Shown here piece after piece: positions 1 to 64,000 of a stretch of DNA of 64,000 nt. Origin of the DNA: Candidatus Peribacteria bacterium (GTDB lineage: Bacteria; Patescibacteriota; Gracilibacteria; Peribacterales; Peribacteraceae); the NCBI GenBank assembly GCA_016866875.1, contig VGKY01000003.1, forward strand, positions 32,708-96,707, read 5' to 3'. Numbering within the stretch: the stretch's first letter is position 1; each line of letters begins with the position of its first letter. The translations under genes were made by a program, and so were the position numbers. Below the pieces are notes generated by a model, which was not told the DNA's origin, did not search any database, and saw only the letters and a program-made list of their open reading frames with translations.

Positions 1-485
1 CCTATCCAATCCAGTGTCTCTCCTACTCCAGGAAGCTTGCGAAATTCCTGCCATGCTTTCGTGGCCGCTCCTTCTGTGTTCCGCACCCACGCCGGCCTGC
101 GATCTGCGTACTGTTCGAGAGCTTTGAAACGCTGTTCGAGTAAAGATATCTGTGTATCAACAATTGCCTCTGCATCTTCTCTGGTTTTTGGAGCTTCTTT
201 ACTTGAAGCAGCAACGATCTTTTCAATTGTCTGTAACTTGAGCTCAGTGGCTTGCAAATTCGCATCAAATGTAAGTTTCTCCAGTTGTGTCTTGGTCATG
301 TTCAGACGCTTATTTGCAAGCTCCGGTTGTAGACGTTGTGCCAACTCTTCAAGTTCTTCATGTTGAGAGAGAAGATTCACTGCATCCTGTGACTTGGTGA
401 CATCAGTGGTGAGAATTTTCAGTGCAGAATCGACTGGCTTGATTGTTTTCTCTGACGGTGCCGATGTGGTTGTTTCATTGCCCAT
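1..485 (-). CDS. Hypothetical coiled-coil protein, partial (runs off window start)
   Basis: Minus frame open from ATG at 485 to base 1 (MGNETTTSAPSEKTIKPVDSALKILTTDVTKSQDAVNLL...LPGVGETLDWIG); not in ORF track because it is truncated by the edge. Confidence 0.7.
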   Translation of the reverse strand, partial: MGNETTTSAPSEKTIKPVDSALKILTTDVTKSQDAVNLLSQHEELEELAQRLQPELANKRLNMTKTQLEKLTFDANLQATELKLQTIEKIVAASSKEAPKTREDAEAIVDTQISLLEQRFKALEQYADRRPAWVRNTEGAATKAWQEFRKLPGVGETLDWI

Positions 486-507
486 ATATTTCTATAAGGA
501 GTAAAGA

Positions 508-1464
508 CTACGCTTTTGGAGGAGGAGGATTGACCGGAGGCGTCTGATCCTTTGCGGGACTCGATACTTCCGATGGCTTTTGATTTCCGGCGAGAGCGGA
601 CTCTGCAGGAGGCTTCGACGGCTCTGGCTTTTTGTAGACGTCGAAAATCGTCGGAGGAGGTACAACGTACTTTTTTCCTGGATTGTTTGATTCAAATACC
701 TTCCTTTCCTGAACCCAACGCCTGTGCTCTGCTTTCCACTTGCTCTCTAGCCCGGAACGGACAACAGGATCAACGGAAGCCTTCAATACCTCCTCACGCT
801 CCTCTGGCTTTAGTTTCTCCAAACTGGCCGTATCCCCTTTCGCCTGCTCCATCGCCATGCGGAACCGAAGACTTCCGCTGAAATCCAGCATGTTGAAAGA
901 CTCACCAATACTGGCGAGAAAATCGAAAATGATTGCACGGAGAAACTCCTGCGCCTCCGGGGGAAGTTTGCCAAGGATTTTGTCTACCTGTTCCTCGGCA
1001 CGCTCGGAAAGCGGAGCAGCCGGGAACGTGTCCAAGTATTTCTGCCCCGCATTCATCTCATCACTGAGCTGGCTGATTTCAAAACGCAGTGCCGCATCTG
1101 TCGCCTGCTGCTCTTTCTCAGAAGGGGCATCTGCAAGTGCCTTGAGGAGATCAGTGATGCCGCTGGTTGCCGCCTCACCGCCCATGGCCTGCTCAAAACT
1201 TTTCCATTTCTCAAAACCCTTCAACTTCGAGGAATCTGCCCCCTCATGAGCAAGATAGGCATTTGACCAGGCTGTCTGCAATTCATTCAGCACAGACATT
1301 TCTGTGATGGGCTGAGGATTTTCCTTGTCCTTCCCAGTATTTCGATTGCGCACACCAATCTCCTGACGCAGTGCACCAAGCTGGCTTTGGACCTCCTGAA
1401 TCGCCTCCTTCTTCTTCCGAAGTTCTGGTGTGAGTTCCTGCCGTTCTGCTTTTTCTTTTGGCAT
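508..1464 (-). CDS. Hypothetical protein, charged/coiled coil, Pro-rich C-terminus
   Basis: 318-aa ORF, co-oriented with neighbours. Confidence 0.7.
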   Translation of the reverse strand: MPKEKAERQELTPELRKKKEAIQEVQSQLGALRQEIGVRNRNTGKDKENPQPITEMSVLNELQTAWSNAYLAHEGADSSKLKGFEKWKSFEQAMGGEAATSGITDLLKALADAPSEKEQQATDAALRFEISQLSDEMNAGQKYLDTFPAAPLSERAEEQVDKILGKLPPEAQEFLRAIIFDFLASIGESFNMLDFSGSLRFRMAMEQAKGDTASLEKLKPEEREEVLKASVDPVVRSGLESKWKAEHRRWVQERKVFESNNPGKKYVVPPPTIFDVYKKPEPSKPPAESALAGNQKPSEVSSPAKDQTPPVNPPPPKA

Positions 1465-1479
1465 AAGAAATGAAGTAAG

Positions 1480-1707
1480 TTATTTGCCTGCAGTTGCTGC
1501 TGCTACAGCACCGCCAGCGATCTTTTCGACCGTCTGCTTCAGTGCCGCATTCCAGGGGATCGCCCGTGCGCGGTCGAGAATGGATTTCAGCCGATCAAGC
1601 TGCGGGGGTGTCATACGTGCGAGTCCCGCGAGCCAGTAGGCACGCTCAGCGTCCGTGAGCAGAAGACTTTCACGGATCATCGCCTGCAAAGAAGCGAGTT
1701 CGAGCAT
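1480..1707 (-). CDS. Hypothetical small protein
   Basis: 75-aa ORF adjacent to and co-oriented with 508..1464. Confidence 0.55.
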   Translation of the reverse strand: MLELASLQAMIRESLLLTDAERAYWLAGLARMTPPQLDRLKSILDRARAIPWNAALKQTVEKIAGGAVAAATAGK

Positions 1708-1825
1708 GGGGTGTGTATTTCTCTTCTAGTATAACAAAAAAAGGCTATCGGGACAATATAGCGTAAAATGCGCAGTTGAAAGTAGAAATAGGCACATGGA
1801 GAATGCCGTACGGGATACCGTCCGG

Positions 1826-1863
1826 TTCATTATTCTTCATTCATCATTATTCATTCTTCATTG
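1826..1863. repeat. Heptanucleotide (7-nt) tandem microrepeat
   Basis: ttcatta ttcttca ttcatca ttattca ttcttca. Confidence 0.85.
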
Positions 1864-1867
1864 TCCT

Positions 1868-2215
1868 ATGAACGTCCAGCACTTCGAACAGGGATTCCAC
1901 TACAGCGACACACAGCTCGTCGTCGTCGCAAAAAAGATCGGCAAGCTCGCAACCTACTGCAAGCGCCTTCAGGATGAGTCATCAGTAATCCGCGTGGAGT
2001 CGGAGCATCGTCCGACGAAGAAAGACCGCGATGAAGTAAAAGTCATGATCACCGTGGATCTCCCGCAAGCAACACTGCGAGCGGAATCCCGACGCAAGGA
2101 CCCGATCGAGGCACTCGACCGCTGCATCGAGAAGCTCGAGCCGCAGGTGAAGCGGTATAAGGAAAAGCACACACCGAGTCTCCGGAGCCGCGTGGAGCGG
2201 AGGCACGGGAAATAG
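1868..2215 (+). CDS. Ribosome hibernation promoting factor/RaiA-like (sigma-54 modulation family)
   Basis: MNVQHFEQGFHYSDTQLVVVAKKIGKLATYCKRL...DPIEALDRCIEKLEPQVKRYKEKH. Confidence 0.7.
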   Translation: MNVQHFEQGFHYSDTQLVVVAKKIGKLATYCKRLQDESSVIRVESEHRPTKKDRDEVKVMITVDLPQATLRAESRRKDPIEALDRCIEKLEPQVKRYKEKHTPSLRSRVERRHGK

Positions 2216-2217
2216 GG

Positions 2218-3255
2218 TTACTCCCACTCCACTCTCCCCAGATCCGGTACCACCGTCATCCATGTCGACCCTGCGGAAAACCGCAGCGGCTGGTTATGCA
2301 GATCAAAAAATGTCAGGCCCGTATCGAATCCTTTGCTCTGCCACGTACCGGGGATGGCATACCCCGAACGAAACAGTATCGCTTCTCCTTTTCCCTCTAC
2401 CGGAATCGTGAGGCGTCCGAATTCTCCGATTTCGGCAACGGGTATCTGAAGCACGAGAACGTTATGGGGCTGAAGTCCGCTGATGACGCCTCCGTTGATG
2501 CGCAGATAGGAACCGTCGGGCAAGCTTCTGTACTCCACGTTATGAAGAGAGCTCAAAAAACTTATATGGATCAGTGATGCGCCGGACGCAGATGCCGGAG
2601 GACCACCGGTCGGATACGGCGGCCAGGAAACAGCGTTTGTCTCTTCCGGTAAAAGTTTTTCCATCACCGCATCGGAAAGGAACAGATTGTGCGGTGCGGG
2701 GACGTCGTCACGTCGAAGTGCGTAGGTACCATCATCAAAATACAGAACATTCACCGTGGTCAGCGTATCGAAAACTTTGGCTCTTTCGAAGGCTTCCGGG
2801 CTTCCTCCCGCATGCAGGATCGCACCGAGCCATGGCTGTGAAGCATCGACAAAGTACGGCCTCAGCGAGCGTACGGGACCGACAGACGCAGGCAAATTCT
2901 TGCGATCAAAAAGGGCAAGGAACCGGGAGATCATCCCCTCTACCGGAAATTCCATGATGAAGAGTGCCTTTTCGAGTCCGGACTGATACGGTCGGGCATC
3001 CTCCTGATTCTCGATCATCACACCGATGATGCTCCGCTTTTTTTGTCCTTCGGGAAACAAACTGAGACGAAGAAGAAAACCGGGAGGTGCAAGGGAAAAC
3101 TCAACGGGCTTTTCCTCCGCAGTACTCCCAGACTCTTTTTGCAAAACAGGAAGTGTGGAAAAAATGCCAAAGAAGATGGCAACAAGCACCACTGCAAAGG
3201 TGATGGAGAGCGAAACGGCAATCGCGGGGGCAATACGACGCATAGCAATGTACAT
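2218..3255 (-). CDS. DUF3048 (YerB-like) domain protein with N-terminal TM anchor
   Basis: ASVGPVRSLRPYFVDASQPWLGAILHAGGSPEAF pattern; likely start at 3255 or 3243 rather than ORF-track start 3420. Confidence 0.65.
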   Translation of the reverse strand: MYIAMRRIAPAIAVSLSITFAVVLVAIFFGIFSTLPVLQKESGSTAEEKPVEFSLAPPGFLLRLSLFPEGQKKRSIIGVMIENQEDARPYQSGLEKALFIMEFPVEGMISRFLALFDRKNLPASVGPVRSLRPYFVDASQPWLGAILHAGGSPEAFERAKVFDTLTTVNVLYFDDGTYALRRDDVPAPHNLFLSDAVMEKLLPEETNAVSWPPYPTGGPPASASGASLIHISFLSSLHNVEYRSLPDGSYLRINGGVISGLQPHNVLVLQIPVAEIGEFGRLTIPVEGKGEAILFRSGYAIPGTWQSKGFDTGLTFFDLHNQPLRFSAGSTWMTVVPDLGRVEWE

Positions 3256-3256
3256 C

Positions 3257-3952
3257 TTACTTCTTCTTCTCCTCCTTCTTGGCGGCTGCAGCATCGGCGG
3301 CTGGAGCTGCTGCACCTTCTGCGGCAGCACCCTCGGCACCCGGAGCTGCTGCTGCACCCTCGGCACCTTCCACAGGAGCGGCAACTTCCACCACCTCCTC
3401 CTCACGGGGCTCCTGGACAACCGCGAGCACCGTTTCCGTCGACTCCTTCACCTTCACGCCGGACGGCACCTGCAGATCTGCAACAGTCACCACATCATGG
3501 AATTCCTTAAGACCGGAGATACTGGCAATGAGTTCGTGGGGAAGATCCTTCGGAAGACATCGGACGGTAACGTGATCGTGTGCAACGACGAAGATAGCAG
3601 CGAGTTCCTTGATCGCCGGGGCCTCGCCCGCAAAGCGCACAGGCACCTTCGTCTCCACTTCCTTCGTCATGTCCACGGCGTAGAAATCCACGTGGGCGAT
3701 CTGACCGCTCAAAGGATCGAGATCCACCTGATGGATCAGGGCCGGCACATGGCGACTTCCCAGACGGATCTCCACGATGGAGCTCTCTCCGGCTTTGGTA
3801 TACACGCGAGTGATCTCGCCCTTATCGCATGCGAGAGACTCAGTGGCTACCCCACTTCCGTACACGACACAGGGCACCTTCCCGGCACCACGCAGTACCT
3901 TGGGCTTGATGCCTGCGGTTCGAGCCTCTGCTTGTAACGCAATCATTTCCAT
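3257..3952 (-). CDS. rplY: 50S ribosomal protein L25 (CTC form)
   Basis: L25/TL5 pattern (CVVYGSG..., VDLDPLSGQIAHVDFYAVD, KVPVRFAGEAPAIKE) plus Ala/Glu-rich tail. Confidence 0.9.
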   Translation of the reverse strand: MEMIALQAEARTAGIKPKVLRGAGKVPCVVYGSGVATESLACDKGEITRVYTKAGESSIVEIRLGSRHVPALIHQVDLDPLSGQIAHVDFYAVDMTKEVETKVPVRFAGEAPAIKELAAIFVVAHDHVTVRCLPKDLPHELIASISGLKEFHDVVTVADLQVPSGVKVKESTETVLAVVQEPREEEVVEVAAPVEGAEGAAAAPGAEGAAAEGAAAPAADAAAAKKEEKKK

Positions 3953-4060
3953 TGCCGGTAGAGCCTAAAGGAGGGCAAGGGGGCGGTCAACGAGATTGAG
4001 TAGTTTGCGGAGGATGCAAACAGAGCGCAGGTTCTGGGTAGCCTGTAACCCCACAACCTT

Positions 4061-4816
4061 TTACCGCATAGGAGTTGCCTTATCCCTCCATTTCCAAAAG
4101 TACTTCATAGCGCTCAGGAGATGCGCGCGCCCTACGCGAGTACCAAGAAGCGAGAATACCCCACCCTCGCTCAATCGACGCTGACGATCGGCAACGGCAA
4201 CGGTTGGATAGTAGTGCACACGCTTTCCCCGCAACCAACAGCGCCGGCAGAGATCTATGTCTTCGAAGAAGAGAAAGAAACGATGGTCAAACCCGCCGAG
4301 GTCTTCAAAGAAGGCTCGCCGCATGAGTACACAACCCCCCGCCACCCAATCGGTATCGCGCTCCTGATCGGGGCTGATGTCGGACTGGAGATAGCGCTGC
4401 ACACGATGGGGAAAGAGCCTTCCGAGAACGGTGCGATTGGCAATCACGTCTATGGGTAGAGGAAAACGCCGGGCGGAGAAGCGCGCCGACCCATCTGGAA
4501 ACTGGAGCTTCGGTGCAAGGATGCCAATGTCTGGCTCTGCCTCCATCTTCCCCACCAATGTCTCCACTGCCGAAGGCGGGAGCATCTTCACGGGATTGTT
4601 GATGAGGATATAGGTGCCACAGGCGACGCGTGCACCCGCAGCATACCCACCACCAAATCCGAGATTGCGTGACGTCTCAACGATCTTCACCCGGGAATCT
4701 CCCGGCAACTGCCTTCGCAAGATCCCGATGCTGTCGGTGTCGGAGTGGTTGTCGACGACGATGACCTCCAGCCGGTCACCGATGGTCTGGGCAAGCAGCG
4801 CCCGGACACATGCCAA
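4061..4816 (-). CDS. Family 2 glycosyltransferase
   Basis: VIVVDNHSDTDS...NLGFGGGYAAGARVA...DTDWVAGGCVLMRRAFFEDLGGFDHRFFLFFEDIDLCRR; true start is probably upstream of TTG 4816 (frame continues ...IVLSYRSPRDTLACVRA). Confidence 0.85.
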   Translation of the reverse strand: MACVRALLAQTIGDRLEVIVVDNHSDTDSIGILRRQLPGDSRVKIVETSRNLGFGGGYAAGARVACGTYILINNPVKMLPPSAVETLVGKMEAEPDIGILAPKLQFPDGSARFSARRFPLPIDVIANRTVLGRLFPHRVQRYLQSDISPDQERDTDWVAGGCVLMRRAFFEDLGGFDHRFFLFFEDIDLCRRCWLRGKRVHYYPTVAVADRQRRLSEGGVFSLLGTRVGRAHLLSAMKYFWKWRDKATPMR

Positions 4817-4871
4817 TGTGTCGCGTGGACTGCGATAGCTCAGAACGATGGCGGAGACGATGGGCTGAATA

Positions 4872-4955
4872 CAAGGAGAAGGTAGAAAGTAGCAAGGAGC
4901 AGTGCCATGATTGTATGCGTAGCTACATGCTACCTGCTACCTACTACTTTCGCTG
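4872..4955. repeat. Two inverted 7-nt tandem microrepeats at the uvrC start
   Basis: aggagaa ggtagaa agtagca aggagca ... agctaca tgctacc tgctacc tactact. Confidence 0.8.
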
Positions 4956-7086
4956 TTTGGACAATCCACACCTCCCCTCCCTTCGCAAACGCATCGCCAA
5001 GGCTCCGACATCGTCAGGGGTCTATCGCTGGAAAAACAGCAAGGGCGAGGTGCTGTACGTCGGCAAAGCGGTGAACCTCCGGGAGCGCCTGAGGAACTAC
5101 GTCGCGACAAAGGCAGATAAAGGTCTCGGACCATGGAAGCTTGCCCTGAGAAATCACCTTGCGGACGTTGACTGGACCCTGACGAATTCCGAGCTCGAGG
5201 CACTCATCCTTGAAACGAACCTCATCAAGGAAATCCGTCCGCGCTACAACGTGATGATGAAGGACGACAAAAATCACGTGTACGTCGAAGTGACGGTGAG
5301 CGACCCCTGCCCATCCATCGATGTCGTGCGGCAGATGAGCAATGCCAAGGCACGCTACTTCGGCCCCTTTCTCACCGCGTGGGAAGTGCGCCGCAGCCTG
5401 GAACTCTTGCAGCTGCTCCTGAGTTTCCAAGCATGCAAACGGGGACTGGAGAGATGCAATAAAGAAGCTCATCGCTCGCTATCCGCTACAAACCCTCCGA
5501 AGCCCTGTCTCGAGTACCAAATCGGCAAATGCAACGGACTCTGCATTGGCGCACTCACTCCCGAGGAATACTGCAAGCGCATCGATGCCGTCATGGATTT
5601 TTTCAAGGGCAACCGTGGAGCAGTTGCCATGAAAGCGCGCGAACTCATGGCACAGGCTGCTCAGGAAAAAAAGTTTGAGCGTGCAGGAAAACTCCGTGAT
5701 GCCCTTGCGTTCATTGAGCACCAGAAAGAGGGACAGATCGTCTCCGACCCGCACGGCAAAGACCTCGACATCATCGGTATCGCTCTCAGTACCGCACGGG
5801 CGCAGGCGGTTGCGCTCCGTGTCCGCGACGGCAAGCTCATCGGCGAACAGCTCTACCCGCTCATCGGGCAGCCAGAGAGCGTCACCGAGGCACTCACGGG
5901 ATTTCTTCCGCAGTACATAGAAGTGCAGACGTCCCTGCCCGCTGCACTCATCGTCCCGGAAGAATTTCCGGATCGCACGCTACTGGCCAAGCTTGCTACG
6001 GAGCGCACGGGGCGAAGGGTAGACATCATCGTCCCCGAACGTGGGAAGAAATCGCATCTCCTGGAACTCGCGATGCACAACGCCGAGGAGAAGCTCCGGG
6101 CGCAGGAAACCGCATGGGAGAGCGCTGCACGCAATCTTGAAGATGCGCTCAAAGAGCTGCAGGAAGCCCTCGCTCTTCCCTCTCCTCCCAAGCGGATCGA
6201 AGGCTACGACATCTCGCACCTCGGCGGAACCGAAACGGTCGGCAGCATGGTGGTAATGCAGAGCGGCAAGCCAGCGAACAAAGAATACCGATCGTTCACA
6301 TTGCGCACCGTACGGGAAGGAGAGATCGACGACTACAAATCCCTACGGGAAGTACTGCGCCGAAGACTGCGGCACCTTGTCGACGAACGAAAGCAGTGGG
6401 AGGAAAAGGGAGTGACAATCGGCAAAGCTCTCAAGAAAGACCGGGCAACCATCGCAACGATGCTCCCATGCGAAAACAGCAAGGAGCTCGCCTGCATCGT
6501 GGCACGGGAAAATGATCACCTCTGCGGCTGCGGCAGACTTGTAGAACTCGAGAACAAGGTCATCGCACTCGAGCCTTTGTGGATTGCCGAGGAATACCAA
6601 AAAGAGCGCCTGTGGTTCACGCTCGCACGATCGCTCCTCTCGACGCTGAAGAAAGGCAAGATCTACGCTGTAGCAACGCCGGAAACCCATGACGCACTCA
6701 ACGAGGTAGGCTTCCTGGATATCGATCATCCGCCGCCATGCATCAAGCACATGGGCAAAGCTACATCCATCCCGATGATGATGGAAGCACAGCGAAGCAA
6801 GCCCGACGCATCGCTCTGCGAGCGCCCCGACCTGCTCGTCATCGATGGAGGCAAGGGGCAGCTCAGCGCCGCACGCGATGCGATGCAGATCATCGGCATA
6901 GAACTGCCTGTTCTTGGCCTAGCCAAAAAACAAGAGGAGATCTTTGTACGGGGGAAAAAAGACCCCCTGATCCTTCCACAGGAATCCCCTGCAAAGTATC
7001 TCCTGATGCGACTGAGAGACGAAGCACACCGATGTAGTAACGCGCACAGAGAAAAGAGACTGAAGCGCAGAGTGCTGGGTGCGTGA
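4927..7086 (+). CDS. uvrC: Excinuclease ABC subunit C with GNAT-like insertion
   Basis: GIY-YIG (GVYRWKN..LYVGKAVNLRERLRNYV), UVR motif, RNase H-like DISHLGG / LLVIDGGKGQL / RDEAHR; lacks C-terminal HhH. Confidence 0.93.
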   Translation: MLPATYYFRCLDNPHLPSLRKRIAKAPTSSGVYRWKNSKGEVLYVGKAVNLRERLRNYVATKADKGLGPWKLALRNHLADVDWTLTNSELEALILETNLIKEIRPRYNVMMKDDKNHVYVEVTVSDPCPSIDVVRQMSNAKARYFGPFLTAWEVRRSLELLQLLLSFQACKRGLERCNKEAHRSLSATNPPKPCLEYQIGKCNGLCIGALTPEEYCKRIDAVMDFFKGNRGAVAMKARELMAQAAQEKKFERAGKLRDALAFIEHQKEGQIVSDPHGKDLDIIGIALSTARAQAVALRVRDGKLIGEQLYPLIGQPESVTEALTGFLPQYIEVQTSLPAALIVPEEFPDRTLLAKLATERTGRRVDIIVPERGKKSHLLELAMHNAEEKLRAQETAWESAARNLEDALKELQEALALPSPPKRIEGYDISHLGGTETVGSMVVMQSGKPANKEYRSFTLRTVREGEIDDYKSLREVLRRRLRHLVDERKQWEEKGVTIGKALKKDRATIATMLPCENSKELACIVARENDHLCGCGRLVELENKVIALEPLWIAEEYQKERLWFTLARSLLSTLKKGKIYAVATPETHDALNEVGFLDIDHPPPCIKHMGKATSIPMMMEAQRSKPDASLCERPDLLVIDGGKGQLSAARDAMQIIGIELPVLGLAKKQEEIFVRGKKDPLILPQESPAKYLLMRLRDEAHRCSNAHREKRLKRRVLGA

Positions 7087-7091
7087 GTCGC

Positions 7092-7652
7092 TTACGCCGC
7101 ATCGATATCATGCCCCCTCCTCTGGTAACGCGTGACGACGTCAGCGATGGCGGAGGCTACATGTGCTGCATGCGGTACGTAGCGCAACTTCACGGCGTCT
7201 CCCCCGAGCCCCTCTTTCAAATGCAACGTGAGCGAGCCGAAGGGAAAGAGATTGAGATACTGGGTAGCGGAGCTCACCCCTCCGACGTTCTCGAGGTGAA
7301 TCGGCTTCTCCTCATGCCGGATAAAAGACGTCTGATCCACAAGCACAATCTTCTCCGTCGTGACGAGGAACATATCGTAGCGCCAGTCGATGAACTCCCT
7401 AAGCACGTGGAAGAAGACGAACACCAGCCAGAGCAACACTGACCCGGCGATGATCTCGTAGAGCGGCCACTCGTACTTCCACGCGAGAAAGATGACCCCA
7501 AGGAAGACGGCAGTGATCATCATTTCCCGCACGGACTTAAAAACGAACGAGAGCCAATGGTACCGCGTCAGCAGCACTTCCTCTTCACCTTCCGTGCAGT
7601 AGCGCTGACGGATCTTCTGGGCGATGTTCGTATCGAGTGCAAAGAAACGCAT
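7092..7652 (-). CDS. PH domain (bPH2) membrane protein
   Basis: RYHW...two TM helices...YDMFLVTTEKIVLVDQTSFI. Confidence 0.65.
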   Translation of the reverse strand: MRFFALDTNIAQKIRQRYCTEGEEEVLLTRYHWLSFVFKSVREMMITAVFLGVIFLAWKYEWPLYEIIAGSVLLWLVFVFFHVLREFIDWRYDMFLVTTEKIVLVDQTSFIRHEEKPIHLENVGGVSSATQYLNLFPFGSLTLHLKEGLGGDAVKLRYVPHAAHVASAIADVVTRYQRRGHDIDAA

Positions 7653-7732
7653 AGGTGCAGTGTATCGCGGACAATCTCTTTGCAACATGCCATCCTTCTC
7701 CGTACACTTCGCACGCGCTCTGTGACCCATTT

Positions 7733-7807
7733 GGCCCCATCGTCTATCGGCTAGGACACCTGGTTCTCATCCAGGAAAGCGGAGTTCGATTCTCCGTGGG
7801 GCTGCCA
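7733..7807 (+). tRNA. tRNA-Glu (anticodon CTC)
   Basis: GGCCCCA acceptor pairs with TGGGGCT; anticodon stem CCTGG-TTCTCAT-CCAGG; T arm GGAGTTCGATTCTCC; encoded CCA. Confidence 0.95.
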
Positions 7808-7909
7808 TCCGACTCGCTTCGCTCGCTCGTGCTCTGCGGACTTCAAGCTCCGACCACCCTATTTTTCGGCGAGACAAGTGCCCCGATCGTAGCGCAAGAA
7901 GCAAATACC

Positions 7910-8173
7910 TCACACCCTCGCCATCTTCCACCCAAGCTCCAGTTGGCGATTGGAGACGGCCCAACGGTCGATCGCAGGGCTCACGGTCGCTGCGAGAAAG
8001 ATGTTTCCCAGGAGGTGCTTCACGGTAAATGGGATCTGGCCAATGAATGCCTCCCGCATCGAGCCTCCAAAGAGCACAGGACCGAGGAGGACCCCCGTGA
8101 GAAGATCGAAGAAAATCGTGGCTGCGATCGCGAAGAGCACGTAGTGCCACCACTGCCCTTTGGCGTGCCGCAA
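7910..8173 (-). CDS. Hypothetical membrane protein
   Basis: 87-aa ORF with hydrophobic segments. Confidence 0.5.
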   Translation of the reverse strand: MRHAKGQWWHYVLFAIAATIFFDLLTGVLLGPVLFGGSMREAFIGQIPFTVKHLLGNIFLAATVSPAIDRWAVSNRQLELGWKMARV

Positions 8174-8402
8174 TATCTGTGCCGCACTGCCAATGATGAC
8201 GACTGCTGACGTTGCTACGGTGGCTGCACACTACAAGCAGGTATTCACGGCAGCAGGATGGACGATGGGTGACTCAATGGAAGGAGGGGGTACATCGATC
8301 CTGCAAGCCAAGAAAGGAAGTCAGGATGCCGCTGTGATGATCGCAGGAGCAGCAGGACAGACCTCTATCACCATCGGGATCAGCGAGACAGACGAGGAAT
8401 AG
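8160..8402 (+). CDS. Hypothetical short protein, possibly the C-terminal remnant of a larger protein
   Basis: 80-aa ORF; looks like a protein C-terminal module (YKQVFTAAGWTMGDSMEGGGTSILQAKKG). Confidence 0.35.
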   Translation: MACRNICAALPMMTTADVATVAAHYKQVFTAAGWTMGDSMEGGGTSILQAKKGSQDAAVMIAGAAGQTSITIGISETDEE

Positions 8403-8702
8403 CACGCGCTCTAGAGGTGCGCTTTGCACATAAAGAGAGACCCGTCCGAGGAGCGGACGGGCAACCCTCCTCCCTGCATCAAGTGAGTGAGTACAGGGCG
8501 GGCTGTTGTCTCTTCCGAGAAGCTCGCTGCGTGGTGCCATGCAGCATCGAGTGTCGGGCACTCAAGCTCCACACAAAAAGAGACTAGGAGCATCATAGGG
8601 AAAAGCACCGAATTGTAAAGTAAATATGACATTTCACTGTACCCATCAGATAACCGCATACGCCCCGCCCCAGGAGGAACGTGGGTATACTCTGGTCCAC
8701 AT

Positions 8703-9686
8703 ATGGACATCCAGCGCACAGCGGCGGCGATCATGGCGGATCCTCATGCAAAGGAGGCAAGCCTGCGGCAGATGAACATGCCGTGGTTCATGACGCCATT
8801 TTTTCCCACGCTTGTTCAAGAGTCTCACCTCAGTGATGCCGATCGCGCGCTCGTTGAAGCATTTGCCCAAGACGGGTACGTGGTAGTCGATGCAGAGATT
8901 CCCAATCGCGATGCACTGATAGCACAGATGGTTGCCACACTGCATCCGATGTTCCGGGGTAGCAACCGGATTCAGGATGCATGGAAGGACAATGCAAACG
9001 CGAAGACCCTTGCGACACTGCCGCACATCGACCGCATCTTGCGGCTGCTCTACCAGCGAGACCCCATCCCCTTTCAGACCCTCAACTTCGCCCACGGCAC
9101 AGAGCAGCACACGCACAGCGACACGATCCATTTTCACTGCATCCCCCATCACTTCATGTGCGGTGTGTGGATCGCACTGGAAGACATCGATACCTCGTGC
9201 GGCCCACTCCACGTCTACCCGGGCAGTCACAAGATGCCCGCCTGGGACTTCCATGATCTCGGGCTCCCCTCCGGCAGGGAGTCCTATGCGCGCTACGAAG
9301 ACTGTATGCAGGCCTACGTGGAAGCAACCGGCATGCGCAAGCACATCGTGACCATGAAGAAAGGGCAAGCAGCGATCTGGGCGGCCACTCTGCTCCACGG
9401 TGGTGAGAGCATTACCGATGCGTCACGCACACGCCACAGCCAAGTGACGCACTACTATTTTGAGAATTGCCTCTACTACACGCCGATGCACTCCGATCCC
9501 TACATCGGAAAAATGCACCTGCGAAATATCACCGATATCCGTACGGGGCAACTTGTCCCCAATCGTTATGCAGGGAAAACCATCAGCGCCATCCCCGAGC
9601 CAGTGAGTCCTGTGCAGAGCGCTACCCTGGCCTCGAAGCATGTACTAAAAAGACTGCTGGCAAGAGCGAAGAAGACGCTGCAGTGA
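8703..9686 (+). CDS. Phytanoyl-CoA dioxygenase (PhyH) family Fe(II)/2OG oxygenase
   Basis: FAQDGYVVVDAEIPN, THSDTIHFHCIPHHFMCGVWIALEDIDTSCGPLHVYPGSHK. Confidence 0.85.
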   Translation: MDIQRTAAAIMADPHAKEASLRQMNMPWFMTPFFPTLVQESHLSDADRALVEAFAQDGYVVVDAEIPNRDALIAQMVATLHPMFRGSNRIQDAWKDNANAKTLATLPHIDRILRLLYQRDPIPFQTLNFAHGTEQHTHSDTIHFHCIPHHFMCGVWIALEDIDTSCGPLHVYPGSHKMPAWDFHDLGLPSGRESYARYEDCMQAYVEATGMRKHIVTMKKGQAAIWAATLLHGGESITDASRTRHSQVTHYYFENCLYYTPMHSDPYIGKMHLRNITDIRTGQLVPNRYAGKTISAIPEPVSPVQSATLASKHVLKRLLARAKKTLQ

Positions 9687-9693
9687 GGAACCA

Positions 9694-10359
9694 TCACTCC
9701 GCACTCTTTCTCTTAAACCAATTCGCCGGGTGTCCGGTTCGTCTCTTCCAGTACAACCACGCAAGGACCATGCCGACTCCTCCGACGATGATCACTTTAA
9801 AGAACGTTTCAGCGGTGTCGATCCCCTGCATGAGCGACTCTGCGGCGGAAAGACCCGTATAACCCATGAGCATGAAGAAGAGGCTGCGGAGGTAAAACCC
9901 GCCATAGGTGGCCAGGAGAAATGTCCGCATGCGGATCTTGAGGATGCCGCAGAGCAGGGAGATCGGCGTCGATGGCATCACGGGAATCGCGCGCAGAAAA
10001 AGCAGCGTGAGCTCATCGCGGCTCGTGCCATTGAAGCGCCCGCCGAAGTGCTCGAGATCTTTGTGACACACCCCGATATACTTTCCAAAACGGGGAACGG
10101 CGAGATCCTCAAGTTTGTCGCCAATGACATAGAAGATCCAGGCACCGAACGTCTTGGAGAGGGTGGCAAGCGCGCAGATCCAGAGGAGATAGGGAATGCC
10201 GAGCTCCTGCGTGAGAACGATGCTCCCCGCGAGCGTGGAGACGAGCGGCGACGGAATCGGCGCGATGATCTCTTCGATAACGCCGCCGACCGTCACATAC
10301 AGGGGCAATGGTACGGTCTGCGCCATGTGCGTGAGCCACGCGATGATCCCTTCAAGCAT
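9694..10359 (-). CDS. DedA/VTT-domain (SNARE-associated) membrane protein
   Basis: GGVIEEIIAPIPSPLVSTLAGS..., LLFLRAIPVMPSTPISLLCG. Confidence 0.8.
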   Translation of the reverse strand: MLEGIIAWLTHMAQTVPLPLYVTVGGVIEEIIAPIPSPLVSTLAGSIVLTQELGIPYLLWICALATLSKTFGAWIFYVIGDKLEDLAVPRFGKYIGVCHKDLEHFGGRFNGTSRDELTLLFLRAIPVMPSTPISLLCGILKIRMRTFLLATYGGFYLRSLFFMLMGYTGLSAAESLMQGIDTAETFFKVIIVGGVGMVLAWLYWKRRTGHPANWFKRKSAE

Positions 10360-10379
10360 GCGGGCATCATACTACGGGC

Positions 10380-11564
10380 CTACGCTACCCACAGCAGCAA
10401 ACTCTTGAGATACTCCGTCTCGGGATGGAAAAGGTTCACAGGATGGTCAATAGCGAGTCGGTGGCGCTGCAGGATCCGGACAGATCGCTTCGCCTGGCGT
10501 GCTGCAGTGAAGACGACGGTTTGAAAGGTCTCGGTATCCATCTGGTACGAACAGGAGCATGTCAGAAGCAGTCCCCCGCTCTCGGGAAGTGCTTGCATGC
10601 CGAGACGGTTGAGATCGGCGTACGCCTTCTTTGCGGGCTCGAGATCTGCGCTGCGCTTTGCAAACGCCGGCGGGTCGAGGATCACAAAATCGTAGGCGCG
10701 GGGCTTGGGGGAGCGCCGGAGAAAGTGAAAGACATCTTCGGGATAGGTCGCGAAGCGAGAGAGATCGACGCCATTCATCGCCATGTGTGTTTGCGCAGTC
10801 TCCAGTGCAGCCTTGTCATAGTCGACGGCATCGGCCGCTGCAGCTCCTCCGAGGAGGGCGGCGAGCGAAAATCCCCCAACGTAACTGCAGCAATCGAGCA
10901 CCGTGCGATCTTTGGCCAGAGAGCGAACGAGCGATCGCATCTCGCGCTGATCGAGAAAGAGTCCTGTTTTCTGACTTCCCGAAAGTGAAATCAAGAATTG
11001 CATGCCACGCTCGGTCACGGGAACCTCCGTATCGCCTCCGCCCGCGATCCACCCTTCCCTCTCGGGCAATCCCTCTTTCTTGCGCGCACTCCCGCCGGAT
11101 TTTTCGTAGATCCCCGTCGGCGAGCACGCTTCTCGCAGTACGGCGATAACGGCATCGCGCATGCGATCCATGCCGAGAGTAGTGAACTGCACCGCAAGCA
11201 CCGATCCGTAGCGATCGACGATGAGTCCGGGGATGCCGTCGCCTTCGGCGTTGATCAGGCGGTAAGCCGTCGTATCTTCACGGGAGAAGAACGGATCTCG
11301 CAAAGCGACGGACTGCCGGATATTGTTTTGCAATGCATCCAGTGGATCGCCCTCGGTAAAGGAAATCGCTCTTCCGCAGATGTAGGCCTTGCTGTTCCAG
11401 TGCGCAAAGCAGAGGAAATCCCCCTTGGAACTCCGCACCTCGACGATGGCGCCATCCTCACAGGCGGGCGGTCGATCTACCGCCGAACGGAAGATCGCGT
11501 GGTGACGGTTGCGCAGGTGAACATCAGCCGCAGGTTTGAGAGTAATGATGGGGTAGGAAGCCAT
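10380..11564 (-). CDS. Class I SAM-dependent rRNA methyltransferase, RlmI/RlmK-like, with N-terminal PUA-like domain
   Basis: TGLFLDQREMR, VLDCCSYVGGFSLAALLGGA, YDFVILDPPAFAK, LLTCSCSYQMD. Confidence 0.88.
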   Translation of the reverse strand: MASYPIITLKPAADVHLRNRHHAIFRSAVDRPPACEDGAIVEVRSSKGDFLCFAHWNSKAYICGRAISFTEGDPLDALQNNIRQSVALRDPFFSREDTTAYRLINAEGDGIPGLIVDRYGSVLAVQFTTLGMDRMRDAVIAVLREACSPTGIYEKSGGSARKKEGLPEREGWIAGGGDTEVPVTERGMQFLISLSGSQKTGLFLDQREMRSLVRSLAKDRTVLDCCSYVGGFSLAALLGGAAAADAVDYDKAALETAQTHMAMNGVDLSRFATYPEDVFHFLRRSPKPRAYDFVILDPPAFAKRSADLEPAKKAYADLNRLGMQALPESGGLLLTCSCSYQMDTETFQTVVFTAARQAKRSVRILQRHRLAIDHPVNLFHPETEYLKSLLLWVA

Positions 11565-11573
11565 GAGCATTAC

Positions 11574-11603
11574 CGTAGCGGAGGTTCATGAACCTCCGCT
11601 ACG
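11574..11603. repeat. 30-nt perfect palindrome, copy 1
   Basis: CGTAGCGGAGGTTCATGAACCTCCGCTACG. Confidence 0.95.
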
Positions 11604-11900
11604 AAATCTTTCTGGAATGCTTCCCGCGCACCCCGTGTCATCGCCTCCGCGGTTTGATCTGATAGGAGGGCTGCACGGAGCAGTTTGGACTTCCGCTCGA
11701 CGAAGATGGCAATGGCAGACACACCTACCACGAGATCGCTCTCCCAGTCGCCGTACCGCCGCCTGCTCTCCACCACCATCGGACGATCATCGATGGAACG
11801 ACGATGGGGAATCTTCGTGTGTCTGCGTCCGTCGGGAGCGCCGTACCACTTGCGCTTCTTCCCACGATTGCGGAGCTGCCTGTAGAGCTCCCCTTTCTCT
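11604..11900 (-). pseudogene. IS30-family transposase remnant (DDE region), frameshifted/truncated
   Basis: Minus translation ELYRQLRNRGKKRKWYGAPDGRRHTKIPHRRSIDDRPMVVESRRRYGDWESDLVVG...VERKSKLLRAALLSDQTAEAMTRGA; stops at the palindrome. Confidence 0.8.
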
Positions 11901-12070
11901 ATGAAGCTCTTCTCTCATCAGAAAAGTATTAATGCCTTCGCGGAACTCTGCGTGTATTACAGCACGCTCCTCCTGCAAAGCTCCGGACAGATGGCTGCGC
12001 TGCTTCCGTAATAGCGTCAATTTGGATGGAAACGTAGAGACGTGTCACCGGCACGTCTCTACAATGACGT

Positions 12071-13018
12071 GTGATGTCCCTGATCGAGTATCAACGTACC
12101 ATCCTTGCCGATTCTGTTCGGAATCGGGCGTTTAGCGATGCCCTCAAAAAGCTGATTGTTCCGGGAAAGACCGTGGTCGCAGATATCGGAGCGGGAACAG
12201 GCTATCTCTCGTTTCTCGCCCGCAAGCTCGGGGCCAAAGAATGTCACCTCTACGAAGTCTCTGAGCTGAGTGCTATCAGCAGAGATCTTGCGAAAGAGAA
12301 TGGCATCACTGGCTGCCAGTTCATCCACAAGCACTCGATGGATGTGAAGCACCCTCCGAAAGTGGATCTCGTCATCAGTGAAACCTTCGGGAACTTCGCG
12401 CTGGAGGAGTCGATCATTGGGAATCTCCATGATGCCAAGCGATTTCTGAAACCGGGAGGAAGCATCATGCCGATGAACCTTCGGCAATATGTCGCTCCGG
12501 TGGTGAGCGACCGCATACAGAAATCCATCGACACCTGGTCAGGCATTGAAGGTGATTTGCAGTGGAATGCAGCACGCGACACAGCAATGAACAATATGTA
12601 TGTGAAAGAGATTCACCCGGAAGATTTGCTGAAAGATGGTGTCCGAGAATGGGACAGTATGGATTTCTCCAAGCTGAACAAAGAACAACGCAAGGGGTGC
12701 ATCCCGTGGAAGCTGAAAGCTGAAAGCTCGAAGCTACAAACTATCTTTGGTTTCTGCCTTTGGTGGGAATCCACTCTCGCCCCCGGCATTACCCTCTCTA
12801 CAAGCCCCTATGAAAAACCAACGCACTGGCAACAGATCTATCTCCCACTTCTTGAACCGATCCCGCTGAAGAACAATGCAACATTGGAACTCAGACTGGA
12901 TGTCGATAGCCGCTACGATGTGCGGATCAATGTTGCTTGGAGGGCGACGGTGAAAGATGCCGCCGGGAAGACCTTGCAATCAATGAATCAGGATATGCGG
13001 AGAGGGTTTTTGTCGTAG
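12071..13018 (+). CDS. Protein arginine methyltransferase (PRMT)-like
   Basis: VVADIGAGTGYLSFLARKLGAKE, double-E loop ISETFGNFALEESI, THW loop LSTSPYEKPTHWQQIY. Confidence 0.8.
   Translation: MMSLIEYQRTILADSVRNRAFSDALKKLIVPGKTVVADIGAGTGYLSFLARKLGAKECHLYEVSELSAISRDLAKENGITGCQFIHKHSMDVKHPPKVDLVISETFGNFALEESIIGNLHDAKRFLKPGGSIMPMNLRQYVAPVVSDRIQKSIDTWSGIEGDLQWNAARDTAMNNMYVKEIHPEDLLKDGVREWDSMDFSKLNKEQRKGCIPWKLKAESSKLQTIFGFCLWWESTLAPGITLSTSPYEKPTHWQQIYLPLLEPIPLKNNATLELRLDVDSRYDVRINVAWRATVKDAAGKTLQSMNQDMRRGFLS
12710..12741. repeat. 7-nt tandem microrepeat inside PRMT-like CDS
   Basis: agctgaa agctgaa agctcga agctaca; encodes KLKAESSKLQT. Confidence 0.85.
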
Positions 13019-13078
13019 AAGGGTGGGCCCCGCGCGCCACGCCTGCGTGCCGAAACGCACTACGGCGTGCAGGCACGG

Positions 13079-13266
13079 GGCCTGCCTGCCGGTAGGCAGG
13101 GGTGAAGGGGAAGGCCCTGCTTTGCGCCGCAGCGCTGTCGAGAGGGAAACGCCGAATCCTTGGAGGCGTTTCCTGCGAGACACAGGGCCGGGCGGAGGGG
13201 TGTTGGCGCGCGGAGAGTTTTTCTTTCCCCCTTTCTTTTGTCTGGCTGACAAAAGAAAGGGGGAAA
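13079..13266. repeat. ~185-bp structured repeat, copy A
   Basis: Shares CCTGCCTGCCGGTAGGCAGG, GGAAACGCC...GGCGTTTCC and CTTTCTTTTGTC...GACAAAAGAAAG hairpins with 23074..23257. Confidence 0.9.
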
Positions 13267-13286
13267 CCAACTACGCATCTCGCTTC

Positions 13287-13751
13287 TCAATGATGATACC
13301 CACTCCCCCTCCCAATTTCGCACGCTCGATACAACTGCTCCAAAAACACCACACGACAGAGTTCATGCGGCAATGTCATCGCGCTGAGTCTCAGCAATCG
13401 ATGCGCCTTCTTCCGTACAGCATCGTTCAATCCATACGCACCGCCAAGCACAAAGAGCATGGCATCCCCTCGGTCCTTTGCATTCTGCAACTCTTTTGCA
13501 AATACCGCGGATGTCATCTCTCTCCCCCGTTCATCGAGTACCCATAGACTTCCCGACCGTTTTTCCACTGCTGCGATAATCCGCTCCGACTCCTCTTCTC
13601 TCTGCTTCTCGGGTTCGCGCGCTTTGCTCGCGGGCAATTCTGCGATGTCGAATGCCAATGCATGGCCTAATCGATCCGCGTAATCCTCACACGCAGCTTT
13701 TGCCCAGGAAGATTTGAGCGAGCCGATGCAGAGAAGGGTGATGCGTTGCAT
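13287..13751 (-). CDS. rlmH: 23S rRNA (pseudouridine1915-N3)-methyltransferase RlmH
   Basis: MQRITLLCIGSLKSSW..., FVLGGAYGLNDAVRKKAHRLLRLSAMTLPHELCRVVFLEQLYRACEI. Confidence 0.92.
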   Translation of the reverse strand: MQRITLLCIGSLKSSWAKAACEDYADRLGHALAFDIAELPASKAREPEKQREEESERIIAAVEKRSGSLWVLDERGREMTSAVFAKELQNAKDRGDAMLFVLGGAYGLNDAVRKKAHRLLRLSAMTLPHELCRVVFLEQLYRACEIGRGSGYHH

Positions 13752-13776
13752 AAGGGAATCAATGTTAGCGATGTCA

Positions 13777-13842
13777 CCCTGAGCGTAGTCGAAGGGCAAC
13801 ATCGCGTGTCTATGGTTCGTCCCTCGACTACGCTCGGGATGA
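13777..13842. repeat. Inverted pair of CCTGAGCGTAGTCGAAGGG-type dispersed repeats
   Basis: ccctgagcgtagtcgaagggc ... gtccctcgactacgctcggg. Confidence 0.8.
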
Positions 13843-13862
13843 CAGGCTCACCATGACACGCT

Positions 13863-15374
13863 TTACCCCTTCCTCTGCAGCACCGCCACCGTCTCGATAT
13901 GCGACGTGTGTGGGAAGAGATCCACCGGCTGTACCGTGCGCAAATCGTAGCCATCGTTCAGTATCACCCCAAGATCGCGGGCGAAGGTCGCTGTATTGCA
14001 CGACACATACACCAGTCGCTCAGGCTTGTGAGCCAGGACTCCTGCCAATGCCTTCGGGTGCATTCCCGCGCGCGGCGGATCGACGATGGCGACGGTGAAC
14101 GTATGCTTCCCATCGGGAGAGAGCTGGTCCCCGATCACCTGCTCCATGCGCCCCTTATAGAAAGTAATGTTGCCGATACGGTTTTTCCCAGCGCTGCGTA
14201 GCGCATCCTCCACCGCGGTGGGATGGCTTTCGACTCCTACGACTTTCTGGGCGAACCGCGCGACGTACTGACCGATGGTTCCCATGCCGCAGTATGCATC
14301 AAGAACCGTATCCTTTTGGGTGATCTGTGCCCCATCGACGATCATCTGGTAGAGCTTTTCTGCGCCCAAGGTATTGGTCTGGAAGAAAGAGAACGGAGAG
14401 ATCTCAAAGGACAAATCGAAGAGGCGCTCGGTGATCGTTGGCTTGCCCGCAAGGCAGTGCACCTTGGGCTGCTCGGGCTTGTCATTGAGACCGAGATTTT
14501 CAATGACGAGCAACGACTTGAGACCCGAGCGTCCGGCGAAGCGCATGAAGTGCTGGAACACGGGCTCCAGCTCCTTCTTTCGCGCTTTTACCGTGAAGGC
14601 AATCATCATCTCGCCAGTGTGCACGCCGCGACGGAGCAGGAGCGTACGCAGAAGTCCTTTGTGGGTCTTGGGATTATGGACAGGCAGGTGCGAGTCCGTC
14701 ATGAAGCGACGGACATCACTCAGGAGCGCTCCAATCTGCTCGTCGTACAGGTGGCACTCCGTGATCGGCAGGACCGTCTGCCACTGGCCAGGCTGATGAA
14801 AACCGATCGTCGGCCCCTCGTCGAAGTAGATCCGCTTGCCCGCCTGTTCCTCAGTGCGCATGGAAGAAAAACCAAAGGAGAGCTCGAGCTTGTTTCTGTA
14901 GTGGTACACCTGCGGACTCGGGATGATCTTGAGCACGCGACCCGGGAGGTTGGCCCGCACGCTCTCGTCGCAGGGCGTGAGGTGCAGGAGCGTCTCACGG
15001 ACGATATCCTCTTTGTACGCAATCTGCCGTTCATAGGGAAGATTTTGCCACTGGCACCCCCCGCACTCGTGAAAGTGCTGGCAACGGGGCATGACCTCAT
15101 CTTTTGCCTTGCGGATGATTTTTTTCACCTTGGCCTCGGCGCTATTTCCCCGAAACTTCGTCACGACGATCTCGACCTGCTGGCCAGGGATAGTACCAGG
15201 GATAAACAACGCGCAATCGCCGATTCTGGCAAATCCATCGCCTCCAAAGCTCAACTTTTCGATGGTGACCGTATGCACCTGTCCGGGGTACACCGTCATT
15301 GTAGGAGAAACGCCAGGGGCTACGGAATTTTGGGCCGATTGGCCCGCCGAATCATCGGAAGCAGTATTTGACAT
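13863..15374 (-). CDS. rlmD: 23S rRNA (uracil-C5)-methyltransferase, RlmD/TrmA family with TRAM domain
   Basis: TRAM GGDGFARIGDCALFIPGTIPGQQVEIVV; CQHFHECGGCQWQNLPYERQ Fe-S motif; VLDAYCGMGTIGQYVA; VSCNTATFARDL. Confidence 0.9.
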   Translation of the reverse strand: MSNTASDDSAGQSAQNSVAPGVSPTMTVYPGQVHTVTIEKLSFGGDGFARIGDCALFIPGTIPGQQVEIVVTKFRGNSAEAKVKKIIRKAKDEVMPRCQHFHECGGCQWQNLPYERQIAYKEDIVRETLLHLTPCDESVRANLPGRVLKIIPSPQVYHYRNKLELSFGFSSMRTEEQAGKRIYFDEGPTIGFHQPGQWQTVLPITECHLYDEQIGALLSDVRRFMTDSHLPVHNPKTHKGLLRTLLLRRGVHTGEMMIAFTVKARKKELEPVFQHFMRFAGRSGLKSLLVIENLGLNDKPEQPKVHCLAGKPTITERLFDLSFEISPFSFFQTNTLGAEKLYQMIVDGAQITQKDTVLDAYCGMGTIGQYVARFAQKVVGVESHPTAVEDALRSAGKNRIGNITFYKGRMEQVIGDQLSPDGKHTFTVAIVDPPRAGMHPKALAGVLAHKPERLVYVSCNTATFARDLGVILNDGYDLRTVQPVDLFPHTSHIETVAVLQRKG

Positions 15375-15414
15375 TTTAGTAGTTTTACAGTATAAAATAC
15401 TACCATTTTTCATG

Positions 15415-16308
15415 CACATGAGAGTCATGCGCCTCGCCACGATTATCGGCATAGCCCTAGTACTCAGCGCCACTCCCAGTACTTCCGGGCAGAGCGTAGC
15501 ACAGAACCATGCCGTCGCAAGCCTCGGCAGTTTCTGGCAGGCCAAGCTACGCACCGCTTCTTCTGTGAAGCGTACGGCTCTCCGGGCGCGCAAGAACCGC
15601 AGTCCGCTCATCGCCCAGGTATCGCCATCTGTGAAGCAGGCTGTGAAAAGTGATACCCATGTTGCAGCTCCGCTTCCCCTGTTGCCCGTCGTCGATCAGC
15701 CGGATATCCGCATGGCCGATCGCATCATCGCCAACGAAATGTTCCGCATGATGCCAAGTCCGTGCATTGCCGCCCTCAAGAGCTTCTATGTCCGCTACGA
15801 ACCAGACGCCCCGCGAGGTCTTGCCGGAAAGGAAAATATCATCGTCAGAGGAGGCCTGCCCGAAGAGGAATTTCGCGCGCTGCTCGTCCATGAATTCGGC
15901 CACGTGATGGATCTCGGTTGCTTCCAGGGCACGCCCGATGCCGGCGAGACAGCGTTCAAGGATGGCGGAGAGATGATGTACCGCAACGATCCGAGCATCG
16001 CGTTCTACGAGATCTCCTGGACAGCCAGTAACGTGCAGAAGTCTGGCGTGAAACCGGAGGATTTCGTTACAGGCTACGCCGCATGGGATGTCTTCGAGGA
16101 CTTCTCCGAATCCCTTGCCTACTACGTATTCCAGCGCAGCGCATTCGTCGAGCGTGCAAAGAGCAATGCTGCAATCGCTGCGAAGCTCCGGTGGTTTGAA
16201 ACGTACGCCTTCCCTGGAGGAGCACCGATGATCGAAGGGCTGCACCAGTGGTCAGGGCAAGTACCATGGGACAGTACGAAACTGCCGTATAAATGGAATG
16301 CTCGATAG
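15415..16308 (+). CDS. Secreted putative zinc metallopeptidase
   Basis: N-terminal signal-like helix; HEFGH motif (ALLVHEFGHVMDLGCF) and downstream glutamates. Confidence 0.65.
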   Translation, partial: HMRVMRLATIIGIALVLSATPSTSGQSVAQNHAVASLGSFWQAKLRTASSVKRTALRARKNRSPLIAQVSPSVKQAVKSDTHVAAPLPLLPVVDQPDIRMADRIIANEMFRMMPSPCIAALKSFYVRYEPDAPRGLAGKENIIVRGGLPEEEFRALLVHEFGHVMDLGCFQGTPDAGETAFKDGGEMMYRNDPSIAFYEISWTASNVQKSGVKPEDFVTGYAAWDVFEDFSESLAYYVFQRSAFVERAKSNAAIAAKLRWFETYAFPGGAPMIEGLHQWSGQVPWDSTKLPYKWNAR

Positions 16309-16371
16309 TAGGCGAACCGGGAACTGGATAAAAAGCTGACACCGGAAAGCTGAACGCTATAAGCTATCTTC

Positions 16372-17178
16372 ATGTTCCGTTATCGCCTGCTTTTGGTCCT
16401 GTGGCTCCTCTCTGATCTCGCGGTATTTGCAGTGGCCTACGCACTGGCGTACTTCCTGAGAGTCGGGCCTATCCTTTCGACGGATTTTCTCCTGGGGAGA
16501 TTCCTCGTGGTAACGCTGGCTGTTGCACCCGCGTGGCTCGTCGTCCTTGCAACGACGCGAACATTTGCGCTCACGCGAAGCCAGGCGACCCTGCGCAACG
16601 CGGCGTACATCGCCTATGCCTGCCTCGTGGGCATAGCGCTCTTCACCATCTCCTACTACTTCACCTACAAGGAATTCTTCAGCCGCATGCTGCTCGTCTA
16701 CGCTTTCACGCTCAGCGTATTGGGCACGCTCGCATGGCACATCCTGTGGGAACGCCTGCAGCGCGGCTTCCTGCGCCGCAACCCGCCTGCCTTTCCCACC
16801 CTGCTTGTCGGCGTCACGCGCGAATCGCGTGCGCTACTCCAATCGATGCGCGTTCACAGGAGCGCCCTCAGACCCGTCGCGATCCTCGATGGACGCGGCG
16901 TGAAAGATGAGGAAATCGAAGGCACCCCCGTGCTCGGCAAGCTCAACAAGCTCGAGGAGGTACTGTCGCGCTTCGGCATCACCCACGTGATCCAGGCAAG
17001 CGACCTGGAGCAGTCGATCAACCTGCTTTCCGCGTGCCGCAATCGTGGCATCACCTACATCCTCCTTCCCTCCGTCCTCGGCATCGTCGAGCGCGACGAA
17101 TCGGTCGAATCCATCGAGGGAGTGCCGGTAACCGTGGTGCGTCCGAAAGGAGGTTGGTGGGGATGGTTTCTGCGTTAA
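16372..17178 (+). CDS. Membrane protein with CoA_binding_3-like domain, N-terminal half of a polyprenyl glycosylphosphotransferase; no sugar-transferase domain
   Basis: Five-TM-like N-term, FPTLLVGVTRESRALLQSMRVH...PVAILDGRG; ends at VRPKGGWWGWFLR. Confidence 0.65.
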   Translation: MFRYRLLLVLWLLSDLAVFAVAYALAYFLRVGPILSTDFLLGRFLVVTLAVAPAWLVVLATTRTFALTRSQATLRNAAYIAYACLVGIALFTISYYFTYKEFFSRMLLVYAFTLSVLGTLAWHILWERLQRGFLRRNPPAFPTLLVGVTRESRALLQSMRVHRSALRPVAILDGRGVKDEEIEGTPVLGKLNKLEEVLSRFGITHVIQASDLEQSINLLSACRNRGITYILLPSVLGIVERDESVESIEGVPVTVVRPKGGWWGWFLR

Positions 17179-17196
17179 TGCGGAATTGAAGAAAAT

Positions 17197-17227
17197 CCAT
17201 TCCGCATTCTGCATTCCGAATTCATAC
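17197..17227. repeat. 7-nt tandem microrepeat
   Basis: tccattc cgcattc tgcattc cgaattc. Confidence 0.8.
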
Positions 17228-17234
17228 TTCGTCC

Positions 17235-18257
17235 GTGCACGCCTTCATCCTCGCCGGCGGATTCGCCACACGTCTCTGGCCACTCACCGAGTCGCGCCCC
17301 AAGCCGCTGCTGCCCCTTGCCGGCAAGCCGATCCTCACGCACCTCGTCAGAAGCATTCCGCCAGAAATTGCTATCACGGTCAGTACGAATGCCGCATTCG
17401 CCGATGCCTTTCATCAGTGGAAATTGCAATCCGACGACCTGCGCCCCACCCCCCACGCCCCCATCGACATCCTGATCGAGGACACGCGCTCGGACGACCG
17501 TAAGCTCGGCGCGCTCGGTGCTGTAGCGCAGTGGATCAACCATACGAACATAGAAGACGATGTGCTCCTGCTCACGGGGGATAACTACTGCGGCTTCGCG
17601 TTCGATCCCTTTTTTGCATTCATTCAGCACTCTTCACAGTCCCCCGTCATCATCGCGCACGATATCCACGAGAGATCGCTGGCCCGCGCATTCGGCACGG
17701 TGGTACTGGAAGATCCCCGAGGCAAGACACTTACGGCCATCGAAGGCGGGAGAGTCGAGAAGGTCCAAAGTTTTGAAGAGAAACCCGCAGAACCGAAATC
17801 GACCTATATCTCCACAGGAGTGTCGTACATTCCCAAATCCCACCTGCGCGTTCTCGTAGAGTTCGCGGAGAAGCACCCCGACAATGTCGGCGGAATTTTT
17901 GAGGAATTCCTGAGGAGAGGCATCGATGTATGCGCCTACATCCCTGAGGAAGGACAATGGTTCGATATCGGCTCGTTTGAATCGTACATCGAGGCAACAA
18001 GGGTACTCGTTCAAGGACTCAAGAAAGATCCCAGCTCCCAGGTGGATGATCCAGGAAAATGTATTGGCAGCGTGGTGATCGGAAAAAACTGCCGCATCCA
18101 AAACTCCACCCTCGAAAACGTCGTACTCTTCGACCATTGCATCATCGAGAACAGCGATCTCCGAGACTGCATCTGCGACGACGGATGTGTCATCGATGGA
18201 ATAGATCTTCGCGGAAAGATGCTCCGGAAGAACACGCACCTCGTCAGGGGACATTGA
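17235..18257 (+). CDS. NDP-sugar nucleotidyltransferase
   Basis: MHAFILAGGFATRLWPLTESRPKPLLPLAGKPILTHLV. Confidence 0.92.
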   Translation: MHAFILAGGFATRLWPLTESRPKPLLPLAGKPILTHLVRSIPPEIAITVSTNAAFADAFHQWKLQSDDLRPTPHAPIDILIEDTRSDDRKLGALGAVAQWINHTNIEDDVLLLTGDNYCGFAFDPFFAFIQHSSQSPVIIAHDIHERSLARAFGTVVLEDPRGKTLTAIEGGRVEKVQSFEEKPAEPKSTYISTGVSYIPKSHLRVLVEFAEKHPDNVGGIFEEFLRRGIDVCAYIPEEGQWFDIGSFESYIEATRVLVQGLKKDPSSQVDDPGKCIGSVVIGKNCRIQNSTLENVVLFDHCIIENSDLRDCICDDGCVIDGIDLRGKMLRKNTHLVRGH

Positions 18258-18360
18258 CAGGAGTAACTAATTGAATCGCAACGTCTGTTTTCGGGTATCG
18301 GCGGAAATTCCCATTTTCAATTTTCCATTCTCCATTCCCGCCCCTACACTTGCCTCCTGT

Positions 18361-19026
18361 ATGCGCCGATCAATCGTCGCCGGCCTGTCGCTCTGTGTGC
18401 TCCTCGCTTCCTGCGGCCGGGGCACCCGTGCCACGTACCAACTGACGTTCAATACCGAAGATGCCTCACGACTTTCTGAGCTTTCACTCGCAGTGACGCG
18501 CGTCGTGGAGCGCATGCTCGAAAGCATGGGTGAAGAGGTACGCGGTCTGGACATCGCACAGAGAGGAGCGGGGCCAGAGCTTTCCTTCACCACGGAGACT
18601 GCTGCAGCAGCAGAACTGCTGAGAGAGGATCTCACGACGCCTTTTACTCTGACCATCATGCGGGAATCCAAGCAGAGCGAAACGCCCACAGTCAGCATCG
18701 ATGCTCATGGCGGTTTTATGGAAACAGGCATTCATCAGGGGCACCTCGAATGGGTGATAGCGTCCGAAGAGCCAGACAATCGCGGCCGCATCACCCTGCA
18801 ATTCAATGCAGATGGACGAGAGCTCATGCGTAAGGTGTTTAAGCAGAACGTGGGCAAGAACATCGGCATCTTCGTGCGCGGCAATCTTGTGGCGAAGCTG
18901 CAGGTGGATACTGCAGAACTCAAAGACGACATCATCATCACTGGCATCCCCACAGTTGCACTCGCCCGCGTCTTCGCGGATGACGTGAATGTGGGACTTC
19001 ACGTGCAATTCACTCCCCTTCCGTAG
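18361..19026 (+). CDS. Lipoprotein with SecD-P1-like domain
   Basis: Lipobox LCVLLASC; LQFNADGRELMRKVFKQNVGKNIGIFVRGNLVAKLQV...IITGI parallels SecD LFDEEGGRLFQELTKRNVGKRLAIFVGGDLISAPVV...VITGS. Confidence 0.65.
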   Translation: MRRSIVAGLSLCVLLASCGRGTRATYQLTFNTEDASRLSELSLAVTRVVERMLESMGEEVRGLDIAQRGAGPELSFTTETAAAAELLREDLTTPFTLTIMRESKQSETPTVSIDAHGGFMETGIHQGHLEWVIASEEPDNRGRITLQFNADGRELMRKVFKQNVGKNIGIFVRGNLVAKLQVDTAELKDDIIITGIPTVALARVFADDVNVGLHVQFTPLP

Positions 19027-19030
19027 TTGT

Positions 19031-21463
19031 ATGTCACCCAACCGATCCCTGCTCCGGTCATCTGCAACGTTATTTGTTGCGGCAATTCTGATCATCATCT
19101 CTCTCCCACAAGAGTGGCGAAGCGGCATTCCGCTGCTCCGATGGCCGTCGATCCACTACGGACTCGATCTCGCGGGAGGAACGCAACTGGATTTCCGCAT
19201 CTCGGAACAAGAAATGCTCGATCAGCGCGCCGCACTCGAGCAGGGTATTGAGCAAGCAAATGCGCAGGGAGCGAGTGTGGAGACCATCGGCAACCTCGAA
19301 ATGCAGGTCACTGCGCTCGACGAGCAGCAGCGCAACGTGCTGGAGGCTATCCGAACAGTTCTGGAACGCCGCATCAACAGCCTGGGAGTGAGTGAAGCGA
19401 CGATCACGCCCTCGGTGATCGGCAACGAAAAGCACCTGCTCGTGGAGTGTCCTGGTGTTGTTGATGTCCAGCAGTGCATTGCAACGGTCGGCAAGACCAT
19501 CAAGCTGGAATTCAAAGAAGAGTACACGGAGGCCACGGCCGAGTACCGTGCTGGCGTGGAAAAGTCTGTGCGGGATGCACAGCGACGCCTGTCGGAAAGC
19601 GGCATCACACTCGCCGCGCTCGCCGAGGACATGAGCGGCAAGCTCGGAGTGATCTCGCTTGGCGAGCAGCTGTACTTCAAGAGCACGCTCCCCAAGGGCC
19701 TGGAAGATCTCTGGAATCTGTCGCCGAAGAGCGGCGTGCAGCGCAGGGAGGCAACCATCACCGTCCCCTCTCAAGATGAGCAGGGCAACCCAACCGAGAA
19801 AATGGTCGATGGCATCTTCCTGAGTGAAATCACACGCGCAAAGACCCAGACTGGCCGCACGGTGAATGAAGCCCCGACGGCCTTCACGCTCTTGCAGCGT
19901 AGCGAGGATGGCGTGAAGTACGTCGAGCACATCAAGGGGCCTCTCGCCGCATCCACGTCTCCGCGAATCGTCGGGACTCTGCGCGCCATGAAAGCGGGAG
20001 AACTCAAAGCGGTTGCGATGGATGACGGCACCAGTAGGGTCCTCTTCCTGCGTACCTTCATCCCCGGTAGTGATGAGGCGCACGTGAGCCACATCCTCGT
20101 CGCGTACAAAGGAGCAACCCAAGCCGCCTCCTCGGTGACACGCACCAAGGAACAGGCTGCCGCTCTCGCCCGGGAACTCAAGGTGGAAATCGCTGCGGGA
20201 GCAAGCTTCGAGCAGATTGCAAAAACGAAGTCCGACGCCGATTCCGCCAGTCGTGGAGGCAAGATGGAGGCCGTGGCGAGAGGCACCATCTCTCCGGGCT
20301 TCGAACAGGTAGCATTCAGCCAGGATGTCGGAACTGTAAGCGACCCTGTCGAGACGCAGTACGGCTACCACATCATCCGCACCGATGCTCCTCCGAGCAC
20401 CTCTGCCGACATGGTGGGCTACGACGAACTGATCATCGCCGCGGATCCGGATGCTCTGCGAGCCGGCCAGATCCTCGCCGACCTGCAAGCCGGCCGCGTG
20501 CGCTCTAAAGAAGAGGCTGTCACGTTGCGTTCCATCTTCTTCTCGCTCGAACCCACCGGCTGGAAGGACACAGCGCTTGATGGCAAGCACTTCCGCTCTG
20601 CGACGGTGACGCTCGATCCCGTGACCAATATCCCCGTGGTGCAGATCCTCTTTGATGAGGAGGGCGGCAGACTCTTCCAAGAGCTCACCAAGCGCAATGT
20701 CGGCAAGCGCCTCGCGATCTTCGTCGGTGGAGACCTCATTTCCGCACCGGTGGTACAGGGGGAGATCTCCGGAGGATCGGCCGTGATCACCGGCAGTCAA
20801 AACTTCGACGAAGCCCGTCTCCTCGCTCAAGACCTCAACACCGGAGCGATCCCCGCACCCATCTTCCTCGCTGGGCAGCGCACAGTGGAGGCCACGCTCG
20901 GAGCGGATGCCCTGCGCACATCGATGCAGGCCTCCGCGGTGGGCATCGTGCTCCTCATGATCTACATGCTCCTGGTCTACCGCATGCTCGGCGCTCTCGC
21001 CAATATCGCCCTCACGCTCTATACGCTGCTCTACTTCGTGATGATGAAGCTGCCCCTCTTCCTCTTCTCAGGGCAGTACGTCGTGCTCACACTCGCGGGT
21101 ATGGCCGGCATCATCCTCAGTACGGGTATGGCGGTGGATGCCAACGTGCTAATCTTTGAACGCATTAAAGAAGAGCTTCGACGTGGCAGGAGCTTCGCCC
21201 TCGCGCTCGAGACGGGATTTGAGAAGGCATGGCCCAGTATCCGCGACGGCAACGTCTCTACGCTCATTACCTGCTCTATCCTCTTCATGATCGGTACGTC
21301 GATCGTTCGCGGCTTCGCGATCACCCTCGGCCTCGGCGTCTTCCTCTCGATGTTCACGGCGATCACCGTGACAAAGTGGCTGGCGCGCAAGGTTGCCGCT
21401 ACGCCGCTTGCGGAGCGAACGGAGCTCTTTGGGGTGAAGCGGTCACCGCCGCAACAAGGCTAG
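19031..21463 (+). CDS. secD: Protein translocase subunit SecD with internal PpiC-type PPIase domain
   Basis: IHYGLDLAGGTQLDFRI, ERRINSLGVSEATI, GMAVDANVLIFERIKEELRRG; embedded parvulin at 20078..20395. Confidence 0.93.
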   Translation: MSPNRSLLRSSATLFVAAILIIISLPQEWRSGIPLLRWPSIHYGLDLAGGTQLDFRISEQEMLDQRAALEQGIEQANAQGASVETIGNLEMQVTALDEQQRNVLEAIRTVLERRINSLGVSEATITPSVIGNEKHLLVECPGVVDVQQCIATVGKTIKLEFKEEYTEATAEYRAGVEKSVRDAQRRLSESGITLAALAEDMSGKLGVISLGEQLYFKSTLPKGLEDLWNLSPKSGVQRREATITVPSQDEQGNPTEKMVDGIFLSEITRAKTQTGRTVNEAPTAFTLLQRSEDGVKYVEHIKGPLAASTSPRIVGTLRAMKAGELKAVAMDDGTSRVLFLRTFIPGSDEAHVSHILVAYKGATQAASSVTRTKEQAAALARELKVEIAAGASFEQIAKTKSDADSASRGGKMEAVARGTISPGFEQVAFSQDVGTVSDPVETQYGYHIIRTDAPPSTSADMVGYDELIIAADPDALRAGQILADLQAGRVRSKEEAVTLRSIFFSLEPTGWKDTALDGKHFRSATVTLDPVTNIPVVQILFDEEGGRLFQELTKRNVGKRLAIFVGGDLISAPVVQGEISGGSAVITGSQNFDEARLLAQDLNTGAIPAPIFLAGQRTVEATLGADALRTSMQASAVGIVLLMIYMLLVYRMLGALANIALTLYTLLYFVMMKLPLFLFSGQYVVLTLAGMAGIILSTGMAVDANVLIFERIKEELRRGRSFALALETGFEKAWPSIRDGNVSTLITCSILFMIGTSIVRGFAITLGLGVFLSMFTAITVTKWLARKVAATPLAERTELFGVKRSPPQQG

Positions 21464-22614
21464 AAGTCTTCTGGTGCGTACAGCCGTCCATGCTTCAGCT
21501 CTACCGGTATTGTCTGCTGTACAGGCAAGACATCACCGGACGTTCGTCCTGCCAAAGCAATAAGTATTTTTCTATATATTTCGGCGACGATACGATTCTG
21601 TTTATCGCCGGACTCCCCGTAATGATCGACGCCCGGGGCAGAATTGATTTCAATAACCTGATAGGAGTTCTTCTCGGCATGCAAAGGCTTCCTGATATCG
21701 TCTTGCACCATCAAATCCAAGCCGCAATAACGCAGGCCCATCGTCTTCACAATCTTTGCCGCAAGGGTGGCATAGCTGGGATGTATGTCTGCTGTCGCAT
21801 CCACCGCTTCACCCCCACTCGAAAGATTCTTGTTATCGAGAAGAGCAAACGCAGAACCCATAGGAAGAACGGTAGCGCGCGTCATCTTGTAGCGACGCAA
21901 CCGGTTACTGATCCGGAAATCATTAGTTTGGATTTTTGTATCCCTTCCGCGCAGCTCGAAATCTTCCTGTTTCGCGCAGAGCAATTGATCAATGGTGGAC
22001 ATACCATCGCCGGTCACCGTAAGAGGCAAACGCTCGTAAGCCGAAAGAACCTCGCCGTCCAATACAACGATTCTATAGTCATGGCCCTCGACCAGAGGCT
22101 GAACCAGAAACACCTTATCGATCTTGGTGATGGCGCGTGCGGCCTGCATGAATGTTCGCCTGTCATTTGCAACACACACAAGCCTGCCTTGTGAAGCCGT
22201 ATTTGGCTTCAATACCACTGGGAAACCTACATTGTTTTTCGCATGTTGGTATGCCGCATCCACGCTATCGCCACTGAGAAGGGATTCCGCAAATTGCGGC
22301 GCGTAAAACGTCTTGCCAGGGATAACGTTAAAACCCGCCTGTTGTAAAAAATGGGAAGCAAAGCCTTTGTCTACCGCCACCTCCATAGAACCCATGCCAT
22401 TCAAATCAAAATGCGCACCACGAAAGTAGGTTTTGGTGCCGTCGGTCCGGGTCACACATCCGAAATGTTGCCATACCGGCTCAATTTCGACCTGAATTCT
22501 CATTTCATCTCCGAGCATCTTCATCATCTTCGCTATGTGACGCGCAGGAAGATTTTCAAGGCGCAAGCGCCTTCGTTCGAGTTCAACGTTGGCGATAGGA
22601 ATGCTTTCGCTCAT
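21460..22614 (-). CDS. ATP-grasp ligase, cyanophycin synthetase/GshAB-like
   Basis: FPVVLKPNTASQGRLV, VQPLVEGHDYRIVVLDGEVLSAYERLPLTVTGDG, YQVIEINSAPGVDHY; possible N-term extension to 22704. Confidence 0.75.
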   Translation of the reverse strand: MSESIPIANVELERRRLRLENLPARHIAKMMKMLGDEMRIQVEIEPVWQHFGCVTRTDGTKTYFRGAHFDLNGMGSMEVAVDKGFASHFLQQAGFNVIPGKTFYAPQFAESLLSGDSVDAAYQHAKNNVGFPVVLKPNTASQGRLVCVANDRRTFMQAARAITKIDKVFLVQPLVEGHDYRIVVLDGEVLSAYERLPLTVTGDGMSTIDQLLCAKQEDFELRGRDTKIQTNDFRISNRLRRYKMTRATVLPMGSAFALLDNKNLSSGGEAVDATADIHPSYATLAAKIVKTMGLRYCGLDLMVQDDIRKPLHAEKNSYQVIEINSAPGVDHYGESGDKQNRIVAEIYRKILIALAGRTSGDVLPVQQTIPVELKHGRLYAPEDF

Positions 22615-22702
22615 AAAGTTGATTACTTTAATCCATCTTCGAATGTAGTCAAATAGAACGGACCCGAGCAAAAAGAGGAGGATTGGCTCATAATGCCGTC
22701 TC

Positions 22703-23044
22703 ATGAATACTCTTACCATCCACGACCTCGAACTCTGGACCCATATCGGTGTTCCCGAAGAGGAACGTAAAACCGAGCAACGGATCCTGGTGACAATCGA
22801 ACTCCTGAGTGATCTTTCCCCTGTAGGAAAAACCGATGACGTCACGCAGGGGATCGACTACGAGCAGTTGGTCCATGATGTCCGCGTTCTCGCCAAAATC
22901 GAACGGAAGACGATCGAGCGGCTTGCGGAAGATATCGCAGCGATGATTTTGAAATCCTATAAGCCAGAATCAGTGAAGGTGTCTGTGTTGAAGCAACCGC
23001 TGCCGGGAGTGAGAGGTGTAAAAGCAACCATCACTCGACCATAA
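22703..23044 (+). CDS. folB: Dihydroneopterin aldolase
   Basis: NTLTIHDLELWTHIGVPEEERKTEQRILVTIEL...DYEQLVHDVR...RKTIERLAEDIA. Confidence 0.88.
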   Translation: MNTLTIHDLELWTHIGVPEEERKTEQRILVTIELLSDLSPVGKTDDVTQGIDYEQLVHDVRVLAKIERKTIERLAEDIAAMILKSYKPESVKVSVLKQPLPGVRGVKATITRP

Positions 23045-23073
23045 AAGTACACTGGAGGAATCCGCAGCCACTG

Positions 23074-23257
23074 GGCCTGCCTGCCGGTAGGCAGGGGTGA
23101 AGAGGAAGGCACAGCTCTGCGCCGCAGCGCAGTCGAGCTGGAAACGCCGAAGCCTTGGAGGCGTTTCCAGCGAGACCCAGGGCCGAGAGGAGGGGCTTTG
23201 GCTGCGGGTGCGCTTTTCTTTGCTACTTTCTTTTGTCGCGCAGACAAAAGAAAGTAG
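23074..23257. repeat. ~185-bp structured repeat, copy B
   Basis: Aligns with 13079..13266; terminal hairpin CTACTTTCTTTTGTC/GACAAAAGAAAGTAG. Confidence 0.9.
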
Positions 23258-23268
23258 ATTGATACTGC

Positions 23269-23772
23269 ATGGTTCCCAATCAACACATCTACATCGGCCT
23301 CGGCTCCAATATCCACCCGGAAAATCACCTCCGGAAAGCTGCCTCTATGCTTCGTAGTCACTTCCCCGCTATCCAGTATTCCTCTGTGTACAGATCCTCT
23401 GCACGCGAAGTGGAGGATCAGGATGATTTTTTAAATGCCGTAGCGCATGCCACCACAGAAAAATCCCCGGGGGAGATCCATACCATCCTCCAGGCAATCG
23501 AATCCTCCCTTGGCAAAGCTCCACCCTATCGCTTTGGCCCACGTACCATCGATCTGGATCTACTGCTCTGCGGGGACATGGTTATCCCTCATAAAGATGG
23601 CTGTCAGCTCGTTGTTCCCCATCCCAGAATGCATGAACGCCGGTTCGTTCTGGGACCGCTCTGTGAGCTCATTGATCCTCAAACTCTCCACCCCCTCCTC
23701 GGAGTATCGTGGGAGTCTCTTCTAGAAAAAACTCTGGATCAACACTGTGCACTCACGCCTATCACACTATGA
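23269..23772 (+). CDS. folK: 2-amino-4-hydroxy-6-hydroxymethyldihydropteridine pyrophosphokinase
   Basis: [18 protein letters not shown]...[16 protein letters not shown]...[19 protein letters not shown]. Confidence 0.92.
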
Positions 23773-23779
23773 TAAGAGC

Positions 23780-24322
23780 ATGGAAAAGCTATTCCATGAT
23801 CTTCTGAAGGCCATCGGCGAAGACCCCAAGCGTACTGGTCTTCTCAAAACCCCCAAACGCGCTGCTGAGGCCATGAAATTTTTAACGAAGGGCTACGATG
23901 AGAGCCTCAAAACGATTGTGAACGGCGCGCTCTTCCCCACAGAAACCGATGGCATGGTGATCGTCCGGGACATCGAGTGCTACAGCCTCTGCGAGCACCA
24001 TCTGCTCCCCTTCACAGGAAAGGTGCATGTGGGCTATGTGCCGAGCAAGCATGTGCTGGGCCTCAGCAAGATCGCCCGCATCGTCGATATGTATGCGCGT
24101 AGGCTCCAAACCCAGGAGCGCCTCACACAGCAGATCTGCGATGCCCTGGAGAAGGCGCTGAAGCCCAAGGGTATTGGTGTGGTCATGGAAGCCAATCACT
24201 TCTGCATGATGATGCGGGGAGTGGAAAAGCAGCACAGCCAGGCCATGACCAGCACCGTGAAAGGATTGATGAAAAAGGACGAAAAGACACGGGAAGAATT
24301 TTTGCGGCTGATTGGACGGTAG
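23780..24322 (+). CDS. folE: GTP cyclohydrolase I
   Basis: [26 protein letters not shown]...[26 protein letters not shown]. Confidence 0.95.
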
Positions 24323-24328
24323 TCCGTT

Positions 24329-25309
24329 TTACGCACCCAGAGCCACGCTTCTCCGCGTTGATGTAGGACCACTAAGGTACAACTCCCGCGTCCCTGCAGC
24401 GACTTTTGCAATCGCCCGATTGACCTCGGAAGAAAGCTCTATGCCCAGCAGCTGCGCGACCTCCTGCACTTCCTGGGCCGTAACTCTCCCACTCTCGATG
24501 GCCTCAGCCCAGACTGCATTTTGGGTGGCAATGAACTTGTCATTGAACATGTACCCCGTTTGTTCGGCCTGCTGTGCGATTTCCTCTGAAGAAAGCGTTC
24601 CCTGCTCCACTCCATCCATCCACACGGCGTTCTGCAGATCCTCCACCTTTCCGGTTTCGGTGAGCACTTCATTCCACAATCCCTCATGATTCTCTCGGAT
24701 ACCATCCGCTACATCCTTGCCCTCCCCATACACAGCAGCCGGCCGATCATTTCTGTCATAACCCGTCACATCGATGACATGCGTTTCGGTATCACCCTCG
24801 AGAAGCACCGTGTCATCTGTGACTTCTTGGCCATCCACAATCAACACAGCACCATTGCCTGACTGCAAATCCACCTGATCTGTATGACGCTCTTCGTGCA
24901 CTAAAATCCCCTGAAGATCCGCTTTGGCACCATGTGCCACCTGATTGGCACTCACATAAATCTCAGAAACTTCTCCGTCAACCGGAGCCATGCCTCCAAC
25001 TCCCGGAGCAAGATTGGCAACCTGAACACTCCCGTATTCCGCTGCAAGCGGCGCGATCACATTCTGTCGATGCTCGAGTATCTGGCGAATCTCATTCGCG
25101 GTCTCATCGACGATTCCCTGGCGCACCTCAAACTCCAGCAACTTGAGCTCGATATCGATCTGCCGCGATACATCGTCTAAGGTCGTCGCATACTGTGTGG
25201 CACGCTGCAGGCGCTCCTCTCCTGAAAGGATTTCCATCGTCCCCGGGTTTTCTGCCAGTACTAGTGAACTTCTGTTCATGCGCACAGTGTGCATGCGACG
25301 ATCGGGCAT
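24329..25309 (-). CDS. Hypothetical protein with HEERH motif
   Basis: 326-aa ORF; GILVHEERHTDQVDLQSG could be a gluzincin-like motif. Confidence 0.5.
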   Translation of the reverse strand: MPDRRMHTVRMNRSSLVLAENPGTMEILSGEERLQRATQYATTLDDVSRQIDIELKLLEFEVRQGIVDETANEIRQILEHRQNVIAPLAAEYGSVQVANLAPGVGGMAPVDGEVSEIYVSANQVAHGAKADLQGILVHEERHTDQVDLQSGNGAVLIVDGQEVTDDTVLLEGDTETHVIDVTGYDRNDRPAAVYGEGKDVADGIRENHEGLWNEVLTETGKVEDLQNAVWMDGVEQGTLSSEEIAQQAEQTGYMFNDKFIATQNAVWAEAIESGRVTAQEVQEVAQLLGIELSSEVNRAIAKVAAGTRELYLSGPTSTRRSVALGA

Positions 25310-25393
25310 GCATTTCTAAAGTCATGCGAATTGCTCACACTCAAATTTTATCTCTTCTATAAGCCAAGATTCCGTTCCATTCGAAGTCGGAAA

Positions 25394-25430
25394 CTTTTCA
25401 ATTTTCCATCTTCAATTTTCAATTCATAAC
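25394..25430. repeat. 7-nt tandem microrepeat
   Basis: ttttcaa ttttcca tcttcaa ttttcaa ttcataa. Confidence 0.8.
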
Positions 25431-25933
25431 CTCTTCTCATACACCAGAAACGTGTACGCCGGCTGCCCTTCTTGTGCTTCATGTCTCTCACTGCTCACTT
25501 CCATCCACTGCTTGGAGTGAAACTCGGGAAAGTACGCATCACCCGCGATCGTTGTATGTACACGTGTCAGGTACACACGATCTGCCTTTGGTAATGCTTC
25601 TCTGTAAATCTCCCCTCCACCAATGACAAAAACTTCATCTTCACCTTTTGCCATATTTCCGTTTTGCCCCTTTGCCTTCTCCAGTGCCTCCTCCAACGAA
25701 CCCACCACGTCACATCCCTCTGCTCTCAATCCCTTCTGCCGCGTAATCACAATATTGGGTCGCTTCGGAAGTGGATGGCCGATGGACTCGTAGGTCTTTC
25801 GGCCCATGATCACAACATGCCCCTGCGTCGTGCGACGAAAATACTGGAGATCCGCAGGGATATCCCACGGAATCCTCCCATGATCGCCGATCACGTTGTT
25901 TTCGGATGCCGCTGCTATGAGAGAGATGCGCAC
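25424..25933 (-). CDS. folA: Dihydrofolate reductase
   Basis: ISLIAAASENNVIGDHGRIPWDIPADLQYFRRTTQGHVVIMGRKTYESI. Confidence 0.95.
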   Translation of the reverse strand: MRISLIAAASENNVIGDHGRIPWDIPADLQYFRRTTQGHVVIMGRKTYESIGHPLPKRPNIVITRQKGLRAEGCDVVGSLEEALEKAKGQNGNMAKGEDEVFVIGGGEIYREALPKADRVYLTRVHTTIAGDAYFPEFHSKQWMEVSSERHEAQEGQPAYTFLVYEKRL

Positions 25934-25950
25934 ACACCCATTGTATCACA

Positions 25951-26784
25951 TTACACCGCAATCGGCGCCTTGATGCTGGGGTGCGGATCGTAGTGGAGGA
26001 TTGCGAAATCCCCAAAGCGGAAATCGAAGATGGATTTCACGTCAGGATTGATCTTGAGCTGCGGCAGTGCCTTGGGCTCGCGCGATAACTGTAACCGCGC
26101 CTGCTCGATGTGATTTTTATAGAGGTGCACATCACCGAATGTGTGGACGAAATCGCCGACACCCAGTCCGCACACCTGCGCGACCATGTGTGTGAGAAGG
26201 GAATAGGACGCAATGTTGAAGGGCACGCCGAGGAAGACGTCGGCAGAGCGCTGATAGAGCTGGCAGCTCAATTTTCCATTTGCGACATAAAACTGAAACA
26301 GACAATGGCACGGCGCAAGCGCCATCCTCCCCTGCTCTACGTTCTGCTGCGGACCGATGGACTCATCGGGGAGATCTGCAGGGTTCCACGCAGAAACAAT
26401 GAGGCGGCGTGAATGCGGTCGGGCCTTGATCTGCTCAATCACTTCGCTCACCTGATCGATCACGCGCCCATGGGGCCCCTCCCACGCACGCCATTGCTTG
26501 CCGTAGACCGGGCCGAGATCCCCCTTTTCTGTCGCCCATTCGTCCCAGATCGACACGCCATTCTCCGTAAGATAGTTGATGTTCGTGGATCCCATCAAAA
26601 ACCAGAGCAGCTCATGGATGATGGCACGCGTGGAAAGCTTCTTCGTTGTCAGCATGGGAAATCCCTCGTTCAAATCAAACCGCATCTGCGCCCCGAAGAT
26701 GGAGTACGTGCCCGTCCCCGTGCGGTCGTCTTTGACGGTGCCACTCTCGAGGATATGCTGCAGGAGATCGAGGTATTGGCGCAT
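25951..26784 (-). CDS. thyA: Thymidylate synthase
   Basis: [59 protein letters not shown]. Confidence 0.97.
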
Positions 26785-26791
26785 GGAGACT

Positions 26792-26828
26792 CATGCTACA
26801 AGCTCTAAGCTCTACGCTACAAGCTACT
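26792..26828. repeat. 7-nt tandem microrepeat
   Basis: agctcta agctcta cgctaca agctact. Confidence 0.8.
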
Positions 26829-27573
26829 TTCTCCCCGCATATCTCCACGCCATCTCGAAAATCTGCCGCTGCGTCTCGGCGACTTCCTTGCTTTCGATGA
26901 TGACACCGAAAACCTCCTCGCCGTGCCCAAAGGAGCAGATGGCGACTTTGTGATCGTAGATATTGATCTCGTTGCGGAAATCGAAATCTTTGGTGGGAAC
27001 AAGACGAATCTCCCGGAGCCTTTGACGGTCTTCTCCATGAACTTTCTTTCCCGCGGCATCATCGGGCGCAATGCCGCGTAGGTGGATGCCGCGCTTCACA
27101 CGCGCAGCGACGTACTCCTCGTCATAGCCTGGCCAAAACTGTCGCACGGCTGCGGAGTTGGCAAAGTTCAGAAGTTCGCCGCTCGCCATGAGCGTATCTT
27201 CGTACACCTTGCGCACACCTTCCCACCCCTCAAAGAACCGCACGTGAGGACTGCGGTGCTTTGCTCCTTGCAAGGAGCGCAGTTCCGGAAGCACACGCTC
27301 GAGCGCTTCGGCATTCTTGCGCGCCTCGATGCTGAGGTACTCCGGAGCAACGGGGGCGTACCACTTCGCGCGCATCTTTCTTTCCATGGTGAAGATCCCC
27401 TTTTGCACCATCCCCTCAAGCGCGTTGTAGCTCGTGATGCGGTTGAGCTTGCTCAATTTCGCGTACTCCGATGCTGGTGCGGATCCAAGGGAAAGCCCAA
27501 CGAGATAGAGCTGAGCCTCTTTATCATCGAGACCGATGCTTTCGAGGATGGGAAGGAGTGCACGGGGCATCAA
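26824..27573 (-). CDS. TrmB-family transcriptional regulator
   Basis: LESIGLDDKEAQLYLVGLSLGSAPASEYAKLSKLNRITSYNALEGMVQKGIF. Confidence 0.8.
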   Translation of the reverse strand: MMPRALLPILESIGLDDKEAQLYLVGLSLGSAPASEYAKLSKLNRITSYNALEGMVQKGIFTMERKMRAKWYAPVAPEYLSIEARKNAEALERVLPELRSLQGAKHRSPHVRFFEGWEGVRKVYEDTLMASGELLNFANSAAVRQFWPGYDEEYVAARVKRGIHLRGIAPDDAAGKKVHGEDRQRLREIRLVPTKDFDFRNEINIYDHKVAICSFGHGEEVFGVIIESKEVAETQRQIFEMAWRYAGRK

Positions 27574-27831
27574 AAATGGAGAATGAACAATGATGAAGAA
27601 TTCAATGACTTTGTGAGAGTAGCAAGTTGTTATTATTTTTTACAACAAATATGCCCTGAGAATTTTTTGTGTTAATTCCTTATGGGAATAGGAGATACTA
27701 AGGAAGAGAAGCGTTGATCAAAATAAGAACAGTGCAATTCTTGTGCACAGAAAGTTATTTCAAGAACACGAGACTCATTCCACAATCGCCTGGAAATTCT
27801 TCTTAACTTAATTCTTCATTACTCAATTCCT

Positions 27832-29334
27832 ATGAACCCCATCTCTTCCCCTCTCAAAGACGCGCTCGTCGCGGATGCAAAATTCGCCCGCGCAGGGGCA
27901 GATCTCGAGTTTACTCCGGCGATGAAAACCAAGGCTGATGTCATTGCGTTTGCCAAGAAACACAACGCCACCTTCGCGGACTACACCTTCGTCGATGTCC
28001 CCGGAACGCTCCAGCACACCACGAAGCCCATCCATGAGCTTGCCGACATCTTCGAAGGCGGAGCGGGATTTGATGGAAGCAGCATTCGCGGATTTCAGAA
28101 CATCGAGGAGAGCGACATGCTCCTGATGCCCGACCCTGCTTCGGCCATCCTCGATACGTTCCATGGCGAGCCGACGGTGGCGCTTCTGTGTGATGTGAAA
28201 GACCCAACCTCGGGAAAGCTCTACGACAGAAGCCCGCGAACCATTGCACGCAGGGCCGTAGAGCATCTGCAACAGAGCGGTATTGCTGACACCGCCTACT
28301 TTGGCCCGGAGGCGGAGTTCTTCGTCTTCGACTCCGTCCGCTACGACCAGAGCAGCAACGGATGCTTCTACGAAGTGGATTCGAAGGAAGGCATCTGGAA
28401 TACGGGAAAGACGGAAGAGGGAGGAAACCTCGGCTACAAGATCCGCAACAAAGAGGGGTATTTCCCCGGTGCTCCCATGGATCAGCTCAAGTCCCTGCGC
28501 GCCGCGATGGTGAGGGAACTCGAGGCCTCGGGCATCAAGATCGAAACAGTCCACCACGAAGTGGCGACAGCCGGCCAGGGCGAGATCGACATGGAACGAG
28601 ACGAAATGCTCACCATGGCCGACAAGCTCATCCGCTACAAGTACATCCTGAGAAACGTCGCCGCGCAATTTGGCAAGACGGTGACCTTCATGCCCAAGCC
28701 TCTCTTTGGAGACAATGGCTCGGGAATGCACGTCCACATGAGTCTGTGGAAGGAAGGAAGCCCCCTCTTCGCCGGAGGAAACTACGCGGGCTTAAGCGAC
28801 ATGGCGCTTTCCTACATCGCTGGACTCCTCAAGCACGCTCCGGCGCTCTGTGCTCTCTGCAACCCGACGACCAACAGCTACAAGCGCCTCGTCCCGGGCT
28901 TCGAAGCTCCGGTGAACCTCATCTACTCCGCCAGAAACCGCTCCGCGGCGATCCGTATCCCCATGTATAGCCAGAACCCCAAAGCCAAGCGCGTGGAGTT
29001 TAGGATGCCCGATGCCGCCTGCAACCCCTACCTCGCCTTCTCGGCGCTGCTGCTTGCAGGACTCGATGGCATCGAGCAGGGCCTGAAGCCTGGTGCTCAC
29101 ACGGACGAAAACCTCTACAAGATGGATAGTGCGAAGCTCAGCCAAATCCCGCATGCACCAGCAAGCTTGGACGCAGCACTCGATGCTCTCGAAGCAGACC
29201 ATGCGTTCCTCACGAAGAGCGGCGTCTTCTCCGAAAGCTTCATCGCAGGCTACATCGAAGGCAAGCGCGCAGAGTGCTCCGAGGGCGGCATGCGCCCGAC
29301 ACCTTGGGAGTTCTACCGCTACTTCGACGTGTAA
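27832..29334 (+). CDS. glnA: Glutamine synthetase
   Basis: GAGFDGSSIRGFQNIEESDM, GPEAEFFVFD, MPKPLFGDNGSGMHVHMSLWK, NPTTNSYKRLVPGFEAPVN. Confidence 0.97.
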   Translation: MNPISSPLKDALVADAKFARAGADLEFTPAMKTKADVIAFAKKHNATFADYTFVDVPGTLQHTTKPIHELADIFEGGAGFDGSSIRGFQNIEESDMLLMPDPASAILDTFHGEPTVALLCDVKDPTSGKLYDRSPRTIARRAVEHLQQSGIADTAYFGPEAEFFVFDSVRYDQSSNGCFYEVDSKEGIWNTGKTEEGGNLGYKIRNKEGYFPGAPMDQLKSLRAAMVRELEASGIKIETVHHEVATAGQGEIDMERDEMLTMADKLIRYKYILRNVAAQFGKTVTFMPKPLFGDNGSGMHVHMSLWKEGSPLFAGGNYAGLSDMALSYIAGLLKHAPALCALCNPTTNSYKRLVPGFEAPVNLIYSARNRSAAIRIPMYSQNPKAKRVEFRMPDAACNPYLAFSALLLAGLDGIEQGLKPGAHTDENLYKMDSAKLSQIPHAPASLDAALDALEADHAFLTKSGVFSESFIAGYIEGKRAECSEGGMRPTPWEFYRYFDV

Positions 29335-29343
29335 TCACCCGAA

Positions 29344-29380
29344 ACTGCTCCCTGCTACCTTCTCCCTTCTCCCTTCCCCT
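29344..29380. repeat. 7-nt tandem microrepeat
   Basis: ctgctcc ctgctac cttctcc cttctcc cttcccc. Confidence 0.8.
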
Positions 29381-29384
29381 CCCC

Positions 29385-30692
29385 ATGGAACTCACCCTCT
29401 CCGACATTGCCTACTCCCTCGACACCGTCTGGGTGCTCCTGAGTGCGTTTCTCGTCTTCTTCATGCAAGCAGGGTTCGCTCTCGTCGAAGCAGGATTCAC
29501 GCGATCCAAGAACGCCGTCAATATCCTGATGAAGAACTTCAGCGACTTCCTCATCGCATCCATAGCCTTCTTTGCGGTTGGGTACGCCCTCATGTTTGGG
29601 TCCGGCAACGGATTTGTGGGATGGACGGGTTTCGCCCTCAGCGGCGCAGAACGCGAGGGTCTTCCCGTTATGGCATTCTTCCTATTCCAGCTGGTCTTCG
29701 CAGGCACTTCGGCAACCATTTTGAGTGGCGCGATGGCCGAGCGGACGAAGTTCTCCACGTACCTGCTGATCTCTCTGTGTATGACAGCGCTGATCTACCC
29801 CGTCGTTGGGCATTGGGCATGGGGTGGAGGATGGCTGGCGGAGCGCGGTTTTGTGGATTTCGCGGGATCGGGAGTGGTGCACGCCGTTGGGGGCATTGCT
29901 GGGCTCGTCGGTACGCTGCTTCTGGGCCCGCGTATCGGCGCATTCGATCAGGATCCCAGCGTCCATAGGGGTCACAACATCATGCTGGCCGGCCTCGGGG
30001 TTTTCATCCTCTGGTTTGGGTGGTTCGGTTTCAATCCCGGATCGCAGATTGCAGCGAGCGGCGTCCAGAACGCCGATGCGATTTCCCTGATTGCAGTGAA
30101 CACCAACCTTGCCGCAGCAGCCGGGGCCCTCTGCGCGCTCTTCCTCACATGGGCAACGACGCGGACTCCCGATCCCGGCATGCTCCTCAATGGTGCTCTT
30201 GCGGGCCTCGTAGCCATTACCGCAGGATGCGCGGCAGTCACTCCGGCTTCGGCGCTGATCATCGGCATCATCGGCGGCATGACGATGGTCGCAGCGACCA
30301 GCGGACTGCGAACAATGCGAATCGATGACCCTGTTGGTGCCGTGCCTGTCCACGGAGCTGCCGGCATCTGCGGCGTCCTTTGCGTAGGTCTCTTCGCAAC
30401 GGACGGAGGATTGCTGATGGGGGGCGGCACCGCGCTCCTCCAAACGCAAGCATTGGGAATTGCAGCGATCACCACATGGACTGCAGGAGCCTGCGGCATC
30501 CTCTTCGCACTCCTGCGAGGAACGGTCGGACTGCGCGTATCGCCTGCAGAGGAGATTCACGGTCTCGACAGGGCCGAGCACGACATCGCCGCATACGTAT
30601 GGGAAGAGAGTCCATCACTCACGGATTCTTCCTCGATACATCTAGGAAGCATTCCGGTGAAGAAGGTTACACAGCCTGCGATGATGCATTGA
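29385..30692 (+). CDS. amt: Ammonium transporter
   Basis: FLVFFMQAGFALVEAGFTRSKNAVNILMKNF, GSGVVHAVGGIAGLVGTLLLGPR, LGVFILWFGWFGFNPGS. Confidence 0.96.
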   Translation: MELTLSDIAYSLDTVWVLLSAFLVFFMQAGFALVEAGFTRSKNAVNILMKNFSDFLIASIAFFAVGYALMFGSGNGFVGWTGFALSGAEREGLPVMAFFLFQLVFAGTSATILSGAMAERTKFSTYLLISLCMTALIYPVVGHWAWGGGWLAERGFVDFAGSGVVHAVGGIAGLVGTLLLGPRIGAFDQDPSVHRGHNIMLAGLGVFILWFGWFGFNPGSQIAASGVQNADAISLIAVNTNLAAAAGALCALFLTWATTRTPDPGMLLNGALAGLVAITAGCAAVTPASALIIGIIGGMTMVAATSGLRTMRIDDPVGAVPVHGAAGICGVLCVGLFATDGGLLMGGGTALLQTQALGIAAITTWTAGACGILFALLRGTVGLRVSPAEEIHGLDRAEHDIAAYVWEESPSLTDSSSIHLGSIPVKKVTQPAMMH

Positions 30693-30708
30693 TCAATGGA
30701 CTGAGCCC

Positions 30709-30738
30709 CGCAGCGGAGATTCATGAATCTCCGCTGCG
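30709..30738. repeat. 30-nt perfect palindrome, copy 2
   Basis: CGCAGCGGAGATTCATGAATCTCCGCTGCG, between convergent amt and thioredoxin-like gene. Confidence 0.95.
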
Positions 30739-30755
30739 AGAATGCATGCTATGGA

Positions 30756-31493
30756 TTACTTCAACAATGCCTTCATCTGGGTCTCCGTCGGGCCTTGGAT
30801 GGAGGAGATCTTCTTGCCGCTGCCATCGACAACGACGAACGTATGCTGGTACGTCACACCGTAGCGCACCTTGAGATCCTTCGCAGTGTCGTAATCTACT
30901 GCGTAGATCGATCGCGAGAACGCATCGGAGGGAAACCACTGCTTGAGAAGTGCATCTGCTTTCTTGCACTCTGGACACCACGCGGCATGGAAGAAGAGCA
31001 CCTTGGTCTGGCCATTGGTGAGTACGCCCTCTGCGTAGGGTATATAGGAAGCCTCGCTTTGCTCCATACGCTCAGCGGAAGATGGAACGGGAGTGGGAGC
31101 AGCAACGGGAGCTATAGCGGGGACAGAAGCGGGGGCTGAAGCCGGAACGGAAGCAGGATCAGCGGCACCGACAGGCATAGGCAGACGTACGTCAACTTCT
31201 TGCAGTCGCAATTGCCCGTCCATCGTCACCATCATGCCCTCAGGAAGCATCAGCGTGATGCCACCAGAAAGCGTCACCATGCCGTTGGCCTGAATCTTCC
31301 CTCCATTGGAAAAGGTGATGTCCTCTGTGAGCCGGGTCACTTCACCATCCTTCTGCAGGAGCGCTATGCCATCGCGCATCAGCACGCCGTCCGAAGAAAC
31401 TTCCGCGGACTCGCTCTGGGGGACGGCGCTGTGTGAACATGCGGCGAGCGCAAAAACACAGAGAGCTGCAGCAAAGGATGATCGAACATGCAT
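30756..31493 (-). CDS. Thioredoxin-fold lipoprotein (CPEC)
   Basis: Lipobox VFALAAC; VLFFHAAWCPECKKADALLKQWF; DUF6799-like repeats in N-terminal half. Confidence 0.75.
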   Translation of the reverse strand: MHVRSSFAAALCVFALAACSHSAVPQSESAEVSSDGVLMRDGIALLQKDGEVTRLTEDITFSNGGKIQANGMVTLSGGITLMLPEGMMVTMDGQLRLQEVDVRLPMPVGAADPASVPASAPASVPAIAPVAAPTPVPSSAERMEQSEASYIPYAEGVLTNGQTKVLFFHAAWCPECKKADALLKQWFPSDAFSRSIYAVDYDTAKDLKVRYGVTYQHTFVVVDGSGKKISSIQGPTETQMKALLK

Positions 31494-31546
31494 AGGGAAG
31501 TGTGGAATGGGGCACGAGGATACCCGACGACGCACCCTGCGCCAAG

Positions 31547-32236
31547 TCACGGCGAAGAGCGACTATCCTGCCTCGTGCGATCTTTTCGGCCCTCGGCCCA
31601 TGAAGACGGACACATCTTTTGAAACGGACAGACGTCGCATGCACGCTTGCGCGCGGCGCAGACAGCTCTGCCGTGGCTGATGAGTAACGTCGTGAGCGTT
31701 CCCCAGTCTTGCGGAGTCGTACCGCGCATCAAATCACGCTCCACCGCTTCCGGAGATCTCCCGCGGCTCAGTCCCAGACGCTTCGCTACCCGGTAGACAT
31801 GCGTATCTACGGCAATGCCCTCGTGAATGCCGAACGCCGCCGAGAGGACGACCGATGCAGTCTTTCTCCCCACACCCGGAAGAGCGACAAGTTCGTGCAT
31901 TGCCCGCGGCACCTCCCCGCCGTGACGCGCGATGAGCAGCTTGCACATGGCCTGAATGTGCTTGGCCTTGTTGCGATAGGTGCCGCACGAGTGGATGTCA
32001 TGCTCGAGCTCTCTCAGGGAAACCTCTGCATAGTCGGCGGGTGCGCTGTACTTCGGGTACAGAATCTTCTCCGTGACCTTATTCACCCGCGCATCGGTGC
32101 ACTGCGCAGAGAGGATCGTGGCCACGAGCAAATCAAAGGGCGTTCGGAAGTGCAGAAATGTCTTCGGAGGCTGGTGATGCTGCTTCAGAGTGCGCAGGAC
32201 AAGCGGAATGGTGATCGCCACGGGATAATGAAACAT
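31547..32236 (-). CDS. nth: Endonuclease III
   Basis: TPFDLLVATILSAQCTDARVN, LVALPGVGRKTASVVLSAAFG, VDTHVYRVAKRLGLS, C-x6-C-x2-C-x5-C Fe-S cluster. Confidence 0.95.
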   Translation of the reverse strand: MFHYPVAITIPLVLRTLKQHHQPPKTFLHFRTPFDLLVATILSAQCTDARVNKVTEKILYPKYSAPADYAEVSLRELEHDIHSCGTYRNKAKHIQAMCKLLIARHGGEVPRAMHELVALPGVGRKTASVVLSAAFGIHEGIAVDTHVYRVAKRLGLSRGRSPEAVERDLMRGTTPQDWGTLTTLLISHGRAVCAARKRACDVCPFQKMCPSSWAEGRKDRTRQDSRSSP

Positions 32237-32287
32237 GGAAAAAGGAGAATGGGAAACTGAATTCTCCATTTTCCATTCTCAATGTTC
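32236..32287. repeat. 7-nt tandem microrepeat with inverted partner (hairpin)
   Basis: catggaaaaaggagaat ... attctcc attttcc attctca atgttcc. Confidence 0.8.
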
Positions 32288-32312
32288 CCTTGATACGTTA
32301 GGCTCCTCTCCC

Positions 32313-32897
32313 GTGCCAACCTTTCCCCCGTTCACCGTCTTCGACGTCGAAACGACCGGACTGGATCCGCGTCGCGGGCACCGGATCATCGAGATCGCCG
32401 CTCTGCGCATCGAGAATGGAACGATCCTCCATACCCAACCCTTTGAATCCTATGTGAATCCGGAGAGGAGCATCCCACTGGAGGCTTCGCAGGTGAACAA
32501 GATCACGGATGCCATGGTAAGGAACGCACCAACGATCGATGCTGTACTGCCGCAGTTTCTCTCCTTTGCCGCCGGTTCCATCCTCGTCGCCCACAACGCG
32601 GAGTTCGATATGAGCTTCCTCCACAATGAAAAAGAGTTCTGCTGGGGCTACGTGGAGCTTCCAGAGTGCCTCTGCACCATGCGACTCTCGCAATCGATGT
32701 TTCCGCACGAATTCCGCCACAACCTTGATACGCTTGCAATGCGACTCAAGCTGCCGCTCCCAAGTGACCGCCACCGCGCGCTCCCCGATGTCCTGCTTGC
32801 AGCCACAGCCTTTGGAAAGATGCTGGAAATGGGGAAGATCGCTTCGATTGAGGATTTGCGAAAGCGTAGCTCTTTCGCCTCACTCGCACGGAAATGA
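32313..32897 (+). CDS. DnaQ-like 3'-5' exonuclease (DEDDh)
   Basis: FTVFDVETTGLDPRRGHRIIEIAALRIENG, LVAHNAEFDMSFLHNE, HRALPDVLLAA. Confidence 0.88.
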   Translation: MPTFPPFTVFDVETTGLDPRRGHRIIEIAALRIENGTILHTQPFESYVNPERSIPLEASQVNKITDAMVRNAPTIDAVLPQFLSFAAGSILVAHNAEFDMSFLHNEKEFCWGYVELPECLCTMRLSQSMFPHEFRHNLDTLAMRLKLPLPSDRHRALPDVLLAATAFGKMLEMGKIASIEDLRKRSSFASLARK

Positions 32898-32988
32898 GGT
32901 CGCAACCTGTCCGTGATGAGAATGATAGAGAAGCCGTAAATCGGTTGAAATGCGGCCCTGAAGAGCGGAAACTTTTATCGTCTTTTTC

Positions 32989-33438
32989 ATGGCAGTTCTC
33001 CCCGTCATCACCGGCCAAGACCATCCTGTCCTTCGAGGACAGGCAAAAGTCGTCGCGAAGGTGACCAAGGAGATCCAGAAGCTCATTCGCGATATGCACG
33101 ATACCGTGCGCAGCGAAGAGGGGGCGGGTCTTGCCGCGCCGCAGGTGGGAAGGAGCGAGCGAGTATGCCTTGCACTCATCACCGGACGGATGACACCACT
33201 CATCAATCCCGTGATCTCCTGGAAGAGCGCAGAGATGGAAACTGCGGAGGAAGGATGTCTCAGCCTCCCGGGCATCGTCGTCGCCGTCCCGCGCGCCGTC
33301 GCGATCTCTGTGAAGTACCTCGATGCCAAGGGAAAACCCCAGGAGCGGAAGTTACGCGGCTTCGACGCGCGTGTCGTCCAGCATGAGGTGGATCATCTGG
33401 AGGGAGTATTGATTGTTGATTACCAGACTATCGGGTAA
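32989..33438 (+). CDS. def: Peptide deformylase
   Basis: GAGLAAPQVG, EEGCLSLPG, VQHEVDHLEGVL. Confidence 0.96.
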   Translation: MAVLPVITGQDHPVLRGQAKVVAKVTKEIQKLIRDMHDTVRSEEGAGLAAPQVGRSERVCLALITGRMTPLINPVISWKSAEMETAEEGCLSLPGIVVAVPRAVAISVKYLDAKGKPQERKLRGFDARVVQHEVDHLEGVLIVDYQTIG

Positions 33439-33526
33439 TACTGGATCGAGATGCCCGCACTGGAAGCCATCATCGGCCCTTCGACAAGCTCAGGACCAAT
33501 CGTAGATTGCCTCTATTCGATGCTAT

Positions 33527-34999
33527 ATGTCTCTTAATCTCGAATGCATCATCGGCCTTGAGGTCCATGCGCAGATGAGCACGAAGACCAAGATGTTCTG
33601 CGGGTGCGACAACGATGCATGGAACAAAGCCCCCAACGTCACGGTGTGCCCTGTCTGCATGGGACACCCGGGAACATTGCCCGTCGTGAACGCCGAAGCG
33701 GTGACCAAGGCCGTGCGCACGTCTCTCGCGCTTGGGTGCACCGTCGCTTCGGACTGCCACTTCGACCGCAAGCACTACTTCTATCCCGACCTCCCTTCGG
33801 GATTCCAGATCTCACAGTACGATTTCCCCCTCTCCAAGGCCGGAAGCGTGGCATACGAGCTCAGGGATGGCAGTGGGAATGTCACAAGTGAGCGCGTCTG
33901 CCGCATCACGCGGCTGCACATGGAAAACGACGCAGGAAAGCTCACGCACCGTTCGACAGGGCTCACGGCAGGCAGAGGAAGCAAGACCTTGTGCGACTAC
34001 AACCGCGCAGGGACACCGCTCATGGAGATCGTCACAGAGCCCGACCTTCGCTCCGCAGCAGAGGCTGTGGCCTTTGCGCAGGAACTCAGACGGATCCTCA
34101 TCGCCGTCGATGCCTCGGAAGCCGACATGTTCAAAGGCATGATGCGTTTCGATGCCTCCATCTCCCTGCGGGAAGTCGGGACGGAGAAGCTCAATCCCCG
34201 CAGCGAGATCAAGAATCTCAACTCGTTTAAGTCTCTCGAAAAAGCGCTGCAGTATGAGGAAAAGAGGTTACGCAGCCTGTGGGAAAAAGAGGGGGGACCA
34301 CTCAAGGGATCGATCACCGTCGGCTGGATGGATGAGGAGGAGAAGACGCGCCTGCTTCGAGACAAAGAAACTGCCGACGACTATCGCTACTTCCCCGAAC
34401 CCGACATTCCACCACTGCACTTTGCATCAAAGGAACTGCAGGCGATCAAAGCTCAGCTCCCCAAGCTCCCCAAAGAGCTGCGCGATCACTACCTCTCGCT
34501 TGGGCTCGACAGCAAACAGGCGATGCAGGTGATGGATGACACAGCACTACGGTCGGTCTTCGATGCGATCTACACGAAAACGAAGGACGGCAAGCGCACC
34601 GTGAGTCTGGTACTCACGCAGCTGCTGGGATTTCTCAATGCAGCAAACAAGGCAATAGGCGATGGGCCCGATGCGACAGAGCTATTGGAGCTTGTAGAAG
34701 CCATCGATGCAGGGACGATCTCCGGCAATGCCGGAAAGGATGTGATGGAGAAGATGGTTGCAACAGGCAAATCTGCAAAGGACATCATCGCCGCCGAAGG
34801 CATGCAGCAGATCAGTGATGACGGAGTGATCGAAGCGCTCGTGAAGCAGGCCATTGCGGCAAACCCGAAGGCAATCGCATCGTGGAAAGCGGGCAAAGAA
34901 GCGGCGCTCGGAGCGATTGTCGGTTGGGTGATGAAAGAGAGTAAAGGACAGGCAAACCCCGGGAAGGTGAATGCCATGCTCAAGAAGCAGCTGTCGTAG
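33527..34999 (+). CDS. gatB: Asp-tRNA(Asn)/Glu-tRNA(Gln) amidotransferase subunit B
   Basis: IIGLEVHAQMSTKTKMFCGC, VCPVCMGHPGTLPVVN, YNRAGTPLMEIVTEPD, SEIKNLNSFKSLEKAL. Confidence 0.97.
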   Translation: MSLNLECIIGLEVHAQMSTKTKMFCGCDNDAWNKAPNVTVCPVCMGHPGTLPVVNAEAVTKAVRTSLALGCTVASDCHFDRKHYFYPDLPSGFQISQYDFPLSKAGSVAYELRDGSGNVTSERVCRITRLHMENDAGKLTHRSTGLTAGRGSKTLCDYNRAGTPLMEIVTEPDLRSAAEAVAFAQELRRILIAVDASEADMFKGMMRFDASISLREVGTEKLNPRSEIKNLNSFKSLEKALQYEEKRLRSLWEKEGGPLKGSITVGWMDEEEKTRLLRDKETADDYRYFPEPDIPPLHFASKELQAIKAQLPKLPKELRDHYLSLGLDSKQAMQVMDDTALRSVFDAIYTKTKDGKRTVSLVLTQLLGFLNAANKAIGDGPDATELLELVEAIDAGTISGNAGKDVMEKMVATGKSAKDIIAAEGMQQISDDGVIEALVKQAIAANPKAIASWKAGKEAALGAIVGWVMKESKGQANPGKVNAMLKKQLS

Positions 35000-35051
35000 A
35001 ACATTGTTCGTAACTTGTGGTTTGCGAAAAAACCAAGAAACGAACAAGCGG

Positions 35052-35618
35052 CTAGTCGGCTCGACTCATATACGCCCCCGTCTCCGTGTTGATCTTCACC
35101 ATGTCGCCTTCATTGATGAAGAGCGGAACGTTGACCTGCAGGCCGCTCTCAAGAACGGCGGGCTTGTTGCCTCCGGTCGCCGTGTCCCCACGCACGCCGG
35201 GGGACGTCTCGGTGACTTTCAAGGTAACCGTGGACTTGAGCTCGATGCCGATAGGCTTGTCATCGAACATCAGCGCATCCAACTCCCCACCCTCGACGAG
35301 GTACTTCCCCGCATCGCCGATGATTTCCTCGGAGAGGGAGAACTGGTTGTAGTCGTTGAGATCCATGAATCCGTACCCCGTGGCGTCCTTGTAGAGGTAC
35401 TGCACGCGGCGATACCCGACATCGGCAGGCTCCACCGTTTCACTGCCCTGGAAGTTGCGGGCAACCACGGCTCCCGTCTTGAGGTTCCTGAGCTTGCACT
35501 GCATGTTGGCTTTGCTCTGGCTCTTGCGGCCAAATTGGGACGCTACGACGATATAGGGCTCGCCATCGAGAACGACGGCACGACCGGGCTTGAGTTCGGT
35601 GATGGTGAGGAGCGCCAT
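35052..35618 (-). CDS. efp: Elongation factor P
   Basis: KPGRAVVLDGEPYIVVASQFGRKSQSKANMQCKLRNLKTGAVV. Confidence 0.93.
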   Translation of the reverse strand: MALLTITELKPGRAVVLDGEPYIVVASQFGRKSQSKANMQCKLRNLKTGAVVARNFQGSETVEPADVGYRRVQYLYKDATGYGFMDLNDYNQFSLSEEIIGDAGKYLVEGGELDALMFDDKPIGIELKSTVTLKVTETSPGVRGDTATGGNKPAVLESGLQVNVPLFINEGDMVKINTETGAYMSRAD

Positions 35619-35704
35619 AACGGGAAAAGTCTACAAAAACAGGGGAAAGAGGGAAGGGCAAACGCGAAGAATTACGACAAAACGACCGTCACCGGACATG
35701 CGGC

Positions 35705-37615
35705 TTACTGCGCTCCTGCAATGATCTCTTTATTGAGCTGAACCATAGAACGGCGCACGGGCGTCACCAATTCCGATTGCTCAGGCATGGCATGGTACAG
35801 CGCGCGGAGGATGCGCCCGGCATCCGGATTACCCTGTAACTCCTTCAGTTCAGTAAGCAACTGGTTTCTGCGCGAGCGCGGCATGCGGTAGACAAACACG
35901 CGATCGGTGATCGCCGAGACGACGGCAAGCACCTGTTCGTCGGTCAGATGCGGCAGGACAACAACCGGCTGCTTGGGCAGAAGTGCCAGGGCAGCCTCGC
36001 GGATGGCCGGAGCAAAATCAGCCTTCTGATCGGCAACGGCGACGGCAAAGCGCCCGAGAAGCGCCTTGGATTCCGCAACGCTCTGCGCATCGAGCCCGCT
36101 GTCTAGCGCATCGAGCAACGCGAGATGCGGCTCAAGCGCCGTCCACGCTGCAGCCATGTGCTCCGTATCTCCGCTTTCCGCTGCCGCAGCGAGCGTCGAG
36201 AGGCCATCGAGCAACATGGCAGACTGCACGCGCTCCACGCCTCCTTCCCCGGGCAGCGCCGCAAGCGCCTCGAGCACGGTCTGCTTGAGCAGATACTCTC
36301 CTTCTCCTACGGCCGCAGCCGCCGTCTGCGCAGAGTCGACGGAAACCGCCTGCTGGAGAAGGAAATGTGCTTCCGTATCATCAGTGGATGTCCCTGCGAG
36401 TGCCACGAGCGCCTGCTTGTACTCTGCCAGAGGCTTCTGGACGGCATCGGTTTCTCCCTCCTGCAAGAGAGCTGCGGCTTCGTCGAGACGCACGCCAGCA
36501 TAGGCGATTTGCTTCTCCACGCGCGTTCGCCCGTCGAAGGTAAGCATCACATCCACTGCTTCGGCAGCACGCTTCACCGTATAGAGAGGAGAGGTAGGCA
36601 GGATGCCTGCACGTGCCACTCTGCGCTCCTGCTGGAGTGCAGCGACGTCCTTGCGATGCACCGCATCGCGACTGAGGTTCTGAGACACCCAAGCATCCGC
36701 AAATGCGGAAGCAGCGATGCGACGAATGAGCGGTACGCTACCCGACCACGCCTGCATACGGTCTCCGGCAGCAAGGCGCGTCTCGTTGCCCTCGCGCAGT
36801 ACGACAGCGGATCTGTTGTAGACATCGACCGAGAGGAGATCTCCTCGCGTGATGGATACGCTTCCTTCGTGCACAGTGACGCTGCCTTCCGCAAGCGCCA
36901 CGGTGATGCCCCTTAGCGGAGCGGGGATGAGTCCCTGCACCCAGATCCGACCGCTAAGGATACTGAGTGTTGGAACGATCTCCGGTGCAGGCTCGAGGCG
37001 CTCCGTGAGATCCTGGAGAATAACCTCCGTATCGCTCGCCATGCGCACTACTCCATCGTCGCGAAGGAGAATGCTCGCCTCGCCATCACCCGTCTTGAGT
37101 TGCATGCCGGGCACCAGAGCCAGCTCGGCCTCAATCGGCTGCCACAAACCGGCAACGGAAACGAAGACCTCACCGCGCGTGGGCAAGAGCGTTACGATGG
37201 AAGCAGCGCGGGATGCAGGAGCGAAAAAGAGAGCGGGGCTGATGCGCACGGATACGGCGACGACGGCCACCGCTGTCACCCAGGCAATGCTGCGATACGA
37301 CCGCTGCACCGCAACCTGGGGGGCAAGACGAGGCAAGATGTACGACTGCCACATATCACGGGAAAGCTGCACGGGGGGGATGAGTGCCGCGCGCACGCGG
37401 TCGAAGAACGCCACGGGCGACTGCGTAACGACCCGAGCGATATCCTGCCAAACGCGTGCATGGGCATCACGATCGGGGCTCACTTCGAGGGCTGCCGCAC
37501 GCAAGACTGCCGGCGCTCCGATACCCTCTGAAACTCTCGCGAATACGCGATCGCGTGCAGCCTTTGTGGGGCCAACAGCGGACGCCAAGCGGGAGAGACG
37601 GGTCTCAAGCTTCAT
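35705..37615 (-). CDS. FecR-like/DUF5667-like membrane protein, likely anti-sigma or sigma-linked regulator
   Basis: TM segment; LLPTRGEVFVSVAGLWQPIEAELALVPGMQLKTGDGEASILLRDDGVVRMASDTEV (FecR-like); overlaps sigma-factor stop by ATGA. Confidence 0.65.
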   Translation of the reverse strand: MKLETRLSRLASAVGPTKAARDRVFARVSEGIGAPAVLRAAALEVSPDRDAHARVWQDIARVVTQSPVAFFDRVRAALIPPVQLSRDMWQSYILPRLAPQVAVQRSYRSIAWVTAVAVVAVSVRISPALFFAPASRAASIVTLLPTRGEVFVSVAGLWQPIEAELALVPGMQLKTGDGEASILLRDDGVVRMASDTEVILQDLTERLEPAPEIVPTLSILSGRIWVQGLIPAPLRGITVALAEGSVTVHEGSVSITRGDLLSVDVYNRSAVVLREGNETRLAAGDRMQAWSGSVPLIRRIAASAFADAWVSQNLSRDAVHRKDVAALQQERRVARAGILPTSPLYTVKRAAEAVDVMLTFDGRTRVEKQIAYAGVRLDEAAALLQEGETDAVQKPLAEYKQALVALAGTSTDDTEAHFLLQQAVSVDSAQTAAAAVGEGEYLLKQTVLEALAALPGEGGVERVQSAMLLDGLSTLAAAAESGDTEHMAAAWTALEPHLALLDALDSGLDAQSVAESKALLGRFAVAVADQKADFAPAIREAALALLPKQPVVVLPHLTDEQVLAVVSAITDRVFVYRMPRSRRNQLLTELKELQGNPDAGRILRALYHAMPEQSELVTPVRRSMVQLNKEIIAGAQ

Positions 37616-38217
37616 GACAATGGTGAAAACGATGGAATCGACGCTTTGTTACGCCCTTCTCGATATTCTGACGGCAATTCTTGTTCAAGCTTCTTCAGGG
37701 CACGGAATTTGAGGATCCGCGAAGCCCCCTGGGTCAGGCGCAGTACGCGTGCCACCTCGTCAGCTGGCAAGCCGGCGATGTAGTGCAGGACAAGCACATC
37801 GCGGTATCTGCGTGGGAGATTATTGAGCGCCTTGCGCACGACGCGAACGATCTCGCGCTGACGCACGATGCCGTCCGCTGCATTGAGGGTATCGGGATCG
37901 GGCAGGGACTCGTCGATGTCTTCCCAGGTCCGACTGCCGCGATAGGCATCGATGATGGTGTAGCGCGCGACCCGAAAGAGCCAAGCACCAAAGGGAACAT
38001 CCTTGCGTACCTTGTAGGTGTGAAGCTTCTCCCACGCCTTCACGAAAATCTCTGCGACAAGATCCTCAGCCACTTCCGATGGAGCCCGAAACGCGCAGTA
38101 ACGATAGACCTGAGGAAAGTAGAAATCGTAGAGCTGCGAAAACGCCTCCGTATCACCCGTCTGGGCATCGGCGACGAGAGCCATAACCTGCTCCGGCCCC
38201 AAGGAAGATTTTTCCAT
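37612..38217 (-). CDS. ECF-type RNA polymerase sigma factor
   Basis: FSQLYDFYFPQVYRYCAFRAPSEVAEDLVAEIFVKAWEKL...LNNLPRRYRDVLVLHYIAGLPADEVARVLRLTQGASRILKFRALKKL. Confidence 0.88.
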   Translation of the reverse strand: MEKSSLGPEQVMALVADAQTGDTEAFSQLYDFYFPQVYRYCAFRAPSEVAEDLVAEIFVKAWEKLHTYKVRKDVPFGAWLFRVARYTIIDAYRGSRTWEDIDESLPDPDTLNAADGIVRQREIVRVVRKALNNLPRRYRDVLVLHYIAGLPADEVARVLRLTQGASRILKFRALKKLEQELPSEYREGRNKASIPSFSPLS

Positions 38218-38291
38218 GGCCAGCAGTATACTCCTCTGACCCCTCAAGGAAAGGAAAAATCAAGAGAAATGGCTTTCCTAGTGGAAATACG

Positions 38292-40121
38292 CTATTCCCA
38301 CTCTATCGTTCCCGGCGGCTTATTGGTGAGGTCCAGAAAGACCGCATCGACCCCTGGGAGAGCCATGATCCGCTTGGTCATCGACTGCAGGACTGCCGAA
38401 GGGAGCACATAGGCATTGGCGGTCATGGCATCGGTAGACTCGATCGGACGCAGGACGATGGATTGCCCACCGGGCTTTGTGCCACAGGGGAGAAGTACCA
38501 CAGGGAATTGCCAGATCTTTTCGTAGAGTCCTGCGCGCTGCATTTCGTGGAGCACGACGTCATCGGCTTCCCGAAGCAGATCCGCTCGCTCGCGCGTAAT
38601 CGCACTCGGATGCAGGGAAAATTTCACCGGTGCGGATTGTGAGGTGCAGAGCAACACGCGATTGATCTCTTTGTTGCTGTTGGGGATCTTCGTCGCAAGC
38701 TCGAGAAGATCCTGCGTCACCTCTGCGGGTCGATCGTGGAATACGACAATCGCATGACGATACGTTCGCCCGTCTCCCTGCACACCAACGGACTGCACGG
38801 GTAGCACCATATACGGAGCGTCCTGCGCCAACTGCTCCCTGCTCCCTGCTCCCTGCTCCCTGTTTTTTGCACACAAAATCCTGACGCCAAGCCCCGGCCC
38901 CGGAAACGGATGTCTCCAGACGAGCTCGTGAGGCAGTCCGAGTTCTTCACCGAGGATGCGCACTTCGTCTTTGTAGAGCTCCTTGAGTGGCTCGATGACG
39001 AGCCCCTGATCGATCATCTTCTGAATCGCCTCCACGCGGTTGTGATGGGTTTTGATCTTATCCGCATGCTTCGTGCCCCCTGTCTCAATGGTATCCGGAT
39101 AGATAGTCCCCTGCCCGAGCATCCATTCTCCAGCTTTGAGCTTTGAGCTATGAGCTTTGAGCGCATCAAAAACCCTTCTCTGTACATCGAGAAACGTATT
39201 GCCGATCACCTTCCTCTTCTCCTCCGGATCACACACGCCCTCCAGTTTGCGGAAGAACTCCTCGGACGCTTCTTCGATGTGCAGGTTATTGATACCCAGT
39301 TTTTCAAAGGCCTCTTCTATCATCTTCACTTCGCCTTTACGCATCAGCCCCGTATCCACTAGCAATCCCTGCACGCGGTCAGCACCCAGGACTTTGTTGA
39401 GGAGTGTGAATGCAACCGTGGAGTCCACGCCGCCGGAAACGAGCATGAAGACCTTTCGGTCTCCCACATCTTTTTTGATCTGCTCTCCGACATGATCGGC
39501 ATAACTCTTGATGGACCACTGCGCCGGCTTGCATAGCTTCGCAAACCGCTCCAGCACCTCCATGCCATGCTCGGTATGGGTCACTTCGTTGTGCCACTGG
39601 ATACCGAAGAATCTCCGCTCCGCGTTCATCATCGCGGCGTTGATGCAATCCTTCGTACTCGCTATGCGCACAAATCCCTCCGGCAACTCTGAGACTTCGT
39701 CTCCATGCGACATCCAAACAGTCCACTTCTCCGGAAGACTATCGAACAAATCATTCTTCATTGTTAATTTTTCATTCTTCATTCTCTGCGCCTCGGTACG
39801 TCCATACTCTTTCACCTGCGCAGGGCTCACCTTGCCACCGAGGGTATGTGCCATCCACTGGTGCCCGTAACAAAGTCCCAATACCGGAACGCCGAGATCA
39901 AAAATCCCTGTATCCGCCTGCGGACTCCCCTTCTCGTACACACTCTGCGGGCCGCCGGAGAGGATAATGCCGGCGACTCCTTGTAATGCTTCCGGATCGG
40001 TATCGCACGGATAGATGTACGAAGGATAGCCAAAACGCCGGATGCGGCTTGCGATCAAATGTGCGTACTGTCCTCCGAAGTCCAGTATCGCAATGCTGCC
40101 GGTATGGACGGGGCCTTCCAT
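38292..40121 (-). CDS. guaA: GMP synthase (glutamine-hydrolysing), long form
   Basis: AILDFGGQYAHLIASRIRR, VFMLVSGGVDSTVAFTLLNK, WRHPFPGPGLGVRIL, LTNKPPGTIEWE. Confidence 0.96.
   Translation of the reverse strand: MEGPVHTGSIAILDFGGQYAHLIASRIRRFGYPSYIYPCDTDPEALQGVAGIILSGGPQSVYEKGSPQADTGIFDLGVPVLGLCYGHQWMAHTLGGKVSPAQVKEYGRTEAQRMKNEKLTMKNDLFDSLPEKWTVWMSHGDEVSELPEGFVRIASTKDCINAAMMNAERRFFGIQWHNEVTHTEHGMEVLERFAKLCKPAQWSIKSYADHVGEQIKKDVGDRKVFMLVSGGVDSTVAFTLLNKVLGADRVQGLLVDTGLMRKGEVKMIEEAFEKLGINNLHIEEASEEFFRKLEGVCDPEEKRKVIGNTFLDVQRRVFDALKAHSSKLKAGEWMLGQGTIYPDTIETGGTKHADKIKTHHNRVEAIQKMIDQGLVIEPLKELYKDEVRILGEELGLPHELVWRHPFPGPGLGVRILCAKNREQGAGSREQLAQDAPYMVLPVQSVGVQGDGRTYRHAIVVFHDRPAEVTQDLLELATKIPNSNKEINRVLLCTSQSAPVKFSLHPSAITRERADLLREADDVVLHEMQRAGLYEKIWQFPVVLLPCGTKPGGQSIVLRPIESTDAMTANAYVLPSAVLQSMTKRIMALPGVDAVFLDLTNKPPGTIEWE
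38831..38862. repeat. 7-nt tandem microrepeat inside guaA
   Basis: actgctc cctgctc cctgctc cctgctc cctgttt; encodes NREQGAGSREQL. Confidence 0.9.
39131..39163. repeat. 7-nt tandem microrepeat inside guaA
   Basis: cagcttt gagcttt gagctat gagcttt; encodes LKAHSSKLKA. Confidence 0.9.
39751..39787. repeat. 7-nt tandem microrepeat inside guaA
   Basis: tcattct tcattgt taatttt tcattct tcattct; encodes RMKNEKLTMKN. Confidence 0.9.
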
Positions 40122-40188
40122 GGGCACAGCTTAGCGTGGCAGGCGGGGAATTGACAAAATTTGCGGGCAATGGAGAATGGGCATCCAT

Positions 40189-40623
40189 ATGACACTGCGT
40201 GAAGAGATCGAATCCAAGTTACATACATGTAATCAAGTATTGAGTGGTATCGTCAACCGCCTGTACACAAGTCGCGATCTCGCCAGCGCAGCAAAAGAGG
40301 CGGACACATTCAAGAAGGATACACTCGCGCTAATCGCTACGGTCATAGACAAACGACGTGAGGAGCTTGCGCAGACCATAGAACCCAAAGAGCTTGTAAA
40401 ACTTGCTCCGGAGGATTTCCTCCTTCAAAGAGTGGTAGTAACCCAGCAACTCACTTCCGTCTTTCGTACGGCGATGCATCGGCCTCCAAACTTTGCGCAC
40501 AATAATCGCATCATCGAGCCGATTGCCTGCGCGCAGCAGCTCCTGCAAGCAGCTCTGAAACGCATTCCAGAGGACCCCTCCGATCCACTCATGGATTCAA
40601 CGGATGTGTTTGACGTGGAGTAA
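40189..40623 (+). CDS. Hypothetical protein
   Basis: ORF with promoter-like TTGACA at 40153. Confidence 0.5.
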   Translation: MTLREEIESKLHTCNQVLSGIVNRLYTSRDLASAAKEADTFKKDTLALIATVIDKRREELAQTIEPKELVKLAPEDFLLQRVVVTQQLTSVFRTAMHRPPNFAHNNRIIEPIACAQQLLQAALKRIPEDPSDPLMDSTDVFDVE

Positions 40624-41950
40624 GCACGACTGCCAAAAGAATCCACACTGTATACGCAACGGCGCTGTCTTCCCATGCATGGAGGAAGAGAGCAGCGATG
40701 GAGATACCGAGGAACATGAGAAAAGCTGACAGCTGACAGCTGACAGCTGCCAGCTTCTTAAGGATAAGGACAACAAATCCCAAATACAGTACAAAGCCTA
40801 TCCATCCAAGCTCGACTCCCATCTGCAAATACCAGTTCTCGGGAAGCAGCGGGCACTGACAGCTCTGACCCGCAGGTTGCACCTGAACACCTCCGACAAA
40901 CACGCAGAGATCCGGATGCGCAGAGGCCCACGATGCATCGGAACCCGATGGTAACTCCACGCAGGTATCACTGAAGCGATTGCTCGCGGGACCGGCCGTG
41001 CCAAGCCCGAGTCCCCAAGGATGTTCTTTCATAGTCATGAGCGCCTGCAACGGGCGCTCGATGTGACCGGCCGACGAGGTTGCTCTCAGTATGACGTGGG
41101 GGAATGCTACAACGGCAATAGTTGCGAGAAGGAGCAGGAAGCAGGTGGCAAGGAGTACATGCTTCCGAGGAAGATGCTTCCATGCAATGATTGCGCTAAC
41201 GACTGCGGCTGCAATCCATGCGGAGCGGGAAAAGGAAAAGACAATGGCAATAAGGAAGCTGAAAGCTGAAAGCTGAAAGCTGAAAGCTTTTCCCCGAAAC
41301 GCCATAGTGAGTGCAAGACTCCATGGTATGAGCATCCACAGTCCCATTTGATTTGGTCCGCTGAATGTGGACTGCATCCTGCGAATCCCGATACTTTCAA
41401 TCTGCTGAAAGGCCGCAAGGGGGCCACCGGGAACATACAAGGAATGACGATCGCTGTAGCCAAGCCAGGTGAACCACGACATCGGCAGGAACATCGTAGC
41501 CATGCCGTACACAGCGACGATCACCCCCGCCCCCAGCAGTACCGCTCCTCCAGAACTGATGAATGATGATGACCATGGAACGCGGCGAAGCACGAGGAAG
41601 GCGACGAGCGGAAGGAAGTCGTATTTGAAACCGAAGGCGTAATGGGGAATGGAGAATGATGAATGGAGAATGATGAATTGTATGAGTGACCACAGCACTA
41701 ACCCCAATATGCAGAGATCCAAAACATCCATTCTTAATTCTTCATTCTTCATTCTTAATTTCGCTGTCCATTCCACCACCGCAATGAGCAAGATCACCCC
41801 AAGGAGTGCCTCTTTCCAAAGCGCCAGTATGGGAAGCGGCGCACTCCCCGGCCCCGCGATCAGTTTCGTGAGAACCGAGACAAGGAATGCATGAAACGGA
41901 AGGGCTGCAATGAGCACCAGAACCAGCCGTTCGCGCGTTCTTTGTAGCAT
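40589..41950 (-). CDS. O-antigen ligase/polymerase (Wzy/WaaL)-like membrane protein
   Basis: Multi-TM; STFSGPNQMGLWMLIPWSLAL, FSFSRSAWIAA, NWYLQMGVELGWIGFVLYLGFV. Confidence 0.7.
   Translation of the reverse strand: MLQRTRERLVLVLIAALPFHAFLVSVLTKLIAGPGSAPLPILALWKEALLGVILLIAVVEWTAKLRMKNEELRMDVLDLCILGLVLWSLIQFIILHSSFSIPHYAFGFKYDFLPLVAFLVLRRVPWSSSFISSGGAVLLGAGVIVAVYGMATMFLPMSWFTWLGYSDRHSLYVPGGPLAAFQQIESIGIRRMQSTFSGPNQMGLWMLIPWSLALTMAFRGKAFSFQLSAFSFLIAIVFSFSRSAWIAAAVVSAIIAWKHLPRKHVLLATCFLLLLATIAVVAFPHVILRATSSAGHIERPLQALMTMKEHPWGLGLGTAGPASNRFSDTCVELPSGSDASWASAHPDLCVFVGGVQVQPAGQSCQCPLLPENWYLQMGVELGWIGFVLYLGFVVLILKKLAAVSCQLSAFLMFLGISIAALFLHAWEDSAVAYTVWILLAVVLTPRQTHPLNP
40722..40758. repeat. 7-nt tandem microrepeat inside Wzy-like CDS
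   Basis: agctgac agctgac agctgac agctgcc agc. Confidence 0.9.
41254..41291. repeat. 7-nt tandem microrepeat inside Wzy-like CDS
   Basis: gctgaaa x4. Confidence 0.95.
41649..41684. repeat. 7-nt tandem microrepeat inside Wzy-like CDS
   Basis: atggaga atgatga atggaga atgatga attgtat. Confidence 0.9.
41727..41761. repeat. 7-nt tandem microrepeat inside Wzy-like CDS
   Basis: attctta attcttc attcttc attctta att; encodes LRMKNEELRMD. Confidence 0.9.
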
Positions 41951-41984
41951 GCTTTGGAATTGTCATCCTGAGTCCGTGCTCGGG

Positions 41985-43340
41985 TCAATTGCCCATTCCC
42001 AATCGAGTGACATCGTCACGGAACACCTCTCCCTGTGAGAGGACATTCTCCACGACATCAATGCACTTCTTCCTGACCTTCTCCCCATAGAGCTTCGGCG
42101 CTTTGCGCATCTCTTTGTTGTCCCACGCAAACTCGATCATTTGCTTGATGAGCGAAGCATCCACGGGAGGTGCAATGAGATTACCTCCGGCCATCGCAGA
42201 CTCTGACCGGTCGGACCCGAACCGGAGCGTGACGCAGGGAACACCGAGCACATTCATTTCCTCCTGCATCGATCCACTATCGGTCGCACACACAGCAGCC
42301 TTACTCATGGCTGCAATGACATCGCCGTACTCGGACCATACATCGCTCAAGACGAAGTTCTTGTGATCCTTCGCAAGGGTCTCCAATTCCTGCTGCAGTC
42401 CGAATTTTTCGAGAGCCATCTTGGTCTGGTTCATATTGATGAGTAGCACGTTGCGTCCTTCGAGAATCAACCCCTTCATCGCGTCGTAGATCGCACGGAA
42501 GCGCTTTTCCGAAACACAGTTCTCCCTGCGGTGGATGCAGAACCGCACGAAGTCACCATCTGCTAGCAAAGGATATTGCTCAAAAATTTTTACCCTTCCT
42601 GCCTTTCCTGCCCTTTCTGCCTTCTCGAGTGCCTCCATCGTCGCATCCACCACGGAATTCCCGACAACAAAGATTCTGTCTTCGGAAAATCCTTCACTGA
42701 GCATGAACTCCCGATCAAGCTCCACCGGAGCAAGGTGGATTCCCGTTGCCGCCTCACTGCAGCGCGTATTGAACTGCTCGGGATACGGCTCCTGTGAACC
42801 GCTCGACCAGTTGTTCCGATTCATGAGGAAGTTCCTCCAAGCATGTGCGTCGAAGCTCTGAGAAGGCTCAAAGCTTAAAGCTGATAGCTTATAGCTCGGA
42901 GTCAGCGTCCGTATCCCCGCCTCGACGTGCACCGAGGAAAACATATGACAAAACCCAGCATTGCTCGCAGCCATTGCCGTCGTCGTATCGCCGTGGACAT
43001 AGGGGATGACAACCTTGCCGCGCTTTTTCCATTCACCGATGACATACCCGAGCCTCCCAATGATCTGACTCACGACCTCATGCATAGCCCCGCGGACATT
43101 GAGATTGAAATCCGGCTCCACGCCAAACTCCTTGAGCATGCCTCCGGAGAGATTTTCGTCGTAGTGCTGGCCAGTATGTCCAAGGACGACACAGTGACCG
43201 CGCTGCTTCAGCTCGAGGTACAGCGGAATCTGCTTAATGATATCGGGCTTGGTTGCAATGAGGATAACGTGAACGTGTCGATCCTTGTGGGATGCGATTT
43301 CTTCGATGAGTTTCGCCGAGCGGTAGGTGATTTCTTGCAT
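41985..43340 (-). CDS. wecB: UDP-N-acetylglucosamine 2-epimerase-like
   Basis: VILIATKPDIIKQIPLYLELKQRGHCVVLGHTGQHYDENLS, VHGDTTTAMAASNAGF, VHVEAGIRT, TDSGSMQEEMNVLGVPCVTLR. Confidence 0.88.
   Translation of the reverse strand: MQEITYRSAKLIEEIASHKDRHVHVILIATKPDIIKQIPLYLELKQRGHCVVLGHTGQHYDENLSGGMLKEFGVEPDFNLNVRGAMHEVVSQIIGRLGYVIGEWKKRGKVVIPYVHGDTTTAMAASNAGFCHMFSSVHVEAGIRTLTPSYKLSALSFEPSQSFDAHAWRNFLMNRNNWSSGSQEPYPEQFNTRCSEAATGIHLAPVELDREFMLSEGFSEDRIFVVGNSVVDATMEALEKAERAGKAGRVKIFEQYPLLADGDFVRFCIHRRENCVSEKRFRAIYDAMKGLILEGRNVLLINMNQTKMALEKFGLQQELETLAKDHKNFVLSDVWSEYGDVIAAMSKAAVCATDSGSMQEEMNVLGVPCVTLRFGSDRSESAMAGGNLIAPPVDASLIKQMIEFAWDNKEMRKAPKLYGEKVRKKCIDVVENVLSQGEVFRDDVTRLGMGN
42866..42899. repeat. 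7-nt tandem microrepeat inside wecB
   Basis: gctcaaa gcttaaa gctgata gcttata gctcgga; encodes SYKLSALSFEPS. Confidence 0.85.
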
Positions 43341-43348
43341 TGGTACTA

Positions 43349-43380
43349 CCGTAGCGGAGATTCATGAATCTCCGCTACGG
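43349..43380. repeat. 32-nt perfect palindrome, copy 3
   Basis: CCGTAGCGGAGATTCATGAATCTCCGCTACGG. Confidence 0.95.
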
Positions 43381-43401
43381 AGTTGATGCGGATAATTCTT
43401 G

Positions 43402-44043
43402 TTATTTCAACACCGTTCCCTTCACCACCATGCCGGGGACTTCGCGTACCTCTTTCTCGGTCACTCTTTCGCCCGCAAAAGTATAGACATAGGGTACGGA
43501 ACAAAAGATCTCCATCACCGCTGCTTCATTGGGCTGCATCCCGTCAAGATTTTTTATGATGGGACGGAGGCTGTTACCGTGAGCGACGATGAGCACGTTC
43601 TTGCCCGCGGCAAGAAGTGGCAACACGTACTCCTTGAAAAACGGCCACGTGCGGCGCTCGCAGTCTTCGATGCTCTCCCCGCCCGGCGGACGCGTGGAAT
43701 AGCTCCTGCGCCAGAGCTTCACCTGTTCCTCTCCGAATTTTTTGATGGTCTCACCCTTATTGAGCCCCTGCAGATCTCCATAGTGACGTTCATTCAACGC
43801 AGAATCCGCAACAGGAGATATCGGTGACTGGCCGTGGCCTTCTACGAATGCTGTGTACGTATCGACGGATCGCTTCAGGCGCGAGACGAACACTACATCG
43901 AAGTGAACATCCTTCATGCTCTTTCCCGCAAGCACCGCATCGGCTCTTCCCGCAGATGTGAGACCGACGTCCGTCCAACCCGTGAAGCGATTTTCGAGGT
44001 TCCACTGCGATTGGCCGTGACGAAGGAGAACGAGCATGCTCAT
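43402..44043 (-). CDS. gpmA: 2,3-bisphosphoglycerate-dependent phosphoglycerate mutase
   Basis: LVLLRHGQSQWNLENRFTGWTDVGLTSAGRADA, LNERHYGDLQGLNKGET, RRSYSTRPPGGESIED. Confidence 0.96.
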   Translation of the reverse strand: MSMLVLLRHGQSQWNLENRFTGWTDVGLTSAGRADAVLAGKSMKDVHFDVVFVSRLKRSVDTYTAFVEGHGQSPISPVADSALNERHYGDLQGLNKGETIKKFGEEQVKLWRRSYSTRPPGGESIEDCERRTWPFFKEYVLPLLAAGKNVLIVAHGNSLRPIIKNLDGMQPNEAAVMEIFCSVPYVYTFAGERVTEKEVREVPGMVVKGTVLK

Positions 44044-44081
44044 GGCACAATGGTAACAGAATCCGCTGACGCAGGATCACA

Positions 44082-44110
44082 AAAATGCCGCAGGATCGCT
44101 GCGGCATTTC
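44082..44110 (-). terminator. Terminator-like hairpin
   Basis: AAATGCCGCAG-GATCG-CTGCGGCATTT, T-run on minus strand. Confidence 0.5.
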
Positions 44111-44406
44111 CTGGAGTCAGAAAGGAGTATTCCTGCTGGCAAGCAAGCTTCACGTAGACATTCGTCGCGTTGTAGCAGACATCAATGCGAGAGCTGTAGA
44201 GAGAAGGGAAATGCGCGTACGCATGGAAGTGAGGGGGAAAGTTTGTATTAAAATGTATATTTATTACAATTGATCAAGTATTGCTTTTGCAGAATTTTAA
44301 AGCACTTTAAGGGTAATGTACGCACAACGCAGACTGCTCCTCTGCACCATGGCTCACAACAGGTGTACCGGGGCATGCGGTCGATGCATACTGTGACATA
44401 GCACTC

Positions 44407-44724
44407 ATGGACATCCGTGACATCTCCAGACACCGGTACAGCCACACCATGCTCTGGGCGGTGCTGCTCTCTTCGCTCGTCATCGCGATCGCAGCGACAC
44501 TCGGTCGCGCCGTGGCCAATGTAAAAGCTGCACTCATAGACAAGCCCGATATCGCCGTGTACTTGCTCCTCAAAGACGAGGGCATCACACACTCCGTGCT
44601 CCTCAGGAGCAGTGCAGGCCAGCGCGACTACCTCGTGCAAACGAAAACCGGCCCTAAAGTGGTAAAGCTCAAAATGGGAGAGAAGGAATGGTACGTCAGC
44701 AATATCGACACGATGCATGAATGA
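44407..44724 (+). CDS. Hypothetical membrane-anchored protein
   Basis: 105-aa ORF with one TM helix (HTMLWAVLLSSLVIAIAATLG). Confidence 0.6.
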   Translation: MDIRDISRHRYSHTMLWAVLLSSLVIAIAATLGRAVANVKAALIDKPDIAVYLLLKDEGITHSVLLRSSAGQRDYLVQTKTGPKVVKLKMGEKEWYVSNIDTMHE

Positions 44725-44746
44725 GAGAAAAAGTGCGATTCTGCCA

Positions 44747-45478
44747 TTAGTGACGTTCTGTTTTGGTTATAACGAGAAACGGAAACACAATCGTTGCATG
44801 GATCATGCGCTTCCATCTCTGCGGCTCTTTACAGAGTCTCCACAGCCACTCCAGTCCCATGTGCTGCATCCACTTCGGAGCACGGGTGATGCGACCGGAG
44901 AGAAAATCGAATGTGCCCCCGACGCCTATGGCAACGCGCACGCACGGCATCTTCGAAAAATGCTTCGCAATCCAGAGATCCTGCTGAGGTGCTCCATAGG
45001 CAACGAGGAGCAAGTGCGCCCCTGAGGAATTCACGCGCTGTATGATGTCCTCAGCATCGGCATCGCGCGGTGATCCCTCATAGGTACCAACAATTCTTAA
45101 TTCTGCATTCTTCATTCCTAATTTGTCTCTTGCCCTCTCTCCTACACCACCCCTCCCCCCCAAGAAAAACACGGGAACGTTCTGATCGAGCTTCCCGCAC
45201 AACTGCTCTACAAAATCGACTCCGCTCACGCGCTCAGCAATCTCCTGCCCCACCCACCTCGCCGCCCGCAGGATCCCCACGCTGTCCGGGAGGTTCAGTG
45301 TCGCCGATTGCATCACGGCACGAAATGCGGGATTCCTCTGCCCCTCCACGAGCATCTCGCTATTTGGGGTCATTACATGATGTTGCCCCGCACTCTTCAA
45401 CATGTTCCCCACTCGAAGAACCGCTTCGTTCATCATCACAGCGTCAATCGGTACACCAAGGATGCGCACGCGTTCCAT
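44747..45478 (-). CDS. WecG/TagA/CpsF family glycosyltransferase
   Basis: ILGVPIDAVMMNEAVLRV, HHVMTPNSEMLVEGQRNPAFRAVMQSATLNLPDSVGILRAARWVG, LLVAYGAPQQDLWIAKH. Confidence 0.93.
   Translation of the reverse strand: MERVRILGVPIDAVMMNEAVLRVGNMLKSAGQHHVMTPNSEMLVEGQRNPAFRAVMQSATLNLPDSVGILRAARWVGQEIAERVSGVDFVEQLCGKLDQNVPVFFLGGRGGVGERARDKLGMKNAELRIVGTYEGSPRDADAEDIIQRVNSSGAHLLLVAYGAPQQDLWIAKHFSKMPCVRVAIGVGGTFDFLSGRITRAPKWMQHMGLEWLWRLCKEPQRWKRMIHATIVFPFLVITKTERH
45091..45125. repeat. 7-nt tandem microrepeat inside wecG-like CDS
   Basis: aattctt aattctg cattctt cattcct aatttgt; encodes GMKNAELRI. Confidence 0.9.
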
Positions 45479-45490
45479 ACGTTGCATCTT

Positions 45491-45525
45491 CCATTTTCCA
45501 TGTTCAATTTTCAATTCTTCAATCC
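45491..45525. repeat. 7-nt tandem microrepeat
   Basis: ccatttt ccatgtt caatttt caattct tcaatcc. Confidence 0.8.
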
Positions 45526-45530
45526 GGAAA

Positions 45531-46073
45531 ATGAGTCCTATTGCATTCCCGAGAGAAGGTGAGGAAAATCCCTCCATGGCACGCATCCCCGAGGGATTCG
45601 GATACATCGCGGCGTACCTTGGCGGAGTCGCCACCCTCCTCGTGCTGCAAGCGCTGCAGCCGCAGACGAAGGTCGTGGTAGTCCCCGGAGCAGCCAATAT
45701 TTTGGCGAGACCTACGGCAAACCTGCAGCAGAGACAGCCCGCTCAAGTGCCCCTGCCACACCCAGCAGCAGATCCCGCTCCCGCCATCCCAGCTCCTGAG
45801 CCTGCTCCTGCTTCGGCACCTGTCGCAGAACCTGCACCAACCACACAACCCTCCTCTCCTCCAGCCCCTGCCTGTAGCAGAGACGAGGATTGCACAAGCC
45901 CAACGTCCTTCTGCGCTATCCGCTTTGGCGTTTGCCAAGAACTTGCGAAACCGACCTGCGCCTGTCAGGGGGCCAAGACACTCGTGTGCACCGATGCCGC
46001 CCGAAGAATGAAGAGCACAGCCTGCGCAAAAGGATGCGTAAGTCTGCCGAGCGGGGGACAGTGCGTAGAGTAA
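45531..46073 (+). CDS. Membrane-anchored, Pro/Ala-rich linker protein with Cys-rich C-terminal domain
   Basis: TM helix, PAPAIPAPEPAPASAPVAEPAPTTQ linker, eight Cys in the C-terminal ~60 aa. Confidence 0.6.
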   Translation: MSPIAFPREGEENPSMARIPEGFGYIAAYLGGVATLLVLQALQPQTKVVVVPGAANILARPTANLQQRQPAQVPLPHPAADPAPAIPAPEPAPASAPVAEPAPTTQPSSPPAPACSRDEDCTSPTSFCAIRFGVCQELAKPTCACQGAKTLVCTDAARRMKSTACAKGCVSLPSGGQCVE

Positions 46074-46121
46074 GGAGCGACTCCCATTTTCCTTGGCGTC
46101 GGATTTGGTGTTGGCGTTAGG

Positions 46122-46838
46122 ATGCTCTTGATCATGCGCACATCCCGCACATATTTGGCAGTTTGTCTCCTCCTGGCGTCGTGTGCGCACGTCCATCCTG
46201 TCATCCAAGAAAGTAGCGAGGTCTCCTCTGCTGAAACGCCTGCATTTGAGAGCGACGGCGAAGGAGCGGCGTTGCAGGCGAGCATCGTGCCCTCCGCATA
46301 TACGGGATCATCACTCGCGGAACGGGCCCTTCCTACCGGATTTCTGGAAGTCGGCGATCGCGATGCACCGCACACGATGCTCCTGATCACCAATCATCAG
46401 TGCGGATACTGCGCAGATTTCTCCGTGGAACATATTCCGGTGCTCGTGGAGCGCTACATCCGACCGGGGATCCTGCGCCTTTCGGTAGCCATCCTACCGC
46501 TGAAGAAGTACCCGGGGAGCGCAGAGGGAGTAGTCGGGTTGCTCTGCGCCGCCGCACAGGGCAAAGGGTGGCCCATGCATACTCTCCTCTCGGAAGGTAC
46601 GCGCATCGATCGCGAGCTGCTGCTGAAACGTGCACGCACACTGCAAATCGACGAGACGGCATTCGCAACGTGCCTGGAGGACGAAGCGAGTCATGGGATG
46701 TTACAGTCCCAGCATGCCTGGATCCGGAGTCTGGGCGTGGAGGAAGTCCCAACGTACTTCATCGACGGAGTGCGCTACACGGGACTTCCGTATGCGGCGG
46801 ATCTGGAGGCACAGCTATCGGAAATATTGCAGAAATAA
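46122..46838 (+). CDS. DsbA-like thioredoxin-fold lipoprotein (CGYC)
   Basis: Lipobox LLLASC; LLITNHQCGYCADFSVEHIPVLVERYI...VEEVPTYFIDGVRYTG. Confidence 0.82.
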   Translation: MLLIMRTSRTYLAVCLLLASCAHVHPVIQESSEVSSAETPAFESDGEGAALQASIVPSAYTGSSLAERALPTGFLEVGDRDAPHTMLLITNHQCGYCADFSVEHIPVLVERYIRPGILRLSVAILPLKKYPGSAEGVVGLLCAAAQGKGWPMHTLLSEGTRIDRELLLKRARTLQIDETAFATCLEDEASHGMLQSQHAWIRSLGVEEVPTYFIDGVRYTGLPYAADLEAQLSEILQK

Positions 46839-46839
46839 T

Positions 46840-46868
46840 TGACCATATTGAGAAAAATACTTATAATG
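46840..46868 (+). promoter_or_regulatory. Consensus-like sigma70 promoter
   Basis: TTGACC - 17 nt - TATAAT. Confidence 0.75.
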
Positions 46869-46957
46869 ATAATTAGTTCCTTGTTCAGTCGGCTCTAACT
46901 TCTGTGCCATGCGGCGCAACCGTCTCAACCTGGAAACGCATTTGAAGGAGGCCCATC

Positions 46958-47323
46958 ATGAATCGTGTTGTGGTCTGCACGAGCAGACGAAAAATCGTAA
47001 CGCAACTGGGAGAGTCGTTGGGAACGGGATGGAGTGTGCAACATGCACCGATCCCAACAGCCATCGGCGATGCATACTGCGTCGTTACGCACATGGAAGA
47101 CCCCAACGCGGTCGTCATGGCGGATAACGCACTGGATGCCAACAGGGTGTCCATCTCCATCGTGGAGACCATCCACCAGCGGCACGAGCGCTTGAGCCAG
47201 GGGGATTTCGATGCCTTTCAGGTGCACTGCCTGGACGTTCACGTCCTCGCAGCCCGCCTCGAACAAGGCCTCGCCCGTAGCCGCTTAAAGAAGGAGAGAA
47301 GAGCCAAACTGGAAGCGAACTAG
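46958..47323 (+). CDS. Hypothetical 121-aa protein
   Basis: Strong SD AAGGAGG upstream of ATG, consensus promoter, downstream hairpins. Confidence 0.75.
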   Translation: MNRVVVCTSRRKIVTQLGESLGTGWSVQHAPIPTAIGDAYCVVTHMEDPNAVVMADNALDANRVSISIVETIHQRHERLSQGDFDAFQVHCLDVHVLAARLEQGLARSRLKKERRAKLEAN

Positions 47324-47343
47324 CCAGCTCTGCTGGCAACCGT

Positions 47344-47373
47344 CCGTGCCCCTCTGGGGCACGGATAGTTTTT
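47344..47373 (+). terminator. Rho-independent terminator
   Basis: CCGTGCCCC-TCT-GGGGCACGG followed by ATAGTTTTT. Confidence 0.8.
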
Positions 47374-47396
47374 GCATTGCGAAGAGAAAGATTATT

Positions 47397-47508
47397 GCAT
47401 GTCGTCCTTCGATACGCCGCGCTGTGTCACTCTGAGTAGTCCAGCACCTTTTCACGAAAAGGTGCTGGGCGTATCGAGGAGCGACCAGCGCAGCTACTCA
47501 GGATGACA
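47397..47508. repeat. ~110-nt nested inverted repeat
   Basis: catgtcgt...tcgatacgcc...agcaccttttcacgaaaaggtgct...ggcgtatcga...atgacatg. Confidence 0.8.
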
Positions 47509-47776
47509 TGCTATACATCCTCACCACCTTTCTCCGACTCGTTGCGCCTGAAACAATCTCCACATTGGACTGGGCAAGAGAAAATGTATCGGCAAGAAAC
47601 TCCACCAATGCCGCATTTGCTTTTCCCTCTTCCGGCGCTGCCGCGATGTCGATCTTTAGTGTCCCATCCGCCATCACGCCTTTGATTTGTGTTTGACGCG
47701 CTCCGGGATGAACACGAACGATAAAGGTAAGTTCTTTCTGAATGTGTAACTGTCTGCGCAGATGCTCAATATCCAT
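47498..47776 (-). CDS. DUF167/YggU family protein
   Basis: FIVRVHPGARQTQIKGVMADGTLKIDIAAAPEEGKANAALVEFLADTF. Confidence 0.88.
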   Translation of the reverse strand: MDIEHLRRQLHIQKELTFIVRVHPGARQTQIKGVMADGTLKIDIAAAPEEGKANAALVEFLADTFSLAQSNVEIVSGATSRRKVVRMYSMSS

Positions 47777-47786
47777 CGCGGATACT

Positions 47787-47821
47787 CTCTACCTTCTCCC
47801 TGCTACTTTCTACTTACTGCA
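47787..47821. repeat. 7-nt tandem microrepeat
   Basis: ctctacc ttctccc tgctact ttctact tactgca. Confidence 0.7.
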
Positions 47822-48521
47822 GATTCCCCTTCCTCCACTTCTCAATCTCCCCGTGGTGTCCTGAAAGCAGCACATCGGGAACACGGAGGCCACGAAATTC
47901 CTCCGGCCGCGTGTAGTGCGGATATTCTTTTTTTCGGCCAAGAGAAGCCGAGAAACTCTCTTCATGTGCGGAGGCTTCTTTGCCAAGCACTCCGGGAATA
48001 TGCCTAGAAACGGCATCGATCAGTACCATCGCCGGAAGTTCGCCTCCCGTAAGGACATAATCGCCGATGGAAATCTCTTCATCGATCCAGCCTCCATCGA
48101 TCACGCGCTGATCGATGCCTTCATAATGTCCGCAGAGGAGAATGAGCCAATCGTTCTTCGCCAACTTCTCCACCTTCGCCTGCTTCAACTTTTTTCCCCT
48201 CGGCGAAAAATAAATCCGATGCGGTATTTTTAAATCTTCATTCTTCATTCTTAATTTTTCTGTGACTTCTTCAATCGCTTTAGCAATCACATCAACTCTC
48301 ATCAGCATCCCCGCCCCTCCCCCGTAGGGACTATCATCCACTTGATGGTATTTCCCCAGGCCAAACTGCCGGAGATCATGCAGATAAATCTGAAGAGGTT
48401 TGTCATCCTGCCTGTCCTCCGTAGCTCCATCGGGTGCGAAGGAGGAAGCCCGCCGAAGAATGCTCTCGGTGAGAGGACCTTGGAACATCGCCGGAAACAG
48501 AGTGATCACATCAATGCGCAT
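47814..48521 (-). CDS. trmD: tRNA (guanine37-N1)-methyltransferase
   Basis: MRIDVITLFPAMFQGPLTESILRRA, VDDSPYGGGAGMLMRVD, ILLCGHYEGIDQRVID, ISIGDYVLTGGELPAMVLIDAVSR. Confidence 0.96.
   Translation of the reverse strand: MRIDVITLFPAMFQGPLTESILRRASSFAPDGATEDRQDDKPLQIYLHDLRQFGLGKYHQVDDSPYGGGAGMLMRVDVIAKAIEEVTEKLRMKNEDLKIPHRIYFSPRGKKLKQAKVEKLAKNDWLILLCGHYEGIDQRVIDGGWIDEEISIGDYVLTGGELPAMVLIDAVSRHIPGVLGKEASAHEESFSASLGRKKEYPHYTRPEEFRGLRVPDVLLSGHHGEIEKWRKGNLQ
48231..48260. repeat. 7-nt tandem microrepeat inside trmD
   Basis: aaatctt cattctt cattctt aattttt; encodes LRMKNEDLKI. Confidence 0.85.
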
Positions 48522-48524
48522 GCG

Positions 48525-49415
48525 TTATTGGAACATCCTCTCCCACTTTCCTGTATCCACAATCTCTACTTCTTCAGCCACAGTTGTCCTTCTGCCCCTC
48601 CGCGGCTCCAAGCGTTCGTAGAATGACGGAATATCCTCGCACTGATACAAAATACCGCAAGCGATTCTCTTGGACGTATCCATAGCAAGGTGGCGTGCCT
48701 TTGCTGCATCGACTGGCTTGTGCCCTTCTGTATTTGCATCGTAGCAGCGCTCCAGAAGCATTTCATGCGTCGCAAAATAGTTGTACGTGGGGCACGCCTG
48801 AAGGATGTCGACGAAAGCGAATCCGCGGTGAGCGATCGCAGCCTTGAGCACACGTGTCATCATGGCGATATCACCGGACCAAGCTCTCGCGACGAATGTC
48901 GGCTCCAGCGAGAACACGAAGTCCATGGCGTTCAGAGTGTGCTCGGGGATGCCGTTCGGGGAGCTATTCATTGGCTGCCCCTGCTGCGTAAGGCTGCTGG
49001 CCTGCCCCGTCGTCAGCCCATAATTGCCGTTATTGTAAAGGACAAAGGTCATCGGATAGTTGCTGCGGATACCATGGACAAGATGGCCGACGCCCTCGGA
49101 GAAGCTTGCTCCGTCTCCGCCAAAGGCAAGGACAGGAATCTTCGGGTTTGCAAGCTTTGCACCAGCAGCAAACGGGATCACACGGCCATGGAGGCCGTGG
49201 AAGCGGTAGCCGAGAAGTTTGTCGCTCGTATTGCCATGGCACCCAACGTCGTAACAGAGAAGCACTTGATGGGGAGCAATGCCGGACTCTACGAGTGACC
49301 GCTTCACCGCCGTCCAGATGCCATAGTCGCCGCAGCCATCGCACCACGTGCACTGATTGGCACAGTGGTAGGCATGCATCTTCTTGGCCGAGGAGGAATC
49401 GAGAGGAATAGACAT
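48525..49415 (-). CDS. 2-oxoacid:acceptor oxidoreductase, beta subunit (TPP)
   Basis: WCDGCGDYGIWTAVKRSL, FHGLHGRVIPFAAGAKLANP, AFGGDGASFSEGVGHLVHGIRSNYPMTFVLYNNGNYGLTTGQ. Confidence 0.92.
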   Translation of the reverse strand: MSIPLDSSSAKKMHAYHCANQCTWCDGCGDYGIWTAVKRSLVESGIAPHQVLLCYDVGCHGNTSDKLLGYRFHGLHGRVIPFAAGAKLANPKIPVLAFGGDGASFSEGVGHLVHGIRSNYPMTFVLYNNGNYGLTTGQASSLTQQGQPMNSSPNGIPEHTLNAMDFVFSLEPTFVARAWSGDIAMMTRVLKAAIAHRGFAFVDILQACPTYNYFATHEMLLERCYDANTEGHKPVDAAKARHLAMDTSKRIACGILYQCEDIPSFYERLEPRRGRRTTVAEEVEIVDTGKWERMFQ

Positions 49416-49416
49416 G

Positions 49417-49451
49417 GAAGCTATGAGCTATGAGCTATGAGCTTTGAGCAT
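49417..49451. repeat. 7-nt tandem microrepeat at korA end/korB start
   Basis: agctatg agctatg agctatg agctttg agc. Confidence 0.9.
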
Positions 49452-51232
49452 AATTCGTCGACGAAGAAGGGACGGCCGTCGTACTTCAGAATCTTGTCTT
49501 CAATCGCAGGCCCGCCGACAAGCTGAATCACCTGTCCCAGTTGCCCGCCGTGATTGCACTCCACGAGTACCGTCCTCTTTGCCTTGCTCATCAATCTCTT
49601 CAATCGCTCCGTCTTCATCGGCCACAGATACGTGTAGTGAAGATAGATGGCTTTCAGCTTTCGGCTTTCAGCTTTCAGGACATCAAGAATGGGCCCCTTG
49701 TTTGATCCCCAACTCACAACCAAAAGATCAATATCACTGACAGCTGACAGCTGACAGCTGACAGCTTTGCCAGATGAGGAATCCATGGTGAATATTGTCG
49801 GCTCCGGCATCTCCCGCTCCATCGCTTGCATCTTCTTCATCCTCTTTTCCATTTGCTCCACGGCATTCTTCGCAGTCTCATCGACCGAACCGTCTCCACT
49901 ATGTTCATCCCCCTGTGCACAGTACGTCGCTGCCTCGGCTCCGGGAAGCCACCGTGGCGAGATGCCATCTTTTGCCGCAGGATCGTAGCGATCGGCACTC
50001 TTGAGCTTCTTGAGCGCTTTGGGGTCCGTGACGAGTAGTCCGCGATCGAGCTTCGCTTTTTTCTGATCGTAGGACGATTGCGTATACAGCGCCTCGGCGA
50101 TCTGCTTGTCGGTCATCACCACAACCGGTGTCTGGTACTTCTCGGCGATGTTGAAGGCATCGGGCATCACATCAAAACAATCCTGTGCATCGGACACAGA
50201 CACCACACAACGGGCGAATTCGCCGTGAGCAGAACCGATGGCAAGGAGCAGATCTCCCTGTCCCGTCCACGTGGGAAGCCCCGTTGCGGGTCCCGGACGC
50301 TGCGCGAGGACGAACACAGAAGGATTTTCGATGATGGCATTCAACGACAGTGTTTCCGTCATAAGATCGAACCCGCCACCAGATGTCCCCGTCGCCGCTC
50401 TGGTACCCATGAGCATCGCCCCGCTCATCATCTGCGCTGCGGTGATCTCATCCTCCGCCTGCTTGATCACCATGCCCGTTTCATTTTGCATCTCGGCGAT
50501 GAAGGAGAGCAGCGGTGAACTCGGCGTCATCGGGTATCCACAGTACATCCTGCATCCTGCATGAAGAAGCCCGAGTCCCATCGCCTGACTTCCGGTAATG
50601 AGCAGGTGATCCTTCCAACGCACATCGGGTTCAGGTAACTGCACAGCATTCTTCATTCGTAATTCTTCATTCTTCATTCCCTGCACGAAGTCGAATCCCT
50701 CATGAATACATTGGAAATTCATCTCCAGAACCTTTTCCCCCTTGTGCCCAAACTGTTCACGAACAAGATCCTTGAGATCATCCGCGCTTCTGCCGAGGAT
50801 CGACCAGACAACCGATGTAATGAGCACATTGCCGAGCATCGGCTTTGCTTTGATCTTTTGGAGGATTTCCTCCGAAGGCAGGTTCACGATAGTCACGCCA
50901 CGATCGTCGAGCGATTTCTGCACATCGTACGGAAATTTCCACTGTGGAGTCTGGTGAATGATGACTCCCCCCTTCTTCACTTCGAGAGCATTGCGCTCAA
51001 GACCGTGATGGTTGAAGCAAACGAGAATGTCGACCTGCGTCTCACTGCTCTCTATCTGCTCGTCAGAGACATCGAGCTGAAAACTACTGTGCCCACCCTT
51101 GATGAGCGACATGTATTCACGGTATCCGAAGAGGCAGTACCCTGCGCGCTTCAAGCCCTTCGCGCACATTTCGCCCACGGAGTTGACCCCCTGACCCTGT
51201 GCCCCGGTTACCTTGAGAGATACTCTGAACAT
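49421..51232 (-). CDS. 2-oxoacid:acceptor oxidoreductase, fused gamma-alpha subunit
   Basis: GAQGQGVNSVGEMCAKGLKRAGY (gamma), LLITGSQAMGLGLLHAGCRMYCGYPMTPSSPLLSFIAE (alpha). Confidence 0.92.
   Translation of the reverse strand: MFRVSLKVTGAQGQGVNSVGEMCAKGLKRAGYCLFGYREYMSLIKGGHSSFQLDVSDEQIESSETQVDILVCFNHHGLERNALEVKKGGVIIHQTPQWKFPYDVQKSLDDRGVTIVNLPSEEILQKIKAKPMLGNVLITSVVWSILGRSADDLKDLVREQFGHKGEKVLEMNFQCIHEGFDFVQGMKNEELRMKNAVQLPEPDVRWKDHLLITGSQAMGLGLLHAGCRMYCGYPMTPSSPLLSFIAEMQNETGMVIKQAEDEITAAQMMSGAMLMGTRAATGTSGGGFDLMTETLSLNAIIENPSVFVLAQRPGPATGLPTWTGQGDLLLAIGSAHGEFARCVVSVSDAQDCFDVMPDAFNIAEKYQTPVVVMTDKQIAEALYTQSSYDQKKAKLDRGLLVTDPKALKKLKSADRYDPAAKDGISPRWLPGAEAATYCAQGDEHSGDGSVDETAKNAVEQMEKRMKKMQAMEREMPEPTIFTMDSSSGKAVSCQLSAVSDIDLLVVSWGSNKGPILDVLKAESRKLKAIYLHYTYLWPMKTERLKRLMSKAKRTVLVECNHGGQLGQVIQLVGGPAIEDKILKYDGRPFFVDELCSKLIAHSS
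49649..49679. repeat. 7-nt tandem microrepeat inside korA
   Basis: gctttca gctttcg gctttca gctttca; encodes LKAESRKLKA. Confidence 0.9.
49737..49769. repeat. 7-nt tandem microrepeat inside korA
   Basis: ctgacag x4; encodes KAVSCQLSAVS. Confidence 0.95.
50647..50681. repeat. 7-nt tandem microrepeat inside korA
   Basis: cattctt cattcgt aattctt cattctt cattccc; encodes GMKNEELRMKNA. Confidence 0.9.
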
Positions 51233-51333
51233 GCATGTGGGGGAACGATATACGCAGGGTCACCCTGAGCATTGTCGAAGGGCTGCGTGCCGGTGACTTT
51301 GAGAGAAATACGTTTCATAAATAGTGTTCTTCA

Positions 51334-51801
51334 TTATGCATTCTTCCGTGGTAATTCCTTCATAATCTTCCCCCCCCACTTCTTCACCCTCTCCTCCTGC
51401 CCATAGGGTTCGTTGACGATGAGGAGCGCATCACCGAGGATCTTCCCTCCGTGATCGAGGACGAACCTGCGCATGTGTTCCCCCGCTCTGCAGGTGTAGA
51501 AATACCGGTCATCCCCAAGCGCGACGATGGCGACGGGCTTGCCGGCAAGATTCACTCCCTTCGCGCGATCTTGGAGAAGATCGTGCATGTGCGGGTTCAT
51601 CTGCCCCTCGATACCACCGGTGTTCCATGTACCCGAAGCAAGGATGAGAAGATCTTCTCTGAGTAGCTCCTCTGGCTTCGTCGCTTCCGCACGTTGCAAT
51701 GTGCATCCGACGTTCTGGCCACGAAGGAACTCCTCAAGAACTCTCACCACATACTCGGTGTGGCCGCTCGTGGAGGCGTAGATGATCTGAATCGTAGACA
51801 C
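51334..51801 (-). CDS. Flavodoxin
   Basis: IQIIYASTSGHTEYVVRVLEEFL, LLILASGTWNTGGIEGQMNPHMHDLLQD, VAIVALGDDRYFYTCRAGEHM. Confidence 0.88.
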   Translation of the reverse strand: MSTIQIIYASTSGHTEYVVRVLEEFLRGQNVGCTLQRAEATKPEELLREDLLILASGTWNTGGIEGQMNPHMHDLLQDRAKGVNLAGKPVAIVALGDDRYFYTCRAGEHMRRFVLDHGGKILGDALLIVNEPYGQEERVKKWGGKIMKELPRKNA

Positions 51802-51958
51802 ACATGCATGGTACCCAAAAACACGTCACAATGGATAAAACCAGTATTTGCTAAATAATTATTAATATTTTATAATAATATTTTAGCGAGAAGTCCCCAA
51901 AAGTACAGCTTCCGACACCCGACGACGGACTCCGCGACGAAGAGCTTGTAGAATCTGA

Positions 51959-52138
51959 ATGTCCGAACGTTGTGATCAACAGGTCACCCATGCGCTTTTT
52001 GTGGCACAGCTCTCAAATATCGCAGAGAAAATCTGGCACTGGAGTATGTGGAAGAAGGCGCCCAAACCTGACCCAAAAATCCTTGCAGTGACACAGGAGT
52101 TCACACTTCCCTCTCCAGACGACAAGCCGAGCAAGTAA
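51959..52138 (+). CDS. Small ORF, 59 aa, unknown (below ORF-track cutoff)
   Basis: MSERCDQQVTHALFVAQLSNIAEKIWHWSMWKKAPKPDPKILAVTQEFTLPSPDDKPSK. Confidence 0.4.
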   Translation: MSERCDQQVTHALFVAQLSNIAEKIWHWSMWKKAPKPDPKILAVTQEFTLPSPDDKPSK

Positions 52139-52145
52139 CATCCAT

Positions 52146-52250
52146 TCCGTGAACATCCACTCCATCGCCATCGTCGGATCGAGCTCTAGCCCCCACAAAG
52201 TAGGGCACATGATTGTTAAAAATCTCCTCACGCAGGGATTTCGGGGTGCA
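52146..52250 (+). pseudogene. Truncated 5' copy of the ADP-forming acyl-CoA synthetase gene
   Basis: VNIHSIAIVGSSSSPHKVGHMIVKNLLTQGFRG vs MQNIHSIAIVGASSSPHKVGHMIFKNLLTQGFPG at 53218. Confidence 0.9.
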
Positions 52251-53124
52251 GTGGCTCCTCCAATTCCGCTACATTTTGAACACTATTCCCAAAACCAACG
52301 CCATCCCGAGACATCACGCTAGGATCGTAATGAACGACAAAGGACCCCTGACGGCAGGTAATAGGGTTAAGCGAACCTCGGTCAAAAACAAAAAGCTTAC
52401 TGCCTTTGAGGAAAACCATGATCCCCCCTCGAGATAGGCCTGGATCACCCCGTACTTCACCTACCACGGGAACTTTGATTGTTTGGCCCAATGCCCTGTT
52501 GAAAAGTCTTGAAAACTCCAAGGGCCTTCCGAGGATGATCCATTCCCCGTCGCTCAAGAGATGCGTGCGACCTTCAATTTCTATTTGCCCACCCTGTTCA
52601 TGCGGAGAATACACAATCACTGTCCTACTACACTGAATGAGAGCGGATTGAGTCGCATCCAAGGCCACACGATCGTTCTCATTTTGAAAAGTGACGTTTA
52701 CGACATTTTTTCCTGCTGGGTAGCTAGTTCTGGTGAGTAGGAGCGCGTCACCCCCGAAAGTGGTCATTGACATACCCGGCTGCTTTGGGAGAGCAATCAA
52801 TTTCTCACACACGTTGTACAGTGGAGAGCCCGGCTGAGAGAGATCCTCCGGATGAGTAGGCAACACAGCCTCTCCTTTTCGCATTCGCTGCAGCAAGGCT
52901 TCAAGAACTCTGTATTCGTTATAGGGGAGTGTGTTAATGAGTCGTGCGAGCTCTGCTACTGGTAGCATTTCCGGTGACCCATCACCCACTTTTATGGACA
53001 TTGCGCCTGCAACGGCATTCTGCGTGCGGCCGAGAATCGTACTTAGGTGGTCTTCCCCTGGCACGATCGCGAAAGCTTGGGGTTCGGGAGTGCTTGGGTT
53101 GTTGTCTGAGGAATTGAGAACCAT
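52228..53124 (-). CDS. FHA-domain-like protein of unknown function
   Basis: WIILGRPLEF...VPVVGEVRGDPGLSRGGIMVFLKGSKLFVFDRGSLNPI resembles FHA; C-terminus encoded within the truncated copy. Confidence 0.6.
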   Translation of the reverse strand: MVLNSSDNNPSTPEPQAFAIVPGEDHLSTILGRTQNAVAGAMSIKVGDGSPEMLPVAELARLINTLPYNEYRVLEALLQRMRKGEAVLPTHPEDLSQPGSPLYNVCEKLIALPKQPGMSMTTFGGDALLLTRTSYPAGKNVVNVTFQNENDRVALDATQSALIQCSRTVIVYSPHEQGGQIEIEGRTHLLSDGEWIILGRPLEFSRLFNRALGQTIKVPVVGEVRGDPGLSRGGIMVFLKGSKLFVFDRGSLNPITCRQGSFVVHYDPSVMSRDGVGFGNSVQNVAELEEPLHPEIPA

Positions 53125-53217
53125 TCATATATTTTATGATAATATTTAATATTTAGCAATAACGCTAAGAAATTGTTGTTTGCATCATTATATGTTATAG
53201 TAATTACTCTTCTTACA

Positions 53218-55323
53218 ATGCAAAACATCCACTCCATCGCCATCGTCGGCGCAAGCTCCAGCCCCCACAAAGTAGGGCACATGATTTTCAAAAATCTCCT
53301 GACGCAGGGATTTCCGGGTGATGTGTACGCGGTGAATACGAAGGGGGAAGAGATCCTCGGCAAGAAATCCTACGCGACTATCGCTGAGATCCCCAAGGCA
53401 GTAGATATGGCGGTGATCGTCACGCCGGCTCCCACGGTTCCCGGCATTCTGGAGGAATGCATCGCCAAAGACGTACAAACCGTCATCATCATCAGCGCGG
53501 GATTTAGTGAAACGCACACAGAGGAAGGAAAACGATTGGAGGAGCAACTGTGTTCAAAACTGAAAGCTCACGACTCCACGATGCGTGTCATCGGGCCCAA
53601 CTGCCTCGGCATTCTCATTCCCCGCCTCGGTCTCAATGCCTCGTTTGCCAAAGATCTTCCCAAGCCGGGGTCGATTGCCCTCATTAGCCAATCGGGTGCA
53701 ATGGCCGTGGCACTCATCGATCAGTCGATCAGTCTCGACATCGGCTACGCGAGTATCTGGAGTATCGGCAACAAGACGTTTCTCGACGAGTGCGACTACT
53801 TGGCCATGTGCGAAGCGGATCCCAACACCACGGTCATCGGACTCTATCTGGAACAGATCAACGATGGGCGGAAGTTCATGGAAGCCGCGCGACGCATTGG
53901 AAAGACGAAGCCGGTCGTCCTGCTAAAATCCGGAGTATCCGAGGCAGGAAAGAAAGCCGCTGCGTCCCACACAGGAGCGCTTGCGGGATCCAGCGCCGCC
54001 ATCGATGCAGCGTGTGCACAAGCGGGCATTCATCGCGCGGCGACTGCCGAGGAATTTCTCATGCTCCTGCAGATACTTTCGACGCAACCGGCACTGAGAA
54101 CTCGAAACGTCGCCATCATTACCAATGCCGGCGGCCCGGGCATCCTCGCAAGCGATGCAGCGGAAGCGGCAGGGCTGCACTTGCCACCTCTGCAGTCGTC
54201 GATCGGCGACAGACTAAAGAGTTCTCTCCCCTCTTCGGCAAGCATAGGGAATCCCATCGACGTCATCGGTGATGCCTTAAGTGATCGCTACGTTGCGGCA
54301 CTCGACGCCGTAGGCGACGATCCGGGCATCGACGGCGTGGTGGTGCTCCTCACCCCACAAGTCATGACTCCCGTGCGTGAAGTCGCTCTGGCGATCACGG
54401 ATTTTCACAAGCGTTTTCCCCTCATGCCCGTCACGGTCTCGTTCATGGGCGGCGCAAGCGTTGAAGACGGGAAAACCATCCTGAGAGCTGGAGGAATTCC
54501 CTCATTGGAAAACCCCGAAGACGCGGTGCGGGCGATGGCGGCTCTCCTTCCCGCCAAAGCGTCTGCGACGCGATCCAAAGAACGCATCGCTTCTCGAAGA
54601 CAGAAACAGGCGCACGCTATCCTCGATGGAAAATCCGGATTGCTCTCCGAAGACGATGCAGGGAGGCTTCTCAGACTGTATCAGCTCTCCGTTCCCGCCG
54701 GACGTGTGGCCGACACCGCAGAGGAAGCCGTACAGTTCGCCGACAGTATCGGGTATCCCGTCATCGCCAAAATTAGCGCACCACAGATCCTCCATAAGAC
54801 GGATGTCGGGGGCGTGAAGGGTAACCTGCAGAACGCTGACGACGTCCGCACGGCCTTTGAGGTCATCAGAACCAATGTTGCGGCATCCCGAACTTCCGTG
54901 CTCCATTCACCGCCTTCCGAAACTTCAGCGAAGGCGGAGCCATGTGCCATTCTCATTCAGCAGCACCTTCCCCCCGGCAACGAATTCATCGTGGGAGGCT
55001 TGCAGGATCCTGCGTTCGGACCAATGGTCATGGTGGGACTGGGTGGCATCTATACGGAGCTCTTCCGGGATACGACTTTTCGTATCGCTCCGATGGATGA
55101 GCATGAGGCATACCGTATGCTGACGGAGCTCAAAAGCTGGAAGCTGCTTCTGGGAATGAGGGGAAAAGCCCGAAGCGACATCGACGCGCTTGCGCGAGCC
55201 ATTGTCGCAGTGTCGCAGATGCTTCATGAATGCCCGCAGATCACCGAGCTCGATTGCAATCCGGTGCTCGTGTCTGACGAAGGCATCTCTGTGCTGGACG
55301 CCAAAGTTGTTGTGCAGCCTTAG
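53218..55323 (+). CDS. Acetate/acyl-CoA ligase (ADP-forming), fused alpha-beta
   Basis: SIAIVGASSSPHKVGHMIFKNLLTQGFPGDVYAVN, PNCLGILIPRLGLNASFA, SQSGAMAVALID, SHTGALAGSSAAIDAACAQAGI, ATP-grasp half. Confidence 0.94.
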   Translation: MQNIHSIAIVGASSSPHKVGHMIFKNLLTQGFPGDVYAVNTKGEEILGKKSYATIAEIPKAVDMAVIVTPAPTVPGILEECIAKDVQTVIIISAGFSETHTEEGKRLEEQLCSKLKAHDSTMRVIGPNCLGILIPRLGLNASFAKDLPKPGSIALISQSGAMAVALIDQSISLDIGYASIWSIGNKTFLDECDYLAMCEADPNTTVIGLYLEQINDGRKFMEAARRIGKTKPVVLLKSGVSEAGKKAAASHTGALAGSSAAIDAACAQAGIHRAATAEEFLMLLQILSTQPALRTRNVAIITNAGGPGILASDAAEAAGLHLPPLQSSIGDRLKSSLPSSASIGNPIDVIGDALSDRYVAALDAVGDDPGIDGVVVLLTPQVMTPVREVALAITDFHKRFPLMPVTVSFMGGASVEDGKTILRAGGIPSLENPEDAVRAMAALLPAKASATRSKERIASRRQKQAHAILDGKSGLLSEDDAGRLLRLYQLSVPAGRVADTAEEAVQFADSIGYPVIAKISAPQILHKTDVGGVKGNLQNADDVRTAFEVIRTNVAASRTSVLHSPPSETSAKAEPCAILIQQHLPPGNEFIVGGLQDPAFGPMVMVGLGGIYTELFRDTTFRIAPMDEHEAYRMLTELKSWKLLLGMRGKARSDIDALARAIVAVSQMLHECPQITELDCNPVLVSDEGISVLDAKVVVQP

Positions 55324-55461
55324 CTCGGCTGATGCGCAGGCGTTTCCGAGTGCGTTGCGCTTCCGTGAACCCTGTTTCTTATCACATAGCCGGGAAAAAT
55401 GTGGCCGACGAATCCTGGCGAGTTGCTTCAATGGTCAGAAGCCCTGTACCCTTCCTTCACT

Positions 55462-56424
55462 ATGAAATTCTCCAAATTCTTCAAGCGTTGTGTAGAAATC
55501 GGGATCGATGCCGACGTCCGCGGCAAAAAGCAGATCGAGAAAATGCTCAAGAAAGAGCAAAAGCGCCAAGAAAAGCTCGAAGGCGTCGAGAAGGAGCTCG
55601 CAGATCACGAACGCACGTGGAACCCCTACCAGGATTGCCGCATCATCAATGGAACGGACAGCGTGGACGTAAAACGCTTGGCGGTCGGGATAGACATCGA
55701 AACACCGGAAATGCTGCTGATTGACCGTATGCGGGAGAAGGGCGAGAAGGTAGATGCCGTTTTGATCCATCACCCCGAGGGTCGCGCATTGGCAGACCTC
55801 GACAAAGTCATGGATCTGCAGGTGGACGTTCTTGCTTCGCTCGGCGTGCCGGTGAACCACTCCGAAGCACACCTGCGCCCGCGCCAGGATCGCGTCTGGC
55901 GCTCGATCCACGCCGATAACCTCTTCCGCACCGAGCGCGCTGCGGAGCTCCTGAGTATCCCCGCTTTCTGCTGCCACACCATCACGGACAACCTCGTCTG
56001 GCGCTACATTGAGAAGCACATCTGCTCCAAGCAATACGACGATCTCGGAGAGATCCTCAATGCCCTTCTGGAGATTCCCGAATACAAGCACTACGCGCTC
56101 AAGGGCAATCCGCCGATCATCGTGAACGGATCTAAGGGTTCTCGCCCCGGCAAGATCACGGCTACGGAATTCACCGGAGGCACCAATGGCCCCGAGGAAC
56201 AGCTCATCGCACAATCGCATGCCGGTGTCGGTACGATCCTCTCGATGCACGTCACGGATAAAACGCTCGAGGAAGCCAAGAAGCACCATGTGAACATGGT
56301 GCAATGCAGCCACATGGCAAGTGACGCGCTCGGCATCAACCTCATGCTCGACATCCTCGGCAAGGAGGAGAAACATCTCTCGACGCTCGACATGTCGGGC
56401 TTCATCCGTGTGAAGAGAAAATGA
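55462..56424 (+). CDS. NIF3-like metal-binding protein
   Basis: VDAVLIHHPEGRALADLDKVMDLQVDVLASLGVPVNHSEAHLRPRQ; C-terminal HHVNMVQCSHMASDALGINLM. Confidence 0.7.
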   Translation: MKFSKFFKRCVEIGIDADVRGKKQIEKMLKKEQKRQEKLEGVEKELADHERTWNPYQDCRIINGTDSVDVKRLAVGIDIETPEMLLIDRMREKGEKVDAVLIHHPEGRALADLDKVMDLQVDVLASLGVPVNHSEAHLRPRQDRVWRSIHADNLFRTERAAELLSIPAFCCHTITDNLVWRYIEKHICSKQYDDLGEILNALLEIPEYKHYALKGNPPIIVNGSKGSRPGKITATEFTGGTNGPEEQLIAQSHAGVGTILSMHVTDKTLEEAKKHHVNMVQCSHMASDALGINLMLDILGKEEKHLSTLDMSGFIRVKRK

Positions 56425-57155
56425 GAGGGCCCCTCTCCCTCATCAGCACCTCCCTTTCCTATGCACGCACACAGCAAACGCTTGTTGGCGTCACGCTGTG
56501 GTTGCTGCTACTCCCCGGAGTTGTGGTCCAGACGGTTCCCAGATTGATGGAAGAACGTGCAGGAGACGTGCTTTTCCTCACCACCACACAGCAGTCCTCT
56601 TTCATACTCATTACCTTCTTGATCATGCTTGCATGCTCCGTGGTGATGCTCTGGGGAGGTGCATGCGTTATCGTCATCGGGCGCAAGTTGGTGCGCTCGC
56701 GCGCAGGGAGAAAGCGCTCTTCCGTGCGAAGTGTGATGGGCGAAGCGCGCACGTACATCATCCCTCTCATCCTCACGGGAATCCTGCGTGCCTGTATGAC
56801 CCTCCTGTGGAGCCTGCTCCTCGTCATCCCCGGCATCATCTATGCCGTACGTACATCGATGTACTCCATCATCGTCATCACCGAAGGCATCTCCTACCGC
56901 GCCTCGCTACGGAGGAGCAAGGAGATCGTATCCGGTGCCACGTGGGCCGTGCTCTGGCGCACGGTAGCGATCTTTGCCGTGCTCTTCTTGCCCATACATA
57001 TTCTCTCCATCTTCTTTGAAGCCATGACGAAATCGTCTGTGAGCATTGGGCTGCCGCTGATGACGGATGTGATCATCGCATCCCTCTTCGCCCCCATGAC
57101 GGCTCTCTCGACCTTCGCAATGATGGTGATGTTCGATGACCTCAAGAGGAGATAG
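56421..57155 (+). CDS. Multi-TM membrane protein
   Basis: Four or more hydrophobic segments; overlaps the NIF3-like stop (ATGA). Confidence 0.65.
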   Translation: MRGPLSLISTSLSYARTQQTLVGVTLWLLLLPGVVVQTVPRLMEERAGDVLFLTTTQQSSFILITFLIMLACSVVMLWGGACVIVIGRKLVRSRAGRKRSSVRSVMGEARTYIIPLILTGILRACMTLLWSLLLVIPGIIYAVRTSMYSIIVITEGISYRASLRRSKEIVSGATWAVLWRTVAIFAVLFLPIHILSIFFEAMTKSSVSIGLPLMTDVIIASLFAPMTALSTFAMMVMFDDLKRR

Positions 57156-57205
57156 CGCGCCGATCTCACGCTGAAAAACCCAACGGGCCATCATGATGGA
57201 AAAAC

Positions 57206-57553
57206 CTATGCACCCCGGACAGCTTTCACGACAGCGGCAAAGGCCTGCGGCTCGTGAATCGCAAGCTCCGAGAGAGCCTTGCGATCGAGGGCGATCTTCT
57301 TGGTTTGCAGCCCTTTGATGAACGGCGCATACCCCATACCGTACTCTGCAAGCGCGGCATTGAGACGGACGATCCAGAGCTGACGGAACGTCCTCTTCTT
57401 GGCCTTACGATCGCGATACGCATAGCGTCCGGCCTTGAGCACTGCCTCATTGGCCTTCACGAAGGTCTTGCTGCGCATGCCGCGGTACCCTTTCGCAAGC
57501 TTGCGGATTTTCTTGTGACGCCGGTGACGGACGATGCCTCGCTTGACTCTCAT
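57206..57553 (-). CDS. rplT: 50S ribosomal protein L20
   Basis: [68 protein letters not shown]. Confidence 0.98.
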
Positions 57554-57617
57554 GATGGAAAAGAAATGGCTGGGAGTGAAGTCATGGGGAACCGCGTCAC
57601 ACCACGACGCACAGAGA

Positions 57618-57812
57618 TTAGAGGTACGGAAGGAGGCCCCTCAGCCGAGTTGCCTCGGTCGAGGAGACGACGAGCGTGCGCTTCATACGCTTCTGACGCT
57701 TGTTCTTCTGCATAAGCAAATGGTTGCGACTATGCCTCTTGAGGGCAAATTTTCCGCTTCCGGTGCGCCGAACGCGCTTCTTGCTGCCGCTATGGGATCG
57801 AATCTTGGGCAT
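57618..57812 (-). CDS. rpmI: 50S ribosomal protein L35
   Basis: [43 protein letters not shown]. Confidence 0.96.
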
Positions 57813-57867
57813 AGGTACCGGCGCATCCTAATGAAGAACTGGGTGAATGCAAAGGATAAAGGGATAA

Positions 57868-57975
57868 AAGTTTGCAGGATTTGCGGGATTGCAGGGGCTG
57901 CAAAGTCCCCTTTCAATGCATCGTTCAACAGCGAAACTTCGCAACCCTCGCAAACTCCGCAACCTTCTCAACCTC
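57868..57975 (-). promoter_or_regulatory. Candidate structured rpmI-rplT leader (9-nt periodic inverted repeats)
   Basis: CTTCGCAAC-CCTCGCAAA-CTCCGCAAC-CTTCTCAAC against TTTGCAGGA-TTTGCGGGA-TTGCAGGGG on the plus strand; arms can pair in the transcript. Confidence 0.5.
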
Positions 57976-58562
57976 TACTTCCTGGCCCGAAGAACAACCA
58001 CAAAGTTGTTACCCTGCATACGCATCTCCTGCTCCACTTCTGCATCCTCCTGCAGGGCGGCGACAACGCCCTTCAGTTTGTCTACGGCGAAGGATTTGTT
58101 GCCAAGCTCGCGCCCTCTCAGGCGAACGACGAACTTCACCAGATGGCGCTCTGTAAGGAATTCCTTCGCGCGATCCACGAGACGGTCGAGATCATGCTGA
58201 TCCGTGCGAAAACCAAACCGTAGCATTTTGACTTCCGTCTGCTTGCTGCCACTCTTCTGCTTACGCTCCTTCTTCTGCTGTTGGTAGAGATATTGGCCGA
58301 TGTCCCCGATCTTCACGACGGGCGGGTTGACCTTACCGGCAATCTCGATGAGATCGAGCTCTGCTTCACGAGCCTGCGCGATGGCCTCAGCCAGAGAAAC
58401 CTTGCGCGAACCTTCGTCGGTCACGAGGAGCACCTCTGCAGTAGCAATCTGCTCATTGGTGCGCGGCCTGCGAGCATCGCGCGAGGAATGATGCGATCCG
58501 ATGTACTGTCTGCGTTTCTGCATGGACACGGGCATCGTGAAGGGGCGCGACGAGAACGTCAA
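57975..58562 (-). CDS. infC: Translation initiation factor IF-3
   Basis: RTNEQIATAEVLLVTDEGSRKVSLAEAIAQAREAELDLIEIAGKVNPPVVKIGDIGQYLYQQQKKER. Confidence 0.97.
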   Translation of the reverse strand: MTFSSRPFTMPVSMQKRRQYIGSHHSSRDARRPRTNEQIATAEVLLVTDEGSRKVSLAEAIAQAREAELDLIEIAGKVNPPVVKIGDIGQYLYQQQKKERKQKSGSKQTEVKMLRFGFRTDQHDLDRLVDRAKEFLTERHLVKFVVRLRGRELGNKSFAVDKLKGVVAALQEDAEVEQEMRMQGNNFVVVLRARK

Positions 58563-58575
58563 TCACCCCCCGAAC

Positions 58576-59442
58576 TTATTGTCGTGTGTATAGGCCCAGC
58601 TCAACGCTCGCCTTGTACCATCCGGGCGCACCGCCGGCATCGAGCGTCAGTGCGTCGATCTGCATCATCTGCATCGGCCAGATCTTCGACGAGCGCAGCG
58701 TCTGGGCCATGGCCGGCGACACGGCCCGGCGCATCGTCGGCAGTGCGGACGTGCGCAGGATGTCGCGGAGAGACCGCTCGAAGCTCTGAGAAGAGAACGA
58801 GCGCAGCAACTGTGCATCCGCAGATCGCGGCTCTTCTATGTACGACAGGAGATCGGCATTGAGGTACTGCTCAAGGGCGACGATCGCCGTAGGACTCTCC
58901 ATCTCCGTGAGCCGAAGCAACTGCAACCGCTCGCTGTCTGTGAGCGCATCGGCGATAGACAGTGATCCGCAGAGCTGGATGAAAGCAATGAGCGCATCGA
59001 GCCCCTCTTCATGGATGCCAAGCGTCGTGCGCACCGGAGTGCGACGCAGTCCGCCTCCTGCATCCTCGACATTGCCAAAGGTCACCGGGGAAAAGGAGGA
59101 CAGCCTTGCTGAGGCCCGTAAGGACCGGAAGAGCACATCCAGTGCGGACACCGTCTTGTCGAGATCGGGCTCCGTAGGCAGGGCGTAGACGCGCATGCGC
59201 TCCTCGGGAGAACCTATGCGCAGGGCATCGGAAAGTTCCGCAAGTTCTCGCTGCTCGGCAAGCACGCGCGCACGTCGCTCAAGCTGAGGGATCTCCGTGA
59301 CGAGCGGCAAGGCATCCGCACGCACGCTGCGCACGGCAACCGCGTGCTCGCGCAGGAGCGTTCCCGCGAGAAACAGCAGACATCCAGACACTGCCCAGAG
59401 CGCTACCGTGATGAAGGGCCTGCGATTGCGCATGTCGTTCAT
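58576..59442 (-). CDS. PilO-like membrane-anchored protein (tentative)
   Basis: N-terminal TM, coiled coil, VSALDVLFRSLRASARLSSFSP, LDALIAFIQLCGSL. Confidence 0.45.
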   Translation of the reverse strand: MNDMRNRRPFITVALWAVSGCLLFLAGTLLREHAVAVRSVRADALPLVTEIPQLERRARVLAEQRELAELSDALRIGSPEERMRVYALPTEPDLDKTVSALDVLFRSLRASARLSSFSPVTFGNVEDAGGGLRRTPVRTTLGIHEEGLDALIAFIQLCGSLSIADALTDSERLQLLRLTEMESPTAIVALEQYLNADLLSYIEEPRSADAQLLRSFSSQSFERSLRDILRTSALPTMRRAVSPAMAQTLRSSKIWPMQMMQIDALTLDAGGAPGWYKASVELGLYTRQ

Positions 59443-60029
59443 CGGAAATGCAGGGTGATGGTAAAGGGTGAGTGCGGACCGATACGGGGATCTTGCAGCC
59501 GCGTGAATGCCGGCGGCGTCACGCGCACGACGCGCTCATCGGTGCGCAGTGCTTCCAGAAACTGTGCGAGAACGGTCATGCTACTTAAGCCCACACCCGA
59601 TACATCTCCGCTGATCGCTGCTTCCCCATCGCCGTACGTCATGGACGTGATGACGATGGCGCCGCCATGATCGGGAGTTGCCGCATGAGCGGTGGCCCGC
59701 ACGGAACGGAGAAAATCCATGGGATGGATCTCTCCGATCTTGGCATCGACAAGGGAACGATAGGGGGTGCCGCTCAGGGGAAGGACATCCTCATTGCGAC
59801 GGCCTTCAAGCGCGGTGACTTCGCCCCGCAGGACCTCGGCCTGAGATTGCAACGATGGGATGTCACGCATTTCCCCCTGCACTTCGACGGCCGTGAGCAT
59901 GGGCAGTACGAGGATGCGCGAGATAATGAGCGCTCCGGAGAAGACTGCAGAGAAGAGTGCCAGCGGTTTCCCGTAGCGATACAGAATTCCGTGGATGATC
60001 GTGCCGGCGTCTGCGCGCGAGAGAGCCAT
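59439..60029 (-). CDS. PilO-like membrane-anchored protein (tentative), overlaps next gene by ATGA
   Basis: N-terminal TM + coiled coil + [23 protein letters not shown]. Confidence 0.45.
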
Positions 60030-60197
60030 GCGGGTTTCCCATCATTATACCAAAAAACCGACGTCTTTGCGATGCCTACATGGCAGCGCGTATGGGGTTT
60101 GTTGGGCGGAACCCAAAGCCCAATCAACACAAGGGCTTGCCCAGTTCTCTCATCTCAAGAAAACCTGTATATTGTCGATATTCCTTCCCCCTTCCCC

Positions 60198-61281
60198 GTG
60201 GAAGAGCTCCTCAGAAAACTCCGGGAACTCCAGTCAGCCCTGCACACGGGAAAGGACTCTCTTTGAGGGCAAAGGAATTCCCAAGCGCATCGCAGAGCTC
60301 ACCGCTCGCACGGAGGACTCTACGGTGTGGAACGACCAGCGTGAGGCCAACCGCCTCTTTGGCGAGCTCAAGACGCTGCGCAAACTGTGGGACCCCATTA
60401 CGCATCTGGAGACGGAGCTACATGATCTCCTGGAGCTGACAGAACACGCCTCCCCCATAGACCTCATGGATCTCGAGAGAGAGGCCGCAAAATTGGAAGG
60501 GCAATGGAAGCAGCTCGAGTCGCAGCTCTACCTTTCCGGGGAATTCGATGCGGGTCACTGCTACCTCACGATCTCCGGAGGCGCCGGCGGTACGGAGGCC
60601 CAGGACTGGGCGGCGATGCTCCTGAGGATGTACCTGCGCTACTGCGAGAGAAACGGATGGAAGACGGAGCTCGTCGACAGGACCGACGGTCAGGAAGCTG
60701 GTATCAAGTCCGCCTCGGTCTACGTGGAAGGACCCATGGCCTACGGGTATCTCAAATGTGAGCGCGGAGCGCATCGCCTCGTGCGTCTCTCGCCGTTCAA
60801 CGCGAAAAACCTTCGCCAGACAAGCTTCGCACTCGTCGAGGTGCTCCCCGAAATCGCGGAGGCTGAAGTGGCGATCAGCGCGAGCGAACTCAAGATCGAC
60901 ACATTCCGAAGCGGCGGTGCGGGCGGGCAGAACGTGAACAAGGTGGAGACTGCCGTGCGCATCACGCACCTACCGACGGGGCTCGTGGTTGCATGCCAGA
61001 GCGAACGTTCGCAACTGCAAAACCGCAACCGCGCGATGGCGATGCTGCGGGCCAAACTCCTCGAAAAGAAGCACGCCGAAGATGCGGCAACCAAGAATGA
61101 GCTCAAGGGCGCTACGCAGAGCGCGGACTTCGGGCAGCAGATCAGAAGCTACGTGCTGCACCCCTATCAGATGGTGAAAGACCTACGGACGGAGGTGGAA
61201 ACAAGCAATACACAGGCAGTGCTCGACGGAGATCTGCAGGAGTTTATCGATGCCGAGCTTAAGCGCCTTGCAAAGACGTAG
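60198..61281 (+). CDS. prfB: Peptide chain release factor 2, programmed +1 frameshift at CTT TGA
   Basis: GTG 60198 frame [25 protein letters not shown](60264) joins +1 frame [27 protein letters not shown] and GGQ motifs present. Confidence 0.93.
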
Positions 61282-61325
61282 CCCACAAAGCACTCAAGGT
61301 GTGCTTCACATGTGTACTTGCGACC

Positions 61326-61361
61326 GAAAAAAACGGGGCCCCTTACAGCAACCCCGTTTTA
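61326..61361 (-). terminator. Rho-independent terminator of the histone-fold gene
   Basis: AAAACGGGG/CCCCGTTTT stem, T-run on minus strand. Confidence 0.85.
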
Positions 61362-61379
61362 AAGAACCATTGCAGATGC

Positions 61380-61550
61380 TTACAGATCACACGGGCGAAC
61401 CGTCTTGCGACCGTTGTCACCGGCGCGCTTGACTGCGGCCTCGAGAGCGTCCTCGAGGAACGCGCTTGCGGACTCCGCGAGGTCACCGGCGGCCATCATG
61501 TTGTGCTTCTTGATGAGCTCTTTGATCTTCGAAGCGACGACGTAGGACAT
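61380..61550 (-). CDS. Bacterial histone-fold protein (56 aa), absent from ORF track
   Basis: MSYVVASKIKELIKKHNMMAAGDLAESASAFLEDALEAAVKRAGDNGRKTVRPCDL; C-term AVKRAGDNGRKTVRPCDL resembles archaeal histone AIKLARHAGRKTIKAEDI. Confidence 0.82.
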   Translation of the reverse strand: MSYVVASKIKELIKKHNMMAAGDLAESASAFLEDALEAAVKRAGDNGRKTVRPCDL

Positions 61551-61581
61551 GGGGATAAAGGGGAAGGAAGTAGACGGGCAG

Positions 61582-61609
61582 ATAGTACCAGCGCAAATCG
61601 CCCCTGCAA
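61582..61609 (-). promoter_or_regulatory. Sigma70-like promoter of the histone-fold gene
   Basis: Minus strand TTGCAG - 16 nt - TACTAT. Confidence 0.6.
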
Positions 61610-61778
61610 GCGAATAATTGCCGTCAAATGGTGAATTTGTCTTATCAAAAGCAATTGACGAAATAGACTTTTTGCAAGGAATTATGCTGCAAAACGCCGA
61701 TCCGCCCTATTGTCCACTAAAATCTTCTGGCGGTGTGCGCTGGAAAAAATACGAACCGATTTCGCCCAAAATTTGTAG

Positions 61779-62003
61779 GGCGGGCGGCATTCCTCCCAGG
61801 CCCTCCTTCCGCCCGCCCGCAGAAGTGACCCTTTCGGATTGGACGATTTCAGGTTTTTCGTTCCGCTTTTAGCGGAGAACTCTAGGCTTCGCCCAGTTTG
61901 GCGGCAAATTCTTTTCTTTAACGTTTCGGCGTATGCGATATCCAGCACCAGTAAAATGTGCCCCGCGGAGTGAAACGAAGTGGGGCCTACTGGTGCTGGA
62001 TAT
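61779..62003. repeat. Hairpin-rich non-coding region
   Basis: GGGCGGGCGG...CCGCCCGCCC; TCCGCTTTTAGCGGA; ATATCCAGCACCAGTA (61938) / TACTGGTGCTGGATAT (61988). Confidence 0.75.
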
Positions 62004-62221
62004 GGGAGAGGAGGTGGTGCATCCACTTGCCCTCCGTAGCTTCTTGACGGCTATAGCACGGAGTGCGACGGCTGTTAGCGAAGGAGGGTTGAATCCTTGC
62101 GCCACCGACGAACCGCATACGCCGTGTTGTATGACCGTTCCGTTTATTGGTTGGGGGGAAAACACTCAAAACAACAAGAACACACATGGATTGGTTGCTG
62201 ATTATTGCGTATCATTGAGAC

Positions 62222-62851
62222 ATGCAAGAAAAAGACCATTTGCACCAGCTGCATGCATTTTCTGCCAATGAAGCTGCATTTCAGCATTCCTTTGGTACCT
62301 GGAGGCAGAAAGTATTTCTGCCATTACTCAAAATTTTGGATAGAGCCAATGTCAGCCCAGACGCACTTTCGTTGCTGGGGATACTGGTGATGTTTTTACT
62401 GCCTCTCGGTTTTTTGTATTCACCGGTATTCCTCATATTGGCATATGTGCTTCACTTATTCTTAGATGGAATAGATGGAGCATTGGCTCGTCACAAGGGG
62501 ATTGCTTCTCAGCGGGGAGCATACTTGGACGTTGTCGTTGATCATGCGTCATTGGTAGCCACAGTACTGACATTGCAGTGGTTTGGATTGGGGGGGAGCT
62601 TCTGGTTGCTGCTCTATAGCATTTGCTACCTCATCTTGGTTGTACATTTTGTGCTGATGAATGCACGAGGCAACCCACCTACTTTCCCTGTCATTCGTAC
62701 AAAATATCCGCTGTTTTTGCTGACAGTACTGATTGGTTTTGGATTGATACAGACAGTATGGCTTGAATGGTTTTTGATGGTTTTTGCGCTCTACTACGCA
62801 GCAATGGTTGTTATTTATCTTGTTCTTTTTCGATGGAGTCTCCCCTCATGA
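62222..62851 (+). CDS. CDP-alcohol phosphatidyltransferase family
   Basis: DGIDGALARHKGIASQRGAYLDVVVD signature; multi-TM. Confidence 0.88.
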   Translation: MQEKDHLHQLHAFSANEAAFQHSFGTWRQKVFLPLLKILDRANVSPDALSLLGILVMFLLPLGFLYSPVFLILAYVLHLFLDGIDGALARHKGIASQRGAYLDVVVDHASLVATVLTLQWFGLGGSFWLLLYSICYLILVVHFVLMNARGNPPTFPVIRTKYPLFLLTVLIGFGLIQTVWLEWFLMVFALYYAAMVVIYLVLFRWSLPS

Positions 62852-63351
62852 TAGTACTGGCTGATGCGATTCTGACGTATGTTCCTGCGTACTTTGGCAA
62901 CATGATGCCCCCTATTGCCGGTGCACTTAAATTGCCGCTTGGGTATGCCATCGCGCCTACAAAGTTGGGGAGAAATAAGACATACAGAGGCATATATTCT
63001 GGAGTGATAGGAGGAGTATTGGGCAGCTGGTTGTTATGGTCATTGCAATGGGGGTGGTATGGAACACAGTCTTTATCGCTATCCATCATTGCCGGAGGAC
63101 TGATGGGATTTGGCGCATTAGCAGGAGATGCCGTGAAATCAGGGTTCAAGCGATGGAAAAACATTCCATCGGGAAAACCGTTTGTGCCATTCGATCAATT
63201 GGATTTCATCTTAGGGGGTAGCCTCTTTGCGTATATCGTGATGCCAATACCTTGGGAAATATTGCTGACCGCACTGATTATTACACCCCTCTTACATCTG
63301 CTTGTGAATATTCTGGCATACCATTTAAAGCTAAAGAGTGTATGGTGGTGA
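62848..63351 (+). CDS. CDP-archaeol synthase-like (CarS/DUF46)
   Basis: PAYFGNMMPPIAG, GFGALAGDAVKSGFKRWKNIPSGKPFVPFDQLDFILGGSLFA. Confidence 0.82.
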   Translation: MIVLADAILTYVPAYFGNMMPPIAGALKLPLGYAIAPTKLGRNKTYRGIYSGVIGGVLGSWLLWSLQWGWYGTQSLSLSIIAGGLMGFGALAGDAVKSGFKRWKNIPSGKPFVPFDQLDFILGGSLFAYIVMPIPWEILLTALIITPLLHLLVNILAYHLKLKSVWW

Positions 63352-64000
63352 GATCGCGTTGAGCCGTCGGTTCAATCTCGAACACTTTGTGCTGGTATGC
63401 ATACCGATGCCACTCCCGCTTCATGCAAAATTCACTGAATGTCGTCCACCCTGTGTAGAGCAGGTGTCTCAATGAAAAACACTGTGAAGGAACATGAACC
63501 GAATCAATCGTCTTATTCGTAATAAGTGCCTGAAATGCCTCTGTGCGATTTGGCTGTGGTTTGGATGTTGGAATATCAATGTAGAAACCAAGATCTCGCG
63601 GATGATGAGCATCTGATCCGATTGCATAAAATGCATGCTCTCCATTTTTCACAAGTGACTGTGAAAGTCGTACGCTTTCGCACAGCTTCTTTTCAACATT
63701 GTGCAGCCATGTCCAAGGCATGTACTCGAAAAATTTTTCCAGTAGAAGATAGCATCCATTTTGCATTTCAAAGGCTGGTACCTGTCTCAAAAATTCCAGC
63801 ATTTTCTCTTCGCTGGGGAATAGTTTCTTGAGCGGATTGCCGGTGAGAAACGGATGAGGAACGAACCATTGCAGATCGGAGTCCCGCAGGTATGCAAGCA
63901 TTTCCGATACATTCATAGCGAATGGTTTGAGTAGCATAGGATGATCGTCGTACCAGTCGTGTTCTGCGAATGCGATTATCTCAATGCCCTTTCCTTCATT
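63281..64000 (-). CDS. PHP-domain metal-dependent phosphoesterase-like, partial (runs off window end)
   Basis: GKGIEIIAFAEHDWYDDHPMLLKPF..., FYAIGSDAHHPRDLG; frame open to window edge. Confidence 0.65.
   Translation of the reverse strand, partial: NEGKGIEIIAFAEHDWYDDHPMLLKPFAMNVSEMLAYLRDSDLQWFVPHPFLTGNPLKKLFPSEEKMLEFLRQVPAFEMQNGCYLLLEKFFEYMPWTWLHNVEKKLCESVRLSQSLVKNGEHAFYAIGSDAHHPRDLGFYIDIPTSKPQPNRTEAFQALITNKTIDSVHVPSQCFSLRHLLYTGWTTFSEFCMKREWHRYAYQHKVFEIEPTAQRDLTTIHSLALNGMPEYSQADVRGV

Follow-up and report, generated by a model that had tools for sequence, protein, structure and literature searches.

Introduction

Integration by single crossover or by homology-facilitated illegitimate recombination (HFIR) in E. 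coli and in transformable bacteria has been described as combining a homology anchor on one side, an illegitimate joint on the other and a truncated or duplicated piece of resident sequence that is left as a scar (PMC3240628, PMC5361080). In an HFIR experiment in E. coli, most products were single-crossover duplications of the homologous end, which measured 109-950 bp in the sequenced clones (PMC3240628), and the same recombination idea has been proposed for the displacement of T6SS effector genes in Vibrio cholerae (PMC5361080). ComEC is encoded in 86% of CPR genomes (PMC6744442). Here we analysed a stretch of 64,000 nucleotides (the window) from a Candidatus Peribacteria genome (G000; 1.12 Mb, 98% complete, 36 contigs, 1.19% contamination), which lies within a 96.7-kb contig and in which the 5' end of an acyl-CoA synthetase gene is duplicated on the far side of a gene resembling those for FHA domain proteins. 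The genome encodes ComEC. As reconstructed here, the locus shares the one-sided homology, the illegitimate joint and the resident scar with the described cases; it differs from them in that the event is reconstructed from one genome without a donor sequence and in that no more than the short 5' end of a gene was duplicated.

Results

The intact gene for ADP-forming acyl-CoA synthetase (ACS) occupies 53218..55323 on the forward strand and encodes 701 aa with matches to PF13549, PF13607 and PF13380. Its first codons (53224-53325, copy 2) are repeated directly at 52152-52253 over 102 nt with 90% identity and a spacing of 1072. The original prediction had described a repeat of about 100 bp of the ACS start followed by divergence, and this was borne out with sharp limits, the 100 nt upstream and the 100 nt downstream scoring no better than shuffled sequence. 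The similarity starts directly after the start codon and breaks off at about codon 34, a pattern expected of two alleles with common coding sequence and different leaders. The truncated copy 1 (52149..52253, forward strand) consists of a GTG start and codons 2-35; while its intact neighbour carries CoA-binding, Succ_CoA_lig and ATP-grasp_5 domains, copy 1 holds the first ~35 codons only, and a functional enzyme is impossible. Of the eight differences in the core of the repeat, five affect the third position of a codon. Some variants of copy 1, including the R codon of G003, also occur in relatives but not in copy 2. These small numbers suggest that the copies are two once-functional, diverged alleles, which describes them better than one decaying copy; the divergence of copy 1 amounts to 10 differences, too short for a firm test. 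ACS orthologues were present in 35 of 59 relatives, and the duplication in the window was the only one among the ACS loci examined.

On its left side, the region is bordered by a flavodoxin gene (51334..51801, reverse strand; Pfam PF00258, E=3.6e-15) that is syntenic with ACS across the family. We compared the gap between the two genes (51802-53217 in the window) in 22 family genomes, namely that of the window and 21 relatives (four of the same genus, G001-G004, and 17 others). The two genes were divergently oriented around a gap of 96-4002 bp, the content of which differed in nearly all 22 slots and included, according to labels read from translations, small ORFs of no known kind, a dehydrogenase (G017), large membrane proteins and a 1000-aa repeat protein (G031). 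G001-G004 have flavodoxin, a different slot gene and a single ACS, and the FHA-like gene is absent; one slot gene is common to G002 and G004, and G003 carries a shorter relative of it. The comparison with an empty site that had been asked for at the outset thus yielded a site free of the FHA-like gene in these four genomes. Since these closest relatives are only ~70-74% identical to the window genome in ACS, they show the pre-insertion site at a distance and not as it would look in a near-identical strain.

The corresponding part of the window contains a slot ORF that is a remnant or an orphan (51885..52138, forward strand), made up of a startless open frame at 51885-52088 and, in another frame, the 59-aa ORF that had been noted previously (51959-52138). 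The open frame, SEKSPKVQLPTPDDGLRDEELVES..., begins 8 nt after a TATAAT, has no start codon and overlaps the 59-aa ORF. It looks like a decayed slot gene. No homologue of the slot ORF was detected, and neither the 59-aa ORF nor the frameshifted ORF showed significant homology to the slot genes of relatives. The suggestion that the 59-aa ORF is a cassette partner of the FHA-like gene did not hold, because it sits on the native side of the slot, where relatives have other slot genes.

The arrangement around copy 1 resembles that of an ordinary ACS start in the genus. The TAA of the 59-aa ORF is followed after 10 nt by the GTG of copy 1, and in G003 the TAA of the slot gene is followed after 10 nt by the ACS ATG. 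Three residues lead from the start to the SIA motif in copy 1, G002, G003 and G004, and four in G001 and in the intact gene, which opens with ATGCAA. In the 24 nt before the start, copy 1 matches G003 at 13 of 24 positions (P=0.0025 as the best of 9 comparisons, ~0.02 corrected), and copy 2 has no such match. From the start register, the three residues before SIA and the upstream match to G003, we infer that ACS most likely once began at copy 1 and that the insert probably brought the intact gene its present leader and start. A 15-bp near repeat, AACATCCATTCC/AACATCCACTCC, is present at 52137-52166 around the end of the 59-aa ORF and the start of copy 1. Slippage was our first idea of its origin; after the comparison with G003, an ordinary spacer is equally likely.

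The FHA-like gene (52228..53124, reverse strand; 298 aa) lies between the two copies, and its final six codons and its stop come in antisense from copy 1, where a C at 52229 (G in the intact gene) creates the TGA. The C-terminal residues EEPLHPEIPA had been attributed to the duplicated copy as a whole; this is correct for HPEIPA and the stop, and EEPL comes from the flank. Homologues were found in 8 of the 353 genomes of the class that were searched, with 20-31% identity to the window protein. By gene names read from translations, they occupy five contexts: the ACS slot (G000, G014), gnd (G021, G204), nusA-pilB (G287, G288), near uvrC (G229) and near nrdR (G023). A functional link between the FHA-like gene and ACS was rejected on account of these varying neighbourhoods; the FHA-like gene in the ACS slot is best seen as cargo. 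The homologue in G014 has the same slot and the same orientation as the window gene, and the sequences from G000 and G014 pair in the tree (92/87). A single-protein query detected no homologue in GTDB contigs, and collections of phages, plasmids and viral contigs contained none. No convincing match came from the defence, phage or NCBI families, and Rfam gave no match.

The window family resembles the FHA domain (PF00498) in a C-terminal beta-rich domain with a GR...SR...FDxGSxN signature. It differs from the domain in that its matches are below the Pfam cut-off and in that the histidine of SxxH and the glycine of NG are replaced in the window protein, which keeps G199 R200, S231 and N253 of the core. 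The window protein itself had no match to PF00498, and the homologue from G288 reached 17.7 bits (E=0.0049) against a cut-off of 20.7. The predicted structure (mean pLDDT 70) has a helical N-terminal half and an all-beta or beta-rich C-terminal half, and Foldseek gave no significant match and no PDB fold match with either a 3-row model (pLDDT 50) or the 8-row model (pLDDT 70). We therefore call the protein distantly FHA-like on the GR...SR...DxGSxN pattern and the sub-threshold PF00498 match of one homologue, and take its family to be rare and fast-evolving. At Pfam level, the genome had no Ser/Thr kinase, and FHA matches were absent from it and from 11 relatives; given these results, together with the sub-threshold PF00498 score and the Foldseek outcome, a role in reading phosphothreonine is putative.

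Another homologue is also located next to a damaged gene. In G021 (L040:10298-11538) it has gnd on one side and, on the other, what is left of a P-type ATPase (102 aa), and in the congeners G226 and G227 (L107 and L109 compared) gnd directly adjoins an intact P-type ATPase of 824-827 aa. We read the G021 locus as a second insertion scar, in which the homologue has replaced the 5' part of the ATPase gene by insertion with deletion.

The original prediction had placed AT-rich inverted repeats at the two ends of a small cassette. The repeats do exist (51848-51877 and 53130-53159, 77% over 30 nt), with a score of 39 that is a marginal excess over shuffled AT-rich sequence (best of 1000 shuffles, 38), but their part as cassette boundaries was not upheld: both arms lie on sigma70-type promoter matches, from which they deviate by at most 1 nt. 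The left arm corresponds to a predicted slot-gene promoter (51848..51876, forward strand; TTGCTA-17-TATAAT) that precedes the slot ORF remnant, and the right arm to a predicted promoter of the FHA-like gene (53131..53159, reverse strand; TTGCTA-17-TAAAAT) located 6 nt before its ATG. A weak candidate promoter for ACS, TTGTTG-17-TATAGT (53173..53201, forward strand), was read by eye and missed by promoter scans. The slot gene of G004 and G002 has TTGCCT-17-TATAAT-8-ATG at the matching position without the FHA insertion, and the FHA-like gene of G014 is preceded by TTGATA-17-TATACT-9-ATG. A search of the genome for other copies of the arms or of the element, which had been proposed as a check, returned none. 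Element ends were rejected as an identity for the arms on the grounds of the promoter matches, the same design in uninserted relatives and the lack of further copies; the inverted pair is instead best described as two predicted, convergent, near-leaderless sigma70-type promoters. The case shows that, within an AT-rich gap, the promoters of two convergent genes can be mistaken for the ends of an element; the misleading inverted-repeat signal is corrected here. Such promoters may not be confined to this locus. Among 422 long ORFs, some of them spurious, from the window and loci L035-L047, L062-L065 and L074-L092, TATAAT-like hexamers numbered 45 at 4-9 nt before the ATG and 6-15 in each other 6-nt bin, and Shine-Dalgarno-like motifs had no comparable enrichment in the same set. 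This pile-up makes near-leaderless promoters look general in the clade, and near-leaderless transcription seems to be widespread in the Peribacteria family.

Discussion

The locus has two marks of an insertion scar: the foreign segment is flanked by homologous resident sequence that has been partly duplicated (102 nt, 90%), and the uninserted site occurs in relatives with ~70-74% ACS identity. The earlier proposal of an insertion at the ACS 5' end that duplicated this end and supplied a new start is supported by G001-G004, which have a single ACS and no FHA-like gene. We favour, as a reasonably probable account, the entry of the FHA-like gene, its promoter region and an ACS 5' end by single-crossover recombination or HFIR, probably from a related strain. 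The incoming segment would have carried the FHA-like gene, the divergent promoter region and the ACS 5' end, its source being most likely a related strain with the FHA-like gene directly upstream of ACS. It may have paired with the resident ACS and been joined illegitimately near codon 34, either through circularisation and a single crossover or through HFIR, with a homologous exchange on one side and an illegitimate joint on the other. The resident ACS 5' end would have been left behind as the scar that is copy 1, and the insertion would have detached ACS from the slot-gene operon, providing the intact gene with its new leader and start codon. Donor, direction of transfer and joint are all points that we infer; no donor with the FHA-ACS arrangement was found in the class genomes or GTDB contigs, and the donor is therefore hypothetical.

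The chief rival has the FHA-like gene ancestral in the slot, shared with G014 and lost elsewhere, and the ACS 5' end copied later to its 3' side by template switching. It owes this rank to G014, where a homologue occupies this slot and reads in the same direction, and to the pairing of the two sequences in the tree, and rapid turnover of slot genes would also suit it. We nevertheless regard it as rather unlikely: many losses would be needed to explain why the gene is missing from all four congeners and from the greater part of the family, and a randomly copied piece would hardly sit 10 nt past the stop of the slot ORF in the native start register. That the block joins two strain haplotypes through chimeric assembly of a metagenome bin seems very unlikely. 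The contig number and contamination of the assembly and the two ACS start alleles side by side would agree with a chimera, but the junction at 52250 leads into unique sequence that completes the FHA ORF in frame, and the block is interior to its contig.

The regeneration of the ACS 5' end and the homologues in several unrelated slots might suggest a mobile cassette or integrative element that is specialised in targeting and restoring this end and is bounded by the AT-rich inverted repeats. Such an element is highly improbable given that the block encodes the FHA-like and small ORFs only, with no recombinase, integrase or transposase, that its supposed ends are promoters facing each other and have no other copies in the genome, that G021 has a deletion and no duplication, and that phage, plasmid and viral collections gave no matches. 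We give hardly any credence to a decayed tandem ACS paralogue of which the 5' end is the sole survivor. Copy 1 does begin at a start codon and is 90% identical to the intact gene, but the similarity breaks sharply at about codon 34 and nothing else between the copies derives from ACS. A second ACS is absent from the slot in every relative, which also leaves the disrupted paralogue considered in the original prediction unsupported.

On the preferred reading of a recombinational insertion, the ACS-slot arrangement is a real and well-defined but ordinary recombination scar of a known kind, and its cargo gene is lineage-restricted and poorly characterised. We are doubtful of a broader view in which the Peribacteria-specific FHA-like family is a nomadic gene that enters intergenic slots, brings along a near-leaderless divergent promoter of its own, harms or rewires its neighbours (ACS; the P-type ATPase in G021) and moves between relatives by transformation without mobility genes. 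The locus illustrates how slot genes may be swapped via homologous flanks among small, uncultured CPR bacteria, giving a core enzyme gene a different promoter in the process.

During the survey of ACS homologues, we also observed one in another genome of the same class (G057:C7:35127-37193) that is broken by 17 TGA codons and one TAG codon, which is consistent with a lineage that reads TGA as an amino acid.
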